From: Acidobacteriota bacterium
Lineage (GTDB): Bacteria; Acidobacteriota; Holophagae; Holophagales; Holophagaceae
Reading direction: 5' to 3'
Assembly: GCA_016195985.1 (NCBI GenBank)
Contig: JACPYP010000032.1
Span: forward strand, 1 to 54,990
Length of the DNA: 54,990 nucleotides
The position numbers and the translations under genes were made by a program. The first letter of the stretch is position 1. Each line of letters begins with the position of its first letter. Below the pieces are notes generated by a model that did no database searches, was not told the origin of the DNA, and saw only the letters and a list, made by a program, of their open reading frames with translations. Positions 1-54,990 of the stretch are shown here, piece after piece.

Positions 1-141
1 AAGACGGCGGATCTCTACATGTCGGCCTACGGCATGAACAATGACCGTTCCGCCACCTACGCGCTGTTCCCCCCCGTGGGCAGGGTCGCCCCCGGCGCCT
101 CCACCAAGGGCTTCGGTTTCGGCCTGCTCTACACCTTCTGA
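1..141 (+). CDS. Outer-membrane beta-barrel protein, C-terminal fragment
   Basis: The first 46 codons in frame 1 are open and end in TGA at 139-141; the start lies outside the window. The visible tail ends in ...GFGLLYTF. Alternating hydrophobic residues with a final Phe are the usual C-terminal signature recognised by the BAM complex, so this is probably the last strands of a porin-like barrel. It lies 96 bp upstream of a periplasmic reductase gene on the same strand and could be the entry channel for that enzyme's substrate. The family cannot be named from so short a piece. Confidence 0.6.
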   Translation, partial: KTADLYMSAYGMNNDRSATYALFPPVGRVAPGASTKGFGFGLLYTF

Positions 142-237
142 CGGGAGGCGGAGCGCGGGCGGGCTCTTCCTTGAGTCAGCCCGCTCCGCTTCCCCACCCA
201 TCTGCGACACGAATCCATCCACCAGGAGGCATGAGTC

Positions 238-1923
238 ATGAGTCAGGACCATTTCCAGGAAGACCAGGAACCTGATCAATACACGAAGCAGACGATCGAG
301 AACGGCTTCTCGCGCCGGAGCTTCCTTTCCCGGGCGGCCGGGGGCGCCGCGGCCGCGGGCCTCTTCGGACTGTCGGGGCTGCCGGCGATGGCCAAGGACG
401 CCGCGGAAGCCAAGGGTCCGGAACTGGCGACGAGCGGCGACGGCGGCGCCACGCTTTCGTTCCTGCCCAAGCCGAAGCCCATCCGCGACCGCGAAATCTC
501 GGAGACCCTGACCTTCGACGTGGTGGTGGTGGGAGCGGGCGCCTCGGGCGTTCCGGCGGCACTGTCGGCCGCCGAGAACGGGGCCAAGGTCGCGGTGGTG
601 CAGAAGGCCCCCTTCGCCTTGTCCCAGGGCAACACCGGAGCCGGCATCGATCTGGCCGCGAGCGAGAAGGCCGGTGTCGAGGCTCTGGTGGCGCGGCTCA
701 TCGCCGACAGCAACCACCGCTGCAACCCCAAGCTGGTCCGGCAGTGGGCCTATCACTCCGGCGAGGCCGTGAAGTGGGTCATCGACCGGGCCAAGCAGGG
801 GGGATCCCCAGTGGTGGACCAGGGCAGTCCGGCCCAGCGGGCCATCCTCAAGGTCAACGGCTACAGCCTGGGCTACGTGACCTCCTTCTTCGGGCCGAAG
901 CCCTACACCACGGGCGATGGCATGCGCCACCTGGCCAAGACGGCCGAGAAGGCCGGTGTCCGCTTCTTCTTCCGCATGCCCGCGGTCCAGCTGGTGCAGA
1001 ACCGGGCCGGCGAGATCCAGGGCGTGATCGCCCGCGGCCCCGACGGCAAGTACACGAAGTTCCTGGCGACGAAGGGCGTGATCCTGGCCACCGGGGACTA
1101 CCAGAACAACAAGGCCATGTCGGACTACTTCATTCCCGACGTGAAGCACTTCGGCCGCAAGCAGCTCGACAAGACAGGCGATGGCTTCGCCCTGGCCTAC
1201 TGGGCCGGGGGCGTCATCGAGCCCATCGGCCACACCAAGATGCTGCACGATTTCGACGCCGGGCCAGCCTCCATGTGCGACATGCCCTTCCTGGCCGTGG
1301 ATCGCAAAGGCCGCCGTTTCGTGAACGAGACCGTCGAGATGTCCCTGCTGAACAACTACCTCAGGGACGCCGAGAACGCCGGGCACTATTCCCAGATCTT
1401 CGACTCGAACTACATGACCCAGGCGGCCGCCTGGCCGGGCAAGCTGGTTCCGCCCGAGGGCCTGAAGAACTACATGCCCGAGGATCCCGGCCCCAAGAAA
1501 GGCGTGTTCGAATCGCAGGTCAACACGCATGTGGCGGGCACCATCGAAGAGCTGGCCCGGAAGATCGAGGCGGACCCGGCGACCCTGGCGGCGACGGTCA
1601 AGCGCTACAACGAGCTGGTCGCCTCGGGCAAGGACAGCGATTTCGGCAAGCCCGCCGACCGCCTGATTCCGGTCCTGCAGGCGCCCTTCTATGGGATCCA
1701 CCGCCGCGTCCGCGTCTCCGCCATCTGCTCCGGCATGCTGGTGGACGAGAACCACCAGGCCCTCAACGCCGAGGGCAAGCCCATCAAGGGTCTGTATCTG
1801 ATCGGCAACCTCGGGGGCGGGTTCTACGGCGGCGTCGATTATCCCCTCACCGTCTTCGGCCTCTCCCTGGGGCGCTGCTACACCTTCGGCTACCTCACGG
1901 GAAGGCACGTCGCGAAGCTGTGA
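238..1923 (+). CDS. Tat-exported FAD flavoprotein, flavocytochrome c / fumarate (acrylate)-reductase type
   Basis: This 561-residue protein begins with a twin-arginine signal (SRRSFL at 25-30, hydrophobic stretch to about residue 51), so it should be exported folded with FAD bound. A Rossmann motif (VVVVGAGASG, about 95-104) and the C-terminal FAD-binding segment (YLIGNLGGGFYGG) place it in the FAD_binding_2 family of soluble fumarate, urocanate and (meth)acrylate reductases. It has no heme motifs; the tetraheme protein encoded 80 bp downstream is the likely electron donor. Together they resemble a two-subunit flavocytochrome c like the methacrylate reductase of Geobacter. An AGGAGG at 223-228 supports the ATG at 238. 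A tatA-like gene follows the cytochrome gene. The actual acceptor (fumarate, urocanate, acrylates) cannot be read from sequence by eye. Confidence 0.87.
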   Translation: MSQDHFQEDQEPDQYTKQTIENGFSRRSFLSRAAGGAAAAGLFGLSGLPAMAKDAAEAKGPELATSGDGGATLSFLPKPKPIRDREISETLTFDVVVVGAGASGVPAALSAAENGAKVAVVQKAPFALSQGNTGAGIDLAASEKAGVEALVARLIADSNHRCNPKLVRQWAYHSGEAVKWVIDRAKQGGSPVVDQGSPAQRAILKVNGYSLGYVTSFFGPKPYTTGDGMRHLAKTAEKAGVRFFFRMPAVQLVQNRAGEIQGVIARGPDGKYTKFLATKGVILATGDYQNNKAMSDYFIPDVKHFGRKQLDKTGDGFALAYWAGGVIEPIGHTKMLHDFDAGPASMCDMPFLAVDRKGRRFVNETVEMSLLNNYLRDAENAGHYSQIFDSNYMTQAAAWPGKLVPPEGLKNYMPEDPGPKKGVFESQVNTHVAGTIEELARKIEADPATLAATVKRYNELVASGKDSDFGKPADRLIPVLQAPFYGIHRRVRVSAICSGMLVDENHQALNAEGKPIKGLYLIGNLGGGFYGGVDYPLTVFGLSLGRCYTFGYLTGRHVAKL

Positions 1924-2003
1924 CCCGGACCGGGCCGCCATCCATTCCAAGACAGGGAAGGGCCCCGAGCGCCGCCCCTGAAGCCGCCACGATTGGAGAA
2001 GAA

Positions 2004-2399
2004 ATGAAACCAATGACTATTCCAAAGGCCGTCGCCGCGCTGCTCGTCCTGCTCATGGCCGCCGGTCTCGGCGCCGCGGAGGCCGCTCCCAAAACCAAGG
2101 CCACGGCCAAAGCCACAGCCGGGACCGCGCGCACCTCCAAGCATGCCGACAAGGGGATCACCTGCGCCCAGTGCCACGGCAGGGCCGCCAAGAAGGAACT
2201 GGTGCCCATGCAGCAGTGTCTCAGCTGCCACGGAGACACCAAGGAACTGGCCGCGAGGACGGCCAAGGTCAAGCCGACGAATCCTCATGAGAACCGCCAT
2301 TTCGGCACGGAGGCCGACTGCAACCGCTGCCACCACGAGCACGCGGTCTCGGAAAACCTGTGCCTTCCCTGCCACAAATTCCACTTCAAGGTGCCTTGA
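2004..2399 (+). CDS. Small periplasmic tetraheme cytochrome c
   Basis: The 131-residue product has a Sec signal peptide (hydrophobic stretch about 10-27), a Lys/Thr/Ala-rich linker, and four CxxCH heme sites: CAQCH, CLSCH, CNRCH and CLPCH. Spacing and size match the tetraheme domain that is fused to the flavoprotein in Shewanella flavocytochrome c3 but separate in other bacteria. It is expected to pass electrons from the quinol pool or a membrane cytochrome to the flavoprotein encoded just upstream. The start is ATG 2004, preceded by GGAGAAGAA. The same reading frame runs open upstream inside the flavoprotein gene, but that part is antiphase shadow and was excluded. Confidence 0.88.
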   Translation: MKPMTIPKAVAALLVLLMAAGLGAAEAAPKTKATAKATAGTARTSKHADKGITCAQCHGRAAKKELVPMQQCLSCHGDTKELAARTAKVKPTNPHENRHFGTEADCNRCHHEHAVSENLCLPCHKFHFKVP

Positions 2400-2466
2400 T
2401 CTGGCATCCGGGGCGGGGACAAGTCCCCGCCCCTTCATTTGAGCAAGACCTCATTCGGAGCACACC

Positions 2467-2625
2467 ATGGGCAACCTGGGCATGACGGAAATCCTGCTGA
2501 TCGGCCTCGCCCTGCTGATCTTCTTCGGGCCTTCGCGCCTGCCGGAATTGGGCAAGAGCCTGGGCAAGAGCATCCAGGAATTCAAGAAGGCCAGCCGGGA
2601 ATTGACGAACTCCGTCAAGGAATAA
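2467..2625 (+). CDS. tatA: TatA/TatE-type twin-arginine translocase subunit
   Basis: A 52-residue protein starts at ATG 2467. It has one N-terminal membrane helix (ILLIGLALLIFFGP), the hinge (FGPSRLPELGKSLGKSI) and a charged amphipathic helix (IQEFKKASRELTN), the TatA/TatE arrangement. The LPELG...G pattern is the most diagnostic part. It lies 67 bp after the cytochrome gene and follows a gene for a Tat substrate, which suggests a dedicated or co-expressed pore subunit. It is shorter than typical TatA (70-90 residues), with almost no acidic tail. No tatB or tatC is visible in the window, so the rest of the translocase must be encoded elsewhere. Confidence 0.85.
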   Translation: MGNLGMTEILLIGLALLIFFGPSRLPELGKSLGKSIQEFKKASRELTNSVKE

Positions 2626-2699
2626 GAGCGTCTGCGGCGGTTGGCGGCGCCCCGCGTCACAGGCTGGAAACACTATAGTGGGAGACATGGGAGGCCGCC

Positions 2700-4265
2700 G
2701 TGCGACCTGTTTTCTGCGCTGCCTTGATGTGCATGGCTCTGTGGGGCCAAGGACCTGGGGCCTCATCCCAGGCCCCTGGCGTCGATGAATCGGCCCTGCG
2801 GGCCCACTTGGCCTTCCTGGCGGACGACGTGCTGGAGGGCCGCGGCACGGGCCAGCGGGGCGGCGAACTGGCGGTGCGCTACCTGGAGACGCAGCTCCAG
2901 GTGTTGGGGCTGGCCCCGGCCAATGGGCCGAGCTACCGCCAGACCGTCAAGCTTTCGGGCATACGGCTTCAGGAGGAAGGCAGCGGGCTGCGTTTCGAGG
3001 GGCCCAAGGGAGTCCTGGTGCCGGCCCTGGGCAGCGAGCTGGCCGTGGGCGCCGCCGCGGCGGAGACCTCGCTCGCGGTGGACGCGCCGCTCATCTTCGT
3101 GGGCCACGGCATCGCCGCGGCCGACGGAAGCCGTGACGATTACAAGGGCGTGGACGTGAAGGGCCGCATCCTGGTGATGCTGGTGGGCGACCGGCACAGC
3201 GGCCCGCCCATGCCCCTCTGCTGTCAGCCCGGGAATTTCTACGGAAGATGGACCTACAAGTTCGAGGAGGCTCGCCGCCGGGGCGCGGCGGGGGTCCTGC
3301 TGGTGCACACGGACGCCTCCGCGGGCTACGGCTGGCCCGTGGTGCGCAACGGCTGGACCCAGGAGCGCTTCCAGCGGGAGGGCTCGGGCCAGTCTGGGGC
3401 CGTGCAGGGCTGGATCACCGAGGCCACTGCGGTGAAGCTCTTCGCCCTGGCGGGCCAGGATTTCAGGGTTTTGGCCGCCGGTGCCGACGCGGTGGCCTTC
3501 CAGCCCGTGCCCCTCCCCCTCCAGGCGAAGGGCCAGGTGCGCTCCACCGTGCGCGCCCTGGAGCAATGGAACGTGGCGGGCTTCCTGCCGGGCAAGCACC
3601 CTGACCTGCGCAAGGAAGTGGTGGTCTACTCCGCCCACTGGGACCATTTCGGCAAGGGTGCGGACGGCGCCGTCTACGCCGGGGCCGTGGACAACGGGAC
3701 GGGCTGCGCCGCCGTGCTGGCCCTGGCCCAGGCCCTGGTTCACGCGCCGCTGGAACGCAGCGTGATGTTCCTCTTTCCCTGCGCGGAAGAGCAGGGCCTC
3801 ATCGGTTCCTCGGCCTACGTGGCGGCCCCCCTCTGGCCCCTGGAGCGCACGGTGCTCGACATCAATCTGGAGAGCCTCAACGTGGTGGGCCCCACCCGCG
3901 ACATCGGCCTGCTGGGTTCCAGCGAGCCCCGCATGAGGGCCCTCTGCGCTCAGGCCGCGGCGGCCACGGGCCTCGTCATCAGCCCCGCCAAGGCCGATCC
4001 CGCGGGACTCTGCTTCCGATCGGACCACTTCCCCTTCGCCAAGGCGGGCGTGCCTGCGCTGTCGCCGGGCTTCTCCCTGGACGGCGGCTGGGACTACCTG
4101 GGCGACAAGGCCGCGGCCCAGGCCAAGGCTTCGGATTTCCTGAACCACTACCACCGTCCCACGGACCGCTACCATCCCGAGTGGAACCTGGAGGGGCTGA
4201 TGCAGCAGGTGCGCTTCGCCCTGGAGCTGGGGCGGCTGGCGGGCACGGTGCCGAATCCGCGCTAG
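2700..4265 (+). CDS. Secreted M28-family zinc aminopeptidase with PA-like insert
   Basis: The 521-residue protein starts at GTG 2700 (GGGAGG at 2689-2694) with a short signal peptide ending near ASSQA. A PA-like insert spans roughly 120-250. The M28 di-zinc catalytic domain follows, with H313 (SAHWDH), D331 (VDNGTG), the E363-E364 pair (AEEQG), D387 (DINLES) and H443 (SDHFPF) as the expected ligands and catalytic base. M28 enzymes of this layout remove N-terminal amino acids from peptides in the periplasm or medium. It is followed convergently, with a 3-bp gap, by the minus-strand membrane protein gene. The motif set is complete, so activity is expected; substrate preference is unknown. Confidence 0.88.
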   Translation: MRPVFCAALMCMALWGQGPGASSQAPGVDESALRAHLAFLADDVLEGRGTGQRGGELAVRYLETQLQVLGLAPANGPSYRQTVKLSGIRLQEEGSGLRFEGPKGVLVPALGSELAVGAAAAETSLAVDAPLIFVGHGIAAADGSRDDYKGVDVKGRILVMLVGDRHSGPPMPLCCQPGNFYGRWTYKFEEARRRGAAGVLLVHTDASAGYGWPVVRNGWTQERFQREGSGQSGAVQGWITEATAVKLFALAGQDFRVLAAGADAVAFQPVPLPLQAKGQVRSTVRALEQWNVAGFLPGKHPDLRKEVVVYSAHWDHFGKGADGAVYAGAVDNGTGCAAVLALAQALVHAPLERSVMFLFPCAEEQGLIGSSAYVAAPLWPLERTVLDINLESLNVVGPTRDIGLLGSSEPRMRALCAQAAAATGLVISPAKADPAGLCFRSDHFPFAKAGVPALSPGFSLDGGWDYLGDKAAAQAKASDFLNHYHRPTDRYHPEWNLEGLMQQVRFALELGRLAGTVPNPR

Positions 4266-4268
4266 ACA

Positions 4269-5153
4269 TCAGCGCCCCGTGACGACGGCCTGGGCCGCAT
4301 CGGCGCCGGACCTCACCTTGCTGTAGTCCAGTTGGCTGCCCCGCAAGCTGTGGGGGATGAGGTAGACCACGGCCATGGCCAGGGTGGCGGCCAGCACGGC
4401 GGCGCGGCCCAAGACATCGCCGGGGCGCGAGCGCGGGCCCGCGGCGAGGGCGGCCAGCCCCCAGGCCAGCCACATGAGCAGGGTCTTGTTGTCGGTCAGG
4501 TCGTAGCCCCAGGGAAAGCCTGTCCAGTAGGCGCCGAAGGTGGCCTTCTGCACGAAGGGCCCCAGGATCAGTCCACCCAAGGTCAGGCAGGCCAGGGTGA
4601 CCCACATGAGCCGCCGCGGCGCCGTGGCGCCGAGGAGGGCGCCCAGGCCCGCCCGGAGGCCGATGAAGACCGCGAGGAACATCATGGCGACATGCGAAAC
4701 GAGCAGGGCCGGGGACACGGGCCCCTTGTAGCGCAGCACGATGGGATCGCCGCCGGGAATGCGCTGCGCGGAACCCGCCGCGCCCAGTTCCACCGCGTAT
4801 TCCACCTTGCCGGCCGGAGGTTGCTTCGGAAGGTATCCCGCCAGTTCCGTCTTGCCATCCCTCGTTTCAATCGCCATGGGCTGCCGGGTCCAGGGCTCCT
4901 GGGTGGGGAAGCGTCGCCACACCAGCGTTCCCGGCACGCCCGGATCGGGCAGGGCCACGCGCGCCTCCCGCACCGTTTCCTCGCTGCGGATCAACCGGTA
5001 GGCGACGGCCTTCTGCTGGATGACAGCCGTGCCCCGCAGCGGATGCGTGGGCCCCGTCCGCCGCTGGTAGACGACCGTGGCGGCCATGAGCAGGGCCGCC
5101 AGCAGCCAGAGCGAGGCCGTGCGGAGCGGGGAGGAAGGGGCGGAGACGGGCAT
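4269..5153 (-). CDS. Membrane protein of unknown function
   Basis: The 294-residue product has an N-terminal membrane helix (about 12-29), then a soluble, probably periplasmic region of about 120 residues with beta-rich character. Three or four more helices follow (roughly 146-168, 182-203, 225-243, 248-270), then a short polar tail. The segment between the second and last helices carries aromatic and Gly residues (FGAYWTGFPWGYDLTDNKT). I do not recognise the family. AGGTGA lies just before the ATG at 5153. It is followed by nothing on its own strand, and rsmH lies 37 bp upstream on the same strand, so the two may be co-transcribed. Confidence 0.6.
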   Translation of the reverse strand: MPVSAPSSPLRTASLWLLAALLMAATVVYQRRTGPTHPLRGTAVIQQKAVAYRLIRSEETVREARVALPDPGVPGTLVWRRFPTQEPWTRQPMAIETRDGKTELAGYLPKQPPAGKVEYAVELGAAGSAQRIPGGDPIVLRYKGPVSPALLVSHVAMMFLAVFIGLRAGLGALLGATAPRRLMWVTLACLTLGGLILGPFVQKATFGAYWTGFPWGYDLTDNKTLLMWLAWGLAALAAGPRSRPGDVLGRAAVLAATLAMAVVYLIPHSLRGSQLDYSKVRSGADAAQAVVTGR

Positions 5154-5190
5154 GTCCGGTCACCTTTCACGATCGGGCCAGGTCATCGGG

Positions 5191-6225
5191 CTAGGCTTTG
5201 GGGAGCCTCGCCCAGCGCAGTTTGGCGCTGGTGGAACGGGGGTTGGCGCGGCGCTCTTCCGGCGAGGCGCGGATGGGTTCCGGCGCCACCTCGGCATAGA
5301 TTCCTTCGCGCAGGCCCTGGAGGAAGGCCTTCTTCACGCGGCGATCCTCCCCGGAATGGAAGGTGAGGATCGCCACCCGGCCGCCGGGTTTCAGGCTGCC
5401 GGGCAGGAGGGACAGGAACTGGTCCAGCACCGTGAATTCGTCGTTCACGGCGATGCGCAGGGCCTGGAAGGTGCGCTGCAAAGCCTTCTTCGTTTCATCC
5501 GCATCCTGCCCCTCGGCCGCCAGGGCAGCCCTCACTCGGTCTGCCAGGTCGCGGGTGGTGCGGATGGGTTGGCCGTGCACGTTCCGGGCGATGGCTTCGG
5601 CGTGAGGCTCGTCGGCGTTCTCCACCAGCAGCTCCGCCAGCGCCGTTTCGTCCAGCCTCGCCAGCAGATCCGCAGCGGATGTTCCCCGCTGCGGATTGAG
5701 GCGCAGGTCCAGGGGGCCGTTGGCCTTCCAGGTGAAGCCCCGGGCGGGATTGTCGATCTGCATGGAGGACACGCCCAGGTCCGCCAGCACCAGGTCGAAG
5801 CCGCCGGATTCCGCCTGCAGGCGCGGCAGCCCGGCGAAGTTCATGCGGCGGGCGGTGAAGACATCCTCGCCGAAACCCAGGCCGCGCAGGCGCGCCTCGG
5901 TGCGGGGCAGTTCCAGGGGGTCCACGTCCACGCCGAAGAGGCGGCCGCCTGGAAGAAGCCGGGGCAGGATCTCGCGGGTGTGGCCGCCGTAGCCCAGGGT
6001 GGCGTCCAGGGCCACCTCGCCGGGCTGGGGATTCAGCACCTCCAGGATCTCGGCCACGCAGATGGAGCGGTGGGTGCCCGCGGGCGTGTGGCCCCGGGCC
6101 AGGACCTTTTCCAGTTCACCGGCATGCTGGGAAGGCTCCAGTTCCTTGTACTTCTCCTCGAAGCGGCGGGGATGTGTGCCCTTGTAGCGGACCCGGCGCT
6201 GGCGGGGAGGATCGTCTTGGCTCAT
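5191..6225 (-). CDS. rsmH: 16S rRNA (cytosine-1402-N4)-methyltransferase RsmH
   Basis: RsmH methylates N4 of C1402 in the 16S rRNA decoding centre using S-adenosylmethionine. Diagnostic segments are HRSICVAEILEVL, DATLGYGGHTREIL (SAM motif I), GVDVDPLEL, LADLGVSSMQIDNPARGF, and the C-terminal FHSGEDRRVKKAF with PSPEER-like residues. The ATG at 6225 gives 344 residues. An upstream in-frame extension to 6312 was rejected because it reads into low-complexity leader sequence. The N-terminal RYKGTHPRRFEEKYKEL extension is longer than in E. coli. In many genomes rsmH sits in the division/cell-wall cluster, but here no ftsL, ftsI or mur gene flanks it. Confidence 0.93.
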   Translation of the reverse strand: MSQDDPPRQRRVRYKGTHPRRFEEKYKELEPSQHAGELEKVLARGHTPAGTHRSICVAEILEVLNPQPGEVALDATLGYGGHTREILPRLLPGGRLFGVDVDPLELPRTEARLRGLGFGEDVFTARRMNFAGLPRLQAESGGFDLVLADLGVSSMQIDNPARGFTWKANGPLDLRLNPQRGTSAADLLARLDETALAELLVENADEPHAEAIARNVHGQPIRTTRDLADRVRAALAAEGQDADETKKALQRTFQALRIAVNDEFTVLDQFLSLLPGSLKPGGRVAILTFHSGEDRRVKKAFLQGLREGIYAEVAPEPIRASPEERRANPRSTSAKLRWARLPKA

Positions 6226-6320
6226 ACCGCATGGTAAGGCTTTCCCCCGCCCATTGAACTCCCACCGTGGTCGCGGGTGTTTCCTTTCCTCCAATGGGTC
6301 CTGGCCCTTCAAAAGCCTGG

Positions 6321-6499
6321 AACGCAGAGGTCACAGCGTTTCTGGAGGCCGCAGAGAACTGCCAGAGCATGCTTTTTCGGGGTGAAGGCGCCTTCTCACT
6401 GGATGGGTCAGAGGCAGGAAACCGACTGCGGCCAAGATGCTTCTCTGTGTTCTCTGTGTTCTCTGTGTTCTCTGCGGTGCTCTGTGTCCTCTGTGTTCC
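6321..6499. repeat. Intergenic inverted element with CTCTGTGTT tandem arm
   Basis: The right arm (6441-6498) is a degenerate tandem of TTCTCTGTG units: three perfect 9-mers, then TTCTCTGCGGTGC and two TCTGTG-type units. The left arm (6321-6336, AACGCAGAGGTCACAG) is the reverse-complement type, so the whole is a stem with tandem arms. The element fills much of the divergent rsmH/hydrogenase spacer. Similar CACAGAG-type intergenic elements occur in many environmental bacteria. Their origin is not established here. Confidence 0.6.
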
Positions 6500-6604
6500 G
6501 CTTTTCTCGCCTGGATATTCAGGCGGCCGTTTCATTGCGCCACTCGTGACTTCCATCATGGTCCTGAGGCGCCGGATCTCAGTAGGGTAGGCCTGGAGTT
6601 CCTC

Positions 6605-8386
6605 GTGGACGAACCGCCCATCCCGCTCTTTCGCACGCCCATCTTCACCGAGAAGGCCCGCTGCCAGGACTGCTACAAGTGCGTGCGGGCCTGTCCGGTC
6701 AAGGCCATCAAGGTGGCGGAGGACAGCGCCACGGTGATGGCGGAGAGGTGCGTGTACTGCGGCACCTGCGTGAGCGTCTGCCCCGTGGGCGCCAAGAAGG
6801 TCCGGGACGATCTCGATTCCGCCCGCCGCCTGCTGAAGCGCAAGGAGCGGGTGGTGCTCAGCCTGGCGCCCTCCTTCGTGACCGAGTTCCCGGGCTTGGA
6901 ACCGCCCCGGCTCATCCATGCCCTGCGCGGCCTGGGTTTCTGGGCCGTGTCGGAAACGGCCCTGGGCGCGCAGGCGGTCTCCTCGGCCTGCGCCCAGGCG
7001 CTGGAACAGGGGGGACCTGGCGCCTATGTGTCCACGGCCTGCCCCACGGTGGTGGAACTGATCCGCCGCTACCACGTGGACCAGTTGCCCCTGCTCACGC
7101 CGCTGCTTTCGCCGCTGTTGGCCCATTGCAAGCTGCTGCGCCGGGAATACGGCGAGGACATCGGCATCGTGTTCGCAGGTCCCTGCATCGCCAAAAAGCT
7201 GGAGGCGGACGCCCGGCCCGATCTCCTGGACACAGCCCTCACCTTTGCCGACCTGCACCGCTGGCTCGAGGAAGAGGGGCTCGATCCCATGGAATGCCGG
7301 GCCACGGAACAGGACTGCTTCCAGCCTGAGCGGGCGCGGGATGGGGCCCTCTATCCGGCTGATGGCGGCATGACCCGCAGCATCGCCCGGCGGGGCCATC
7401 CCGAGGGCGTGACCTTCATGGCCTTTTCGGGCATCCCGTCCCTGCAGGGGGCCCTGGGCGGGTTGGAGGGGCCCCTGGAGCAGAAACTCTTCCTGGAACT
7501 GCTGGCCTGCGAAGGTGGCTGCGTCAACGGGCCCCAGGCCCGGCGGACCTGCGGCACGGCCCTGAAATGGCTGCGGGTGATGGACTGCGCTCCGGCCTCC
7601 GGGAAACCGGCGCCGAAGACGCCGCCGCCCGCGGTGGATCTCCGTGCGGAACCCCTCGCGGATCCGGTGGCGCGCGTGGCCCACGAAGCCGGGCTCATCC
7701 AGGAGGCCCTGCGGCGCCTGGGCAAGACGGCTCCGGAGGACGAGCTCAATTGCGGCGGCTGCGGCTACGACACCTGCCGCAACCTGGCCGAGGCGCTGCT
7801 GGAGGACCGGGCCGAGCCCCGCATGTGCGTGTCCTACATGCGCAGGCTGGCCATGAACAAGGCCAATGCGCTGATCCGCGCCATGCCCGCGGGGGTGGCG
7901 CTGGTGGACGAGGGCCTGCGCATCGTCGAATGCAACCGCCGCTTCGCGGAAACCCTGGGGGGCGACGCGCCGGATGTCTTCGACGTGAAGCCGGGCCTGG
8001 GCGGCGCCGATCTGGGCCGTCTGGCGCCGGACCTCAAGGGTTTCTTCGCCCGGGGCCTCGAAAAGGAGGTGGCGGCGCTGCGTCGGGATGTGCAGGTGGG
8101 CGGCCGGATCCTCCGTCTCACCGTGTTCACCATCGAGGCGGGGCGGCTGGTGGGCGGCGTGCTGCAGGACATCACCGAACCCGCCGTGCAGCGGGAGCAG
8201 GTCCTCCAGCAGGCCCAGGAGGTCATCCGGAAGAACGTGGCCACGGTCCAGAAGATCGCCTTCCTGCTGGGCGAGAACGCCGCGGAAACGGAGATGATGC
8301 TGGAATCGCTCGCATCTTCCTTCCGCAATGCGCCGTCTCCTCTGGGCGGACCGGCTTCGGCCGAGGATGCCCGCCGTGGGAACTAG
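6605..8386 (+). CDS. Sensory-type [FeFe] hydrogenase (HydS-like) with Fe-S and PAS-like regions
   Basis: The 593-residue protein has two N-terminal [4Fe-4S] ferredoxin clusters (C20/23/26/30 and C49/52/55/59). The H-cluster domain follows, with ligands C146 (STACPT), C194 (GPCIAKK), and C302 and C306 (ACEGGC). Next come an extra Fe-S motif (C383, C386, C391, C408; CGGCGYDTC) and a PAS-like region (about 420-540) with a helical tail. The residue before C146 is Ala, whereas catalytic enzymes have the proton-shuttle Cys (TSCCP). This Ala is typical of sensory group C enzymes such as HydS. The overlapping downstream phosphatase gene fits a redox or H2 signalling role. GTG 6605 was chosen because GGAG lies at 6595-6598; upstream in-frame codons read through a tandem repeat. 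No catalytic hydrogenase or maturase gene is in the window. Confidence 0.85.
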   Translation: MDEPPIPLFRTPIFTEKARCQDCYKCVRACPVKAIKVAEDSATVMAERCVYCGTCVSVCPVGAKKVRDDLDSARRLLKRKERVVLSLAPSFVTEFPGLEPPRLIHALRGLGFWAVSETALGAQAVSSACAQALEQGGPGAYVSTACPTVVELIRRYHVDQLPLLTPLLSPLLAHCKLLRREYGEDIGIVFAGPCIAKKLEADARPDLLDTALTFADLHRWLEEEGLDPMECRATEQDCFQPERARDGALYPADGGMTRSIARRGHPEGVTFMAFSGIPSLQGALGGLEGPLEQKLFLELLACEGGCVNGPQARRTCGTALKWLRVMDCAPASGKPAPKTPPPAVDLRAEPLADPVARVAHEAGLIQEALRRLGKTAPEDELNCGGCGYDTCRNLAEALLEDRAEPRMCVSYMRRLAMNKANALIRAMPAGVALVDEGLRIVECNRRFAETLGGDAPDVFDVKPGLGGADLGRLAPDLKGFFARGLEKEVAALRRDVQVGGRILRLTVFTIEAGRLVGGVLQDITEPAVQREQVLQQAQEVIRKNVATVQKIAFLLGENAAETEMMLESLASSFRNAPSPLGGPASAEDARRGN

Positions 8387-9587
8387 CCGCCCCTGCTTCA
8401 TCGAGGTGGACCACGCCCAGGAGCGGAAGGGCTTCCAGGCTGCTTGCGGGGACGTGTTCCTTTCCCAGAAGCTGGAGGAGGGCGACCGGGTGGTGTCCGT
8501 GCTGGCCGACGGGTTGGGCAGCGGCATCAAGGCTGCGGTGCTGGCCCAGCTCACGGCCACCATGGCCGCCCGCTACGCCGCCGGGCAGGCCGACATCACC
8601 CGCGCTGCGGGCACCATTCTCGAAACCCTCCCGGTCTGCAGCGAGCGCCAGATCGCCTACTCCACCTTCACCATCGTGGATGTGGAGGCCCGGGGGGAGA
8701 CCCGCGTGGTGGAATTCGACAACCCGCCGTTCCTGCTGATCCGGGGAGGGGAAGAGGTGGCGGTGCCGAAAGAGGAACGGCGGGTGTTCACGGCGGACGG
8801 ACGAGAGGCGCGGCTTCGGGAGGCCCGGTTTGCCGCGCGGCCCGGGGACCGCATCGTGATCTGCTCCGATGGTGTGATCCAGGCTGGGGCTGGAGCTGGA
8901 GCCGGGGCTCCGGGGCGGGCGCCGTCCACGCTGGGGTGGGGGCAGCAGGCCGTATCCGGGTACCTGAAAGATCTGCTCCAGGGCAGCCCGGGCCTTTCGG
9001 CCAGGCAGCTGGCCAGGCAGGTGGTCATGAAGGCCCTGGCCCTGGATGGCCACCGGGCCAAGGACGACATCACCTGCGGCGTGATCTATCTCCGCGAGCC
9101 CCGGGAAGTGCTGGTGCTCACGGGGGCGCCGGCGGACGCCTCCAGGGATGCGGAGCTGGCCAGTCGGGCCCGGGCCTTCCAGGGGAGCAAGCTCATCTGC
9201 GGAGGCACCACCGCCCGGATTCTCAGCCGGGAGCTGGGGCGGCCCTTGCTCTGCCGCCAAGGCCCGCTGGAGGGGGCCCTGCCGCCGGAATCCCAGATGG
9301 AGGGCTTCGACCTGGTGACCGAAGGCGCCCTGACCCTGGCGGCGGTCATCCGCCTGCTGGAGGCCCAGGAGCCGCCGGAACGGCTGAGTTCCAGCCCCGC
9401 CACCCGCCTGGCCGAAGCGCTGCTGGGGAGCGATGTCATCCACATCCTGGCGGGGACGCGCATCAACGAGTCCCTGCAGGATCCCACCCTGCCGCTGGAG
9501 CTGGACATCCGGCGCAACCTGCTCCAGCGGCTTCAAAGGGTGCTTCAGGAGACCTATCTGAAGGAAGTGAGGGTGGGTTTTCTTTGA
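8376..9587 (+). CDS. SpoIIE/PP2C-type serine phosphatase paired with the sensory hydrogenase
   Basis: The first two thirds form a PP2C-like SpoIIE domain: ...FIEVDHAQERKGF and GDVF near the start, LADGLGSGIKAAVLA (metal-binding Asp), GDRIVICSDGVIQAG, and the closing KDDITCGVIYL. The remaining ~150 residues are an extra C-terminal domain that I do not recognise (FQGSKLICGGTTARILSRELG ... RRNLLQRLQR). The gene overlaps the hydrogenase gene by 11 nt if GTG 8376 is the start (GAGG at 8363-8366). ATG 8367 and ATG 8328 are less well supported alternatives. Pairing of group C [FeFe] hydrogenases with such phosphatases is known, so it probably transmits the sensor's state to an anti-sigma-factor antagonist or another phosphoprotein. 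No such partner is nearby. Confidence 0.83.
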   Translation: MGTSRPCFIEVDHAQERKGFQAACGDVFLSQKLEEGDRVVSVLADGLGSGIKAAVLAQLTATMAARYAAGQADITRAAGTILETLPVCSERQIAYSTFTIVDVEARGETRVVEFDNPPFLLIRGGEEVAVPKEERRVFTADGREARLREARFAARPGDRIVICSDGVIQAGAGAGAGAPGRAPSTLGWGQQAVSGYLKDLLQGSPGLSARQLARQVVMKALALDGHRAKDDITCGVIYLREPREVLVLTGAPADASRDAELASRARAFQGSKLICGGTTARILSRELGRPLLCRQGPLEGALPPESQMEGFDLVTEGALTLAAVIRLLEAQEPPERLSSSPATRLAEALLGSDVIHILAGTRINESLQDPTLPLELDIRRNLLQRLQRVLQETYLKEVRVGFL

Positions 9588-9599
9588 GCGGGCATCCGC

Positions 9600-11555
9600 T
9601 CAGAAGATGAAGGTCGCGCCGAAGGTGAAGGAGCGCCCCGCGGAAAGCGGGAGCAGGGTGTTCACCTTCTTGTTCGGGTAATCGGGGTAGTAGATGGCCG
9701 ACCCGAGCAGGTTGTCGCCGTCCAGGGTGAGCTTGATGGCGTTCTGCCCCAGGGTCCAAGGCGTCCAGGTGAGCCGGGCGGTGATCCATTGGTAGGCCTC
9801 GGCCGGATGGTTCACGTTGAGGCTTCCGGGATCGACCAGGGTGGTGGGTTTCGGAGTTCCCGAATAGGTGTCGAAGACGCCCAGGCTCCAGTCTTCGCCT
9901 TGGTAGAGGGCGCCCAGCTTGATCTGTGTGTTGGGATGCAGAGCCGCGTCCTTCAACCCTGCGGGGTTCTCGTTGGTTTGATAGCTGGCGGAGCCGGTGA
10001 CCATGAAGCCCCTGGAGAGGCTGATCTTTCCTTCCAGCTCGAAGCCGCTGTATTTCCAGGAGTCGCCATTGAAGTACTTGAGGTAGATGGGAGGGAGCCC
10101 CGGCGGCGGTGTGGCGAAAGGCAGCACCCTGCGGATGATGGTGTCCTCCGTCTTGCTGTTGTAGTAGGTCAGGGTGAGGCTGGCGGTCTTGCCCTGGTAG
10201 AACAGCTGGGCTTCGGTGGTGTTGATGAGTTCGGGTTTCAGTTCCAGGTTGCCGCGGAAGAGGGGATGGTTGAAGCCGGTCTCCAGCGGATAGCCCTTCC
10301 GGAACGCCGAACTGTGGAGCACCTTGGCGCCGAATTCCGGCGTGAAATCCACCACCACGCCCAGCCGTGGGGAAGCCTTGCCCTGGATGCCCTCCAGTTT
10401 GTTGTACTGGACGCCTCCGATCAGCTTCACGGACTGGATGCGGTAGTCGAGCTGGGTGTAGAAGAAGCTGGAGGTCTGGTCGCCCATCACCAGCAGGCCC
10501 GTGCCGTTCCAGCTGGCCTTTTCGCCCCCGGCGCCGACGAGGATGTTGAAGCCTTCCATGGGCCGCAGTTGCAGGTTGCCCTCGAAGAGCAGGGCATTGG
10601 CGCTGGTCTCCACGGGGCTGGTCACGGGCTCCGTCGTCAGGTTCGTCTTGTTGTAGGTCAGGTTGGCGCCCAGGGTGACGAAGCTGTTCAGCTCCTTTGA
10701 ATAGCCCAGGTCCATCTGCGAAAGCAGCTGGCGCTGGTAGTTCGTGGAATCCCAGGCTTCCGTTCCCCCATTCAGGGCGTAGGGCTGGAAGGAGCCCTGG
10801 TAGGCATTGAGGGTGAGGCCCCGGTAGGACAGGCTGGCGATTACCCCGGACACCTTGCGGTCGAAGGCGTGTTCGCCGCGGACGCCGTCATAATCGATGA
10901 AGGAATAGGTGGGGCCTCTGTCCCGGTAATGGGAGGCGGAAACCATGCCCTGGAAGCTGCCTTCCTTGAAGCTCACCTGATCCTGCTGTCCCAGGCCGCC
11001 GTAGGCACCGCCACTCACGGTCACCGACCCGTCCAGGCCGCTTTCCTTGGTGCTGCGGGTGACGAGGTTCACCACGCCGGAGTAGGCGCAGGAGCCGTAG
11101 AGCACGGAACCGGGACCGCGGATGATCTCGAGGTGGTCGAGGGCCGCCAGGGGCACGGCGTTCCAGATGGCGCCGTTCAGGCCGCCGGAGATGGGATCCC
11201 TCAGGGGCCGCCCGTTCAGCAGCACGAGGATGTGGTTGTTGTAGGGCGTGTTCTCCTGTCCCCGCAGCACCACGCTTTGATTGCTGAAGATATCGGGCGA
11301 GAGGAAGGACGCGCCCACCACCCGGCTCATGACTTCGCCCAGGCTCCTGGCGGCGAACCCCTCCAGTTCAGACCGGCTGATGACGGTGATGATGCCCGGG
11401 GCCTGGTTGACGGATTCGGCCTTCTTGGAGGCCACGCTGACCGGTGTGTTCAGCAGGTCCAGCAGTTCCTGGTCCAGTTTCTGCTGGTCTCCAGCGGTTT
11501 GGGCGCCCAGGGGGAGCCCTAGGGCCAGAACGAGGGATAGCCGTGGAAGACGCAT
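9600..11555 (-). CDS. TonB-dependent outer-membrane receptor
   Basis: The 651-residue protein has a signal peptide (MRLPRLSLVLALGLPLGAQ). A plug domain follows (QAPGIITVISRSELEGF, then SVVLRGQ..., VLLNGRPLRDP, LEIIRGPGSVLYG, SGVVNLVTR). The 22-stranded barrel ends in the aromatic FTFGATFIF. The plug motifs are those of siderophore/cobalamin-type receptors, also found in receptors of sugars and peptides. No periplasmic or ABC partner genes lie nearby to reveal the substrate; the next gene upstream encodes a secreted peptidase. The start is ATG 11555 with AGGAG six or seven bases before it; the longer frame to 11711 is upstream sequence. Convergent with the phosphatase gene, 12 bp apart. Confidence 0.9.
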   Translation of the reverse strand: MRLPRLSLVLALGLPLGAQTAGDQQKLDQELLDLLNTPVSVASKKAESVNQAPGIITVISRSELEGFAARSLGEVMSRVVGASFLSPDIFSNQSVVLRGQENTPYNNHILVLLNGRPLRDPISGGLNGAIWNAVPLAALDHLEIIRGPGSVLYGSCAYSGVVNLVTRSTKESGLDGSVTVSGGAYGGLGQQDQVSFKEGSFQGMVSASHYRDRGPTYSFIDYDGVRGEHAFDRKVSGVIASLSYRGLTLNAYQGSFQPYALNGGTEAWDSTNYQRQLLSQMDLGYSKELNSFVTLGANLTYNKTNLTTEPVTSPVETSANALLFEGNLQLRPMEGFNILVGAGGEKASWNGTGLLVMGDQTSSFFYTQLDYRIQSVKLIGGVQYNKLEGIQGKASPRLGVVVDFTPEFGAKVLHSSAFRKGYPLETGFNHPLFRGNLELKPELINTTEAQLFYQGKTASLTLTYYNSKTEDTIIRRVLPFATPPPGLPPIYLKYFNGDSWKYSGFELEGKISLSRGFMVTGSASYQTNENPAGLKDAALHPNTQIKLGALYQGEDWSLGVFDTYSGTPKPTTLVDPGSLNVNHPAEAYQWITARLTWTPWTLGQNAIKLTLDGDNLLGSAIYYPDYPNKKVNTLLPLSAGRSFTFGATFIF

Positions 11556-11636
11556 GGTGGCTCCTGAAAATGAATTCACCCATGGCGTGGGCATGCATGC
11601 CACGCGGTCCTTGAGCCGGATTGGTGTGATGCGCTT

Positions 11637-11649
11637 ATGTTGTGAACAT
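11637..11649. promoter_or_regulatory. ATGTT-N3-AACAT dyad upstream of the TonB receptor gene
   Basis: A perfect 5-bp inverted repeat, ATGTT GTG AACAT, lies about 82 bp before the receptor start. A near twin, ATGTT AAAA AACAT, lies at 13754-13767 before the sedolisin gene. The pair could be sites of one regulator, but short dyads of this kind also occur by chance. Nothing else recognisable is seen in the 11556-11743 spacer. Confidence 0.25.
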
Positions 11650-11740
11650 CTATCGGTGCCCGGCGCCATCAACTCAAATATGGGTAAAACATTTTCTCCC
11701 GCTCGTTCCATATCGGCCCGGAACTCAAGGCGGCGGCATG

Positions 11741-11774
11741 AAAAAGGAGGCCCTGGCTGAGCCAGGGCCTCCTT
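11741..11774 (-). terminator. Rho-independent terminator of the sedolisin gene
   Basis: A perfect 14-bp stem (11744-11757 with 11761-11774; AAGGAGGCCCTGGC arm) with a 3-nt loop lies just after the minus-strand stop at 11790. It runs into a U tract on the minus strand (complement of AAAAA at 11741-11745). It separates the peptidase transcript from the TonB receptor gene. Confidence 0.88.
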
Positions 11775-11789
11775 CCGGGGCTCGGGGGA

Positions 11790-13643
11790 TCAGCGCCCGC
11801 AGAGCTCCTTTTCCAGCTTGGCCACATCCAAGGTGCCCAGACCCGAGGCCGGGTTGTAGTTCGGGCCGGCCTCCCAGTAGAGGTTCGTGCCCGTGGTGAT
11901 GGCATGGAAGGGGCTCTTGGGGCCGTAGCCGCGCTTCGCGAAGATGGCGTAGAGCTGCGGGTTCAGGAAGCCCAAGCGGCTGCATGCGGACTGGCTGAGC
12001 AGGGCGGCGATGCCGTTGAGTTGCGGAGCCACGAAGCTGGTGCCGCCACCGCCGGCGGAGAAGGCCCCCTTGTAGTACATCAGGTAGCCCGTTTCAGGAT
12101 CGGCATTCAGGGACACGTCGGGCACGTTGCGCCCGGCATAGCCCGCCGGAAGGACCGCCAGCGTTTCGGCATCGCTGGTATCGGGGGTGGTGGACGTGTA
12201 GTGGGGGTAGAAGTAGAGCGTGGAGAAATCCGCCGCGCTGGTGCGCCGTCCCGCCACGCCCATCTGCCAGGAGGGAGCCGGGAAGTTCAGGCTCACACCG
12301 CCGCCGCCGCCCACGGGGAAGAGATAGTGGTCGTAGGTGTACTGGCCGTAGTACGTGACGTAGTAGTCCTTGAAATAATCCCAGCCCCAGGGCCGCTCCT
12401 GCGGCACGACGATGTTGCCGTGGCGGAGGGCGAGCGTGAAGGGCAGCGTGGTGCCGCCGGCCGCGGTCACGTAGGGATCAGACGCGGGGTGGTTCACGGA
12501 ATTCAAGGCGGAATACTCGGGCGTCTGGATCGAGCGGTTGATGTCGAAGGCGCCGGAATCGCCCGCGGAGGCGAAGACGGGGATGCCCTGGGCCGCGGCC
12601 TGCATGAAGACCTGCTGGTAGGCCGTGAGGGTGTCGCCGTCCAGGAAGAGCTCGTTGGTGCCCCAGCTGCAGGAGAGGGTGTCCACCTTGTTGTCGGAGA
12701 CGGCCTTGTAGAAGAGATCCAGGAAACCGGATTCGGTGTTGGGCGCTTCATAGACGAGGATCCGGGCCTTGGGGGCAATGCCGCCGGCCTGCTCCACGTC
12801 CAGGGTGGTCTCGTCGGCGCCCTTGTCGCTGGCGCCGCCATCCACGGGGATCTCCTTGATGCGGTCCTGGGCCACGTCCAGTCCCACGGCTTTCCAGTAG
12901 GCGTAGGCGTCGGCCGGATCGAAGGACGCCAGGGTGGCGATGCCCAGGGTCTTGCCGCGGCCGTTGATGTTGCGCTTGTAGAGCGGGTTGATGTTGTAGA
13001 GATTGGCGGCATCGCCCACGGTGAAGTTGCCGGGGACACCCGTGGCGGTCGCGCCGTTGGGAAGGACCACTTCCGGCGCGGGCTCGCCCAGGGCGGGGTT
13101 CTCCGCCTGGGGCGTGCGGCGGGAATGGGGCACCAGGGCCGGCGTGGTGTTCAGGCCCGTCACCATCAGCACGATGTCTTTGATCTCCCTGGGCACGCAG
13201 GGTTTCCGGGAGGTTTCCTGGAACCAGCGGCCCCGGTCATCGCGGTAGGAGCGGATCTCGGTGTCCAGCAGGGCGTTGAACTGGGAGGTGGTGCCCGTGG
13301 CGCGGATGACCATGTGGCTGTCATAGACCTCATTGACCGTGATGCCGTTCTTTCTCATGAAGTGCAGCACGGTGCCCAGCTCCCAGTCCCGGGGGCCGAA
13401 GGCCTCCGCGAACGCTCGGGTGGACAGGAAATCGCGGTAGCGCCAGCTGCGGGGATCCACGCTCCGGGCGATGAAGCGCTCCAGATCCTGGGTGTTCCGC
13501 AGCTTGAAGATGAGGGAGACGGTCTGGGGGACTTCCGCGGCGACCGCGGCGACCGGGGCGGATTGGGCGCGGGCGGGCAGACTGCCTGCCGTGAGCAGGC
13601 AGAGCGTCAGCCCGGCCGCAGACAGAGGATGGCGGGAACGCAT
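11790..13643 (-). CDS. Secreted sedolisin, S53 family serine-carboxyl peptidase
   Basis: The 617-residue preproprotein has a signal peptide to about residue 27 (...SLPARAQS) and an S53 activation prodomain (about 38-190). The catalytic domain carries E278 and D282 (ADETTLDVE), oxyanion D362 (SAGDSGA) and nucleophile S536 (GGGGTSFVAPQ). All four are present, so activity is expected, probably acidic endopeptidase activity outside the cell. The usual GTSxxxP motif is here GGTSFVAP. A late Asp-containing calcium site is not obvious by eye; Cys residues near 545 and the C-terminus might form a disulfide. ATG 13643 has AGGAG six or seven bases upstream; a longer frame to 13724 was rejected. Its own terminator follows. 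Confidence 0.9.
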   Translation of the reverse strand: MRSRHPLSAAGLTLCLLTAGSLPARAQSAPVAAVAAEVPQTVSLIFKLRNTQDLERFIARSVDPRSWRYRDFLSTRAFAEAFGPRDWELGTVLHFMRKNGITVNEVYDSHMVIRATGTTSQFNALLDTEIRSYRDDRGRWFQETSRKPCVPREIKDIVLMVTGLNTTPALVPHSRRTPQAENPALGEPAPEVVLPNGATATGVPGNFTVGDAANLYNINPLYKRNINGRGKTLGIATLASFDPADAYAYWKAVGLDVAQDRIKEIPVDGGASDKGADETTLDVEQAGGIAPKARILVYEAPNTESGFLDLFYKAVSDNKVDTLSCSWGTNELFLDGDTLTAYQQVFMQAAAQGIPVFASAGDSGAFDINRSIQTPEYSALNSVNHPASDPYVTAAGGTTLPFTLALRHGNIVVPQERPWGWDYFKDYYVTYYGQYTYDHYLFPVGGGGGVSLNFPAPSWQMGVAGRRTSAADFSTLYFYPHYTSTTPDTSDAETLAVLPAGYAGRNVPDVSLNADPETGYLMYYKGAFSAGGGGTSFVAPQLNGIAALLSQSACSRLGFLNPQLYAIFAKRGYGPKSPFHAITTGTNLYWEAGPNYNPASGLGTLDVAKLEKELCGR

Positions 13644-13753
13644 GGCGGACTCCTTCAGAAGTGGCTCGAATGGTGAGCAGTCGATGGCGCCTTCCGGCGT
13701 GAGGGGGTTGGACCAACTCTTCATGATCCGGACTTGTCCGTCAATGATTTGGG

Positions 13754-13767
13754 ATGTTAAAAAACAT
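13754..13767. promoter_or_regulatory. ATGTT-N4-AACAT dyad in the AT-rich sedolisin/trmO spacer
   Basis: The 215-bp divergent spacer 13644-13858 has an AT-rich island around 13740-13800. The dyad ATGTT AAAA AACAT sits inside it, about 110 bp before the sedolisin start. It resembles the dyad at 11637-11649. A promoter for one or both flanking genes probably lies here, but clear -35/-10 boxes could not be assigned. Confidence 0.25.
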
Positions 13768-13858
13768 TAAGAGGATGGCATTCGGCCGAAAACTTACTTG
13801 ATGTGGCTGTCGCCTTCGTCCGCGGGCCGGATCCCCCGAAGGTTCCTCCGGGGGCGGC

Positions 13859-14413
13859 ATGCCCGGCTACGCTTCAGCCATGGATGCCTCCTTCACCTAC
13901 CGCCCGATCGGCATCGTCCGCACGCCCTACGCGCGGCGCATCGACGCCCCCCACCAGCCCACCGTGGTTGAAGGCACCGAGACCGGCAGCCCAGCCGAAG
14001 CCGTCCTCGAGCTGGATCCGGCCCTGCCGGAAACGGCGCTGCGCGACCTTGAGGGTTTCGCGCGCGTCTGGCTCATCTTCGCCTTCCATCTCAGCGAGGG
14101 CTGGGCCCCCCTGGTGCAGCCGCCCCGGGGCCCCAGGGCCAAGCGGGGCGTCCTGGCCACTCGCTCACCCCACCGCCCCAACGCCATCGGCCTCTCGGCG
14201 GTGGAACTGGTGGCCGTGGAAGGCCGTACCCTGCGTCTGCGCGGCGTGGATCTGCTGGACGGCACCCCGGTGCTGGACCTGAAACCCTACGTGCCCTATG
14301 CCGACGCCTTCCCGGGCATCGCCGCCGGTTGGATCGACGCCGTGGATGCGATGACGGGCCCCCATTCCGCGCCCGGGCCCCGGAAACCCCGGAAACGGGC
14401 GGAATCTTCTTGA
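13859..14413 (+). CDS. trmO: tRNA (t6A37)-N6-methyltransferase TrmO (TsaA family)
   Basis: TrmO adds a methyl group to N6 of threonylcarbamoyladenosine-37 in tRNA(Thr), using SAM. The product shows the family pattern: YRPIGIVRTPYA near the start, LEGFARVWLIFAFH, the conserved TRSPHRPNAIGLSAVELV block, and LDLKPYVPYAD. An acidic/basic tail (GPRKPRKRAESS) ends the protein. ATG 13859 gives 184 residues; ATG 13880 (MDASFTYRPIG) fits the family N-terminus better but lacks a clear ribosome-binding site, so the start is uncertain by seven codons. It is about the size of short bacterial TrmO proteins and lacks the longer C-terminal domain of the E. coli enzyme. Confidence 0.9.
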   Translation: MPGYASAMDASFTYRPIGIVRTPYARRIDAPHQPTVVEGTETGSPAEAVLELDPALPETALRDLEGFARVWLIFAFHLSEGWAPLVQPPRGPRAKRGVLATRSPHRPNAIGLSAVELVAVEGRTLRLRGVDLLDGTPVLDLKPYVPYADAFPGIAAGWIDAVDAMTGPHSAPGPRKPRKRAESS

Positions 14414-14485
14414 CGCAGGGGCAGCGGGAAGGCACCTTTCGACCATTCCCCGCAACCGGAGTCCTTTCTCTTCCAAGGAGTCGCC

Positions 14486-15052
14486 ATGGTCCAGGTTTCC
14501 CTGCTTCATTTGTGGATCCCCATTCTCCTTTCGGCGGTGTGCGTGTTCGCCGCCAGCAGCCTCATTCACATGGTTGTGAAGTGGCACGCTTCGGATTACA
14601 ACGGCCTGTCCAACGAGGACGAGGTCCGCGCCGCCATCCGCAAGGGCAATCCGGCCCCGGGCCAATACGTGCTGCCGCGCTGCGGCGACATGAAGGACAT
14701 GGAGAAGCCCGAGATGCAGGAGAAGTACAAGGAGGGCCCGGTGGCCTTCCTGGTGGTGGCCCCCACCGGCGTGCCCGCCGTCGGCGGCGCCCTGGGCAAA
14801 TGGTTCGTCTTTTCGGTGCTGGTGGCCTTCATGGCCGCCTACCTGGCCAGCCGCACCCTGGCCCCGGGCACCCATTACCTGCAGGTGTTCCGCGTCGTGG
14901 GCACCACGTCCTTCCTGGCCTACGGGTTCGGCAGCATCCCCATGGCCATCTGGATGGGCAAGCCCTGGAAGAGCGCGATCAAGGACCTGGCCGACGCGCT
15001 CATCTACGGCCTGCTGAGCGGCGGCGTCTTCGGCTGGCTCTGGCCGCGGTGA
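14486..15052 (+). CDS. Four-helix membrane protein of unknown function
   Basis: The 188-residue protein has an N-terminal membrane helix (about 8-30). A cytoplasmic-looking loop of about 70 polar residues follows (HASDYNGLSNEDEVRAAIR ... MEKPEMQEKYKEGPVAFLVV). Three more helices lie at about 103-124, 134-154 and 166-186. AAGGAG eight bases before ATG 14486 supports the start. The loop, with its NEDEVRAAI and LPRCGDMKDM segments, looks conserved in style, but I cannot name the family or a function. It sits 72 bp after trmO and may share its transcript. Confidence 0.6.
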   Translation: MVQVSLLHLWIPILLSAVCVFAASSLIHMVVKWHASDYNGLSNEDEVRAAIRKGNPAPGQYVLPRCGDMKDMEKPEMQEKYKEGPVAFLVVAPTGVPAVGGALGKWFVFSVLVAFMAAYLASRTLAPGTHYLQVFRVVGTTSFLAYGFGSIPMAIWMGKPWKSAIKDLADALIYGLLSGGVFGWLWPR

Positions 15053-15099
15053 AGGCGGCAGCGCCAGGTCAGATGGCTGCGCCAGAGTAAACTCAGCCC

Positions 15100-15875
15100 A
15101 TGGACAAGGACACTTCCGATTCCTATGGACGGCTGGCCTACCGGGGGCTCATCGCCTGGCCGGAGCGCCTGCAGCGCGAAGCGCCCCTGCTCCAGCGCGT
15201 GTTGGGAAGCGGGCCTTCGAAGCGGATCCTCGATTTGGGGTGCGGCAGCGGTGAACACTGCCGCTTCCTCCAATCGCTCGGTTTTGAGACCACCGGCCTG
15301 GATGCCTCCGCCAGCCAGCTGAGGGCCGCCCGGGAGGCCGATCCCGGAGGCTGCTACATCGAAGCGGGCCTGACCGCCTTTGACGAGCGGGTGGAGCCCG
15401 GCCAGGGCGGGGCCCTCTGCCTGGGAAATACCCTGCCGCACCTGTGCGAGGAGGCCGAGGTCCGCGCTTTCTTTTCGGGGGCGGCCCGCTGCCTGGCCCC
15501 CGGCGCGCCCCTCCTGCTGCAGCTGCTGAACTACGACCGCATCCTCGACCGGGGCGAAAGAACCTTTCCCGTGCTCCTGCGGCCTGGTTCTGACGGGGGC
15601 GAGGATACGGTCTTTCTGCGCCTCATGACCCACCACGGCCAGGGACGGATCACCTTCACGCCGGCCCGCCTGAGTTTCCGTCCGGGAGCCGAGGCGCCCC
15701 TGGAGCTGGCCGCCGCCGAAAACGTGAACCTTCGGGGCTGGCGACGGGCGGAGCTGGAAGGGCTGGCGGAGGGAACCGGGCTGAGGGTGCGCGAGGTTTT
15801 CGGTTCCATGACCGGCGAGGGGTGGAGTCCCACCGCTTCTGACCTGGTGCTGGTGTTGGAGCGGGGGCCGGAGGC

Positions 15876-15879
<4 letters not shown>
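15100..15879 (+). CDS. Class I SAM-dependent methyltransferase
   Basis: The 259-residue protein has the Rossmann SAM-binding motif I ILDLGCGSGEHCRFL (about 43-57), the acidic residue after strand beta2 in TTGLDASASQL, and motif IV-like CLGNTLPHL. This is a small-molecule-type methyltransferase; the substrate cannot be inferred. No signal peptide. ATG 15100 follows the membrane protein gene by 47 bp. The stop overlaps the next start (ATGA at 15876-15879), so it is translationally coupled to the lipoprotein gene downstream; the functional link is unclear. Confidence 0.8.
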
Positions 15880-16997
<1,118 letters not shown>

Positions 16998-17004
16998 TCC
17001 CGTC

Positions 17005-18189
17005 TCAAGGAAGGTTGAGTTCGTTGCGAAGGACGAGGGCGCAGGCGCCCTGGATGACGATGTCGGAGCCGATGGAGGAGAAGGAGACGTGTGTTTCGCG
17101 GGCCTGGTCGGGGAGGATGCGGGCGGCGATTTCGGATCGGATGGCGTCGAGGAGGGTCTCGCCAAAGAGGCTGGGCATGCCGGAGAGGACGATTTGGTGG
17201 ACGTCGAGAACGCCGGCGAGGCTGGCGGCGACGACGCCGAGGTGGGTGCCGAGATCCCTGACGAGGGCGCGGGCCTGGGGATCGGCGCCGAGGTTGAATT
17301 CGCGGAGGAGATCGAGGGTGGCGCCGCGGGAGGAGAGGGCGCGGCCCAGGGGGGAGTCGGGGAAGTGGAGGCCCTGTTGGCGGAGGAGGGCGAGCAGGGA
17401 TCGGGTGCTGGCGACGGTCTCCAGGCATCCGAGATTGCCGCAGGTGCAGGGGGCGCCTCCGCGGACGACGCAGAGGTGTCCGACCTCGCCGGCGCTGAAG
17501 CCGTCGCCGGTGTGGAGGTTTCCGCCGAGGACGATGCCCGAGCCGATGCCCTCGCCGACCTTGATGAGGACCAGGCTGGGAGACCGGCCGTGTCCGCCGT
17601 AGGCGCATTCGGCCAGGGCGGCCACATGGCTGTCGTTGGCGATGTGGATGGGGACGGTGTAATGGGCGCCGAGGCTTTGGCGGAGATCGAGGTTGGCCCA
17701 TCCGAGGTTGACGGCCTGCCGGATGATGCCCTTTTCAGTGTCGACGGGGCCGGGAGTGCCGATGCCGATGCCGAGGACAGGAGCGGTGGCCTCGGCCCAG
17801 AGGCCCTCGACGAGGCGGTGGGCGAGCAGGAGAGCGGCGTCGCCCTTGCGGCCGCCGACGGGAAGGGAATGGCGGAGAAGGACGTCGCCCTTGAGGTTGA
17901 CGAGGGCGCCCTGGAATTCGTCGCCGCTGAGATCGACGCAGATGAGCTGGCGGGCGTGGGCGTCGAAATCGACGTAGATGGGAGGTTTTCCGATGGTGGA
18001 AGGAGCGACGCCGGTTTCCTTGACGAGGCCGACGCCAATGAGGTCGGTGACGATCTCGGAGACAGTGGTGCGGGTGAGGCTGGTGGCGCGGGCGATGTCG
18101 GCGCGGCTGATCTGGTCCTCGTGGTAGATGGTCTTCAACACGAGGGTCGTGTTGTGTTCCTTGGTGGCTTGGTGCGTGGCTTTTTTCAT
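17005..18189 (-). CDS. ROK-family transcriptional repressor (NagC/XylR type)
   Basis: The 394-residue protein has an N-terminal winged helix-turn-helix (about 14-62; ISRADIARATSLTRTTVSEIV). The ROK sugar-binding domain follows, with GIGIGTPGPVD, the inducer-site GEGIGSGIVLGG, and the zinc motif CTCGNLGCLE. NagC-like ROK repressors bind amino-sugar phosphates or free sugars and release DNA. The gene diverges from the GH20-to-nagB run and is the obvious candidate regulator of it. No activating kinase Asp loss was noted: the HIANDSHVAAL segment keeps the Asp. Codon use is strikingly uniform (very G-rich on the opposite strand), which also creates a long antisense frame. Confidence 0.9.
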   Translation of the reverse strand: MKKATHQATKEHNTTLVLKTIYHEDQISRADIARATSLTRTTVSEIVTDLIGVGLVKETGVAPSTIGKPPIYVDFDAHARQLICVDLSGDEFQGALVNLKGDVLLRHSLPVGGRKGDAALLLAHRLVEGLWAEATAPVLGIGIGTPGPVDTEKGIIRQAVNLGWANLDLRQSLGAHYTVPIHIANDSHVAALAECAYGGHGRSPSLVLIKVGEGIGSGIVLGGNLHTGDGFSAGEVGHLCVVRGGAPCTCGNLGCLETVASTRSLLALLRQQGLHFPDSPLGRALSSRGATLDLLREFNLGADPQARALVRDLGTHLGVVAASLAGVLDVHQIVLSGMPSLFGETLLDAIRSEIAARILPDQARETHVSFSSIGSDIVIQGACALVLRNELNLP

Positions 18190-18312
18190 GGGCCTCTGGG
18201 CGCCGAACTTTTTTGATGCTTTGTTAGTGCATTGAACTTATTAATCAGGTAGCTTTGAAGTGAAGACCATCTTATAGGCAGGGTGAGGCAAGTCAAAGAA
18301 AAAAGGTGGATC
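18190..18312. promoter_or_regulatory. Divergent control region of the amino-sugar locus
   Basis: This 123-bp spacer between the ROK repressor and GH20 genes is clearly AT-richer than its surroundings (TTTTTTGATGCTTTGTTAG, TTATTAATCAGG). It must hold both promoters and probably the ROK operator. No unambiguous -35/-10 pair or long dyad could be assigned. Low GC continues about 100 bp into the GH20 signal-peptide region. Confidence 0.55.
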
Positions 18313-20091
18313 ATGAAAAAAAGCCGGAACCTTTGGTTAAACGTTTATAAACAAGTGTTAATGAATAACTTATTTTTTATTGTTCCAACCGCTTTTTTGA
18401 TCACATTGGGCCTGGGAGCCCAGGAGATCCTTCCGAGGCCCCGGGTCCGTACACCCCTCGCAGGCACTTTCAACCTAGGGCCCCACACGCGAATTTGCGT
18501 GGGGGATCAGGCGAAGGGGCTGGCCGAGCAGCTGAGGCAGTGCCTCCGTCCCGCCACGGGCTTGGACCTGCCCTTGGTCTCCAGGGAAGGGGCAGGGGCC
18601 ATCGCGCTGGTGCTGGATCCATCGCTCTCCGCCCTGGGGGGTGAGGGCTACCGCCTGGAGGTGAAGCCAGAGCGGGTCCGCATCCTGGCCTCAAAACCGG
18701 CTGGCCTCTTCTATGGCATTCAGACGTTCCGCCAGCTGTTGCCTCCGCAGGTGTTCCGCGAAGCCCGGGTGACAGACGTCATCTGGCAGATCCCGGCCCA
18801 AACCATCGAAGACGGCCCTCGCTTCGCCTGGCGAGGGAGCCACATGGATGTCTCCCGCCACTTCATGCCCAAGGCCTTCATCAAGAAACACCTGGACCTG
18901 ATGGCCCTCCACAAGCTCAACGTCTTCCACTGGCATCTGACCGATGACCAGGGATGGCGCCTCGAGATCAAGAAATACCCCCGCCTGACGGAGGTGGGCG
19001 CCTGGCGCAAGGCCACGGTGATCCCCTACGCGAACCGGGACGACCACCAGGTCATCCTGCCCTACGACAACGTGCCCCATGGCGGGTTCTACACCCAGGA
19101 GGATGTCCGGGAGATCGTGCAGTACGCCGCGGACCGCTTCATCACCATCGTTCCCGAGATCGAGATGCCCGGGCACAGCAGCGCCGCCGTGGCGGCCTAT
19201 CCCGAGCTGGGCAACCATCCCGAGCGGAAGGTGGAGGTGGTCGGCAACTTCGGGGTGTTTCCCAGCACCTTCAACGTGAGCGACAGGACTCAGGCCTTTC
19301 TCAGGGATGTGCTGGACGAGGTGGTGGAGCTGTTCCCCTCCCGCTACATCCACATCGGCGGAGACGAATGCCCCAAGGGCGAGTGGGCTCGAAGCGAGGT
19401 GGCCCTGTCCCGCATGAAGGCCTTGGGTCTGGTGGAAGCCAAGGCCACCCTGGCGGACCTGCAATCAAGCCGCAACGCCAAAGGCGAGGCGGTGGAGCAC
19501 CCCGCCTTGGCCAAACTCCAGAGCTGGTTCGTGCGTCAGGTGGCCAGGCACCTGGCTTCCAAAGGCCGGGCCATCATCGGCTGGGACGAGATCATGGAAG
19601 GCGGCGTCGACCGGGAGGCTGCCATCATGGCCTGGAACCGGGGCGACCTGGTGGCCAAGGCCGCCCGGGAAGGCCATGACGTGGTCGCCACCCCCATCGA
19701 CCAGACCTATTTCGACCATTACCAGAGCAAGGGGCCCGAGCCCTACAGCATCGGCGGGCTGCTGACCCTGGAGCAGGTCTACGCCTACGAACCGGTTCCC
19801 GCCGGCCTCGATGAAGCGGCCCAGCGTCGCATCCTGGGCGCCCAGGCCCAGATCTGGACCGAGTACCAGCCCACCCCCCGGCACGTCGAATACATGCTTT
19901 GGCCCCGTCTGGCCGCGCTCTCGGAGGTACTCTGGTCCCCCCGGGAAGGCCGCAGTCTGGAAGCCTTCCTTCCCCGCCTGCGGGAGGACCTCCGGCGCCT
20001 GGAGGCGTTGGACGTGAACTACCGCCCCCTCTCCGGTCCCAAGGGCTATGACCTGCATGCCCGCCCCGTCACCACCCTCCATGCCCAATGA
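18313..20091 (+). CDS. GH20 beta-N-acetylhexosaminidase
   Basis: GH20 enzymes release terminal GlcNAc (or GalNAc) by substrate-assisted catalysis. The protein has an N-terminal hydrophobic export segment (NNLFFIVPTAFLITLGLGAQ), a GH20b-like N-domain, then the catalytic barrel with HWHLTDDQGWRLEIKKYP and the catalytic pair D351-E352 in HIGGDECPKGEW. A late substrate-site WDEIMEGG and AQIWTEY segment completes it. Length is 592 residues from ATG 18313 (GGTGG at 18305-18309); ATG 18361 would give a more conventional signal peptide but lacks a ribosome-binding site. First gene of the run controlled by the divergent ROK repressor. The next gene begins 7 bp after the stop. Confidence 0.92.
   Translation: MKKSRNLWLNVYKQVLMNNLFFIVPTAFLITLGLGAQEILPRPRVRTPLAGTFNLGPHTRICVGDQAKGLAEQLRQCLRPATGLDLPLVSREGAGAIALVLDPSLSALGGEGYRLEVKPERVRILASKPAGLFYGIQTFRQLLPPQVFREARVTDVIWQIPAQTIEDGPRFAWRGSHMDVSRHFMPKAFIKKHLDLMALHKLNVFHWHLTDDQGWRLEIKKYPRLTEVGAWRKATVIPYANRDDHQVILPYDNVPHGGFYTQEDVREIVQYAADRFITIVPEIEMPGHSSAAVAAYPELGNHPERKVEVVGNFGVFPSTFNVSDRTQAFLRDVLDEVVELFPSRYIHIGGDECPKGEWARSEVALSRMKALGLVEAKATLADLQSSRNAKGEAVEHPALAKLQSWFVRQVARHLASKGRAIIGWDEIMEGGVDREAAIMAWNRGDLVAKAAREGHDVVATPIDQTYFDHYQSKGPEPYSIGGLLTLEQVYAYEPVPAGLDEAAQRRILGAQAQIWTEYQPTPRHVEYMLWPRLAALSEVLWSPREGRSLEAFLPRLREDLRRLEALDVNYRPLSGPKGYDLHARPVTTLHAQ
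18338..18347. promoter_or_regulatory. TAAACGTTTA palindrome near the GH20 start
   Basis: A perfect 10-bp palindrome with central CG, of the LacI-family operator style, lies between the two candidate GH20 starts (18313, 18361). A related sequence, GGTTAGACGTTAAT, lies at 48499-48512 and matches 12 of 14 bases of GGTTAAACGTTTAT here. If translation begins at 18361 this is leader DNA; if at 18313 it lies in the coding sequence. Confidence 0.25.
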
Positions 20092-20098
20092 GGTAGCC

Positions 20099-21514
20099 AT
20101 GTTCCACCACGAAACCTTCCCGAGCAGTCTCTTCAACGTGCCCCTGGCCAAGCCCCTGGCGCTGGATCCGGACTACCGGCCCCTGGCCCTGGGCGTGAAG
20201 AACTACCGCAAGGCCCTGGCCGCCCATGGCAGCCACGAGACCGTGGTGGTGGGTCTCGAACAGAACTCCGGCAGCGTGGCCCGGCTGGAGCTGGAAGTCT
20301 TTCCCAAGGCCGCGGGCCGCGACGTGGACAACCTCCGCTACGTCTCGTGGATGGTGAACGGCCTGCTCTGGGTGTGCGGCGGATGGCGCGTGTCCGTGGG
20401 CGGCCCCAAGGCGCTCTGCGAGGCCATCGCGGCCGAATACAGCGTGGACGGCCCCTGGAAGTTCGAACGCGAGATCATGGGCCAGGCCTTCAACCGCCCC
20501 TTCGAAGTGGTGGTGAAGGATCCCGCCGACATCGCTCCCGCGGGGAAGGGGGCCCTGACCCTGGGCGGCAACCTGAAGGGCTGCCGAATCGGGTTCGACC
20601 TGGGCGCCAGCGACTACAAGGTGGCCGCGGTGGTGGACGGCGAGGTGGTCTTCAGCACCGAGATCCCCTGGACCCCCAAGACCGAAGCCGATCCCGCCTA
20701 CCACTACAAGTGCATCCACGAGGGCTTCAAGCTCGCTGCATCCCATATGCCGCGTCTCGATGCCATCGGCGGCTCCTCCGCGGGCATTCTCGTGGACAAC
20801 CAGGTGATGGTGGCCTCGCTGTTCCGCGCCGTGCCCAAGGAGCGATTCCTGCAGGACGTGAGCCCCATTTTCCTGAAGCTGCGCGACGAGTGGAAGGTGC
20901 CCCTCGAAGTGATCAACGACGGCGACGTCACGGCCCTGGCCGGCGGCCTCTCCCTGGAGCAGAACGGCATCCTGGGCATCGCCCTGGGATCCAGCGAGGC
21001 CGTGGGCTTCCTGGACCGCAACGGCAAGATCACGGGCTGGCTGAACGAGCTGGCCTTCAGCACCGTGGACGCCAACCCCACCGCGGGCACCGACGACTGG
21101 TCCGGCAACCCCGGCGTGGGCGCGGCCTACTTCTCCCAGCAGGCCGTGGACAAGCTGGCGGGCCCCGCGGGGCTGAGCTTCCCGGCGGACATGGGCCTGC
21201 CCGAGCGCCTCAAGGAAGTGCAGGCCCTCATGGCCAAGGGCGAGCCCGCGGCCCGCGCCATCTTCGAGACCATCGGCGCCTACCTGGGCTACACCCTGCC
21301 CTGGTATGCCGAGTTCTACGACCTGGAGCACGCCATGATCCTGGGCCGGGTCACTTCCGGCGAGGGCGGCGAGATCATTCTCGCCAAGGCCAAGGAAGTC
21401 CTCGCGGCGGAATTCCCGGAGGTCGCCAAGGCCATTTCCATCTTCCTGCCCGACGAAAAGAGCCGCCGCGTGGGCCAGGCCGTGGCCGCTGCGAGCCTGC
21501 CGGCCCTGGCCTGA
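20099..21514 (+). CDS. ASKHA-fold sugar kinase-like protein (ROK-related) with extra N-domain
   Basis: The 471-residue protein has an N-terminal region of about 160 residues that I do not recognise. An actin-like ATPase domain follows: phosphate loop GFDLGASDYKVAAVV (from about residue 164), candidate catalytic Asp in VINDGDVTALAG, and adenosine-side GIALGSSEAVGFLD. This looks like a ROK-related hexokinase, much longer than a standard ROK kinase (about 300 residues) and lacking the CxCGxxGC zinc motif. The start at 20099 uses GAGG overlapping the GH20 stop. Position in the operon suggests an amino-sugar or chito-oligosaccharide kinase; a BadF-type ATPase or sensor role is an alternative. Confidence 0.72.
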   Translation: MFHHETFPSSLFNVPLAKPLALDPDYRPLALGVKNYRKALAAHGSHETVVVGLEQNSGSVARLELEVFPKAAGRDVDNLRYVSWMVNGLLWVCGGWRVSVGGPKALCEAIAAEYSVDGPWKFEREIMGQAFNRPFEVVVKDPADIAPAGKGALTLGGNLKGCRIGFDLGASDYKVAAVVDGEVVFSTEIPWTPKTEADPAYHYKCIHEGFKLAASHMPRLDAIGGSSAGILVDNQVMVASLFRAVPKERFLQDVSPIFLKLRDEWKVPLEVINDGDVTALAGGLSLEQNGILGIALGSSEAVGFLDRNGKITGWLNELAFSTVDANPTAGTDDWSGNPGVGAAYFSQQAVDKLAGPAGLSFPADMGLPERLKEVQALMAKGEPAARAIFETIGAYLGYTLPWYAEFYDLEHAMILGRVTSGEGGEIILAKAKEVLAAEFPEVAKAISIFLPDEKSRRVGQAVAAASLPALA

Positions 21515-21550
21515 GACGTTCTGACGCTGTCCGCCAGAAGAGGAGGCAGG

Positions 21551-24139
21551 ATGTTCAAGCGATGGTTGGCCCTGTGGTTGTTCGGGACGCTGCTGTCGGG
21601 CGGCGTCCCTGCCGCCGGGACATCGGTTCTGAGCGGCGCCTGGTTCATCCAGGCCGCCTCCAAGGCCGGCCCGGCCCCAGGGCTTTCCATCGCGGGTTAC
21701 AAGCCCACGGGGTGGATCCGGGCCAAGGTCCCGGCCACGGTCATGGGCGCCCTGGTGGACGCGGGGGTGTACCGGGATCCCTACATGGGGAGAAACCTGG
21801 AGGCCATTTCCGCAGCTCCGTTCCAGGAAGCCTGGTGGTACCGCACCGAGTTCGCGGTGAGCGCTCCGGAGAAGCGGCAGCGCACGCGGCTGCTTCTGGA
21901 TGGCGTCAACTACCGCGCCGACATCTGGCTCAACGGCCGGCAGATCGCGGGCAAGGATGTGGTCTACGGCGCCTTCCGGACCTTCGACCTGGACATCACC
22001 AGCCAGCTCAAGGAAGGCGCCAACGCCCTGGCCATCCAGGTGCATCCGCCCGAAAAGGGGGACTTCTTCATGGGCTTCGTGGATTGGAACCCTGAGCCTC
22101 CGGACCGCAACATGGGCCTTTTCCGGGAGGTGAAGCTCCGCCGCTCCGGCGCGGTTTCCCTGGAAAACGTCTACGTCCGCAGCGACGTGGATCTCGCCAC
22201 CCTGAAAGAAGCCCGCCTCACCATCACTTCCGACCTGGTGAACCATGAGGACCGCGCGGTGTCCGGCGAGATCACCGGCGACATCGGGGCCATCCACTTC
22301 AAGGTGCCCTACAGCCTGAGGCCCAAGGAAAGGAAGGCTCTGACCTTCTCGCCGGAAACCCAACCGGGATTGCGCATCCAGAATCCCCGGCTGTGGTGGC
22401 CCGTGAACCTCGGACAGCCCGAACTCTATACCTTGACCCTCGCCGTCCATGCAGGGCAAAGCCCCAGCGATGCCTTCAGCACCCGCTTCGGCATCCGCCA
22501 GGTGGGCACCTACCTGAATGAGCAGGGCCACCGCGGCTTCACCGTCAATGGCCGCAAGGTGCTCATCCGCGGCGGCGGCTGGGTGGACGATCTCTTCCTA
22601 CGGGAAGACGCCAAGAACCTGGAAGCCCAGTTCCGCCACATCCAGCACATGAACCTCAACACGGTGCGCCTGGAGGGTTTCTGGGGCAGCAGCCAGAAGC
22701 TCTACGACCTGGCGGACCGCATGGGCCTGCTGGTGATGGTGGGCGTGAGCTGCCAGTGGGAATGGGTCGAGTACCTGGGCAAGCCCCAGGAAAACGAGAC
22801 CTACGGCGCGGCCAAAACCCCCGAGGAAATCCGCCTCGTCGCGGGCTACCTGCGGGACCAGGTGCGCTGGCTGCGCAACCATCCCAGCATCCTGGTATGG
22901 GTGCTGGGCAGCGACAAGCTGCCTTGGCCTGAAGCCGAGAAGGCGTACGCCGCGGACTTGAAGGAATTGGATCCGGCGCGGCCCTACCTGGCTGCCACCA
23001 AGAGCTGGACCAGCGCCCTGAGCGGGCCCACCGGTGTGAAGATGCTGGGGCCCTACGACTACGTGACCCCCAACTACTGGTTCGAGAACACCACCCGCGG
23101 CGGCGCCTACGGCTTCAACACCGAAACGGGGCCTGGCCCCCAGATTCCGCCCCTGGCTTCGCTCAAGAAGATGATTCCCGCCGCCGAGCTGTGGCCGCTC
23201 AACAAGACCTGGGAATTCCACTGCGGGCGGCACGAGTTCAATACCCTGAACCGCTACCTGAACGCCTACAACCACCGCTACGGCGAGGCCGCCTCAGTGG
23301 AGGAGTTCGCCTTCAAGGCCCAGGCGGCCAACTACGAGGGCATGCGCGCCATGTTCGAGGCCTTCGGCGTCAACCAGCCCAAGGCCACCGGCGTGGTGCA
23401 GTGGATGCTGAACGCCTCCTGGCCCAAGCTCTACTGGCAGCTCTACGACTACTACCTGACGCCCAACGGCGCCTACTTCGGCGCCCGCAAAGGCTCCCAG
23501 CCCCGCAACGTCGTCTACGACCGCGCGGCCAAAACGGTGCACGTGGTGAACGATACCCGCGCGGCCTTCGCGGGGCTCAAGGTGAGGGCACGAATCTTCA
23601 ACGCCGCCTCGACCAAAGTCTTCGAGAAGAACGTGGGGGCCGCCTGCGGACCGGGAGCCTCCGCCCAGGTGCTGGACCTCAAGGCGGTGGATGCGGGTTC
23701 GCCCCTCTACTTCCTGGACCTGCAGCTGACGGAGAACGGTGTTCCCGTAGCGGACAACTTCTACTGGCTGTCCACTTCGCCGGACACCTTGGACGAGGCC
23801 CACTCGAACTGGTTCATGACGCCCAACACCGGCTTCGCCGATTTCAAGGGACTGAGCGCGCTGCCCCAGGCCCAGGTGAAGATGGCTTCCCGGTTCGAGA
23901 ACGGGGCCGGTACCGTCACGCTGACCAATGCCAGCGATCGCCTGGCCTTCTTCCTGGAGCTGGGCCTGACCCAGGGGCCCGGCAAGGGCGACGTCCGTTC
24001 GGCGCTCTGGGACGACAACTACCTGTCCATCCCGCCCCGCGAATCGAGGACCGTGCGCGTGCGCTTCGATCCCGCCGACCTGAACGGCCGGACGCCGCGT
24101 GTCCGCCTGGCCGGCTGGAACATTCCCGCCCAGGACTGA
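21551..24139 (+). CDS. GH2 exo-beta-D-glucosaminidase-like enzyme (CsxA subfamily)
   Basis: The 862-residue protein has a signal peptide (to about residue 23), an N-terminal jelly-roll (WYRTEF ... GVNYRADIWLNGRQI), an Ig-like domain, the GH2 barrel (VNGRKVLIRGGGW) and C-terminal beta domains. Ordinary GH2 enzymes have NE as acid/base. Here it is GSD with D455 (HPSILVWVLGSDKLP), and the nucleophile is E525 (NTETGPGPQIP). Asp plus Glu about 70 residues apart is the signature described for the exo-chitosanase subfamily (CsxA D469/E541). It should remove GlcN from chitosan or partly deacetylated chito-oligosaccharides in the periplasm. AGGAGG at 21540-21545 supports ATG 21551. Beta-mannosidase is the main alternative. 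Confidence 0.85.
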   Translation: MFKRWLALWLFGTLLSGGVPAAGTSVLSGAWFIQAASKAGPAPGLSIAGYKPTGWIRAKVPATVMGALVDAGVYRDPYMGRNLEAISAAPFQEAWWYRTEFAVSAPEKRQRTRLLLDGVNYRADIWLNGRQIAGKDVVYGAFRTFDLDITSQLKEGANALAIQVHPPEKGDFFMGFVDWNPEPPDRNMGLFREVKLRRSGAVSLENVYVRSDVDLATLKEARLTITSDLVNHEDRAVSGEITGDIGAIHFKVPYSLRPKERKALTFSPETQPGLRIQNPRLWWPVNLGQPELYTLTLAVHAGQSPSDAFSTRFGIRQVGTYLNEQGHRGFTVNGRKVLIRGGGWVDDLFLREDAKNLEAQFRHIQHMNLNTVRLEGFWGSSQKLYDLADRMGLLVMVGVSCQWEWVEYLGKPQENETYGAAKTPEEIRLVAGYLRDQVRWLRNHPSILVWVLGSDKLPWPEAEKAYAADLKELDPARPYLAATKSWTSALSGPTGVKMLGPYDYVTPNYWFENTTRGGAYGFNTETGPGPQIPPLASLKKMIPAAELWPLNKTWEFHCGRHEFNTLNRYLNAYNHRYGEAASVEEFAFKAQAANYEGMRAMFEAFGVNQPKATGVVQWMLNASWPKLYWQLYDYYLTPNGAYFGARKGSQPRNVVYDRAAKTVHVVNDTRAAFAGLKVRARIFNAASTKVFEKNVGAACGPGASAQVLDLKAVDAGSPLYFLDLQLTENGVPVADNFYWLSTSPDTLDEAHSNWFMTPNTGFADFKGLSALPQAQVKMASRFENGAGTVTLTNASDRLAFFLELGLTQGPGKGDVRSALWDDNYLSIPPRESRTVRVRFDPADLNGRTPRVRLAGWNIPAQD

Positions 24140-24149
24140 GGAGCCCGCC

Positions 24150-25415
24150 ATGCATCGAAGCCTCTTCAAGGTCGGCCTGATCATGCTGATCTTCGTCGTG
24201 ATCTCCTTCGTGACGAACATCCTCGATCCCATGGGCACGGATGTGCAGGCCTCCTTCCGGCTCACGGAGGCCCAGGTGGGCTACTTGGCCTCGGCCCTCT
24301 TCATCGCCTACGCGGTGATGTCCATTCCGGCGGGCATTCTCGTCGAAAGGTTCTCGGCCAAGGCCGTCCTGCTGGTGGCCTTCGCCCTTTCGGCCGCGGG
24401 CGCGCTGGCCTTCGCGACCCGGCCCTCCTACGGGGTGGCCCTTCCTTCGCTCTTCGTCATCGGCGTGGGTTTCGCCATGCTGCAGGTGGTCATCAACCCC
24501 CTGCTGCGCGTGTCTGGAGGCGAGGAACACTACGCGTTCTACGGCAACGCCTCGCAGATGATCTTCGCCTTGGGCTCCACCCTGAGCCCCCATCTATACG
24601 TGTACCTGGTCAGTGGCATCAAGGGGGGGAGGTCGGGGGGCCTCATCGGTGCCCTGACCAGGTTGGTGCCGGAAGGCATGTCGTGGGTGGCCCTCTACTG
24701 GGTGTTCGCGGTCATCCTCGCGGCCATGCTGGTGGTCATCGCCCTGGTGCGCCTGCCCAAGGTGGCTCTCGCCGAGGACGAGAAAGTGGGTTCCTTCGCC
24801 ACCATCCTGCTGCTGCTGAGGAACAGGACCGTCTGGGCCTACTTCGTGGGCATTGCCTGCTACGTGGGCACGGAGCAGGGCATCGCGACCAAGATCAAAC
24901 CCTTCCTCATGAATTGCCACCAGGTGGATCCGGATCTCGCCAACCGCGTGGCCGTGTCGGGCTTCTGGGGCGCCATGACGCTGGGCTGCGCCGTGGGCCT
25001 GGTCCTCCTGAAGCTCTTCGACGCCAAGAAGATTCTGGTGGTCTTCATGGCTGGCGGAATCATCACGCTTCTGGCGGCCCTGTTCGGAAGCCGTGCTACG
25101 GCCTTGGTGGCCCTGCCCATGATGGGCTTCTGGTGCTCCGTGGGCTGGCCGCTCGTGTTCGCCCTGGCGCTCAACTCCGTGGACAAGCACCACGGCACCT
25201 TCGCGGGAATTCTCTGCACGGGCATCCTGGGCGGCGCCATCCTGCCTCCCCTAGTGGGCGCGATCGCGGATCATACCGGGCCCATGGGCCTGCGCTACGG
25301 GCTTCTGGCAGTCCTGGGCACCTTCATCTACCTTCTCTTGATCGGCTTCTGGGCCAATCCCATCATCTCGAACGCCACCCTGGGGAAGCGCGAACCTCAG
25401 GTTGGACAGGCCTGA
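24150..25415 (+). CDS. MFS sugar permease, FucP/GlcNAc-type
   Basis: A 421-residue protein with about 12 membrane helices. It starts at ATG 24150 (AGGAG immediately after the GH2 stop, 10-bp gap). The architecture, and in particular the early TNILDPMGTDVQ segment and helix-4 VIGVGFAMLQVVINPLLRV, resembles the fucose permease/NagP-type proton symporters of Bacteroidetes and Xanthomonads that import GlcNAc, fucose or glucose. In this operon GlcNAc, GlcN or a disaccharide is the likely cargo. It is followed by the ROK kinase gene with only 7 bp between. The cargo is inferred, not read. Confidence 0.8.
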   Translation: MHRSLFKVGLIMLIFVVISFVTNILDPMGTDVQASFRLTEAQVGYLASALFIAYAVMSIPAGILVERFSAKAVLLVAFALSAAGALAFATRPSYGVALPSLFVIGVGFAMLQVVINPLLRVSGGEEHYAFYGNASQMIFALGSTLSPHLYVYLVSGIKGGRSGGLIGALTRLVPEGMSWVALYWVFAVILAAMLVVIALVRLPKVALAEDEKVGSFATILLLLRNRTVWAYFVGIACYVGTEQGIATKIKPFLMNCHQVDPDLANRVAVSGFWGAMTLGCAVGLVLLKLFDAKKILVVFMAGGIITLLAALFGSRATALVALPMMGFWCSVGWPLVFALALNSVDKHHGTFAGILCTGILGGAILPPLVGAIADHTGPMGLRYGLLAVLGTFIYLLLIGFWANPIISNATLGKREPQVGQA

Positions 25416-25422
25416 GGGGCAC

Positions 25423-26304
25423 ATGGATACGACGAACCTCATCGGTGTGGATCTGGGCGGCACCCACATGCGGGCGGGCCGCGTGGAAAACCAGAACCTC
25501 GTAGACCTGGCCTCCCGGCGCACCCCCGCCCGCGCCGAAGCGCAGGCGGTGGTGGATGATCTCATCGCCACCATCGCCTGCGTGTTCAACCCCGCCACGT
25601 CGGGCATCGGCATCGGCGTGCCCAGCGTGGTGGATGTGGAACAGGGCATCGTCTACAACGTGGAAAACATCCCTTCCTGGAAGGAGGTCCACCTGAAACG
25701 GGCCCTGGAAGGCCACTTCCAGGTGCCGGTCCACGTGAACAACGATGCGAACTGCTTCACCCTGGGCGAGTACCACTTCGGAAAGGGCCAAGGCGCCAAG
25801 GGCATGCTGGGCCTCGTCGTGGGCACAGGGCTAGGCGCGGGGCTCATCCTCAATGGGCGGCTCTATTCCGGCGTCAACTGCGGGGCGGGGGAGATCGGCA
25901 ACATCCCATTCCGAGAACACACCTATGAATACTACGTCTGTGGGCAGCGCTTCCAGCGCGAGTTCGGCAAGAACGGAGGGGATCTGCACGCCTGCGCCCT
26001 GCGCGGCGAGCCGGAAGCCTTGAACGCCTTCCGGATATTCGGCCGGGATTTCGGGAAAGTCATCGCCCTGGCCCTCTACGCTTTCGATCCAGACCGCATC
26101 GTGCTGGGCGGGTCGGTCTCCAAGGCCTACGGATTCTTCCGCGAGACGATGCTGGAAGAGCTGAAAAGCTTCATCTTCCAACGGTCCCTGGAGCGCCTGG
26201 CCATTGAGGTGAGCGAGGAGCCTCAGATCGCCGTCCTGGGCGCCGCCGCCTTGTGCCTGGACGCCTTGGCCCCTGCCAGGGTTAATATTGATGCATCATT
26301 ATAA
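25423..26304 (+). CDS. ROK-family sugar kinase without the zinc Cys motif
   Basis: The 293-residue protein has the ROK ATP-binding start GVDLGGTHMRAG, the base Asp in VNNDANCFTLGE, the glycine motif VVGTGLGAGLIL, and CGAGEIGNIPF. The CxCGxxGC zinc site of typical ROK proteins is missing: the region reads REHTYEYYVCGQRF, with only one Cys. A known ROK subgroup has this YEYY.SGQ-like segment, and kinase function probably remains. ATG 25423 is preceded by GAGGGG overlapping the permease stop. In context it should phosphorylate glucosamine, GlcNAc or glucose to the 6-phosphate, feeding NagB. Confidence 0.83.
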   Translation: MDTTNLIGVDLGGTHMRAGRVENQNLVDLASRRTPARAEAQAVVDDLIATIACVFNPATSGIGIGVPSVVDVEQGIVYNVENIPSWKEVHLKRALEGHFQVPVHVNNDANCFTLGEYHFGKGQGAKGMLGLVVGTGLGAGLILNGRLYSGVNCGAGEIGNIPFREHTYEYYVCGQRFQREFGKNGGDLHACALRGEPEALNAFRIFGRDFGKVIALALYAFDPDRIVLGGSVSKAYGFFRETMLEELKSFIFQRSLERLAIEVSEEPQIAVLGAAALCLDALAPARVNIDASL

Positions 26305-26326
26305 TTAGCCCAACCGAGGTGACCCC

Positions 26327-28111
26327 ATGAACGCAGCCGCTCCCGACACCTCCCCGGACCTGATCCGGAACCTCCGCTACCTGCTCTTCATCGCGGGACT
26401 GGGCGGCCTCCTGTACGGCATCGACGTGGGCATCATCGCCGGCGCGCTCCCCTACCTGGAGGCCACGTCCGGCCTCACGAGCAACCAGCTCTCCATCATC
26501 GTGGCGGCGGTGTTGCTCGGCAGCGTGATCTCCACCCTTTTCGCCGGCGCCCTGGCGGACCTCGTGGGCCGCAAGAAACTGATGATCGTCAGCGGCATTG
26601 CCTTCGTGGCCAGCATCCCCATGATCGCCCTGGCACACGGTTTCGGCCCGTTGGTGCTGGGCCGTCTGCTCCAGGGGGTGAGCGCCGGCCTGGTGGGCGT
26701 GGCCGTGCCCCTGTATCTCGCCGAGAGCCTCGACGCCGCCAACCGCGGCAAGGGAACCGGCGTGTTCCAGTGGCTGCTGACCCTGGGCATTTTCGTGGCT
26801 GCTCTCATCGCCTACGGTTTCAGCTTCAAGGTCCACTCGCTGGAAGTGGCCGGTGACGCCCAGGCCCTTTTCGCGTTCAAGGATTTCGCCTGGCGCAGCA
26901 TCTTCTGGGTGAGCATCCTGCCCGGGCTGCTCTTCGTGGTGGGCGCCTTCTTTGTAAGCGAAAGCCCGAGGTGGCTGCACAAGCGGGGCCTGGTCGAGGA
27001 GGCCCGCGCCGCCCTTCTGAAGACCCGTTCCGCGAGCGAAGCCGAGCTGGAGCTGAAGGAGATGGCGCAGGCGGCCCCGGAGAAGAGCCTGGGCGAGAAA
27101 GCCAAGGACACCTTGCTCAGCCGGAAGTACGTGATCCCCTTCCTCCTGGCCTGCGTCATCCTGGCCTGCAACCAGGCCACGGGCGTGAATTCGATCATTG
27201 GCTACAACGCCACGATCCTGATCCAGGCGGGCCTGGGCGACAACGCGGCGCATCTCGGCTACGTGGTCTTCACGCTGATCAACTTCCTGATGACCATGGT
27301 GGCCGTCGCCCTCGTGGACAAGAAGGGCCGCAAGTTCCTGCTGTCCGTGGGCAGCGCAGGAATCATCGCGTCGCTCCTGGTGACGGGCTTCATCTTCCGC
27401 CGCACGGAACAGCACCGCGTGGATGTATCGAGCGCCATGCAGGCGCGGGTGGACGCGGATCAGAGCGTGAAGCTGAAGTTCGACAGCGCCGCCGCGGACC
27501 AGCTGCTGGCCACGGCGGGGGAGAAGGGCCGGGCGATCCAGGGCGCGCCCACGACCATGATCGTGATCTACAGCTACGGCGATTTCCGCGCCTCCACCAA
27601 GGTGGTTCGTTCTACGGACACGCTCAACGAGATCGCCATCACGCGCGACTCCTGCGTGCCCAAAGACAAGGCCAGCGCCATGGCCGCCAAGCTGACGAAT
27701 CCCGCGGGGGATGCTGCCGCCGCGCGCACCGCGCCCCTCAAGGTGGAGGCCGCCCTCATCACGCCGGTGCCCAGCGCCGCCAACGGATGGGCGATCGCCA
27801 TCTGCACCTTCGTTTTCATCGCATTTTTCGCCATGGGCCCTGGCGTCTGCGTGTGGCTGGCCCTTTCGGAACTCATGCCCACCCGCATCCGCTCCAACGG
27901 CATGAGCATCGCCCTGCTCATCAACCAGGCAGTGTCCACCACCATCGCTGCCGTATTCCTTCCCACGGTGGGCGCCTACGGCTATGGCACCATGTTCTTC
28001 CTGTTCGCGGGCTGCACAGTCGTCTACTTCATCACCGCCTTCTTCTTCCTTCCAGAAACCAAGGGCAAGACCCTGGAAGAGATCGAGGCTCATTTCGTCG
28101 GCACGAAGTGA
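26327..28111 (+). CDS. Sugar porter (MFS) with a large periplasmic insertion
   Basis: A 594-residue sugar porter. Family motifs are DRxGRK-like LADLVGRKKLM in loop 2-3, VSESPRWLHKRG after helix 6, NSIIGYNATIL in helix 7, and PETKGKTLEEIE after helix 12. Ordinary members have 450-480 residues. Here about 110-120 residues (roughly 365-485) are inserted between predicted helices 9 and 10, which face the periplasm. The insert is charged and helix/strand mixed, with one Cys (SCVPK). It may bind oligosaccharide or sense substrate. It starts 22 bp after the ROK kinase stop, with the AGG of ACCGAGGTG before ATG 26327. Confidence 0.88.
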   Translation: MNAAAPDTSPDLIRNLRYLLFIAGLGGLLYGIDVGIIAGALPYLEATSGLTSNQLSIIVAAVLLGSVISTLFAGALADLVGRKKLMIVSGIAFVASIPMIALAHGFGPLVLGRLLQGVSAGLVGVAVPLYLAESLDAANRGKGTGVFQWLLTLGIFVAALIAYGFSFKVHSLEVAGDAQALFAFKDFAWRSIFWVSILPGLLFVVGAFFVSESPRWLHKRGLVEEARAALLKTRSASEAELELKEMAQAAPEKSLGEKAKDTLLSRKYVIPFLLACVILACNQATGVNSIIGYNATILIQAGLGDNAAHLGYVVFTLINFLMTMVAVALVDKKGRKFLLSVGSAGIIASLLVTGFIFRRTEQHRVDVSSAMQARVDADQSVKLKFDSAAADQLLATAGEKGRAIQGAPTTMIVIYSYGDFRASTKVVRSTDTLNEIAITRDSCVPKDKASAMAAKLTNPAGDAAAARTAPLKVEAALITPVPSAANGWAIAICTFVFIAFFAMGPGVCVWLALSELMPTRIRSNGMSIALLINQAVSTTIAAVFLPTVGAYGYGTMFFLFAGCTVVYFITAFFFLPETKGKTLEEIEAHFVGTK

Positions 28112-28149
28112 CATTCCTTCCGCCTTCATCCGCCGTCTAAGGAAACACC

Positions 28150-28947
28150 ATGGAAGTCATCATTCTCCCCACGCAGCAGAAGGCCGCCGATCTCGTGGCA
28201 CAGATCTTCGCCAAAGAGATGAAAGCCCGCCCCAAGCTGGTGCTGGGGCTGGCCACGGGACGCACCATGGAGCCGGTCTACAGCCTGCTGGTGGACCTCC
28301 ACCGGCAGGCCGGGCTGGATTTCTCGCAGTGCTCCACCTTCAACTTGGATGAGTACATCGGCATTCCCGCGGACCATACCTGCTCGTACCGCCACTACAT
28401 GAACGAGCTGCTCTTCAACCGGGTGAACATTGCGAAGGCCAACACCCATCTGCCGGACGGCATGGCCTCGGACCTGGCCGCCGAGTGCCTGCGCTACGAG
28501 GGCGCCATCGCCGCGGCGGGCGGCATCGACCTTCAGCTGGTGGGCATCGGGAGCGACGGGCACATCGGCTTCAACGAGCCCTCCTCCTCCTTGCGCTCCC
28601 GCACCCGCGAGAAGGCGCTCACACCCGCCACTTTGGAACAGAACGCCCCCATGTTCGGCGGCGATCCCGCCAACGTGCCCCGCCGCGCCATCACCATGGG
28701 AGTGGGCACCATCCTGGATTCCCGCCGCTGTCTCATGCTGGTGACGGGCAAATCCAAGGCCTCGATCCTGGCCAAGGCCGTGGAAGGCCCCATCACAGCC
28801 ATGGTCACGGCCACCGCGCTGCAGCTGCATCCCCGGTGCCAGGTGATCGTCGACGAAGAGGCCGCCTCCGAGCTGAAGGAGATCGATTACCACCGCTGGG
28901 TCTTCGCCAACGAGCCCGAGTGGGCGGAGTTCCAGCATCTGGGCTGA
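28150..28947 (+). CDS. nagB: Glucosamine-6-phosphate deaminase
   Basis: NagB converts GlcN-6-phosphate to fructose-6-phosphate and ammonia. The 265-residue product has LATGRTMEPVY (phosphate loop), the catalytic acid/base pair at D67-E68 (TFNLDEY), and the GSDGHIGFNEP block with D136, H138 and E143, matching the E. coli active-site residues D72, H143 and E148. GGAAACACC precedes ATG 28150. Last gene of the amino-sugar run; a strong terminator follows. It takes the run from extracellular hexosaminide to glycolysis. The deacetylase step (nagA) that normally precedes it is missing from the window. Confidence 0.95.
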   Translation: MEVIILPTQQKAADLVAQIFAKEMKARPKLVLGLATGRTMEPVYSLLVDLHRQAGLDFSQCSTFNLDEYIGIPADHTCSYRHYMNELLFNRVNIAKANTHLPDGMASDLAAECLRYEGAIAAAGGIDLQLVGIGSDGHIGFNEPSSSLRSRTREKALTPATLEQNAPMFGGDPANVPRRAITMGVGTILDSRRCLMLVTGKSKASILAKAVEGPITAMVTATALQLHPRCQVIVDEEAASELKEIDYHRWVFANEPEWAEFQHLG

Positions 28948-28985
28948 TCGCCGGAGCATCCGAATCCGCCGATCGCGGTTTCACG

Positions 28986-29022
28986 AAAAGAGGCACCCAT
29001 CTTTCTGGATGGGTGCCTCTTT
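28986..29022. terminator. Bidirectional terminator after nagB
   Basis: A perfect 15-bp stem (28987-29001 with 29008-29022; AAAGAGGCACCCATC arm) with loop TTTCTG separates the nagB stop (28947) from the convergent PIG-L stop (29037). A/T-rich ends on both sides allow use from either strand. Confidence 0.85.
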
Positions 29023-29036
29023 GAAAACAGAGGGAG

Positions 29037-29903
29037 CTAGGAAACCTTGAAGGTTCCCGCGAGGTCGCCGTCCGTGGTGATGATCCGGCCGGCGCGCCCG
29101 GCCTCCACGAAGCCCCCCTTGGCCCAGTCGCGGATGCGGTAGAGGGTGGCGTAGGGGAAGGTCGGGGCGGTTCCGCCTTGGCCGCCGACGATCTCGCCTC
29201 CGCGGCGGACATTGTCGGACATCCAGCCGGGCAGGGTCAAGTGGTAGGGATTCCGCGCCACTTCGCCCTTGTGGAAGGAGATGGCCGCCACCAGGTCCGC
29301 CACTTCGTCAGGCGTGGACTGCACCATCAGGTTGGGCGCGCTCATGGCCCGCCAGAATTCTGTTTCCACGAGCATGCACCGGTAGCCGGGGCCGTAGGTC
29401 TTGAGGGCGTCGGTCACCAGGAGGTGGGTGCCGATGTGCGTGCTGTTCCAGTCCTGGTCGTGGGGCAGGAAGATGATCGAGGGCTGCTGCTCCGTAATGA
29501 TCTTGGCGATCACGCGCACGGCGGCCGCCCATTCGGCGGGATTGGCTTCGCGGCTCTTGGGATTGATGTTCAAGAGTCCGGTGGGGCTGGTCTGGATGAG
29601 GCCCCAGCTGAGGAACTGGCAGGCCCCGGTCATTTCCTCGAACCGCGCCGTCTGGCGGTCCGCCCGGCTGCCCTGGGTGACGGCCACCACTTGCACGTCG
29701 TATTTCAGCTCGCGGCGCAGGCGCAGGGGCAGGGCGCCGATGATGGATTCATCGTCAGGATGCGGGGAGAAGACCAGGACCCGGGGCGCATCGCTCGGAA
29801 GGGCAGGCGCCGGGGCGGGAGGGAGGTCTCCCAGAGGCGCCGTTCGGGCCTCTTCCATGAGACGGGCGATGCCATTGACATAAGAGCGGTAGGGCTGACC
29901 CAC
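29037..29903 (-). CDS. PIG-L (LmbE-like) N-acetylglucosaminyl deacetylase
   Basis: PIG-L enzymes are zinc hydrolases that remove the acetyl group from GlcNAc-containing small molecules or glycolipids. The zinc/catalytic motif is FSPHPDDE (H48, D50, D51), and the second part is LPHDQDWNSTHIGTH with its late His. The first ~40 residues are a proline-rich leader with no signal peptide, so it should act in the cytoplasm. The gene faces nagB. Chitin and GlcNAc catabolism lacks a visible nagA here, so this enzyme may deacetylate imported GlcNAc or chitobiose, like the LmbE-type Dac of Thermococcus. Other substrates (bacillithiol- or mycothiol-type precursors) are possible. Confidence 0.87.
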   Translation of the reverse strand: MGQPYRSYVNGIARLMEEARTAPLGDLPPAPAPALPSDAPRVLVFSPHPDDESIIGALPLRLRRELKYDVQVVAVTQGSRADRQTARFEEMTGACQFLSWGLIQTSPTGLLNINPKSREANPAEWAAAVRVIAKIITEQQPSIIFLPHDQDWNSTHIGTHLLVTDALKTYGPGYRCMLVETEFWRAMSAPNLMVQSTPDEVADLVAAISFHKGEVARNPYHLTLPGWMSDNVRRGGEIVGGQGGTAPTFPYATLYRIRDWAKGGFVEAGRAGRIITTDGDLAGTFKVS

Positions 29904-30235
29904 GGGAGTTGCTCCTCAGGCTGGAGTGGCTGTTTTGATCGGCGGAAAGCCACTGGAATCCAGCGGAAATTTTACCACCCTTCCCTGAAAGAGGATCGAT
30001 GGATCCGCCATCTTGAACGTGATTTTCACGGGCCTAAAACAAACCAAGCCCGGCCCTGCCGGGACCAGCGGCCTTCTCCGGGGAGAGGCCGCTGGGACAT
30101 GGATTCCACAAAGCTCCCCGGGCCTCGCAAGATCCTTGGACTCTGGGCGTGAACCGGTAACATTGACAGCGCTGTGATCAAATCCATCGCCTCGGTTTAT
30201 CGAGAAGCGGGTAGTCTCACCTTTTTGGAGAATGC
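29904..30235. other. Divergent spacer before the M13 peptidase gene
   Basis: No gene is seen in these 332 bp between the PIG-L and M13 starts. It holds two short GC hairpins: CCCGGC/GCCGGG near 30047-30061 and a 10-bp stem (30065-30074 with 30086-30095; CCAGCGGCCT arm). Promoters for both flanking genes are expected here but were not resolved. Confidence 0.45.
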
Positions 30236-32311
30236 ATGAAAACAACTGACCTCTTGACGGGCGCCGCCCTCGGGTTGCTGACCCTGACTTCTCCCTTGGG
30301 CGCACAGGCCGCTCCAAAGCAGGCTGCGAGCGCGGCAAAACCCGCCACGCCCCAGTACGGAACCTTCGGCTTCGACGTGGCCGGCATGGATCGCAGCGTG
30401 GCTCCCGGTGACGATTTCGGCCGCTTCGCCAGCGGAACCTATCTGAAAAACCTCGTCATCCCGGCGGACCGCTCCAACTACGGCATGTTCACCAAGCTCC
30501 GCGACCTGAGCCAGGACCGGACCCGCGTCATCGTGGAGGCCGCCGCCGCGCAGAAGGGCGCGAAGCCAGGCTCCGAAGCGCAGAAGGTGGGCGATTTCTA
30601 CGCCAGCTTCCTGGATGAAGCCGCCATCGAAGCGAAGGGACTGGCTCCCCTGCGCCCCCATCTCGATGCCATCTCCGCCATCGGAAACACCTCGCAGCTG
30701 GCCAAGGCCTTCGGCATGGCGACGCGCCTGGGCATGTCCACGCCGCTGGGCGTGGGGCCCGAACAGGATCTGAAAAACCCCGATGTCTACGCGGTCTACG
30801 TGGGGCAGGGCGGCCTCGGCCTGCCCGACCGCGACTACTACCTGGACACGAAGAACCCGAAGTTCGCCGACATCCGCGGCAAGTACCTGGCCCACATCAC
30901 CGCCATGTTGAAGCTGGCGGGCTTCGCCGATGCCGGAACCCGGGCCCAGGGCATCTTCGCGCTGGAGACGAAACTGGCGGAAGTGCATTGGTCCAAGGTG
31001 GAAGAACGGCAGATCGAGAAGCTCTACAACCCCTGCAAGACTTCGGATCTGGCCGCGGCCTTCCCAGGCGTGGACTGGGCGGCCCTGCTCGGCGCCGCCG
31101 GTGTCCAGGATCAGAAGCAGCTGATCATTTCCCACCCCAGCGCCATCAAGGGCACGGGCGCCCTGTTGGCCAGCGTGCCGCTCGACACTTGGAAAGACTA
31201 CCTGCGGTTCCACACGCTCAGCCGGGCCGCACAGTGCATGCCCAAAGCCTTCGTGGATGAAAGCTTCGCCTTCTACGGCACGGTGCTGTCGGGCCAGCCC
31301 GAGAACCAGCCGCGCTGGAAGCGCGGCGTGGATGCCGCCACCTCCGCCCTGGGCGAGGCTGTCGGAAAGCTGTACGTGGCGAAGTACTTCCCGCCCGAGG
31401 CCAAGCGCCAGATGGACCTGCTGGTGAAGAACCTCATCGCCGCCATGGACGTGCGCCTGTCCAACCTCACGTGGATGGATCCCAAGACCAAGGCTGAGGC
31501 CCGCGCGAAGCTGGCCAAGTTCACGCCGAAGATCGGCTATCCCAGCCATTGGCGCGACTACTCGAAGCTGGAGATCCGCCGCGGCGATGCCCTGGGCAAC
31601 GCCATGCGCGCGGCGGCCTTCGAGTACCAGCGTTCGCTGGACAAGATCGGCAAGCCCATCGACCGCTCGGAATGGGGCATGACGCCCATGACCGTCAACG
31701 CCTACGCCAATCCGCTCTGGAACGAGATCGTGTTCCCGGCGGCCATCCTGCAGCCGCCCTTCTTCGACGCCAAGGCTGATCCGGCCGTGAACTACGGCGC
31801 CATCGGCGTGGTCATCGGCCACGAGATCAGCCATCATTTCGACGATCAGGGCCGCAAGTTCGACAAGGAGGGCAAGCTCTCCGACTGGTGGACCGCCGAG
31901 GATGTGAAGCGCTTCACGGCCCTCACGGACAAGGTGGTCAAGCAGTACGCGGCCTACGAACCCCTGCCCGGCACGCATGTGAACGGGGAGCTGACCCTCG
32001 GCGAGAACATGGCGGATCTCGCTGGTGCCAACGTGGCCTACGATGCCTACCACAAGTCGCTGAAGGGGAAGCCTGCCAAGGCGCTGGGCGGTTTTACGGG
32101 CGACCAGCGTTTCTTCCTGGGCTTCGCCCAGGTCTGGCGCCAGAAGTACCGGGATGAGTCGCTGCTTCAGCAGATCGTCACCAACGAGCACACGCCTGGC
32201 CACCTGCGTCCCAACGTGGTGCGCAACCTGGATGGCTGGTACAAGGCCTTCGATGTGAAGCCGGGACAGGGCCTCTACCTGGCGCCGGAAGACCGCATCA
32301 AGGTCTGGTAG
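30236..32311 (+). CDS. M13-family (neprilysin/PepO-type) zinc endopeptidase
   Basis: The 691-residue protein has a signal peptide (MKTTDLLTG... GAQA) and both M13 domains. Zinc ligands are H529 and H533 with catalytic E530 in GHEISHHFDDQG, plus E590 of GENMADLAG (with D594). The neprilysin-type NAYANPLWNEIVFPAAILQPPFF and the C-terminal W are also present. Expected in the periplasm, degrading short peptides. GGAG before ATG 30236 supports the start. A terminator follows 22 bp after the stop. Confidence 0.93.
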   Translation: MKTTDLLTGAALGLLTLTSPLGAQAAPKQAASAAKPATPQYGTFGFDVAGMDRSVAPGDDFGRFASGTYLKNLVIPADRSNYGMFTKLRDLSQDRTRVIVEAAAAQKGAKPGSEAQKVGDFYASFLDEAAIEAKGLAPLRPHLDAISAIGNTSQLAKAFGMATRLGMSTPLGVGPEQDLKNPDVYAVYVGQGGLGLPDRDYYLDTKNPKFADIRGKYLAHITAMLKLAGFADAGTRAQGIFALETKLAEVHWSKVEERQIEKLYNPCKTSDLAAAFPGVDWAALLGAAGVQDQKQLIISHPSAIKGTGALLASVPLDTWKDYLRFHTLSRAAQCMPKAFVDESFAFYGTVLSGQPENQPRWKRGVDAATSALGEAVGKLYVAKYFPPEAKRQMDLLVKNLIAAMDVRLSNLTWMDPKTKAEARAKLAKFTPKIGYPSHWRDYSKLEIRRGDALGNAMRAAAFEYQRSLDKIGKPIDRSEWGMTPMTVNAYANPLWNEIVFPAAILQPPFFDAKADPAVNYGAIGVVIGHEISHHFDDQGRKFDKEGKLSDWWTAEDVKRFTALTDKVVKQYAAYEPLPGTHVNGELTLGENMADLAGANVAYDAYHKSLKGKPAKALGGFTGDQRFFLGFAQVWRQKYRDESLLQQIVTNEHTPGHLRPNVVRNLDGWYKAFDVKPGQGLYLAPEDRIKVW

Positions 32312-32332
32312 GCCTTCTCGGAGATGCAAAGT

Positions 32333-32358
32333 AAGGGCCGCCTTTGGGCGGCCCTTTT
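32333..32358 (+). terminator. Rho-independent terminator after the M13 gene
   Basis: A 10-bp stem (32333-32342 with 32347-32356; AAGGGCCGCC arm), loop TTTG, then TTTT. It lies 22 bp after the M13 stop. A close relative of the stem stands at 35090-35119. Confidence 0.85.
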
Positions 32359-32736
32359 CTTCGGAGGGTTTTGGGGCCATCCGGACCAGCTGCTTGAAGA
32401 GGGCGAGAGCGGTTTCGCGCCATCGGGCCTGCCTGCCAATCGCCGCTTGGCGCATGAGGAAAGCCAGTCGCCGATCAAGCGCACCGGCTCAGCGATGTCT
32501 GATCAGGAAAGCAAAGGCCATTTTATGATCCATCGTTGAGAACTCGAGCCCAGCAGTCTCCCTACCGTGCGTCCTTCAATGGAGCTTACATGCGACGATT
32601 GCACGCGATTCTCCTTGCGCCGGAATTGACCGTTTTCCCCTTCTTCCCGACCCACGCCCAGGAAGGGGTGGGGTCAGCCCGCCAACCGCTCCGCGTGCTC
32701 CAAGGAGCCGCGACTAAACCAGGAGCTTCGAGCCCC
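32359..32736. other. Spacer with no recognisable gene
   Basis: These 378 bp carry no supported gene. The downstream frame of the VOC gene could extend up to ATG 32590 (MRRLHAILLAPELTVF...), but no ribosome-binding site or clear signal peptide supports it. Nothing else was recognised. Confidence 0.4.
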
Positions 32737-33120
32737 ATGACCGAGAGACCCGCCTCGACCTTTCTACCGCATGTGGTCCACTTCGAGTTCACCGTGCCGG
32801 ATCCAGAACGGGCCGAAAAAATCTATGCCCAGGTCTTTGGATGGTCCATCCAGAAACTGCCGGATCCTGTCCGTTACTGGCAGATCAAGGCCGGGGGAAC
32901 CGTTCAGGAGGGGATCCCCGGAGGCATCGTCCAATCCAAATCGGGCGCATCCCGCGTCTCCGTCACCATCCAGGTTGAATCGCTGGATGAAACCTGTGCC
33001 AAGGTGCTGCGCGAAGGGGGATCGCTGATCACGGAAAGACAGCTCGTTCCAGGGTTCGGCCTGCACGTGTTATGCAAAGACCCCCAAGGCAATTTCTTTG
33101 CGTTGATCCAACCCAGGTGA
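32737..33120 (+). CDS. VOC-family (glyoxalase-like) protein
   Basis: The 127-residue protein has a single-module VOC fold: VVHFEFTVPDPERAEKIYAQVFGW at the start, GGIVQSKSG, VTIQVESLDETCAKVLREGG and the ending GLHVLCKDPQGNFFALIQ. Such proteins dimerise to form a metal or small-molecule site; most resemble glyoxalases, fosfomycin-resistance proteins or unassigned enzymes. The first metal position here is His (VHFEF). AGGAG 11 bases before ATG 32737 supports this start over the upstream in-frame ATG at 32590. No signal peptide. Function in this neighbourhood is unknown. Confidence 0.78.
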   Translation: MTERPASTFLPHVVHFEFTVPDPERAEKIYAQVFGWSIQKLPDPVRYWQIKAGGTVQEGIPGGIVQSKSGASRVSVTIQVESLDETCAKVLREGGSLITERQLVPGFGLHVLCKDPQGNFFALIQPR

Positions 33121-33290
33121 TCTCAGGCGACCGGCGCATCCTGTTCAGGTCAATCGCCGTCGCCGATGAAGATTGACCATGGAGCCACTGGTTCGCTCGG
33201 CCGGAATGGAGTTGCCTGACGGATATTCGCTTTCCCTATGCGGGGGGACCTGTGACCGTGTGGGGGTCGGTTCCGAAAAGGAGTGTGCCC

Positions 33291-35079
33291 ATGCGGTGGT
33301 TTCCCCGCCTCTTCCTTTCTGCCGTGGCCGCCGTGGCCATGGCCCAAACGGCCGCGCCCGAAGTGGCTGCACGGCTGAAACCGTTGGATGCCTACATGGC
33401 CAAGGTCATGAAGGATTTCAACAGCCCAGGCATCGGCATCGCAGTGGTATCGGGCGATCAGCTGGTCTTCGCCAAGGGGTACGGCTACCGCGATTACGGC
33501 AAGAAGCTGCCCTTCACTCCGAAGACCCTCTTCCAGATCGCGTCGAACTCCAAACTGTTCACGGCAGTGTCGGCGGGCATGCTCGTGGAGGAAGGCAAGC
33601 TCAGCTGGGATCAACCCATCAAGGAGTCGGTGCCGTCCATCCGCTTCTACGACGAGAACCTCAACGCGCGGGTGACCCTGCGCGACATGCTGGCCCACCG
33701 CACGGGCATCACGCGGCACGACACCATCTGGTACAAGTCTCCGGATCCCCGCGCGGTGCTGTTCCAGAAGCTGCAGTATATGGAACCCAAGGAGCCCCTT
33801 CGCCAGCTCTTCCTCTACAACAACATGATGTACGCGGCCGTGGGTCAGGTCATCGAGCTCAAGTCGGGCAAGACGTGGGAGGAGTTCGTCCGTCAGCGCA
33901 TCTTCCAGCCTCTGGAGATGAACCAGAGCCTCTACAACGTCGCGGACATGGTGAAGCAGCCGGATTTCGGCGTGGGCTTCACCGAGCGGCGTGACAGCTT
34001 CGAGCTTTACCAGGCCCCCTACTATGAGGACACGGCCGGGATGGCTCCCTGCGGCGCCATCATCTCCAGCCTGGAAGACATGTCGCACTGGCTGGCGGCC
34101 CTCATGAATGACGGAAAGTACAAGGGCCAGCAGGTGCTTCCGGCGGCTGTGCTGAGGGCCACCATGGAGCCTGCCATCGGTCTCAGCAATCCCAACCCCG
34201 AATCCCGCGGCTGGTGGGAGCTGTTGAATCCCGCCTATGGCATGGCGCGAGAAATGGCCACCTACCGCGGTCATATGATTACCTTCCATGGAGGCGACCT
34301 GCCGGGCTTCCATTCCCAGGTGTCCTTCATGCCCAAGGAGAAGCTTGGCGTCATCGTGTTCGTGCTCGGCAACCACGACGCCATGCTCTACAACCCGATC
34401 TCGTACAACGTGTACGAATACCTGCTGGGGCTCGATCAGACGCCCTGGCCCGCCCGCATGCTGGACATCCGCCTCAAGGGCAAGAAGGATGGCACCGCGT
34501 CCCGCGCCAAGGCCGGCGCGGATCAGGTGAAGGGCACCCATCCTTCTCACCCCCTTGATGACTTCACTGGAGAATTCGAGCATCCCGCCTACGGGATTCT
34601 GCGTATCGCCAAGGTGGGCGACCAGTTGCAGTTCGACTTCCACAAGATTGAAGTTCGCACTGACCCACTTCCATTACGATCGTTTCGACACCGCCGATGA
34701 CGAGGAAGACGGCAAGTGGTCCGTGAATTTCCAGACCAGCCCCCAAGGCGACGTGGACAAGGCCCTCATGAGCCTGGATGAGTCCGAGGCAAGCTTTGTG
34801 CGTCGTGCTCCGAGCCTGGATGCGGCCTTGGCCCAGAAGCTGGTGGGCACCTATGAGACCGCCACCGGCTACAAGGTCCAGGTGCAGTTCAAGGAAGGGG
34901 CCGGCCTGGCCATCGTGGCTCCAGGGCAGCCCCAGACGAAGCTGATGCCCTACAAAGGCCTGAAGTTCCGCAGCCCTGATTTCTCCGATCTCATCTTTGA
35001 GTTCGTCATGGAGAACGGCCAGGTGAAATCTCTCAAACAGACCGATCCCAGCGGGGAGAGCTCGCTCACCCGGAAGTAA
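33291..35079 (+). pseudogene. Serine hydrolase (beta-lactamase family) split by a one-base frameshift
   Basis: From ATG 33291 (GGAG eight bases upstream; signal peptide to about AMAQ) the frame encodes a class-C beta-lactamase-like/esterase domain with the SxxK nucleophile motif SNSK and a late HGGDLPGF. The frame runs out at 34700 after a nonsense tail. The C-terminal domain (DUF3471-like) resumes in the next frame: TGEFEHPAYGILRI... upstream and ALTHFHYDRFDTAD downstream. Deleting one G at about 34653 restores a continuous IEFALTHFHY. Either a mutation, a sequencing error, or (least likely) a programmed shift. If translated to 34700 the catalytic domain would be intact with the last domain lost. 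Confidence 0.82.
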
Positions 35080-35089
35080 CGGAAGCTTG

Positions 35090-35119
35090 AGAGAGGGCCG
35101 CCCAAGGGCGGCCCTCTCT
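35090..35119. terminator. Hairpin terminator between convergent genes
   Basis: A 13-bp stem (35090-35102 with 35107-35119; AGAGAGGGCCGCC arm) with loop CAAG follows the serine hydrolase stop by 11 bp and lies 19 bp from the convergent M16 stop. There is no strong T tract on the plus side. Confidence 0.75.
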
Positions 35120-35137
35120 GTGCAAGCGAATGACGGC

Positions 35138-36553
35138 TCAGTTTTTCAGGAGCTGCACGGTGCCGAACTGTTCGAGTTCGGCCTTGGCCTTGGCCTCGTC
35201 ACCCACCACGACAATGGTTTGATCCTTGGAGGCGAAGTAAGTGCGGCCGATGCGGCGGATTTCCGCGGCGGACACGGCGTTCACCTTGGGGATGAATTCC
35301 GACAGGGCCTCGGGTTTCTGCCCGTTCACCCAGTAGGAGGCCAGGGTGCCCGTGAGGGCGCGGAGCATCTGGTTCTGGAAGAGGGTGGTGCCGCCCATGA
35401 ACCGCTTGGCGCGCAGGAGTTCGTCTTCGCCCACGGTGGTGGTGCCCATGCGGTCCATCTCGTAGAAGATCTCCATGAGGCTGGCAGCGGTCACTTCGGT
35501 GCGCACGTCGGCGCGCACGGTGTAGCTGCCGCCGCCCTGCATGCCCGCGGCGCGGGCTCCGGGCGAGTAGGTGTAGCCCTTGTCCTCGCGGATGTTCTTG
35601 GTGATGCGGCTGTCGAAGGAGCCGCCCAGGATCACGTTGGCCAATTGCAACGCGATGTAATCGGGATGGGTGGCGGCGATGGCGGGCCGGCCCACGCGCA
35701 GGGTGGACTGCACCGAGCCCGGACGGGGCAGCAGCTGGAACTGGTGGGTCGAGGCGCTGGGCGCTTCGGGCAGGGCCTGGAGCTTGGCGCCCGCATCCTT
35801 CCAGTCGCCGAAGGAGGCGCTGATCAGCTTGAGGGTGCTGTCCACCTGAAGGTCGCCGCTGATCACCAGCAGGGCATGGCCCGGATGGAAACGGGCCTGG
35901 TGGAGGGCCTTCAGCGCATCAGGCGTGGCGGCCTTCACGACTTCGGGCGTGACGGAGAAGAACGCGTAGGGGTGGCTGCCGAAGATGGCGGCGTTGAAGG
36001 CCTTGCCGGCCTTGAAGGCGGGGCTGGCTTCCTGGGCCTGGAGGCCCTGTAGGGTGTTGGCCTTGGCGAGTTCCACCTCGTTGGCCGGGAAGGTGGGATG
36101 CTGCGCCACGTCCGCCAGCAGATCCAGCAGGGCGGGCAGTCCGCTGCTCAGGCTTGAACCCTGGATGAACACCGCGTCGGGGCCTGCGAAGGCGCCCAGC
36201 TCGCCGCCGATGGCCTGAAGCTCTTCGGCGATCTGCTTGGAGCTGCGCTTGGCGGTGCCTTCGCTCAGCAGGCCCGCCATGAGGCCCGAAAGGCCCTGGC
36301 TGCGGGCCGCGTCGTGGGCGTTGCCGCCGCGCACAGCGAGGGTGGTGGACACCTTGGGAAAGCCGGGGCGGTTCAGGAGCCAGACCGTGAGGCCGTTGGG
36401 CAGGGTGCGCTGGGTGATGGCGAGGGGAGGGATGGGGCGTTCGGCCCCGTAAGGCGGCAGATCCTTGGGCAGGGGGGCTTCCTCGTGGCCGGCAAAGAGC
36501 ACGAGGCCGCTGGCGGCAAGCATCAGGACAAGGGCGTGGCGGGTGAGCTTCAT
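35138..36553 (-). CDS. M16-family peptidase subunit lacking the zinc motif
   Basis: The 471-residue protein has a signal peptide (MKLTRHALVLMLAASGLVLFA) and two M16 half-domains. The HxxEH zinc motif expected near residue 90 is absent (QGLSGLMAGLLSEGT), so this is a non-catalytic partner. A Gly-rich loop (YSPGARAAGMQGGGSY) near residue 340 resembles that of the non-catalytic subunit in MPP-like heterodimers. ATG 36553 has GGAG six bases before it; ATG 36559 is too close. It lies 10 bp after the active M16 gene, so a two-subunit peptidase is expected. Confidence 0.86.
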   Translation of the reverse strand: MKLTRHALVLMLAASGLVLFAGHEEAPLPKDLPPYGAERPIPPLAITQRTLPNGLTVWLLNRPGFPKVSTTLAVRGGNAHDAARSQGLSGLMAGLLSEGTAKRSSKQIAEELQAIGGELGAFAGPDAVFIQGSSLSSGLPALLDLLADVAQHPTFPANEVELAKANTLQGLQAQEASPAFKAGKAFNAAIFGSHPYAFFSVTPEVVKAATPDALKALHQARFHPGHALLVISGDLQVDSTLKLISASFGDWKDAGAKLQALPEAPSASTHQFQLLPRPGSVQSTLRVGRPAIAATHPDYIALQLANVILGGSFDSRITKNIREDKGYTYSPGARAAGMQGGGSYTVRADVRTEVTAASLMEIFYEMDRMGTTTVGEDELLRAKRFMGGTTLFQNQMLRALTGTLASYWVNGQKPEALSEFIPKVNAVSAAEIRRIGRTYFASKDQTIVVVGDEAKAKAELEQFGTVQLLKN

Positions 36554-36563
36554 GTCCATCTCC

Positions 36564-37925
36564 TCAGTTCTTCGCCGGGGCGGTGTGGTAGTCGATGACC
36601 GTGCGGTTGGGCCGGGTCAGGTAGGTGTTGGCCACGCGCTTCAGATCCTCGGGCGTCACGCCTTCGATGAGCTTGGGGATCTCGTTGATCTGGGCGGCGC
36701 TGCCCCAGAGGGCCTGCATCTTCGCCAGCACGTCAGCCCGCGACAGGGGGATCTCCACCTCGGAGTAGTAGTCGGAGAGCATCTTGGTCTTGGTGCGCTC
36801 CAACTCGGCAGGAGTGATGCTTTGGCCGCCTACAGAGGCGATGATCTCATCCACGGCGGCGAGGATCTTGTCGGCGTCCGCGTTGGGCTTGTAGAGGGCG
36901 AAGAGGCTGAAGAGGGGCTGGCCGTCGAAATCCCAGGGGCCGCCCAGGGCGGAGTTGAGGCCCCCGCTGGTGTTCAGCAGCAGTTCCTTGCCCTTCACCA
37001 GCCCCAGGTAGACGCGGGAGGCCTCGCCGCCCACCAGCAGCTCGGACAGCACGGCCGCCGCTGCGTGATCCTTGCTGCCGCGCTCGGGCATCTTCCAGCC
37101 CATGACGATGGCGGGCACCCGGGCCAGGGCGTCCGTCTTCACCAGGCGCACTTCCTTGGTGTTCAACGGCTCCTTCAGGTCGGGCAGGGCGGGCTTTGGC
37201 TTGGAGGGAATGGCGCCGAAGTATTTCTCGGCCAGGGCGAACACCTCGGCGGCTTTCACGTCGCCGGCGATGCCCAGCACCGCGTTGCTGGGCGTGTAGT
37301 AGGTGCTGTGGAAGGTCTGCACGTCTTTCAGGTCGGCGCGGTCCAGGTCCTCGAAGGAGCCGTAGCCGTCGTGGTTGTTCTCCCACTTGGCGAAGGCCGC
37401 GGCGGGGAGATCCAGCCAGAACGAGCCGTAGGGCTGGTTCTTCACGTTGACGCGGATCTCCTCCTTCACCACTTCCTGCTGGTTCTTGAGGTTCTGCGGA
37501 GAGAAATCCAGGGCCCTGAGGCGGTCCGCTTCCAGCCAGAGGATGGGCTCCAGGGCCGAGGCCGGCGCCGATTCGATGTAGTTCGTGAAGTCATAGCGGG
37601 TGGAGCCGTTGTTCATGCCGCCGCCGCCCTGGATGACGCGGTCGAACACGCCTTTCTTCGCCACGGGCGTGCCCTCGAACATCATGTGCTCGAAGAGGTG
37701 CGCGAAACCCGTGCGGCCCTTGGGCTCCAGGCGCATGCCCACGCGGTAGACCATGCTCACCCCGACGGTGGGCATGGCGTGGTCCTCGGAGACCACCACG
37801 GTCAGGCCGTTGGCGAGGGTCTTCACCTCCACGGGCACCCGCCAGGCCGGGCGTTTGGCCATCGGAGCGGGGCCGGCCGCGAGGGCCGCTCCCACCAGGA
37901 AAGGGGTCAAGGACCTGAGTCGCAT
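36564..37925 (-). CDS. M16-family zinc endopeptidase, catalytic subunit
   Basis: The 453-residue protein carries the inverted zinc motif HxxEH at 76-80 (FAHLFEHMMFEGT). The expected later Glu pair is in the NQQEVVKEEIRVN segment. The N-terminus is a signal peptide (MRLRSLTPFLVGAALAAGPAPMA). M16 enzymes act on short peptides inside a clamp-like chamber; with the following gene it probably forms a periplasmic heterodimer. GGAG lies six bases before the ATG at 37925. First gene of the M16 pair. Confidence 0.92.
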   Translation of the reverse strand: MRLRSLTPFLVGAALAAGPAPMAKRPAWRVPVEVKTLANGLTVVVSEDHAMPTVGVSMVYRVGMRLEPKGRTGFAHLFEHMMFEGTPVAKKGVFDRVIQGGGGMNNGSTRYDFTNYIESAPASALEPILWLEADRLRALDFSPQNLKNQQEVVKEEIRVNVKNQPYGSFWLDLPAAAFAKWENNHDGYGSFEDLDRADLKDVQTFHSTYYTPSNAVLGIAGDVKAAEVFALAEKYFGAIPSKPKPALPDLKEPLNTKEVRLVKTDALARVPAIVMGWKMPERGSKDHAAAAVLSELLVGGEASRVYLGLVKGKELLLNTSGGLNSALGGPWDFDGQPLFSLFALYKPNADADKILAAVDEIIASVGGQSITPAELERTKTKMLSDYYSEVEIPLSRADVLAKMQALWGSAAQINEIPKLIEGVTPEDLKRVANTYLTRPNRTVIDYHTAPAKN

Positions 37926-38307
37926 TCAAGGCTCCTGAGAAAGAAACGGGATGAACCCGTCGAGAAAGGCTGGGGTGGTTCCACGATAGTCGCATCCGGC
38001 CCGCTGCATCACGCCAGCTCAAATCCCGAAGGGGTCTGCAGAACCCATCCGGGGCGGATTGAACCCAGCCTGGGCTGAAGGTGGGAACCCCGGTGGGGCC
38101 AGGCTCTTGGGGAGGCCCTGGAAAAGAATGGGGATCCGGTCTGGGGCATTGATGCTCTGTGTCTATAAAATAATTCTTTTTTACAAATTGTATTCATGCA
38201 GAGAATTGCATGAATGGTCCTGATTGGCCCGTGGATTGCCGTGGTGCATGGCGTTGGCAGGCGGACTTTGTCCTGCCCATCCCCCCTTCATCCCACAAGG
38301 AGTTTCC
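37926..38307. promoter_or_regulatory. AT-rich divergent spacer with a perfect inverted repeat
   Basis: The 382-bp spacer lies between divergent genes. Its last 150 bp hold an AT-rich island (38160-38215; CTATAAAATAATTC, TTTTTTACAAATTG). An operator-like inverted repeat, ATTCATGC (38192-38199) and GCATGAAT (38208-38215) with an 8-nt spacer, lies 92 bp before the 38308 gene. A promoter for that gene is likely here. The GC-rich first half shows nothing recognisable. Confidence 0.5.
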
Positions 38308-40416
38308 ATGGCCAAAACCAACCCTTCCCGGGGCCTGAGCCTGAACCTCAGCGCCCCCCTGCTGGATGTCCAGGGGGCCGAATCCCGGCCCGCGACCTCC
38401 GCCTACGCTTTCTCCACGGGAGGCCGCTTCCTGGGGCAGGCCACCCTCGACGCCAAGGGGCAGGCCTCCTTCGAGGTGACCCTCGGCGAGGAGCCCACAG
38501 GCCTGCGCCTGCTGGTGGGTCCGGCCTCCGAGGCCAAGGTCCCCGACCTTGAAGATCTGCTGCGCCGGGGCGCCCAGGAAAAGCACCTGCGCGTGAGTCT
38601 GGACGATGCCCGCCTGAAAGTGGAATTGCCCCTCCCGCCGGATGTGTGGCGCCCCTGGCTGCTGGGCCGCTGTCTGGTGAAGGGCACCCTGCAGAAGCGC
38701 GTGGTGCGCAACGGCATCGCGGTGGACCTGCCGGTCTGCCAAGCCACGGTGGAGATCTATGAGGTGGATCCCATCTGGATCCTCATTCCCAAACTGCCCA
38801 AGGATCTGCTGGACCGCCTGCGGGAAGTGCTGGTGCGGCCCATCCCCATTCCGGATCCGGGGCCCGAATTTCCTCCCGTGATTGGGCCATTCCCCGGCCC
38901 CGGCCCGGACCCGGGACCCCTGGCCTTCCAGGCGGCGGAAACGCACCGGGTGGATGCGGTGGCCATCTCGGCCCTGCACGAGGCCTCCGGCTCCGCCAGC
39001 CTGCGCTTCGCGGCCCTCAGCGGCAGCGATCAGGCCTTCCGCCAGGCGCTCGTCGACAACGGCGCCCTCATCCGCCCGATCCTCTGCTGGCTGCACCCCG
39101 CCTTCGTGACCACGCGGCGCATCGGCACGGCGGTCACCGATGACTGCGGCCATTTCCGGACGACGATCTTCAAGAGCATCTTCAATCCCGACCAGCCCGA
39201 CCTCTACTTCCGGGCCACCCAGCGGCTGTTCGGATTCCTCGACATCACCATCTACGCCCCCACACCCATCGCCTGCCACACCTGGTGGGATTACGTCTGC
39301 GGCAGCGAGGTCAGCCTCATCACCACGCATCCGCTGGCCATCACCTGCTCGCCCTGCCCGCCCGTCATCGCCGGGGACAACTGGGTGCTCTTCATGGCCA
39401 TCGGCAACTTCCCCCTGAGCCGCATCCACGGCACGGGCCAGGCCCTGGGCGCGCCCACGCCGGCGAACCTGGGCCTGACCGACGGCGGCGCGCCCTGGGG
39501 CGGCCTCCTGCGGCCCCGCCTGGAATTCGACAACGCCCTGAGGGAAAGCCTGGGCGTGAAGTACTACCGCCTTTCCTGGAAGCGGGACGCGGAGCCCGAC
39601 ACGGCCTACAAGCACCTGTTCGGGCCCATCAGCCGCCACTACGCGCACATGATCGGCACCGACCTGGTGCTGGATGCCTATCCTTTGGGGCCCGTGACCG
39701 TGGGCAGCCAGGGCAACCTCTTCGAGATTCCGCCCGCCATTCCGCCGCTGGGCCAGTGGAGCCTTCCCGATGCGGTGGAAGACACGAGCAGCGGCAAGTT
39801 CAACACCGTGACCGCGGACGGCGCTCCGCTGCTGGACGGCAAGGTGCAGCTGCGGGTGGAGCTCTTCGACGCCGCGGGGAACGCCGTCAACATCGGCGCC
39901 AAGGGCATCCACTACTACGTGCCCACCTCCACGGATCTCAGCGGCACCATCCACACGGTGGAGGCCTCCGTCCTCGGGTTGGTCGCGGGCAATACGATGG
40001 TCATCACCCTGCATGTGAACAACCAGGGCTGCAGCGCCTTCATCGCGCCTCCGGCCATCGGCGGCGCCGTGGCGGATCCCTGCTGCGGCGTGCTGAAGTA
40101 CGGCCCCGGCGAGTCGGTGGCCCTGGCCTGGCAGGCCAGCCATCCCCAGGGGTTCGCTTCCTACCAATTCGGCGTGGTCCGCGGCGTGAGCAGCGTCTAC
40201 AGCAGCAGCGGCGCGGCCACCGGCGCCTTCAGCGTCAACCGGAGCGTGGATCACCTGCTCAACGACAACCTGCCCGGAGGCTGCGTGCCCGGCGGTTGCC
40301 CCGTGGCAGGCTTCAGCGAAAACCTCTACGTCACCGCCAGCGCCACCGATGGCTGGTCCCGGCAATCGCAGTACGACGCCAGTTTCGTCCGGGCCTTCGT
40401 GCTGGCGCCCAAGTAA
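38308..40416 (+). CDS. Large uncharacterised multidomain protein
   Basis: The 702-residue protein has no signal peptide and no family I recognise. The N-terminal ~150 residues look beta-rich and carboxypeptidase-regulatory/transthyretin-like (GRFLGQATLDAKGQASFEV). A Pro-rich linker (IPIPDPGPEFPPVIGPFPG) follows at about 195-225. The middle is rich in Cys and Trp (DDCGHFRTTIF, CHTWWDYVCGSEV, ITCSPCPPVIAG). C-terminal beta-sandwich-like segments follow. At least 14 Cys are clustered in the middle and end, so a metal- or disulfide-rich fold is possible. AGGAG seven bases before ATG 38308 supports the start; upstream in-frame sequence was excluded. An operator-like repeat lies upstream and a terminator follows. 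Confidence 0.6.
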   Translation: MAKTNPSRGLSLNLSAPLLDVQGAESRPATSAYAFSTGGRFLGQATLDAKGQASFEVTLGEEPTGLRLLVGPASEAKVPDLEDLLRRGAQEKHLRVSLDDARLKVELPLPPDVWRPWLLGRCLVKGTLQKRVVRNGIAVDLPVCQATVEIYEVDPIWILIPKLPKDLLDRLREVLVRPIPIPDPGPEFPPVIGPFPGPGPDPGPLAFQAAETHRVDAVAISALHEASGSASLRFAALSGSDQAFRQALVDNGALIRPILCWLHPAFVTTRRIGTAVTDDCGHFRTTIFKSIFNPDQPDLYFRATQRLFGFLDITIYAPTPIACHTWWDYVCGSEVSLITTHPLAITCSPCPPVIAGDNWVLFMAIGNFPLSRIHGTGQALGAPTPANLGLTDGGAPWGGLLRPRLEFDNALRESLGVKYYRLSWKRDAEPDTAYKHLFGPISRHYAHMIGTDLVLDAYPLGPVTVGSQGNLFEIPPAIPPLGQWSLPDAVEDTSSGKFNTVTADGAPLLDGKVQLRVELFDAAGNAVNIGAKGIHYYVPTSTDLSGTIHTVEASVLGLVAGNTMVITLHVNNQGCSAFIAPPAIGGAVADPCCGVLKYGPGESVALAWQASHPQGFASYQFGVVRGVSSVYSSSGAATGAFSVNRSVDHLLNDNLPGGCVPGGCPVAGFSENLYVTASATDGWSRQSQYDASFVRAFVLAPK

Positions 40417-40437
40417 TCCCGGTGGTTCCGTTCCTTC

Positions 40438-40471
40438 CCGCTCCCAGCCCTGTTTTCGGGGCTGGGAGCGG
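40438..40471 (+). terminator. Rho-independent-type hairpin after the 38308 gene
   Basis: A perfect 13-bp stem (40438-40450 with 40459-40471; CCGCTCCCAGCCC arm) around the loop TGTTTTCG begins 22 bp after the stop. The T tract sits in the loop, so this may be attenuating rather than fully terminating. Confidence 0.65.
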
Positions 40472-40489
40472 ATCATGCTCCAATGACCC

Positions 40490-41068
40490 ATGCACGGAGC
40501 GACGGTGGCACAGGTCTGGAAGGGGGGCGGGAGTGGTCCGGCTCTGCCTCTGGCGTATCTCTCGGCCATGGCGTTCATGCTGTGGCTGCTGAACCGGGCG
40601 CGGCGCTCCTTTTGGCTGTGCGCGCTGCTGGCCCTCCCGGGCACCCTCTGCCATGAGGCCTGCCATTGGCTGGTGGGGAAGTTGCTGCTGGGCCACCCGG
40701 CCCATTTCACAGTGGTGCCGCGGCGGGAAGGCCGCGGCTTCGTGCTGGGCTCCGTGGCCCTGCAGAACCTGCGCTGGTACAACGCCTTCTTCATCGGCAT
40801 GGCGCCGCTTCTGCTGCTGCCCCTCGCCTGGGTCCTGCTGCTGTGGCGGTTGCGCAGCCAGCCTGTCTTCGGATGGTCCGAGGCTGGATTCGCTTTCCTC
40901 CTGGCCAACCTCTTTTTCGCGGCGCTCCCTTCCTGGGCCGACCTGCGCATCGCCGCCCGGTCGCCCGTGGGCTGGGCGCTGCTGGCCGGAACACTGGCGT
41001 GGGGATGGATACGGCTCGCAGAGCCCGGCGCGGAGGCTTCAGCGTCTCCGCGCAAGGTGGGCCGCTAG
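40490..41068 (+). CDS. M50-like integral-membrane zinc metalloprotease
   Basis: A small protein (192 residues) with four or five membrane helices. HEACH at 55-59 (LCHEACHWLVG) supplies the HExxH zinc ligands inside a helix. The third ligand candidate is D151 in ALPSWADLRI, near the NLFF...LPS..D pattern of site-2-protease-like enzymes. There is no PDZ domain, so it is a minimal M50-type intramembrane or membrane-embedded protease. Its partner is unknown; the gene is separated from the big 38308 gene by a terminator. Start choice (ATG 40490) is plausible but has weak ribosome-binding support. Confidence 0.72.
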   Translation: MHGATVAQVWKGGGSGPALPLAYLSAMAFMLWLLNRARRSFWLCALLALPGTLCHEACHWLVGKLLLGHPAHFTVVPRREGRGFVLGSVALQNLRWYNAFFIGMAPLLLLPLAWVLLLWRLRSQPVFGWSEAGFAFLLANLFFAALPSWADLRIAARSPVGWALLAGTLAWGWIRLAEPGAEASASPRKVGR

Positions 41069-41183
41069 GCCCAGAAGAGGCCAGCATTCTTCCGGATGGC
41101 GCCTTGGCCCAGATCCAGTTCTGAGATATCGCGCTTGTCCCCTTTCGGGAAACGCCGCTTGGGCCGGAGGGTCAAAGCGGGCT

Positions 41184-41221
41184 TGAAAAGCGAATGCCCA
41201 GCTGGGGCTGGGCATTCGCTT
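41184..41221 (-). terminator. Rho-independent terminator of the Ig-lipoprotein gene
   Basis: A perfect 15-bp stem (41188-41202 with 41207-41221; AAGCGAATGCCCAGC arm), loop TGGG, lies 20 bp beyond the minus-strand stop at 41242. It ends in a short U tract on that strand. Confidence 0.85.
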
Positions 41222-41241
41222 GGCGGGGTTGTCCCCGGGTC

Positions 41242-43665
41242 TTATGGGGCGGTGGTGGCGCTGACCAGGACGTTGGTGAAAAGCGCCGGGCCAAGGTTGC
41301 TCGACTTGTCCTGGGGTTCGATCCAAATGTAATTCAAACCCTCGAACAAGTTCAGGGTGAAGGTGCCATCCTGTGCTGAGACCAGGCCGGGGCCGGCTTG
41401 GATTTTGGCCTGAATGCCCAGGGTGCCATCGGTGACCCGGCCATAGGCGGTGTACTGCACCAGGTCCCGGGTGACGGCGGGCGCGGCGTTGGTGGCGACG
41501 AGGGGCGCGGGCAGGTAGGCATCAGCATTCGCCACGAGGTTGTAGGTGGTACCGAATGGTACGTAGAAGACGTACTTGCCGTCACTTCCGGTAAGGGTGG
41601 ACTTGAGATGCTTGAGGGTGGCGGGGTCCACCAGGTCGACCCGGATGCTTTCCACAGGGGCGCCAGCCTTGGTGAGGAGGGTGCCGGAGATGGTGCCGCC
41701 TGCCGGGATGGCGATATCGGCATCGGTCTTGTCGGCGCTCAGGGTGAAAGAGACCGTGGGGCCGTCAGGGCATTCGCGGATGCTGTTGGTATCGGCGCTA
41801 AGGCTCCAGTCGCCCTCGAAGAGATCGAGACCGAAAGCGGGGGCCTTGGTCAGGGTGATGGGGAAGACGAGGTATCCCGGATCGAGGTCCCAGTTGGCGC
41901 CGGCTTGGCCGGAATGGAGGCTGACGTTCAGCTTGGCCGTGGTTGGAATGGAAACGGGCCCCGTTACCTGCCCCTTCACGTTGTACTGGGTAAGGGTGGC
42001 CATGGGGGTGTCGGCGGTGAGGCCGGTGTAGGGGTGGATGGCTACGACGCGGCCGTTGCTGGGGGAATTCAGGCGGAGGTCGGTCACCACGGCGATGACA
42101 TCGGTCAGGTTGGTGGTGAAGGCGACCGTGCTGTCATCCTTGAGAATGCGAGAGCCTAGCGGGATCTGCGAGGTTTTGTCCCGGAGTTCCACGGAGAATT
42201 CGCCGCCGCTGAAGGGCGCGACGCTGGCTTTGGGGTTGAGCTTCAAGGTCAAGCTCTTGATGCCACTGAGGTCCGGAAGAGTCAGGGTTTGGTTTTCGCT
42301 GGTTCCATCACCTGCTGCGGTGAAGGGGGCGGAGAGGCAAACGGGAATGCCTGCTGAGATGGTCGTATCGTATTTGGGGATGAACACGGCCCGGTAGGTC
42401 CCCTTGAACAATTCCGTGTCGAAGGCGAGGGTTTTGGCGTCTTCGTCCACGAGCCCCGTCACGCTCAAGACGAGGGGAGATGCAAATCCCGTGCGGTCCC
42501 AGGCCACCAGGCCTTCGCTGTCGCATTGGTAGATATTCACCTGATAGTTTCTGAGGGGCTGGTGAAAGGGCTGTCCAGAAGCGGGCTTCGAAGCCCAGTC
42601 CTTGAGGGTCACGACCCAGCTCTGCTTGGAGGTCTGGTAGGTGAGGGTCGCATCCTGGCTCACGGTGAGGTTTTCCAGGCGGGCGCCCAGGTGCTGGGCG
42701 GAATCTCCCATCAGACGGATGGGGTAGGTCTGGGGCCGGAAGTGACCTGAGGTGCCGGAAGCCACCGAGCTGATCGATCCGACGGTGTGTCCGCCGGGGA
42801 CAGAGATCTGCTGATTCACCTGCACGCTGGATGGATCGAGCAGGTCGCCGTTCGACTTCCTCAACAAGAACGTAATGGAAGGCGCGGGGCTGAGCTTGGC
42901 ATTGAGCAACGTGGTCAGGGGCGGGGCGGTCACATGCAGCACGGCGGTGGCGGTGGCCGTGGAGGCAGGGGTGGCGGAATCCGTCACGCTCACGAAGTAC
43001 TGGGCGCTGTCATCGGCGGAGGTGGTGGCGGCGGTGGTGTAGGTGGCGCCCGTGGCGCCAGGAATGACAGTGCCGCCCTTCTTCCAGACGTAGGTGTAGG
43101 GCTCCTTGCCGTTGGTGACCACGGGGGTGAAGGTGGCGGTGGCGCCGGATGCCACGGTCTGGTCCGCCAGGGTGACGGCCAAGTGGCTCGCCGGGGGGGT
43201 GACGGTCAGGGTGGCGGCATTGCTGGTGACGCTGGCATTGGTGGCGTCCTTCACGGTCACGGTGAAGGATGCGCCATCCTCGGCGATGGTGAGCGCTGGG
43301 GTGGTGAACGAGGCGGAGGTGGCGCCCGCAAGAGCCGCGGCGCTGCTGCCCTTGGGGGTTTTGCTCCACTGGTAGGTGTAGGGAGCGGTGCCGCCCGAGG
43401 CCACCACGGTGAAGGTGGCGGTGGCGCCCACGGCGGCGGAGGCGTTGGCTGGCTGGGTGCCGATGCTCAGCGGAGTGGCCACGGAAGAGGATGATCCACC
43501 GCCACCGCCACCGCAGGCGGTGAAAGCCAGGGTGGAGGCCAAGGCGAAAGCCACGGCGGGGGCCAAGGCCCGTAGCGAAAGGGCCAGGGTGGGGAGGCCG
43601 AAGGCCGATTTCGCTTGCCGAAGCATGCGCAATCGGCCTGACAACGAGGTCAGGTACAGAGACAA
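41242..43665 (-). CDS. Ig-repeat lipoprotein with carboxypeptidase-regulatory-like domains
   Basis: The 807-residue protein has a long N-region, then a lipobox (TLAFTAC, Cys near residue 51) followed by a Gly run. Two or three Ig-like domains of about 85 residues come next (PLSIGTQPANASAAVG... and LAVTLADQTVASG...). The C-terminal half is beta-rich, with CarboxypepD_reg-like blocks (GTISGTLLTKAGAPVESIRVDLVD...DGKYVFYVPFG). Start is TTG 43665, supported by GGAGG five bases before it. Ig-type repeats suggest polysaccharide or surface contact. It is not obviously related in its later half to the three lipoproteins at 49.5-55 kb. Confidence 0.72.
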   Translation of the reverse strand: MSLYLTSLSGRLRMLRQAKSAFGLPTLALSLRALAPAVAFALASTLAFTACGGGGGGSSSSVATPLSIGTQPANASAAVGATATFTVVASGGTAPYTYQWSKTPKGSSAAALAGATSASFTTPALTIAEDGASFTVTVKDATNASVTSNAATLTVTPPASHLAVTLADQTVASGATATFTPVVTNGKEPYTYVWKKGGTVIPGATGATYTTAATTSADDSAQYFVSVTDSATPASTATATAVLHVTAPPLTTLLNAKLSPAPSITFLLRKSNGDLLDPSSVQVNQQISVPGGHTVGSISSVASGTSGHFRPQTYPIRLMGDSAQHLGARLENLTVSQDATLTYQTSKQSWVVTLKDWASKPASGQPFHQPLRNYQVNIYQCDSEGLVAWDRTGFASPLVLSVTGLVDEDAKTLAFDTELFKGTYRAVFIPKYDTTISAGIPVCLSAPFTAAGDGTSENQTLTLPDLSGIKSLTLKLNPKASVAPFSGGEFSVELRDKTSQIPLGSRILKDDSTVAFTTNLTDVIAVVTDLRLNSPSNGRVVAIHPYTGLTADTPMATLTQYNVKGQVTGPVSIPTTAKLNVSLHSGQAGANWDLDPGYLVFPITLTKAPAFGLDLFEGDWSLSADTNSIRECPDGPTVSFTLSADKTDADIAIPAGGTISGTLLTKAGAPVESIRVDLVDPATLKHLKSTLTGSDGKYVFYVPFGTTYNLVANADAYLPAPLVATNAAPAVTRDLVQYTAYGRVTDGTLGIQAKIQAGPGLVSAQDGTFTLNLFEGLNYIWIEPQDKSSNLGPALFTNVLVSATTAP

Positions 43666-43841
43666 GGTAGCCTCCTAAGAGATGGAGAAGCGGGGGGGGG
43701 CGCTTCTGGATGAGCGTGGCTTAGCTCAGCAGGATTTCGCAGGCAGGCGGATTGGCCTAGATCCACTTCCGAGAAATACGGCTGGTCCACTTTGGAAAGG
43801 GCCCCAGGTTCTCCTGGAATGCCTCTTGAGGGGCGCGGCGC

Positions 43842-46800
43842 TCAGGCGCCTTGAAGGGCGAGGAGGGCTTTGAGGGAGGCCGCTTCCAGGGAATGACTGG
43901 CCGTTCGTTGTTCGATCTGGAGCCGCAGGCGAGCGGCATCCGCGGTCCGGTGCCGGGCCTGGGCGAGGAAGAGCTCGGCGACCAGGAGCAATCCAGCTGC
44001 ATCGGGCCGGCCGGGCACCATTTGGCGGTATCTGCGGGCTTCCGCCAGGGCGCGCCTCAGAATGGCCTCGCTGGGCTGGTTGCGCTGGAACCGGCAGCCG
44101 CCGGCCTCCAGGCAGGCCTTGGCCAGCTCCGCCTGGAAGGCTGGTTCCTTGGGATCCTGCTCGACGGCAGTCTGGGTCTGCTGGACGGCCCGCTCGAAAT
44201 CGGAATCGAAGGACTGCCCCGTCAGGAAAGCCGCCCGCGCGCGCAGCCGCAGGGCTCGCCCGAGCACCACCCGCAGCTCCGCCTTGAGCCTGTTCTCGCT
44301 GGCCACGCGGTCCAGGAGGGCTTGCGATTCGCGGACCAGGGCCTCGGCCTCGCCGCCCTGGGGCGGTTTATTCAGGCGGAATGCCATGTCCAGAAGGTCC
44401 AGCCGCCGCTCCATGTACACCTTCTGCCGTTGAAGATTCGAGGTGTCGAACTGCGTGTTCTTCTTCGCCCATTCGACCGCTTGATCGAGGTAGGGAATGG
44501 GATTCGCGCCGGTTTGGAAGGCCGCATCAGCCCGCCATTTGGAGACGGTCAGCAGGATGGCGTAGGTGACGTGGTCGTGGTTTCCCAGGTCGATGGCCTG
44601 GCGCAGGCCTTCGATGGCCCGGTCCAGGTCGGGGATGGCGTCCGATCCGCGTCTCAGCAGGGCTCCTGCCCGCCATCCGTAGGCTTCGCCGAGATGGGTA
44701 TTCGGCTGGCCGGGAGGCGTGAGCGATTGGCTCATTTGGCCGTTGGCCACGCAGCGGTCCAGCAAGGGCATGGGGTCTTCGCCCCGCTGCTCGGCTGCCT
44801 CGGCGGCTGCGCCCTGGGCCATGGACAGGCAGCCGTAGCTTTCGCCGGAGTCCGGATCGACTTCCACCGCCGTGGCGAAGCTGGCCAGGGCGCGCTCCAG
44901 CCACTGGGGTTCCTGCCGGCGGTCGAAGGCCATGTTGAAGTAGAGCAGGCCGATCTTGACCCAGCTGGCAGGGTCGCTGGGGGCGATCTCCAGCACGGGT
45001 TCGAGCGCTTTCAGGGATTCATCGCATTTCCGCTGGGCGCCTGCGATGTCGCCTGCCGCGCGGAGGGGCAGCGCCTGCTCCATCAGCAGGTCAGCGGCCA
45101 GGAAACGCGCTTCGTAGCGCCAGGCGGTCTGGGCGCAGGCGGTCCGGGCGCAGCGCAGGGCCCGGTCGATATCCTTGGCGAGATAGGCCTTCATGGCCTC
45201 CTGGTAGTCGGTCTCCAGGCCCGCTCCCCGCGCGATCTCGAACGACGCCAGGGCAGGCTCCCTCAGGGTGCGGTCCAGGCGCAACTGCTCCGATTCCCGC
45301 TGGGCGGAGTCGTTGATGAGATTCAACCGGGGCCTGGCCTTCATGAAGAAATGAGTCAGTACCTCGCCCCGGGCCTGGGCGCAAGCCGGGGACCTGAAAC
45401 CCGCCTTCCAGGCGGCTTCAAGGTTTTGCCGCGCCTCTTCCCATTCCCCGAGGGCCAGGTGGCCCATGCCCAAGGCGTAGGATCCCGGTCCCAGGGTGCC
45501 GGGGCCCAGGGCCTTCATCTCCTGGCCGATGGCAGCCATGGTGTCCCGCACATGCTTCACCGCGGGGCGGCGGTCGTGCTTCCGCGACAGGTGGGCCAGC
45601 CGGAGCATCTGCTCCATGCTCTGGATATCGCGGCCGTACTTGTTGGCCAGCCGCACCTGCAGAGACTGCCTCCGCATGGCGAGAATGGCCCAGGTTCCGA
45701 GCCCGGCGACCAGGAACAGGGCGGCCGCCGACATGGCCGTGAGGCCGCGGTTCCGCCGCACCCATTTGGCGAGCCGGTAGACCAGGGAAGAGCGCCTTGC
45801 CAGGACGGGCACTCCATCCAGGAAGCGCTGAAGATCCTCCGCCACGGCTTTGGCGCTCCCATAGCGCTCCGGTGGGGCGGCCTGCAGGCACTTGGCAGTG
45901 ATGGCTTCCAGATCTCTGGGCAGGAGGGGATCCCGGACCCGCAAAGGCACAGGTTCATTGCCCAGGATGTCCAAGGGGTCCCGCGAATCGAAGGGAGGGT
46001 GGCCGCAGAGCACGGAGTACAGGGTCGCTCCCAGCGAATAGATGTCGCTGCGGCGGTCCAGGCGGGCCAGGTCCCTGGCCATCTGCTCGGGGCTGGAGAA
46101 GGGCGCCGTTCCGAAGGCGGGCAGCCGTTCAGCTGGCAGCTGCCGTCCGAAATCCTCCGGCCGGACCAGCCCGAAATCCGTGAGGTAGGGCCAGGGCTCC
46201 TCGGGGTGGGTGGTGTCCACCAGGATGTTGCCCGGCTTGAGATCCAGGTGCAGCAGGCCGTGGCTGTGGGCTTCCTGGAGCGCCTCGGCCACGGCCTTCA
46301 TCAGCCGCACCCGGGTTTCGATGGGGAAGCGCGGGTAGTTTTCCGCCAGATTGCCGCCTTCCACATAGTGCATGGCGATGAAGGGCTTCCCTTGATGCTC
46401 GCCCACCTCCAGCACTTTCAGGATGTTGGGATGGTCCAACTGGGCCTGGGCGCGGGCCTCCCGGAGCATGTGCGCTACCTGCTGGGGCCGGTCGTGGATG
46501 GGGAATTTGAGGGCCACCCATCGGTCCAGGCGCATGTCCTGGGCCTTGTAGATGAGCGCCTGGCCGCCGGCGCCGATGAGCTGGAGGTTCTGGTAGCCCT
46601 GCCAGGTCAGTCCCTGAGGCAGAATGAGGGTGTCTTCGGAATTCTCTGCCGTCTGGGTGCCCGTAGGGTTCTGGAAGAGGTCGCCCATGAGGGCCTGAAG
46701 GCTTGGCTGGTTGAGGCGGCCCGAGCGCAGGAGCGATGTGATCCGCGGCCCCCACTGCTGCGAGCCGAGGGTGTCCTCTTCAAGGGTGAGGGCGTCGAGA

Positions 46801-46865
46801 TCGGCCGCGTCCAGGAGCCCTCGTTTCACGGCGAGGTTGAGAATGCGGGTTTCGAGGTCGCTCAT
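43842..46865 (-). CDS. Transmembrane serine/threonine protein kinase with TPR-rich sensor domain
   Basis: The 1007-residue protein has an N-terminal cytosolic region of about 90 residues. The Pkn2-type kinase domain follows, with Gly loop IGAGGQALIYKA, K120, catalytic D208 (HLDLKPGN), DFG D230 and SSPEQM. A single membrane helix lies at about 376-397. A long alpha-helical repeat region with TPR-like spacing fills the rest. The usual HRD is HLD, a non-RD kinase, so activation-loop control may differ. ATG 46865 lies 10 bp after the MocR-like stop on the same strand, so the two are probably in one transcript. Confidence 0.88.
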   Translation of the reverse strand: MSDLETRILNLAVKRGLLDAADLDALTLEEDTLGSQQWGPRITSLLRSGRLNQPSLQALMGDLFQNPTGTQTAENSEDTLILPQGLTWQGYQNLQLIGAGGQALIYKAQDMRLDRWVALKFPIHDRPQQVAHMLREARAQAQLDHPNILKVLEVGEHQGKPFIAMHYVEGGNLAENYPRFPIETRVRLMKAVAEALQEAHSHGLLHLDLKPGNILVDTTHPEEPWPYLTDFGLVRPEDFGRQLPAERLPAFGTAPFSSPEQMARDLARLDRRSDIYSLGATLYSVLCGHPPFDSRDPLDILGNEPVPLRVRDPLLPRDLEAITAKCLQAAPPERYGSAKAVAEDLQRFLDGVPVLARRSSLVYRLAKWVRRNRGLTAMSAAALFLVAGLGTWAILAMRRQSLQVRLANKYGRDIQSMEQMLRLAHLSRKHDRRPAVKHVRDTMAAIGQEMKALGPGTLGPGSYALGMGHLALGEWEEARQNLEAAWKAGFRSPACAQARGEVLTHFFMKARPRLNLINDSAQRESEQLRLDRTLREPALASFEIARGAGLETDYQEAMKAYLAKDIDRALRCARTACAQTAWRYEARFLAADLLMEQALPLRAAGDIAGAQRKCDESLKALEPVLEIAPSDPASWVKIGLLYFNMAFDRRQEPQWLERALASFATAVEVDPDSGESYGCLSMAQGAAAEAAEQRGEDPMPLLDRCVANGQMSQSLTPPGQPNTHLGEAYGWRAGALLRRGSDAIPDLDRAIEGLRQAIDLGNHDHVTYAILLTVSKWRADAAFQTGANPIPYLDQAVEWAKKNTQFDTSNLQRQKVYMERRLDLLDMAFRLNKPPQGGEAEALVRESQALLDRVASENRLKAELRVVLGRALRLRARAAFLTGQSFDSDFERAVQQTQTAVEQDPKEPAFQAELAKACLEAGGCRFQRNQPSEAILRRALAEARRYRQMVPGRPDAAGLLLVAELFLAQARHRTADAARLRLQIEQRTASHSLEAASLKALLALQGA

Positions 46866-46875
46866 GGAGCCGTCG

Positions 46876-48339
46876 TCAGCGGCCTGGGCCAAGGCCCAGG
46901 GCGTGATGCATCCTTAACAAAATTTGATCCATTTCCCCAGGCTCGAAAGAGCCGAAGGCGAAGGGAAACCCGGGAACCGGTGCGTGGTCGATGAAATAGG
47001 TCTGTCCCAGCTGGAACTGGACACCGCGATCCAGGCAGGCCCGCTGCCAGGATTCAAGGTCCAGATCAGGGCGGGTGCGGATCCACAGGGAAAGCCCCCC
47101 CGGCGGAAGGGTGAAATCGAAGACGTCCTTGAAGAGGTCCCGGAGGCGGAACACCAGGTGGTCTCGGCGCTCGCGGTAGATCCGCTGCACCCGGTGGATG
47201 TGCCGGCGGATTTCGCCTTCTTGCAGCATGGAGGCGAAGGCCCGCTCGAGGGCCATGTCGCCCAGGGTATCGGTGTGGAGCCGGGCCTTGGCCAGCCGCG
47301 CCACGGCGTCCTTGGGGCCCGCGATGAGCCCAAGCCGCAGGCCAGGGGCCAGGAGGCGGGAGAAGGAGAAGAGATAGAGCACCGAACCGGAGGTGCCGAA
47401 GGTCGCCAGGGGGGCTTCAGTGGGGCCATCGAGGGTGTATTCGGCCTCGGGATCATCCTCCACGATGCCGAACCGGTGCCGCCTGGCCAGTTCCAGCAGG
47501 CGCTGGCGGCGGTTCGCGCTCAGCGTGACGGTGGTGGGCACCTGGAAGCGCGGCGTCAGGTAGAGGAGGCGGATGGGTCCTTCCGCCAGGGCCCGCTCCA
47601 GCGCATCCACATCCATTCCTTCGCTGTCCACGGGGATGGGAACCAGGCCGGCGCCCTGCTGCTGGAAGGCTTCCCGGGCGGAGGGGTTGCCCGGGTTCTC
47701 CACCGCCACCCGGTCGCCGGCCTTCAAGAGGCCCAAGGCGATCAAGCGCAGGGCTTGATGGGAACCATGGGTGACCAGGACGCCCAGCTCATCGGTCTGA
47801 ATGGCCCGTCTTTCCCGCAGGTAATCCACCAGCTGGTGCCGCAGGTCGAGTTCACCCAGGGGATCGCCGAAATTGAGGACATCGCTGGCGCGGCGGCGCA
47901 TGGCCCGGCTGTAGGCCCGGCCCAGAATCTCGGCGGACATCAGCCGCGCATCGGTCACGCCGTAGGAAAGTTTGAAAAGCCGCGTGGTGCTGTCCGTGCC
48001 CAGTTCCGGGCGCGTGGGCAGATCGAAGGCCTGGGGAGAGTGGATGGGCGGCGTCTGGCCGGGCTTGAGGCTCAGGGGCCTCGGCAAGGGATCGGAGACC
48101 CGGCTGCCGCTGCCGCTGTTCGCATCGATCCAGCCCTTGGCCTGAAGCTCCTCGAAGGCCGCCACCACGGTTCCGCGGCTGACCCGCAACTGGTCCGCCA
48201 GTTTCCGGGTGCCCGGGATGGGAGAGCCCGGGGGCAGGAGGCCGCTGCGTATCGCCAGAATCAGGGCATCCACGATCTGCAACACCAGGGGCTGCGGCGA
48301 GGTGTGGGAGATGTGGATGGGGAGATCCGGGATTCTCAT
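46876..48339 (-). CDS. MocR/PdxR-type regulator without the PLP Lys
   Basis: The protein (487 residues from ATG 48339) has a GntR-type winged helix (about 22-75; LADQLRVSRGTVVAAFEELQAKGW) and a class-I aminotransferase-like domain (YGVTDARLM, VTHGSHQALRL, VENPGNPSAREAF, EDDPEAEYT). The Lys that forms the aldimine with PLP should be in SFSK; here it is SFSR (R328, codon 47356-47358), with LLAPGLRLG following. It may bind PLP weakly or not at all. Operonic with the transmembrane kinase. A TTG at 48369 could add ten residues, but ATG 48339 is preferred by family alignment. Confidence 0.87.
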   Translation of the reverse strand: MRIPDLPIHISHTSPQPLVLQIVDALILAIRSGLLPPGSPIPGTRKLADQLRVSRGTVVAAFEELQAKGWIDANSGSGSRVSDPLPRPLSLKPGQTPPIHSPQAFDLPTRPELGTDSTTRLFKLSYGVTDARLMSAEILGRAYSRAMRRRASDVLNFGDPLGELDLRHQLVDYLRERRAIQTDELGVLVTHGSHQALRLIALGLLKAGDRVAVENPGNPSAREAFQQQGAGLVPIPVDSEGMDVDALERALAEGPIRLLYLTPRFQVPTTVTLSANRRQRLLELARRHRFGIVEDDPEAEYTLDGPTEAPLATFGTSGSVLYLFSFSRLLAPGLRLGLIAGPKDAVARLAKARLHTDTLGDMALERAFASMLQEGEIRRHIHRVQRIYRERRDHLVFRLRDLFKDVFDFTLPPGGLSLWIRTRPDLDLESWQRACLDRGVQFQLGQTYFIDHAPVPGFPFAFGSFEPGEMDQILLRMHHALGLGPGR

Positions 48340-48525
48340 CGGGGACGGGTCCGCAGGGTGGTGAACCAAGGGCCGGGCAGGGGTTCCCGATCATCGTCAT
48401 GGGTGGCCCGCCGGCTTTTGAAGGCTGGATCGATCACGCAATCATTTGGAAGGAACCGGAAGATGAATGACAAAAGACAAAAATGTGAATGGTTTTGGTT
48501 AGACGTTAATCCGTTCCTGCCCGAA

Positions 48526-48556
48526 TGGACCAGCGATTTTTTTTTAAAGCGGACCA
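48526..48556 (+). repeat. 31-bp element, copy A
   Basis: TGGACCA, a 16-nt spacer rich in T, then GCGGACCA. The GGACCA half-sites repeat directly, 25 bp apart. Copies B (48591), C (49414) and D (51702) have the same total length and the same spacer length. Copy B begins 65 bp after copy A. Confidence 0.8.
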
Positions 48557-48590
48557 TGAGATTTCCATGGCGCGGTGAGAGCTCCGGGAG

Positions 48591-48621
48591 TGGACCATCG
48601 CGTTTTCTTTCGAGCGGACCA
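48591..48621 (+). repeat. 31-bp element, copy B
   Basis: TGGACCA, 16-nt spacer TCGCGTTTTCTTTCGA, GCGGACCA. Perfect half-sites. It stands 65 bp after copy A and just before the decayed signal-peptide-like sequence at about 48628. Confidence 0.8.
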
Positions 48622-48849
48622 CTGCCCTCACACGGGTGCTGGCCGCGGGGGCCCTGGGCCTGTGCACCGACCTTCCGCTCGGTGCGCAGGCGCTCGCATC
48701 AAACACCGCAGGGCACGAAAACGGCTGCCCTGGCGCCGAGGCTGCTGAACGAGATCCAGAAACACAAGCGAGACCACCAGGCCGCCCAAGCCGAATTGGA
48801 CCACCTCAAATGGCAGACGGAGCAGATGCTGGCTAGGCCCGATCGTTAG
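48605..48849 (+). pseudogene. Decayed gene: signal-peptide-like start and coiled-coil end in different frames
   Basis: Frame 0 around 48622-48692 reads TALTRVLAAGALGLCTDLPLGAQA, a good signal peptide. The continuation is out of frame: frame +1 around 48721-48849 reads AALAPRLLNEIQKHKRDHQA with a coiled-coil-like end to a TAG at 48847-48849. No start codon with a ribosome-binding site was found. Together they look like a collapsed secreted protein with a coiled-coil C-terminus, such as a tail-fibre or chaperone-linked type. The assignment is tentative. Confidence 0.35.
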
Positions 48850-48916
48850 CGGCATGGAAGGCCAGTCAGGCGAACCCACCACCTTCCGCAGGATTTTGGG
48901 TCCAGCCTTGGGGAAT

Positions 48917-48946
48917 TGCCACTGGGCTGCTCCAAAGTGCCACTGG
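48917..48946. repeat. Pair of 9-bp direct repeats TGCCACTGG
   Basis: TGCCACTGG at 48917-48925 and again at 48938-48946, 21 bp apart. The layout (short direct half-sites around 20 bp apart) recalls the 31-bp elements but the sequence differs. Similar multiple short repeats occur at the ends of IS21-family elements; here no transposase remains. Confidence 0.4.
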
Positions 48947-49058
48947 CCCCCCTTTTGATGCTGTGAGCTGAGGTCCGGAGCCGCAAGGGGGGATGATTCA
49001 GAAACACCCCCCCACGAGGATCCATGTGGTGATCCCCGTTCTCACTTTGGAGGCTTCC

Positions 49059-49217
49059 ATGGAGAAGCAGCAACGTTTGTCATTGACCCTCAAGAAGGAA
49101 ACCCTGGTCAAGATCTCGACCGGGGATCAGTCCCATGTGGCGGGCGGAGCCTACTCCTACCCGCGGCAGGCATGTCGGACTTACACCCACAATCGGCTCT
49201 GCCCCCACCACAAATAA
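49059..49217 (+). CDS. Orphan lanthipeptide-like RiPP precursor
   Basis: The 52-residue peptide has a leader of LSLTLKKETLVKIS type, as in class I lanthipeptide precursors, ending in a double-Gly-like VAGG. The core that follows, AYSYPRQACRTYTHNRLCPHHK, has two Cys plus Ser and Thr, enough for one or two thioether rings. GGAGG at 49049-49053, five bases before ATG 49059, is an excellent ribosome-binding site. No lanB/lanC, protease or transporter gene is in the window, so the enzymes must act in trans if the peptide is made. It lies in a remodelled region; a chance short reading frame is unlikely given leader, GG site and ribosome-binding site together. Confidence 0.7.
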   Translation: MEKQQRLSLTLKKETLVKISTGDQSHVAGGAYSYPRQACRTYTHNRLCPHHK

Positions 49218-49304
49218 CGATCCAGGTCCTTGCCCGCGGCGGCAGGTCGATTCACCGCGGAAGAGCGCCATGGAGAAAGCGCCGTCAGCCTTCCGGGCAC
49301 CCTC

Positions 49305-49338
49305 TGTTTGAGAAAAAAGGGTGTTTGAGAAAAAAGGT
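49305..49338. repeat. 17-bp tandem duplication
   Basis: TGTTTGAGAAAAAAGGG is followed directly by TGTTTGAGAAAAAAGGT. The only such perfect short tandem in the lanthipeptide-to-lipoprotein spacer (49218-49509), which otherwise holds the hairpin and copy C below. Confidence 0.75.
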
Positions 49339-49347
49339 TGAGCCACT

Positions 49348-49375
49348 GCGCCTGATGCCGAGATGCATCAGGCGC
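49348..49375. terminator. Hairpin 130 bp after the lanthipeptide gene
   Basis: An 11-bp stem (49348-49358 with 49365-49375; GCGCCTGATGC arm) with a 6-nt loop. No strong T tract on the plus strand follows, so it may be a weak terminator or only a structural dyad. Confidence 0.4.
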
Positions 49376-49413
49376 GGCCGTTTGTACGGATCGAATGGGC
49401 GGCTGATCCCGGG

Positions 49414-49444
49414 TGGATCACTCGCATTTCTCAAGAGCGGACCA
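49414..49444 (+). repeat. 31-bp element, copy C, upstream of the 49510 gene
   Basis: TGGATCA, 16-nt spacer, GCGGACCA. One half-site differs by a single base. It ends exactly 65 nt before the ATG at 49510. Copy D ends exactly 65 nt before ATG 51798 of the paralogous chitinase gene. Confidence 0.75.
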
Positions 49445-49509
49445 GCGAGAAAGCGCGACGGCGAGGAATGATCTACCTTGAATGCCTCCGGGCACCCAGG
49501 GGGTCGGCC

Positions 49510-51267
49510 ATGAAACGATTTGTTCACAGCCTTGCCATTGGTCTGCTGGGGATGCTCTCCTTGCTCCATTGCGGCGGAGGCGAGAAATCCTCGGGGGGCG
49601 CCACGCCCCCTCCGAAGGTCGTTCCTGTGATAGCCAGCTTCACGGCCAGTCCTGTGGCGATCGCTCCTGGAGCCAGCAGCAGCCTGTCCTGGGTCGTGAC
49701 CGGCGCCACCAGTCTGAGCATCGATCCTGGCGCGCCCGCCATCAGCGGCGCCGCGGGCAGCGTGACGGTGAGCCCCGCCGCCACCACGCTGTACACGCTG
49801 ACCGCCATCAACGAGGGGGGCAGTGCTACCGCCAGCGCCACGGTGACGGTCACCATTCCGCAGGTGGCGGTATCCATCTCCCCCTCCTCCGTCCGGCTGA
49901 AGCCCAGTGGCACTCAGGCCTTCGTGGCGACGGTGACGGGCACCACCGATTCCAGAGTCCTCTGGCAGGTTCAGGAAGGGGGCGGCGGAAGCGTGGATGC
50001 TTCGGGGATGTACACGGCCCCGGCCGCGACGGGCATCTGCCACCTCAAGGCCACCAGCGTCGCCGACTCCTCCAAATCCGCCACGGCCACCATCACGGTC
50101 AGCGATTCCGCCCCGGCCGGCAGCCTCGCGGCGGGTCCCGTGCCCGCCCCGCTCCCGGCGCGATTGGCCGTGGGGCTGACGGAGGAGCCCGGCGCCACCT
50201 GGATGAAAACCAGCGGCGTTCCCTGGGACATGCGCTACCACTACTTCACTCAGGGGTGGCGGAAATGGGGTGGGGATGCTTCCGGTTCGGGCCGGTGGGG
50301 TTTGGACTTCATGAAGGAGTGCGATGCCCAGGTCGCCATCCCCGTGGTGCAGTACTACTGCATGAACGAGGAGCCCGGCGGCGACGAAGGCCAGTTCTAC
50401 AGCAAGACCCAGAACGCCGCCACCATGGCCTCCTATTTCGACGAGTTCAAAGTGCTGATGCAGCGCTGCAAGGATTTCGGCAAGCCGGTGCTGGTGCTCA
50501 TGGAGGGCGACGGTTTCGCCTACATGGAAATCCAGAGCCACGACAATCCGGATGCCCCGGCCGCCATCGCCAGCACCGGCATGGCGGAATTGCAGGGCCT
50601 GCCCGACACTGCCGCGGGCTGGGGCCTGGCCTTCCTCCAGCTGCGCAAGGCCGTGGGTGCCGCCAACGTGGTGCTGGGCATGCACATCTCCGCCTGGGCC
50701 ACCCAGCTGGACCTCTCCTATTTCAACGTGACGGATCCGCTTCAACCCGAGGTGGACAAGGCCCATGCCTTCCTCTCGAAGCTGGGCCTGGCGGCCAACA
50801 TCACGGGTCAGACCTACGATGTGCTGGTGGGCGACCCCCTGGACCGCGATTCCGACTACTACAGGATCAGCCGGGGCCAGGACCGCTGGTGGGATGCCAG
50901 CGACAGCGCGCCCATCGCCAGCAAGAGCTTCAACCGCTACGCCGAATGGCTGCGCCTGTGGAACCTCAAAGCCCAGAAACGCTGGGTGCTCTGGCAGATC
51001 CCCCTGGGCAACAGCCACCACCTGAATGTGCCGAACACCGGCCAGCCCAGGGAAGGTTACAAGGACAACCGGCCCGAGTATTTCTTCGCCGGAGATGACG
51101 CCCACCTTCGGAAATTCGCCGATGCTGGCGTCATCGCCCTCCTCTTTGGCGCGGGGGCCGGCGGGCAGTCCATGTACCAGAACGACATCTTCACGGACGG
51201 GCAGCCCTTCATGAAAAGCCGCGCGGGGGCCTTCCTGAAGGCCGGAGGTCTCGCCATCGCCCGCTGA
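49510..51267 (+). CDS. Lipoprotein with two Ig domains and an unassigned C-terminal (barrel-like) domain
   Basis: The 585-residue product has a lipobox (LSLLHC), then one Ig-like domain (about 36-115) and a Big_2-like domain (about 118-200). The rest (about 215-585) is a Trp/Tyr-rich domain with alternating strand/helix segments (VAIPVVQYYCMNEE, VLVLMEGDGFAYME, NVVLGMHISAWATQ). It looks TIM-barrel-like; candidate acidic residues are in YCMNEEPGGD and LMEGDG. I do not recognise the family. The first domains match the chitinase next door, so it probably acts on chitin or another polysaccharide, but that is inference. Start ATG 49510 follows AGGGGG. Confidence 0.65.
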   Translation: MKRFVHSLAIGLLGMLSLLHCGGGEKSSGGATPPPKVVPVIASFTASPVAIAPGASSSLSWVVTGATSLSIDPGAPAISGAAGSVTVSPAATTLYTLTAINEGGSATASATVTVTIPQVAVSISPSSVRLKPSGTQAFVATVTGTTDSRVLWQVQEGGGGSVDASGMYTAPAATGICHLKATSVADSSKSATATITVSDSAPAGSLAAGPVPAPLPARLAVGLTEEPGATWMKTSGVPWDMRYHYFTQGWRKWGGDASGSGRWGLDFMKECDAQVAIPVVQYYCMNEEPGGDEGQFYSKTQNAATMASYFDEFKVLMQRCKDFGKPVLVLMEGDGFAYMEIQSHDNPDAPAAIASTGMAELQGLPDTAAGWGLAFLQLRKAVGAANVVLGMHISAWATQLDLSYFNVTDPLQPEVDKAHAFLSKLGLAANITGQTYDVLVGDPLDRDSDYYRISRGQDRWWDASDSAPIASKSFNRYAEWLRLWNLKAQKRWVLWQIPLGNSHHLNVPNTGQPREGYKDNRPEYFFAGDDAHLRKFADAGVIALLFGAGAGGQSMYQNDIFTDGQPFMKSRAGAFLKAGGLAIAR

Positions 51268-51290
51268 CGCGGATTTGAATTCGAAAGACA

Positions 51291-51514
51291 AGGAACACCA
51301 CCAAGGCACGAAGGCACCAAGAAAACCAGAGCCGCTGTTCATGCAGTTCGTGGTGCCTCGGGGGTGAGAGTCCTTTCCCGCTTATCGGCTTGGCTCAGCT
51401 TGAAAAGATCTCCGCGAGGGGCGCTTTCCCTTTCTGTCAGCCCTTTGCAGGCCGCGCAAAAGCGCGTCCGGGGGCCGCCTTCATGTCCTGCCTTTCTTTC
51501 TCGCGTCCTTCGTG
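51291..51514. repeat. Intergenic inverted element with CACCAAGG/CACGAAGG arms
   Basis: The left arm (51291-51328) reads GGAACACCACCAAGGCACG then AAGGCACCAAG; the right arm (51491-51514) is the complementary type, TTTCTTTCTCGCGTCCTTCGTG. Same class of intergenic element as 6321-6499 but with a different motif. The rest of the 530-bp spacer 51268-51797 has no gene, only this element and copy D. Confidence 0.55.
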
Positions 51515-51701
51515 AGGGTCCTGAAGCCCTTGCCTTGGGCTGAGGTTTTTTCCATTGGATGGAACGCAACCATCCGCCGGTTCCCGTTCACGCCTGCGGG
51601 CAGCCCTCTTGGTGGCCCGTGTGCCGCTTTGTGCGCCACCCAGAGGCACGTTTACATCCAATGGACTAGGTTCGGATGAAACCAAGGCATGGGAATTCCG
51701 G

Positions 51702-51732
51702 TGGACCATTCATATTTCTTCAAAGCGGACTA
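51702..51732 (+). repeat. 31-bp element, copy D, upstream of the chitinase gene
   Basis: TGGACCA, 16-nt spacer TTCATATTTCTTCAAA, GCGGACTA. One base differs in the right half. It ends exactly 65 nt before ATG 51798, as copy C does before ATG 49510. An extra TGGACTAGG lies at 51662-51670. Confidence 0.8.
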
Positions 51733-51797
51733 GGGTTCCCATCCGGTGCGGGGTAAGGATGACATCACATCCGATTCATATGCCCATGGAGTCCCCC

Positions 51798-54248
51798 ATG
51801 AACCGCCTCGTTCGAAGCCTTGGCCTATGTCTGCTGGGCATGTTTGCGCTCCTTCACTGCGGTGGCGGCGGGAAATCCGGAGAGGAAGAGACGAAGCCCA
51901 CCCCCGTGCCCGTGATCCTCAGCTTCGCGGCCAACCCGGTCAGCATCGCCCCCGGAGGCAGCAGCACCGTCTCCTGGTCCGTGACGGGCGCCACCAGCCT
52001 TAGCATCGATCATGGGGCCCCGGCCATCAGCGGCGCCTCGGGGTTCGTATCCGTGTCCCCCGCGGCCACCACGCAATACACCCTCACTGCCACCAACGCC
52101 AAGGGAAGCAGTACGGCCACGGCCACGGTGACCGTGACTCCGGCCCAGGGCGTGACGGTGTCCGTCAGTCCCGCCAGCGCCACGGTGCAGGCGGCCCACA
52201 CGCAGGCGTTCACGGCCACGGTGACTGGCGCCACCAACACGGCCGTGACCTGGAGCGTGCAGGAAGCCAGCGGCGGTGCCGTGGACGCCACGGGACTGTA
52301 CACCGCCCCGGCCACGGCGGGCACCTACCATGTGAAGGCCACCAGCGTGGCGGACACGTCCAAGTCCGCCACGGCCACGGTGACGGTGACCGCGGCTCCC
52401 CCCGTGGTGGCGGTGTCCATCAGCCCCGCCAGCGCCACGGTGCAGGCGACCCACACGCAGGCGTTCACGGCCACGGTGACCGGAACCACCAACACGGCGG
52501 TGACCTGGAGCGTGCAGGAAGCCAGCGGCGGCGCCGTGGATGCCTCGGGACTGTACACCGCTCCGGCCACGGCGGGCGCCTACCACGTGAAGGCCACCAG
52601 CGCGGCGGACACGTCCAAGTCCGCCACGGCCACGGTGACGGTGACTGCAGGGACGGCGGCGCCGGTCATTTCGGCCTTCGTGGCCAATCCTTCCACCATC
52701 GCCGCGGGCGGCAGCAGCGTTCTGTCCTGGACCGTGACCGGCGCCACCAGCCTCAACCTCAGCGGCGTGGGGACGGTGACGGGGAAGGTCAGCGAGACCG
52801 TTTCGCCCTCCAGCACCACCACCTACGTCCTGACCGCCACGGGCCCGGGAGGCATCGCCACCGCTTCCGCGACGCTGACGGTCACGGGGGGGAACCCGCC
52901 CAGCCAGTGGGTCATGGGCTATTACGTGGGCTACCACCGCGGCCTTCAGACACCGGCCCAGGTGGACTACAGCGCCATGACCCACATCGTCGTGGGCCGG
53001 GCCGTGCCACGGCCTGACGGTACCTGGAACACCACCTTCGACATCGATGAGGTCAATGGGCCCGCCTGGGCCAAGGATGCGGTGCAACGGGCCCACGCGG
53101 CGGGCATCAAGGCCCTCCTCATGCTGGGCGGCGCCGGCGCCAATGGGGGCTTCGAACCCACCCACGATCCGGCTGTTCGGGCCAGGGCCGTGGACAACCT
53201 CAAGGCCATCGTGGATCAGTACGGTTTCGATGGCGTGGATTTCGACTGGGAGAACTACAACATTCTCAATTCCGGGGGCGACGTCATCGCCTACCTCAAG
53301 GCCATCAAGGCGGCCATGCCCAACGGGATTCTCACCATGCCCGTGGGGTGGAACAACTCCAACTTTAATCCGTTGCAAAACTCGCATTACGCCGAAATCG
53401 GCGGGCTCGTGGACCGCATCAACATGATGACCTACGGTATGTTTTGGGGCGGTAGCGGCTGGTTGAGTTGGCACATGGCCCCTCTGGATGGCGCCAAGGG
53501 CGCCACCCCCTCCTCACTGGTGGACTCCGTGAAGGTGCTGGCTTCAAGCGGGATCTCGAACTCCAAGATCGGCATCGGATTCGGCTTCTACGGCTATGCC
53601 TACCAGGGCGGACCCGACACCTCCTTGCCCAGCGCCCCGGGGCAAAACACAGATCAGATCGACATCATCGGAGTCTACAACAGCGCCGACAACATTCTGA
53701 GCTACAGCCACCTGCTTCAGTACTGCATCAAACCTGACCTGACGCGCTGGGACGATCTGCCCCAGTCCACCTACCTGTCCTTCCCCCAGGCCACCACGCT
53801 GGCCATTCCATCCTCTAGCATCCGCACCCGCTACCTCACCTACGAGGATGAGCGGTCCATCGCTGCCAAGGGCAACTGGGCCCGGGCCCAAGGGCTGGGC
53901 GGGGTCATCATCTGGACCATCAGCGAAGGCTACCTGCCCTGGCGGACCACGGGGGAGAAGGATCCCCTCATGAAGGTGGTCAAGGCCGCCCTGCTGTCTC
54001 CCCAGGGCGCGCCGCAGATCCTCACCTTCACGGCCAGCGCTTCCTCCGTTGCCGCGGGACAGCCCGTCACCCTCAGCTGGAACGCCCCCAACACCACGTC
54101 GGTGTCCATCGATCACGGGGTTGCGGCCATCACCGGGACCACGGGCAGCATCGCCGTGAACCCCTCCGCCACCACGAGCTACACCCTGGGCGCCACCAAC
54201 ACCACGGGGGCCGTCGTCACCGCCGTTTGCACGGTGACCGTCCACTGA
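51798..54248 (+). CDS. GH18 chitinase lipoprotein with repeated Ig domains
   Basis: An 816-residue lipoprotein (lipobox FALLHC). Domains in order: Ig-like (about 36-113), two near-identical Big_2 repeats (about 116-197, 200-282), an Ig-like domain (about 287-365), the GH18 barrel (about 370-735) and a last Ig-like domain. The catalytic motif is DGVDFDWEN with acid E485 (DxxDxDxE complete), after the LLMLGGAGANGG strand; MMTYGMFWGG and the late GGVIIWTISEGY complete the GH18 pattern. It should cleave chitin at the cell surface and retain anomeric configuration. GGAG six bases before ATG 51798 supports the start. No clear carbohydrate-binding module. Confidence 0.92.
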   Translation: MNRLVRSLGLCLLGMFALLHCGGGGKSGEEETKPTPVPVILSFAANPVSIAPGGSSTVSWSVTGATSLSIDHGAPAISGASGFVSVSPAATTQYTLTATNAKGSSTATATVTVTPAQGVTVSVSPASATVQAAHTQAFTATVTGATNTAVTWSVQEASGGAVDATGLYTAPATAGTYHVKATSVADTSKSATATVTVTAAPPVVAVSISPASATVQATHTQAFTATVTGTTNTAVTWSVQEASGGAVDASGLYTAPATAGAYHVKATSAADTSKSATATVTVTAGTAAPVISAFVANPSTIAAGGSSVLSWTVTGATSLNLSGVGTVTGKVSETVSPSSTTTYVLTATGPGGIATASATLTVTGGNPPSQWVMGYYVGYHRGLQTPAQVDYSAMTHIVVGRAVPRPDGTWNTTFDIDEVNGPAWAKDAVQRAHAAGIKALLMLGGAGANGGFEPTHDPAVRARAVDNLKAIVDQYGFDGVDFDWENYNILNSGGDVIAYLKAIKAAMPNGILTMPVGWNNSNFNPLQNSHYAEIGGLVDRINMMTYGMFWGGSGWLSWHMAPLDGAKGATPSSLVDSVKVLASSGISNSKIGIGFGFYGYAYQGGPDTSLPSAPGQNTDQIDIIGVYNSADNILSYSHLLQYCIKPDLTRWDDLPQSTYLSFPQATTLAIPSSSIRTRYLTYEDERSIAAKGNWARAQGLGGVIIWTISEGYLPWRTTGEKDPLMKVVKAALLSPQGAPQILTFTASASSVAAGQPVTLSWNAPNTTSVSIDHGVAAITGTTGSIAVNPSATTSYTLGATNTTGAVVTAVCTVTVH
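52152..52650. repeat. Two tandem ~245-bp Big_2 repeats within the chitinase gene
   Basis: Unit 1 (about 52152-52400) and unit 2 (about 52405-52650) are nearly identical in DNA, sharing stretches such as GCCAGCGCCACGGTGCAGGC. The same unit recurs at about 54642-54885 and from 54895 in the next gene. High DNA identity suggests recent duplication or gene conversion and a risk of recombination or assembly collapse. Confidence 0.85.
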
Positions 54249-54288
54249 CTTCGCTGCACCGGGCCGCATCCCCTTCTCCGGAGTGTTT

Positions 54289-54990
54289 ATGAAACGCATC
54301 CTGTTCGCCCTGGCTGGCAGCCTGCTGGGAATCCTCGTTCTGATCCGCTGCGGTGGCGGCGGGAAAACCGGAGAGGAAGGGACGAAGCCCACCCCGGCGC
54401 CCGTGATCCTCAGCTTCACGGCCAACCCCAGCAGCATCGCCTCGGGGGGCAGCAGCACCCTCTCCTGGTCCGTGACGGGCGCCACCAGCCTCAGCATCGA
54501 TCATGGGGCACCGGCCATCAGCGGCGCCTCGGTCTCCGTTTCGGTGTCCCCCGCGGCCACCACGCAATACACCCTCACCGCCACCAATGCCACGGGCAGC
54601 AGCACCGGCACCGCCACGGTGACCGTGACTCCGCCCCAGGGCGTGGCAGTGTCCATCAGCCCCGCCAGCGCCACGGTGCAGGCGGCCCACACGCAGGCGT
54701 TCACGGCCAGGGTGACAGGTAGCAGCAACACGGCGGTGACCTGGAGCGTGCAGGAGGCCAGCGGCGGCGCCGTGGATGCCTCGGGCCTGTACACCGCTCC
54801 GGCCACGGCGGGCACCTACCACGTGAAGGCCACCAGCGCGGCGGACACGTCCAAGTCCGCCACGGCCACGGTGACGGTGACCGCGGCTCCCCCCGTGGTG
54901 GCGGTGTCCATCAGCCCCGCCAGCGCCACGGTGCAGGCGGCCCACACGCAGCAGTTCACGGCCACGGTGACTGGCAGCACCAACACGGCG
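54289..54990 (+). CDS. Ig-repeat lipoprotein, N-terminal part (third paralogue)
   Basis: From ATG 54289 (GGAG at 54280-54283) 234 codons remain open to the window edge. The product has a lipobox (LVLIRC), an Ig-like domain and one and a half Big_2 repeats nearly identical to the chitinase. The catalytic part lies beyond the window. The first two domains and the GGGGKTGEEGTKPTPAPV linker show a recent duplication of the chitinase N-terminus. It starts 40 bp after the chitinase stop and lacks its own 31-bp element, so it is probably transcribed with it. Confidence 0.8.
   Translation, partial: MKRILFALAGSLLGILVLIRCGGGGKTGEEGTKPTPAPVILSFTANPSSIASGGSSTLSWSVTGATSLSIDHGAPAISGASVSVSVSPAATTQYTLTATNATGSSTGTATVTVTPPQGVAVSISPASATVQAAHTQAFTARVTGSSNTAVTWSVQEASGGAVDASGLYTAPATAGTYHVKATSAADTSKSATATVTVTAAPPVVAVSISPASATVQAAHTQQFTATVTGSTNTA

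What the first reader, a model, noticed from the sequence alone, without database searches (positions are those of the whole stretch)
49059..49217. Orphan class I lanthipeptide-like precursor
A well-placed ribosome-binding site, a KKETL-type leader, a VAGG cleavage site and a Cys/Ser/Thr core mark this as a RiPP precursor, yet no modification enzyme is encoded in 55 kb. It sits in a remodelled region beside repeats. Such stray precursors may use a distant LanB/LanC or be a leftover of a lost cluster.
Basis: partly seen in the sequence, partly recalled or inferred. Interest (0 to 1): 0.75.

Follow-up and report, generated by a model that had tools for sequence, protein, structure and literature searches.

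The report
Scattered lanthipeptide precursor, remote enzymes
The window carries a real small gene for a lantibiotic-type peptide whose likely finishing enzymes are encoded more than 130 kb away in the same bacterium, together with two sister peptide genes that share its control sequence.

Summary
The ORF at 49059-49217 is a real class I lanthipeptide-type precursor (52 aa, L-x-L-x-K leader, VAGG, Ser/Thr/Cys core). It is an orphan only locally. The same genome (G000; family probably Holophagaceae) has one lanC-lanB-hlyD-C39 ABC-ABC operon on contig C18 and two sister precursors (C18, C30), all far apart. Of 47 genomes of the genus searched, only G000 and G033 have a LanC match, and only these two have a precursor match.

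Five precursors in the two genomes share an exact GGAGGCTTCCATG start, direct repeats 21 bp apart upstream, a TAGGAT-like box in like helical phase, and a downstream stem-loop. A LytTR response regulator beside the operon has a close orthologue only in G033. The window gene sits in a 579-bp segment absent from the same site in G033.

Best reading: a dispersed precursor set modified and exported in trans by one LanBC/C39 machine, probably under one LytTR system. Expression, modification and activity are untested. It resembles prochlorosin dispersal, but with class I enzymes.

The parts
49059..49217 (+). class I lanthipeptide-type precursor gene, 52 aa
49059..49148 (+). leader, residues 1-30 (L9-x-L11-x-K13 ... 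VAGG)
   Evidence: NF038153 match residues 1-30; alignment A1
49149..49214 (+). predicted core AYSYPRQACRTYTHNRLCPHHK, residues 31-52
   Evidence: follows the GG; resembles the C18 and G033:2175k cores; cleavage is inferred
49049..49053 (+). ribosome-binding site GGAGG within GGAGGCTTCCATG
   Evidence: identical in 5 of 5 compared precursor genes of G000 and G033; the 13-mer also occurs elsewhere, in 42 of 47 genus genomes
48915..48927 (+). upstream direct repeat 1 (ATTGCCACTGGGC)
   Evidence: leave-one-out motif test
48936..48948 (+). upstream direct repeat 2 (AGTGCCACTGGCC), 21 bp from repeat 1
   Evidence: the repeat pair is also listed by the repeat finder
48992..48998 (+). place of the TAGGATC box of the sister genes, here GATGATT (degenerate)
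   Evidence: assigned by alignment; function inferred
49014..49039 (+). 5'-UTR inverted repeat/hairpin (GGATC...GATCC)
   Evidence: a hairpin is predicted at the like place in 5 of 5; in this copy not stronger than shuffles, z -0.79
49340..49383 (+). stem-loop 122 nt after the stop, possible terminator without a good T run
   Evidence: not listed by the consensus terminator scan
48834..49412 (+). about 579 bp present in G000 and absent at the same site in G033; holds the whole unit
   Evidence: edges approximate
48618..48834 (+). remnant of the neighbouring gene that is intact in G033 (473 aa): two fragments in different frames

Best explanation
The gene encodes a class I lanthipeptide precursor that works in trans. 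The LanC-linked LanB on contig C18 would dehydrate Ser/Thr of the core (S33, T41 and/or T43), LanC would close thioether rings to C39 and C48, and the C39-peptidase ABC exporter with its HlyD partner would cut after VAGG and export the product. Two sister precursors elsewhere in the genome would use the same machine. Each precursor gene looks like a separate transcription unit; a LytTR-type response regulator beside the LanBC operon is the likely common activator, through two direct repeats 21 bp apart. Shown by sequence: the genes, their dispersal, the shared leader and upstream elements, co-occurrence, and the empty site in a sister species. Inferred: modification, ring pattern, export, which regulator binds, and any activity.
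For: Enzymes: LanB matches PF04738 (2-648 of 649) and PF14028 (1-255 of 255); LANC_like, Peptidase_C39, ABC and HlyD domains are in the neighbouring genes. G033 has the same five genes in the same order, LanC 81%. LanC keeps WCYG and CHG motifs (their zinc role is recalled). Co-occurrence: LanC in 2 of 47 genus genomes at E <= 0.001, NF038153 in the same 2 of 47 at E <= 0.1. In 197 phylum genomes, 4 have NF038153 at E <= 0.01; the 3 over the cut-off are among the 24 with LanC. Sister gene: the C18 precursor, 144 kb from LanBC, is syntenic with G033:2175k; dN 0.19, dS 1.95 over 55 codons. Regulation: the leave-one-out repeat pair ranks 1 in 4 of 5 loci and 3 in the fifth; shuffles reaching the score 0, 2, 0, 0 and 4 of 2000. 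In a third, untrained record, L121, the best pair of 11,706 positions lies 105 bp before its precursor's ATG; 9 of 2000 shuffles reach it. Repeat 2 to the TAGGAT-like box is 56, 67, 56, 56, 67 bp. PMC6193735 passages: LytTR repeats mostly separated by 12 bp, a 21-bp period if repeats are 9 bp (length recalled). RR orthologue: 71% in G033, at most 54% for any other match listed. In L121 a histidine kinase, LytTR RR, precursor, LanC and LanB sit together.
Against: The window precursor scores under NF038153's cut-off and no orthologue of it was found, so selection on this copy cannot be measured. Its promoter-like box is the most degenerate, no sigma-70 match was found, and its UTR hairpin is not significant. 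Co-occurrence in G000 and G033 may reflect kinship. In the family of 77 genomes, G055 and G060 have a leader match but no LanC match (drafts, 91% and 81% complete), and 4 of 7 LanC genomes have no leader match; in the phylum sample 21 of 24 LanC genomes have none and G134 has a weak leader match without LanC. G000 has a second LanB. No repeat pair stands before LanC in G000 or G033 (best -2.2 and -3.8; the five sites score 23-37), so the operon itself is not seen in the regulon. G033 has a sixth, dissimilar precursor without these elements. The L121 pair scores only 10.7.
Confidence: 0.74

Rival explanations
1. Decaying stray copy: a precursor unit that is no longer expressed or modified and is drifting.
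For: Degenerate -10-like box, one Cys fewer than the C18 core, sub-cut-off leader score, beside a broken gene, absent in G033.
Against: Frame, start, GG, two core Cys and the repeat pair are intact; leave-one-out scores for leader and repeats remain strong.
Confidence: 0.17
2. It is modified by the other LanB (C18:584776-586728), without LanC, or by another RiPP enzyme.
For: That LanB matches both LanB profiles over nearly their whole length and has a LytTR RR nearby.
Against: LanB domains occur in 27 of 47 genus genomes (counted from the table) but the leader family in only 2 of 47, the two that also have LanC. Other RiPP enzymes were not searched.
Confidence: 0.06
3. Chance ORF or a non-RiPP small protein.
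For: Short; no Pfam match; a first search of genome contigs with this peptide alone found no relative.
Against: Leave-one-out profile E 7.8e-9 against 0.26 for the next of 829 frames; shared ribosome-binding site and upstream repeats.
Confidence: 0.03

Closest known systems
Class I lanthipeptide precursors with the LxLxKx5L leader and GG site, described for Bacteroidetes (PMC7268733, passages read)
   Same: L-x-L-x-K leader, double glycine, C39-type peptidase, LanB plus LanC
   Different: the last Leu of the motif is Ile19 here; no precursor found beside LanBC in G000; that survey took only seven genes either side of the LanC-domain gene, so such cases would be missed
Prochlorosins/synechococsins (PMC10783134 and PMC7268733, passages read)
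   Same: precursor genes can be scattered over the genome, served by one enzyme
   Different: class II LanM and Nif11-family precursors, up to about 80 of them; here three in G000, class I enzymes, and a shared upstream repeat element
LytTR-controlled bacteriocin genes (HdrR/BrsR of Streptococcus mutans; PMC6193735, passages read)
   Same: pairs of direct repeats upstream of several bacteriocin promoters, like spacing
   Different: a kinase-linked response regulator here, unlike the HdrRM/BrsRM type (recalled); distance to a -35 could not be set; binding untested

Membership tests
class I lanthipeptide precursor | NF038153 leader match | tested here: inconclusive
   20.8 bits, cut-off 22; sisters C30 33.6 and C18 25.2 bits pass
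class I lanthipeptide precursor | LxLxK leader ending in GG, with a C39 exporter in the genome | tested here: met
   L9, L11, K13, GG at 29-30; Peptidase_C39 E 2.8e-36
class I lanthipeptide precursor | Ser/Thr and Cys in the core | tested here: met
   S33, T41, T43, C39, C48
class I lanthipeptide precursor | LanB and LanC in the genome | tested here: met
class I lanthipeptide precursor | precursor beside its enzymes (usual, not defining) | tested here: not met
   own contig has neither; LanBC on C18
class I lanthipeptide precursor | lanthionine rings in the product | not testable with these tools
   needs mass spectrometry
prochlorosin family | LanM-type synthetase | tested here: not met
   the single LanC-domain match in G000 is a stand-alone LanC
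LytTR regulon | direct repeats about 12 bp apart | tested here: met
   period 21 in 5 of 5; 12 bp between 9-bp repeats, repeat length recalled
LytTR regulon | repeats about 10 bp upstream of a -35 | tested here: inconclusive
   no -35 recognised in the window copy
LytTR regulon | binding by the RR | not testable with these tools
   needs gel shift or reporter

The most novel reading that the evidence does not exclude
A class I lanthipeptide system built as a dispersed regulon: one LanBC/C39 machine and one LytTR two-component system serve single-gene promoter-precursor-terminator units that come and go at separate chromosomal sites between sister species, so that the peptide repertoire changes without touching the enzymes.
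Probability: 0.45. Interest if true: 0.68.

Novelty: new variant of a known kind. Interest (0 to 1): 0.55.

Why it matters
Surveys of lanthipeptides can depend on finding precursors next to the enzymes (seven genes either side in PMC7268733); a class I system whose precursors all lie elsewhere would be missed. The shared upstream repeats offer a second, regulatory handle for finding such precursors, and comparing G000 with G033 makes gain and loss of single precursor units directly visible.

Tried and rejected
A search of genome contigs with the window peptide alone found no relative. The idea that the GGACCA repeats carry the precursor was dropped: they stand at like places in G033, which lacks it. 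MocR-type paralogues (named by eye) lie about 8 and 24 kb from the C18 and C30 precursors; G033 has one such gene at that threshold, at 3.42 Mb, so I treat this as unexplained and probably incidental. GGAGGCTTCCATG alone is not a marker: 42 of 47 genomes have it, and of five further copies in G000 and G033 that I looked at, none preceded a precursor. The UTR hairpin as an RNA element is left open: z below -2.5 in 3 of 5, -0.73 and -0.79 in the other two. A gap alignment of the site was uninformative over the gene remnant. Searches of print for dispersed class I precursors, Acidobacteria, Geothrix, Holophag- and LytTR with lanthipeptides showed no such report in the rows listed; only open-licence papers are held. 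Five papers were seen as passages, none whole.

The LanC query was in a wrong frame; one search replaces it.

Full report
The thing itself. The window is the whole of contig C9 (54,990 b) of an unnamed 4.26-Mb genome, G000. At 49059-49217 lies MEKQQRLSLTLKKETLVKISTGDQSHVAGG / AYSYPRQACRTYTHNRLCPHHK, with GGAGG five bases before ATG. NF038153, NCBI's class I lanthipeptide leader, matches at E 3.1e-4, 20.8 bits against a cut-off of 22. A profile from four sister precursors only gives E 7.8e-9, against 0.26 for the next of 829 frames in the window. So the ORF is not a chance one.

Where the enzymes are. In G000 the LanC domain is found once and LanB twice, none of them on C9. The LanC-linked operon on C18 (about 132.3-142.2 kb) reads lanC, lanB, HlyD-type protein, C39-peptidase ABC exporter and a second ABC protein. 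G033, of the same genus, has all five in the same order. C18 is 632 kb long, so the window gene is at least about 138 kb from the operon (132 kb to the nearer end of C18 plus about 6 kb within C9; from contig lengths); the C9 and C30 precursors are at least about 109 kb apart by the same reckoning. In G033 the site matching the window locus is at 3.41 Mb and the operon at 2.04 Mb. NCBIfam names for the exporter parts, among those shown (best 25 for each ABC protein), are all below their cut-offs; the C-terminal LanB domain passes TIGR03891.

Sister precursors. NF038153 finds three in G000 (C9, C18:286k, C30:103k) and three in G033 (2033k, 2175k, 4162k). Five of these six share a leader (invariant L9, L11, K13, E14, T15, V27, A28, G30 among others) and the exact GGAGGCTTCCATG. 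The sixth, G033:4162k, has another start region and was left out of the five-gene counts. A profile of the five, run on G000 and G033 at E <= 10, added only a match at E 3.75 on another contig of G000, so no precursor was found beside LanBC in G000. The C18 and G033:2175k genes are syntenic, flanked by 85-92% identical DNA, and keep the protein (dN 0.19, dS 1.95, 55 codons; dS is near saturation) although the DNA there is 72% identical. The window core resembles these two (Q-x-C ... T-x-NR ... C) but lacks one Cys of the C18 core.

Co-occurrence. In the genus, LanC is in 2 of 47 genomes and the leader family in the same 2 of 47; LanB domains in 27 of 47 (the last count is mine from the table). 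Many of these genomes are drafts. In the family, LanC is in 7 of 77 (one, G066, within a LanM-size frame) and the leader in 5 of 77, three in common; G055 and G060 have a leader match but no LanC match, and four LanC genomes have no leader match. In the phylum sample 4 of 197 have the leader at E <= 0.01 (3 over the cut-off, all with LanC; the fourth, G134, without) and 24 of 197 have LanC, 21 of them without a leader match. Of 80 LanC loci from named genomes (the best 80 of 466), 39 hold a leader-profile match at E <= 1e-3; one, L148, had contributed to the profile. So this leader type often lies near LanC, though LanC does not imply it. The family is probably Holophagaceae: two LanC contigs of unnamed family members equal in length named Holophagaceae contigs (G067 28,796 b and DBMS01000285.1; G069 27,952 b and PLUC01000180.1). 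A genus name was not established.

Upstream elements. Upstream of all five genes lie two 13-bp direct repeats exactly 21 bp apart. Leave-one-out scoring puts the true pair first among all positions of the locus in 4 of 5 and third in the fifth, where two overlapping pairs about 490 bp further upstream score higher; shuffles reaching the score were 0, 2, 0, 0 and 4 of 2000. The distance from repeat 2 to the TAGGAT-like box is 56, 67, 56, 56 and 67 bp, one helical turn apart; in the window copy that box is GATGATT, placed by alignment. The sites came from a first alignment by eye, the five genes are related, and the C18/G033:2175k pair is one orthologous pair, so common descent explains part of the likeness. 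An outside test: in L121, a MAG contig not used for the matrix, the best pair of 11,706 positions lies 105 bp before the precursor's ATG, with a low score of 10.7 (9 of 2000 shuffles reach it). The spacing fits LytTR sites, mostly separated by 12 bp (PMC6193735, passages). A histidine kinase and LytTR regulator sit beside the operon in G000, a kinase and two regulators in G033, and a kinase, regulator, precursor, LanC and LanB lie together in L121. The G000 regulator is 71% identical in G033 and at most 54% to anything else listed. Against this: no such pair stands before LanC in G000 or G033, and every genome of the genus has other LytTR-type matches to this regulator, so the link to this regulator is inference.

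Units and movement. Each of the five genes has a stem-loop 15-122 nt after its stop, so each looks like a separate unit. In G033 the window site runs from the end of a 473-aa gene over about 96 bp into the next gene; G000 has about 579 extra bases there, holding repeats to stem-loop, and only two fragments of the 473-aa gene. At the C30 site G033 has 21 bp where G000 has about 1.8 kb with the precursor and a 392-aa protein with a class II tRNA-synthetase core domain. G033 has a precursor beside its operon where G000 has only about 20 bp between the regulator and the ABC gene. Insertion in one genome or deletion in the other cannot be told apart with two genomes.

Verdict. A local orphan, not a genomic one: most likely a working precursor served in trans, with a smaller chance that this copy is decaying. 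Scattered precursors are known for prochlorosins (PMC10783134 and PMC7268733, passages), with class II enzymes. I found no report of it for class I in the searches named under Tried and rejected. G120, in another family of the phylum, has one leader match 0.5 kb from LanC and one on another contig, so dispersal may not be unique here.

Noticed in passing
G000 C18:584776-586728 (L082): A second LanB without LanC, with a LytTR regulator nearby; LanB domains are in 27 of 47 genus genomes. Its substrate is unknown.
   Followed up: partly
L040:5800-6252 (-), G033: A second 21-bp repeat pair with TAGGATC-like boxes stands before a roughly 103-aa ORF (read by eye) upstream of the 2175k precursor; G000 seems to have a degraded relative at the same place. 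Possibly a co-regulated gene.
   Followed up: partly
L036:8721-9899 (+), G000 C30: A 392-aa protein with a class II tRNA-synthetase core domain lies directly upstream of the C30 precursor, in the segment absent from G033.
   Followed up: partly
window 46876-48369; G000 C18:276669-278096; C30:77967-79406: MocR-type regulator (named by eye) present three times in G000 at E <= 1e-100, each within about 25 kb of a precursor; one copy in G033, not near its precursors.
   Followed up: partly
window 48523-48621, 49411-49444: GGACCA repeats, also present around the same genes in G033; possibly operators of the MocR-type gene.
   Followed up: partly
G033:C1:4161881-4162054 (L011): A sixth, dissimilar class I-type precursor with a different start region, also far from LanBC.
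   Followed up: partly
L036:9639-9700: A roughly 30-60 bp sequence repeated at several places in G000 and G033.
   Followed up: no
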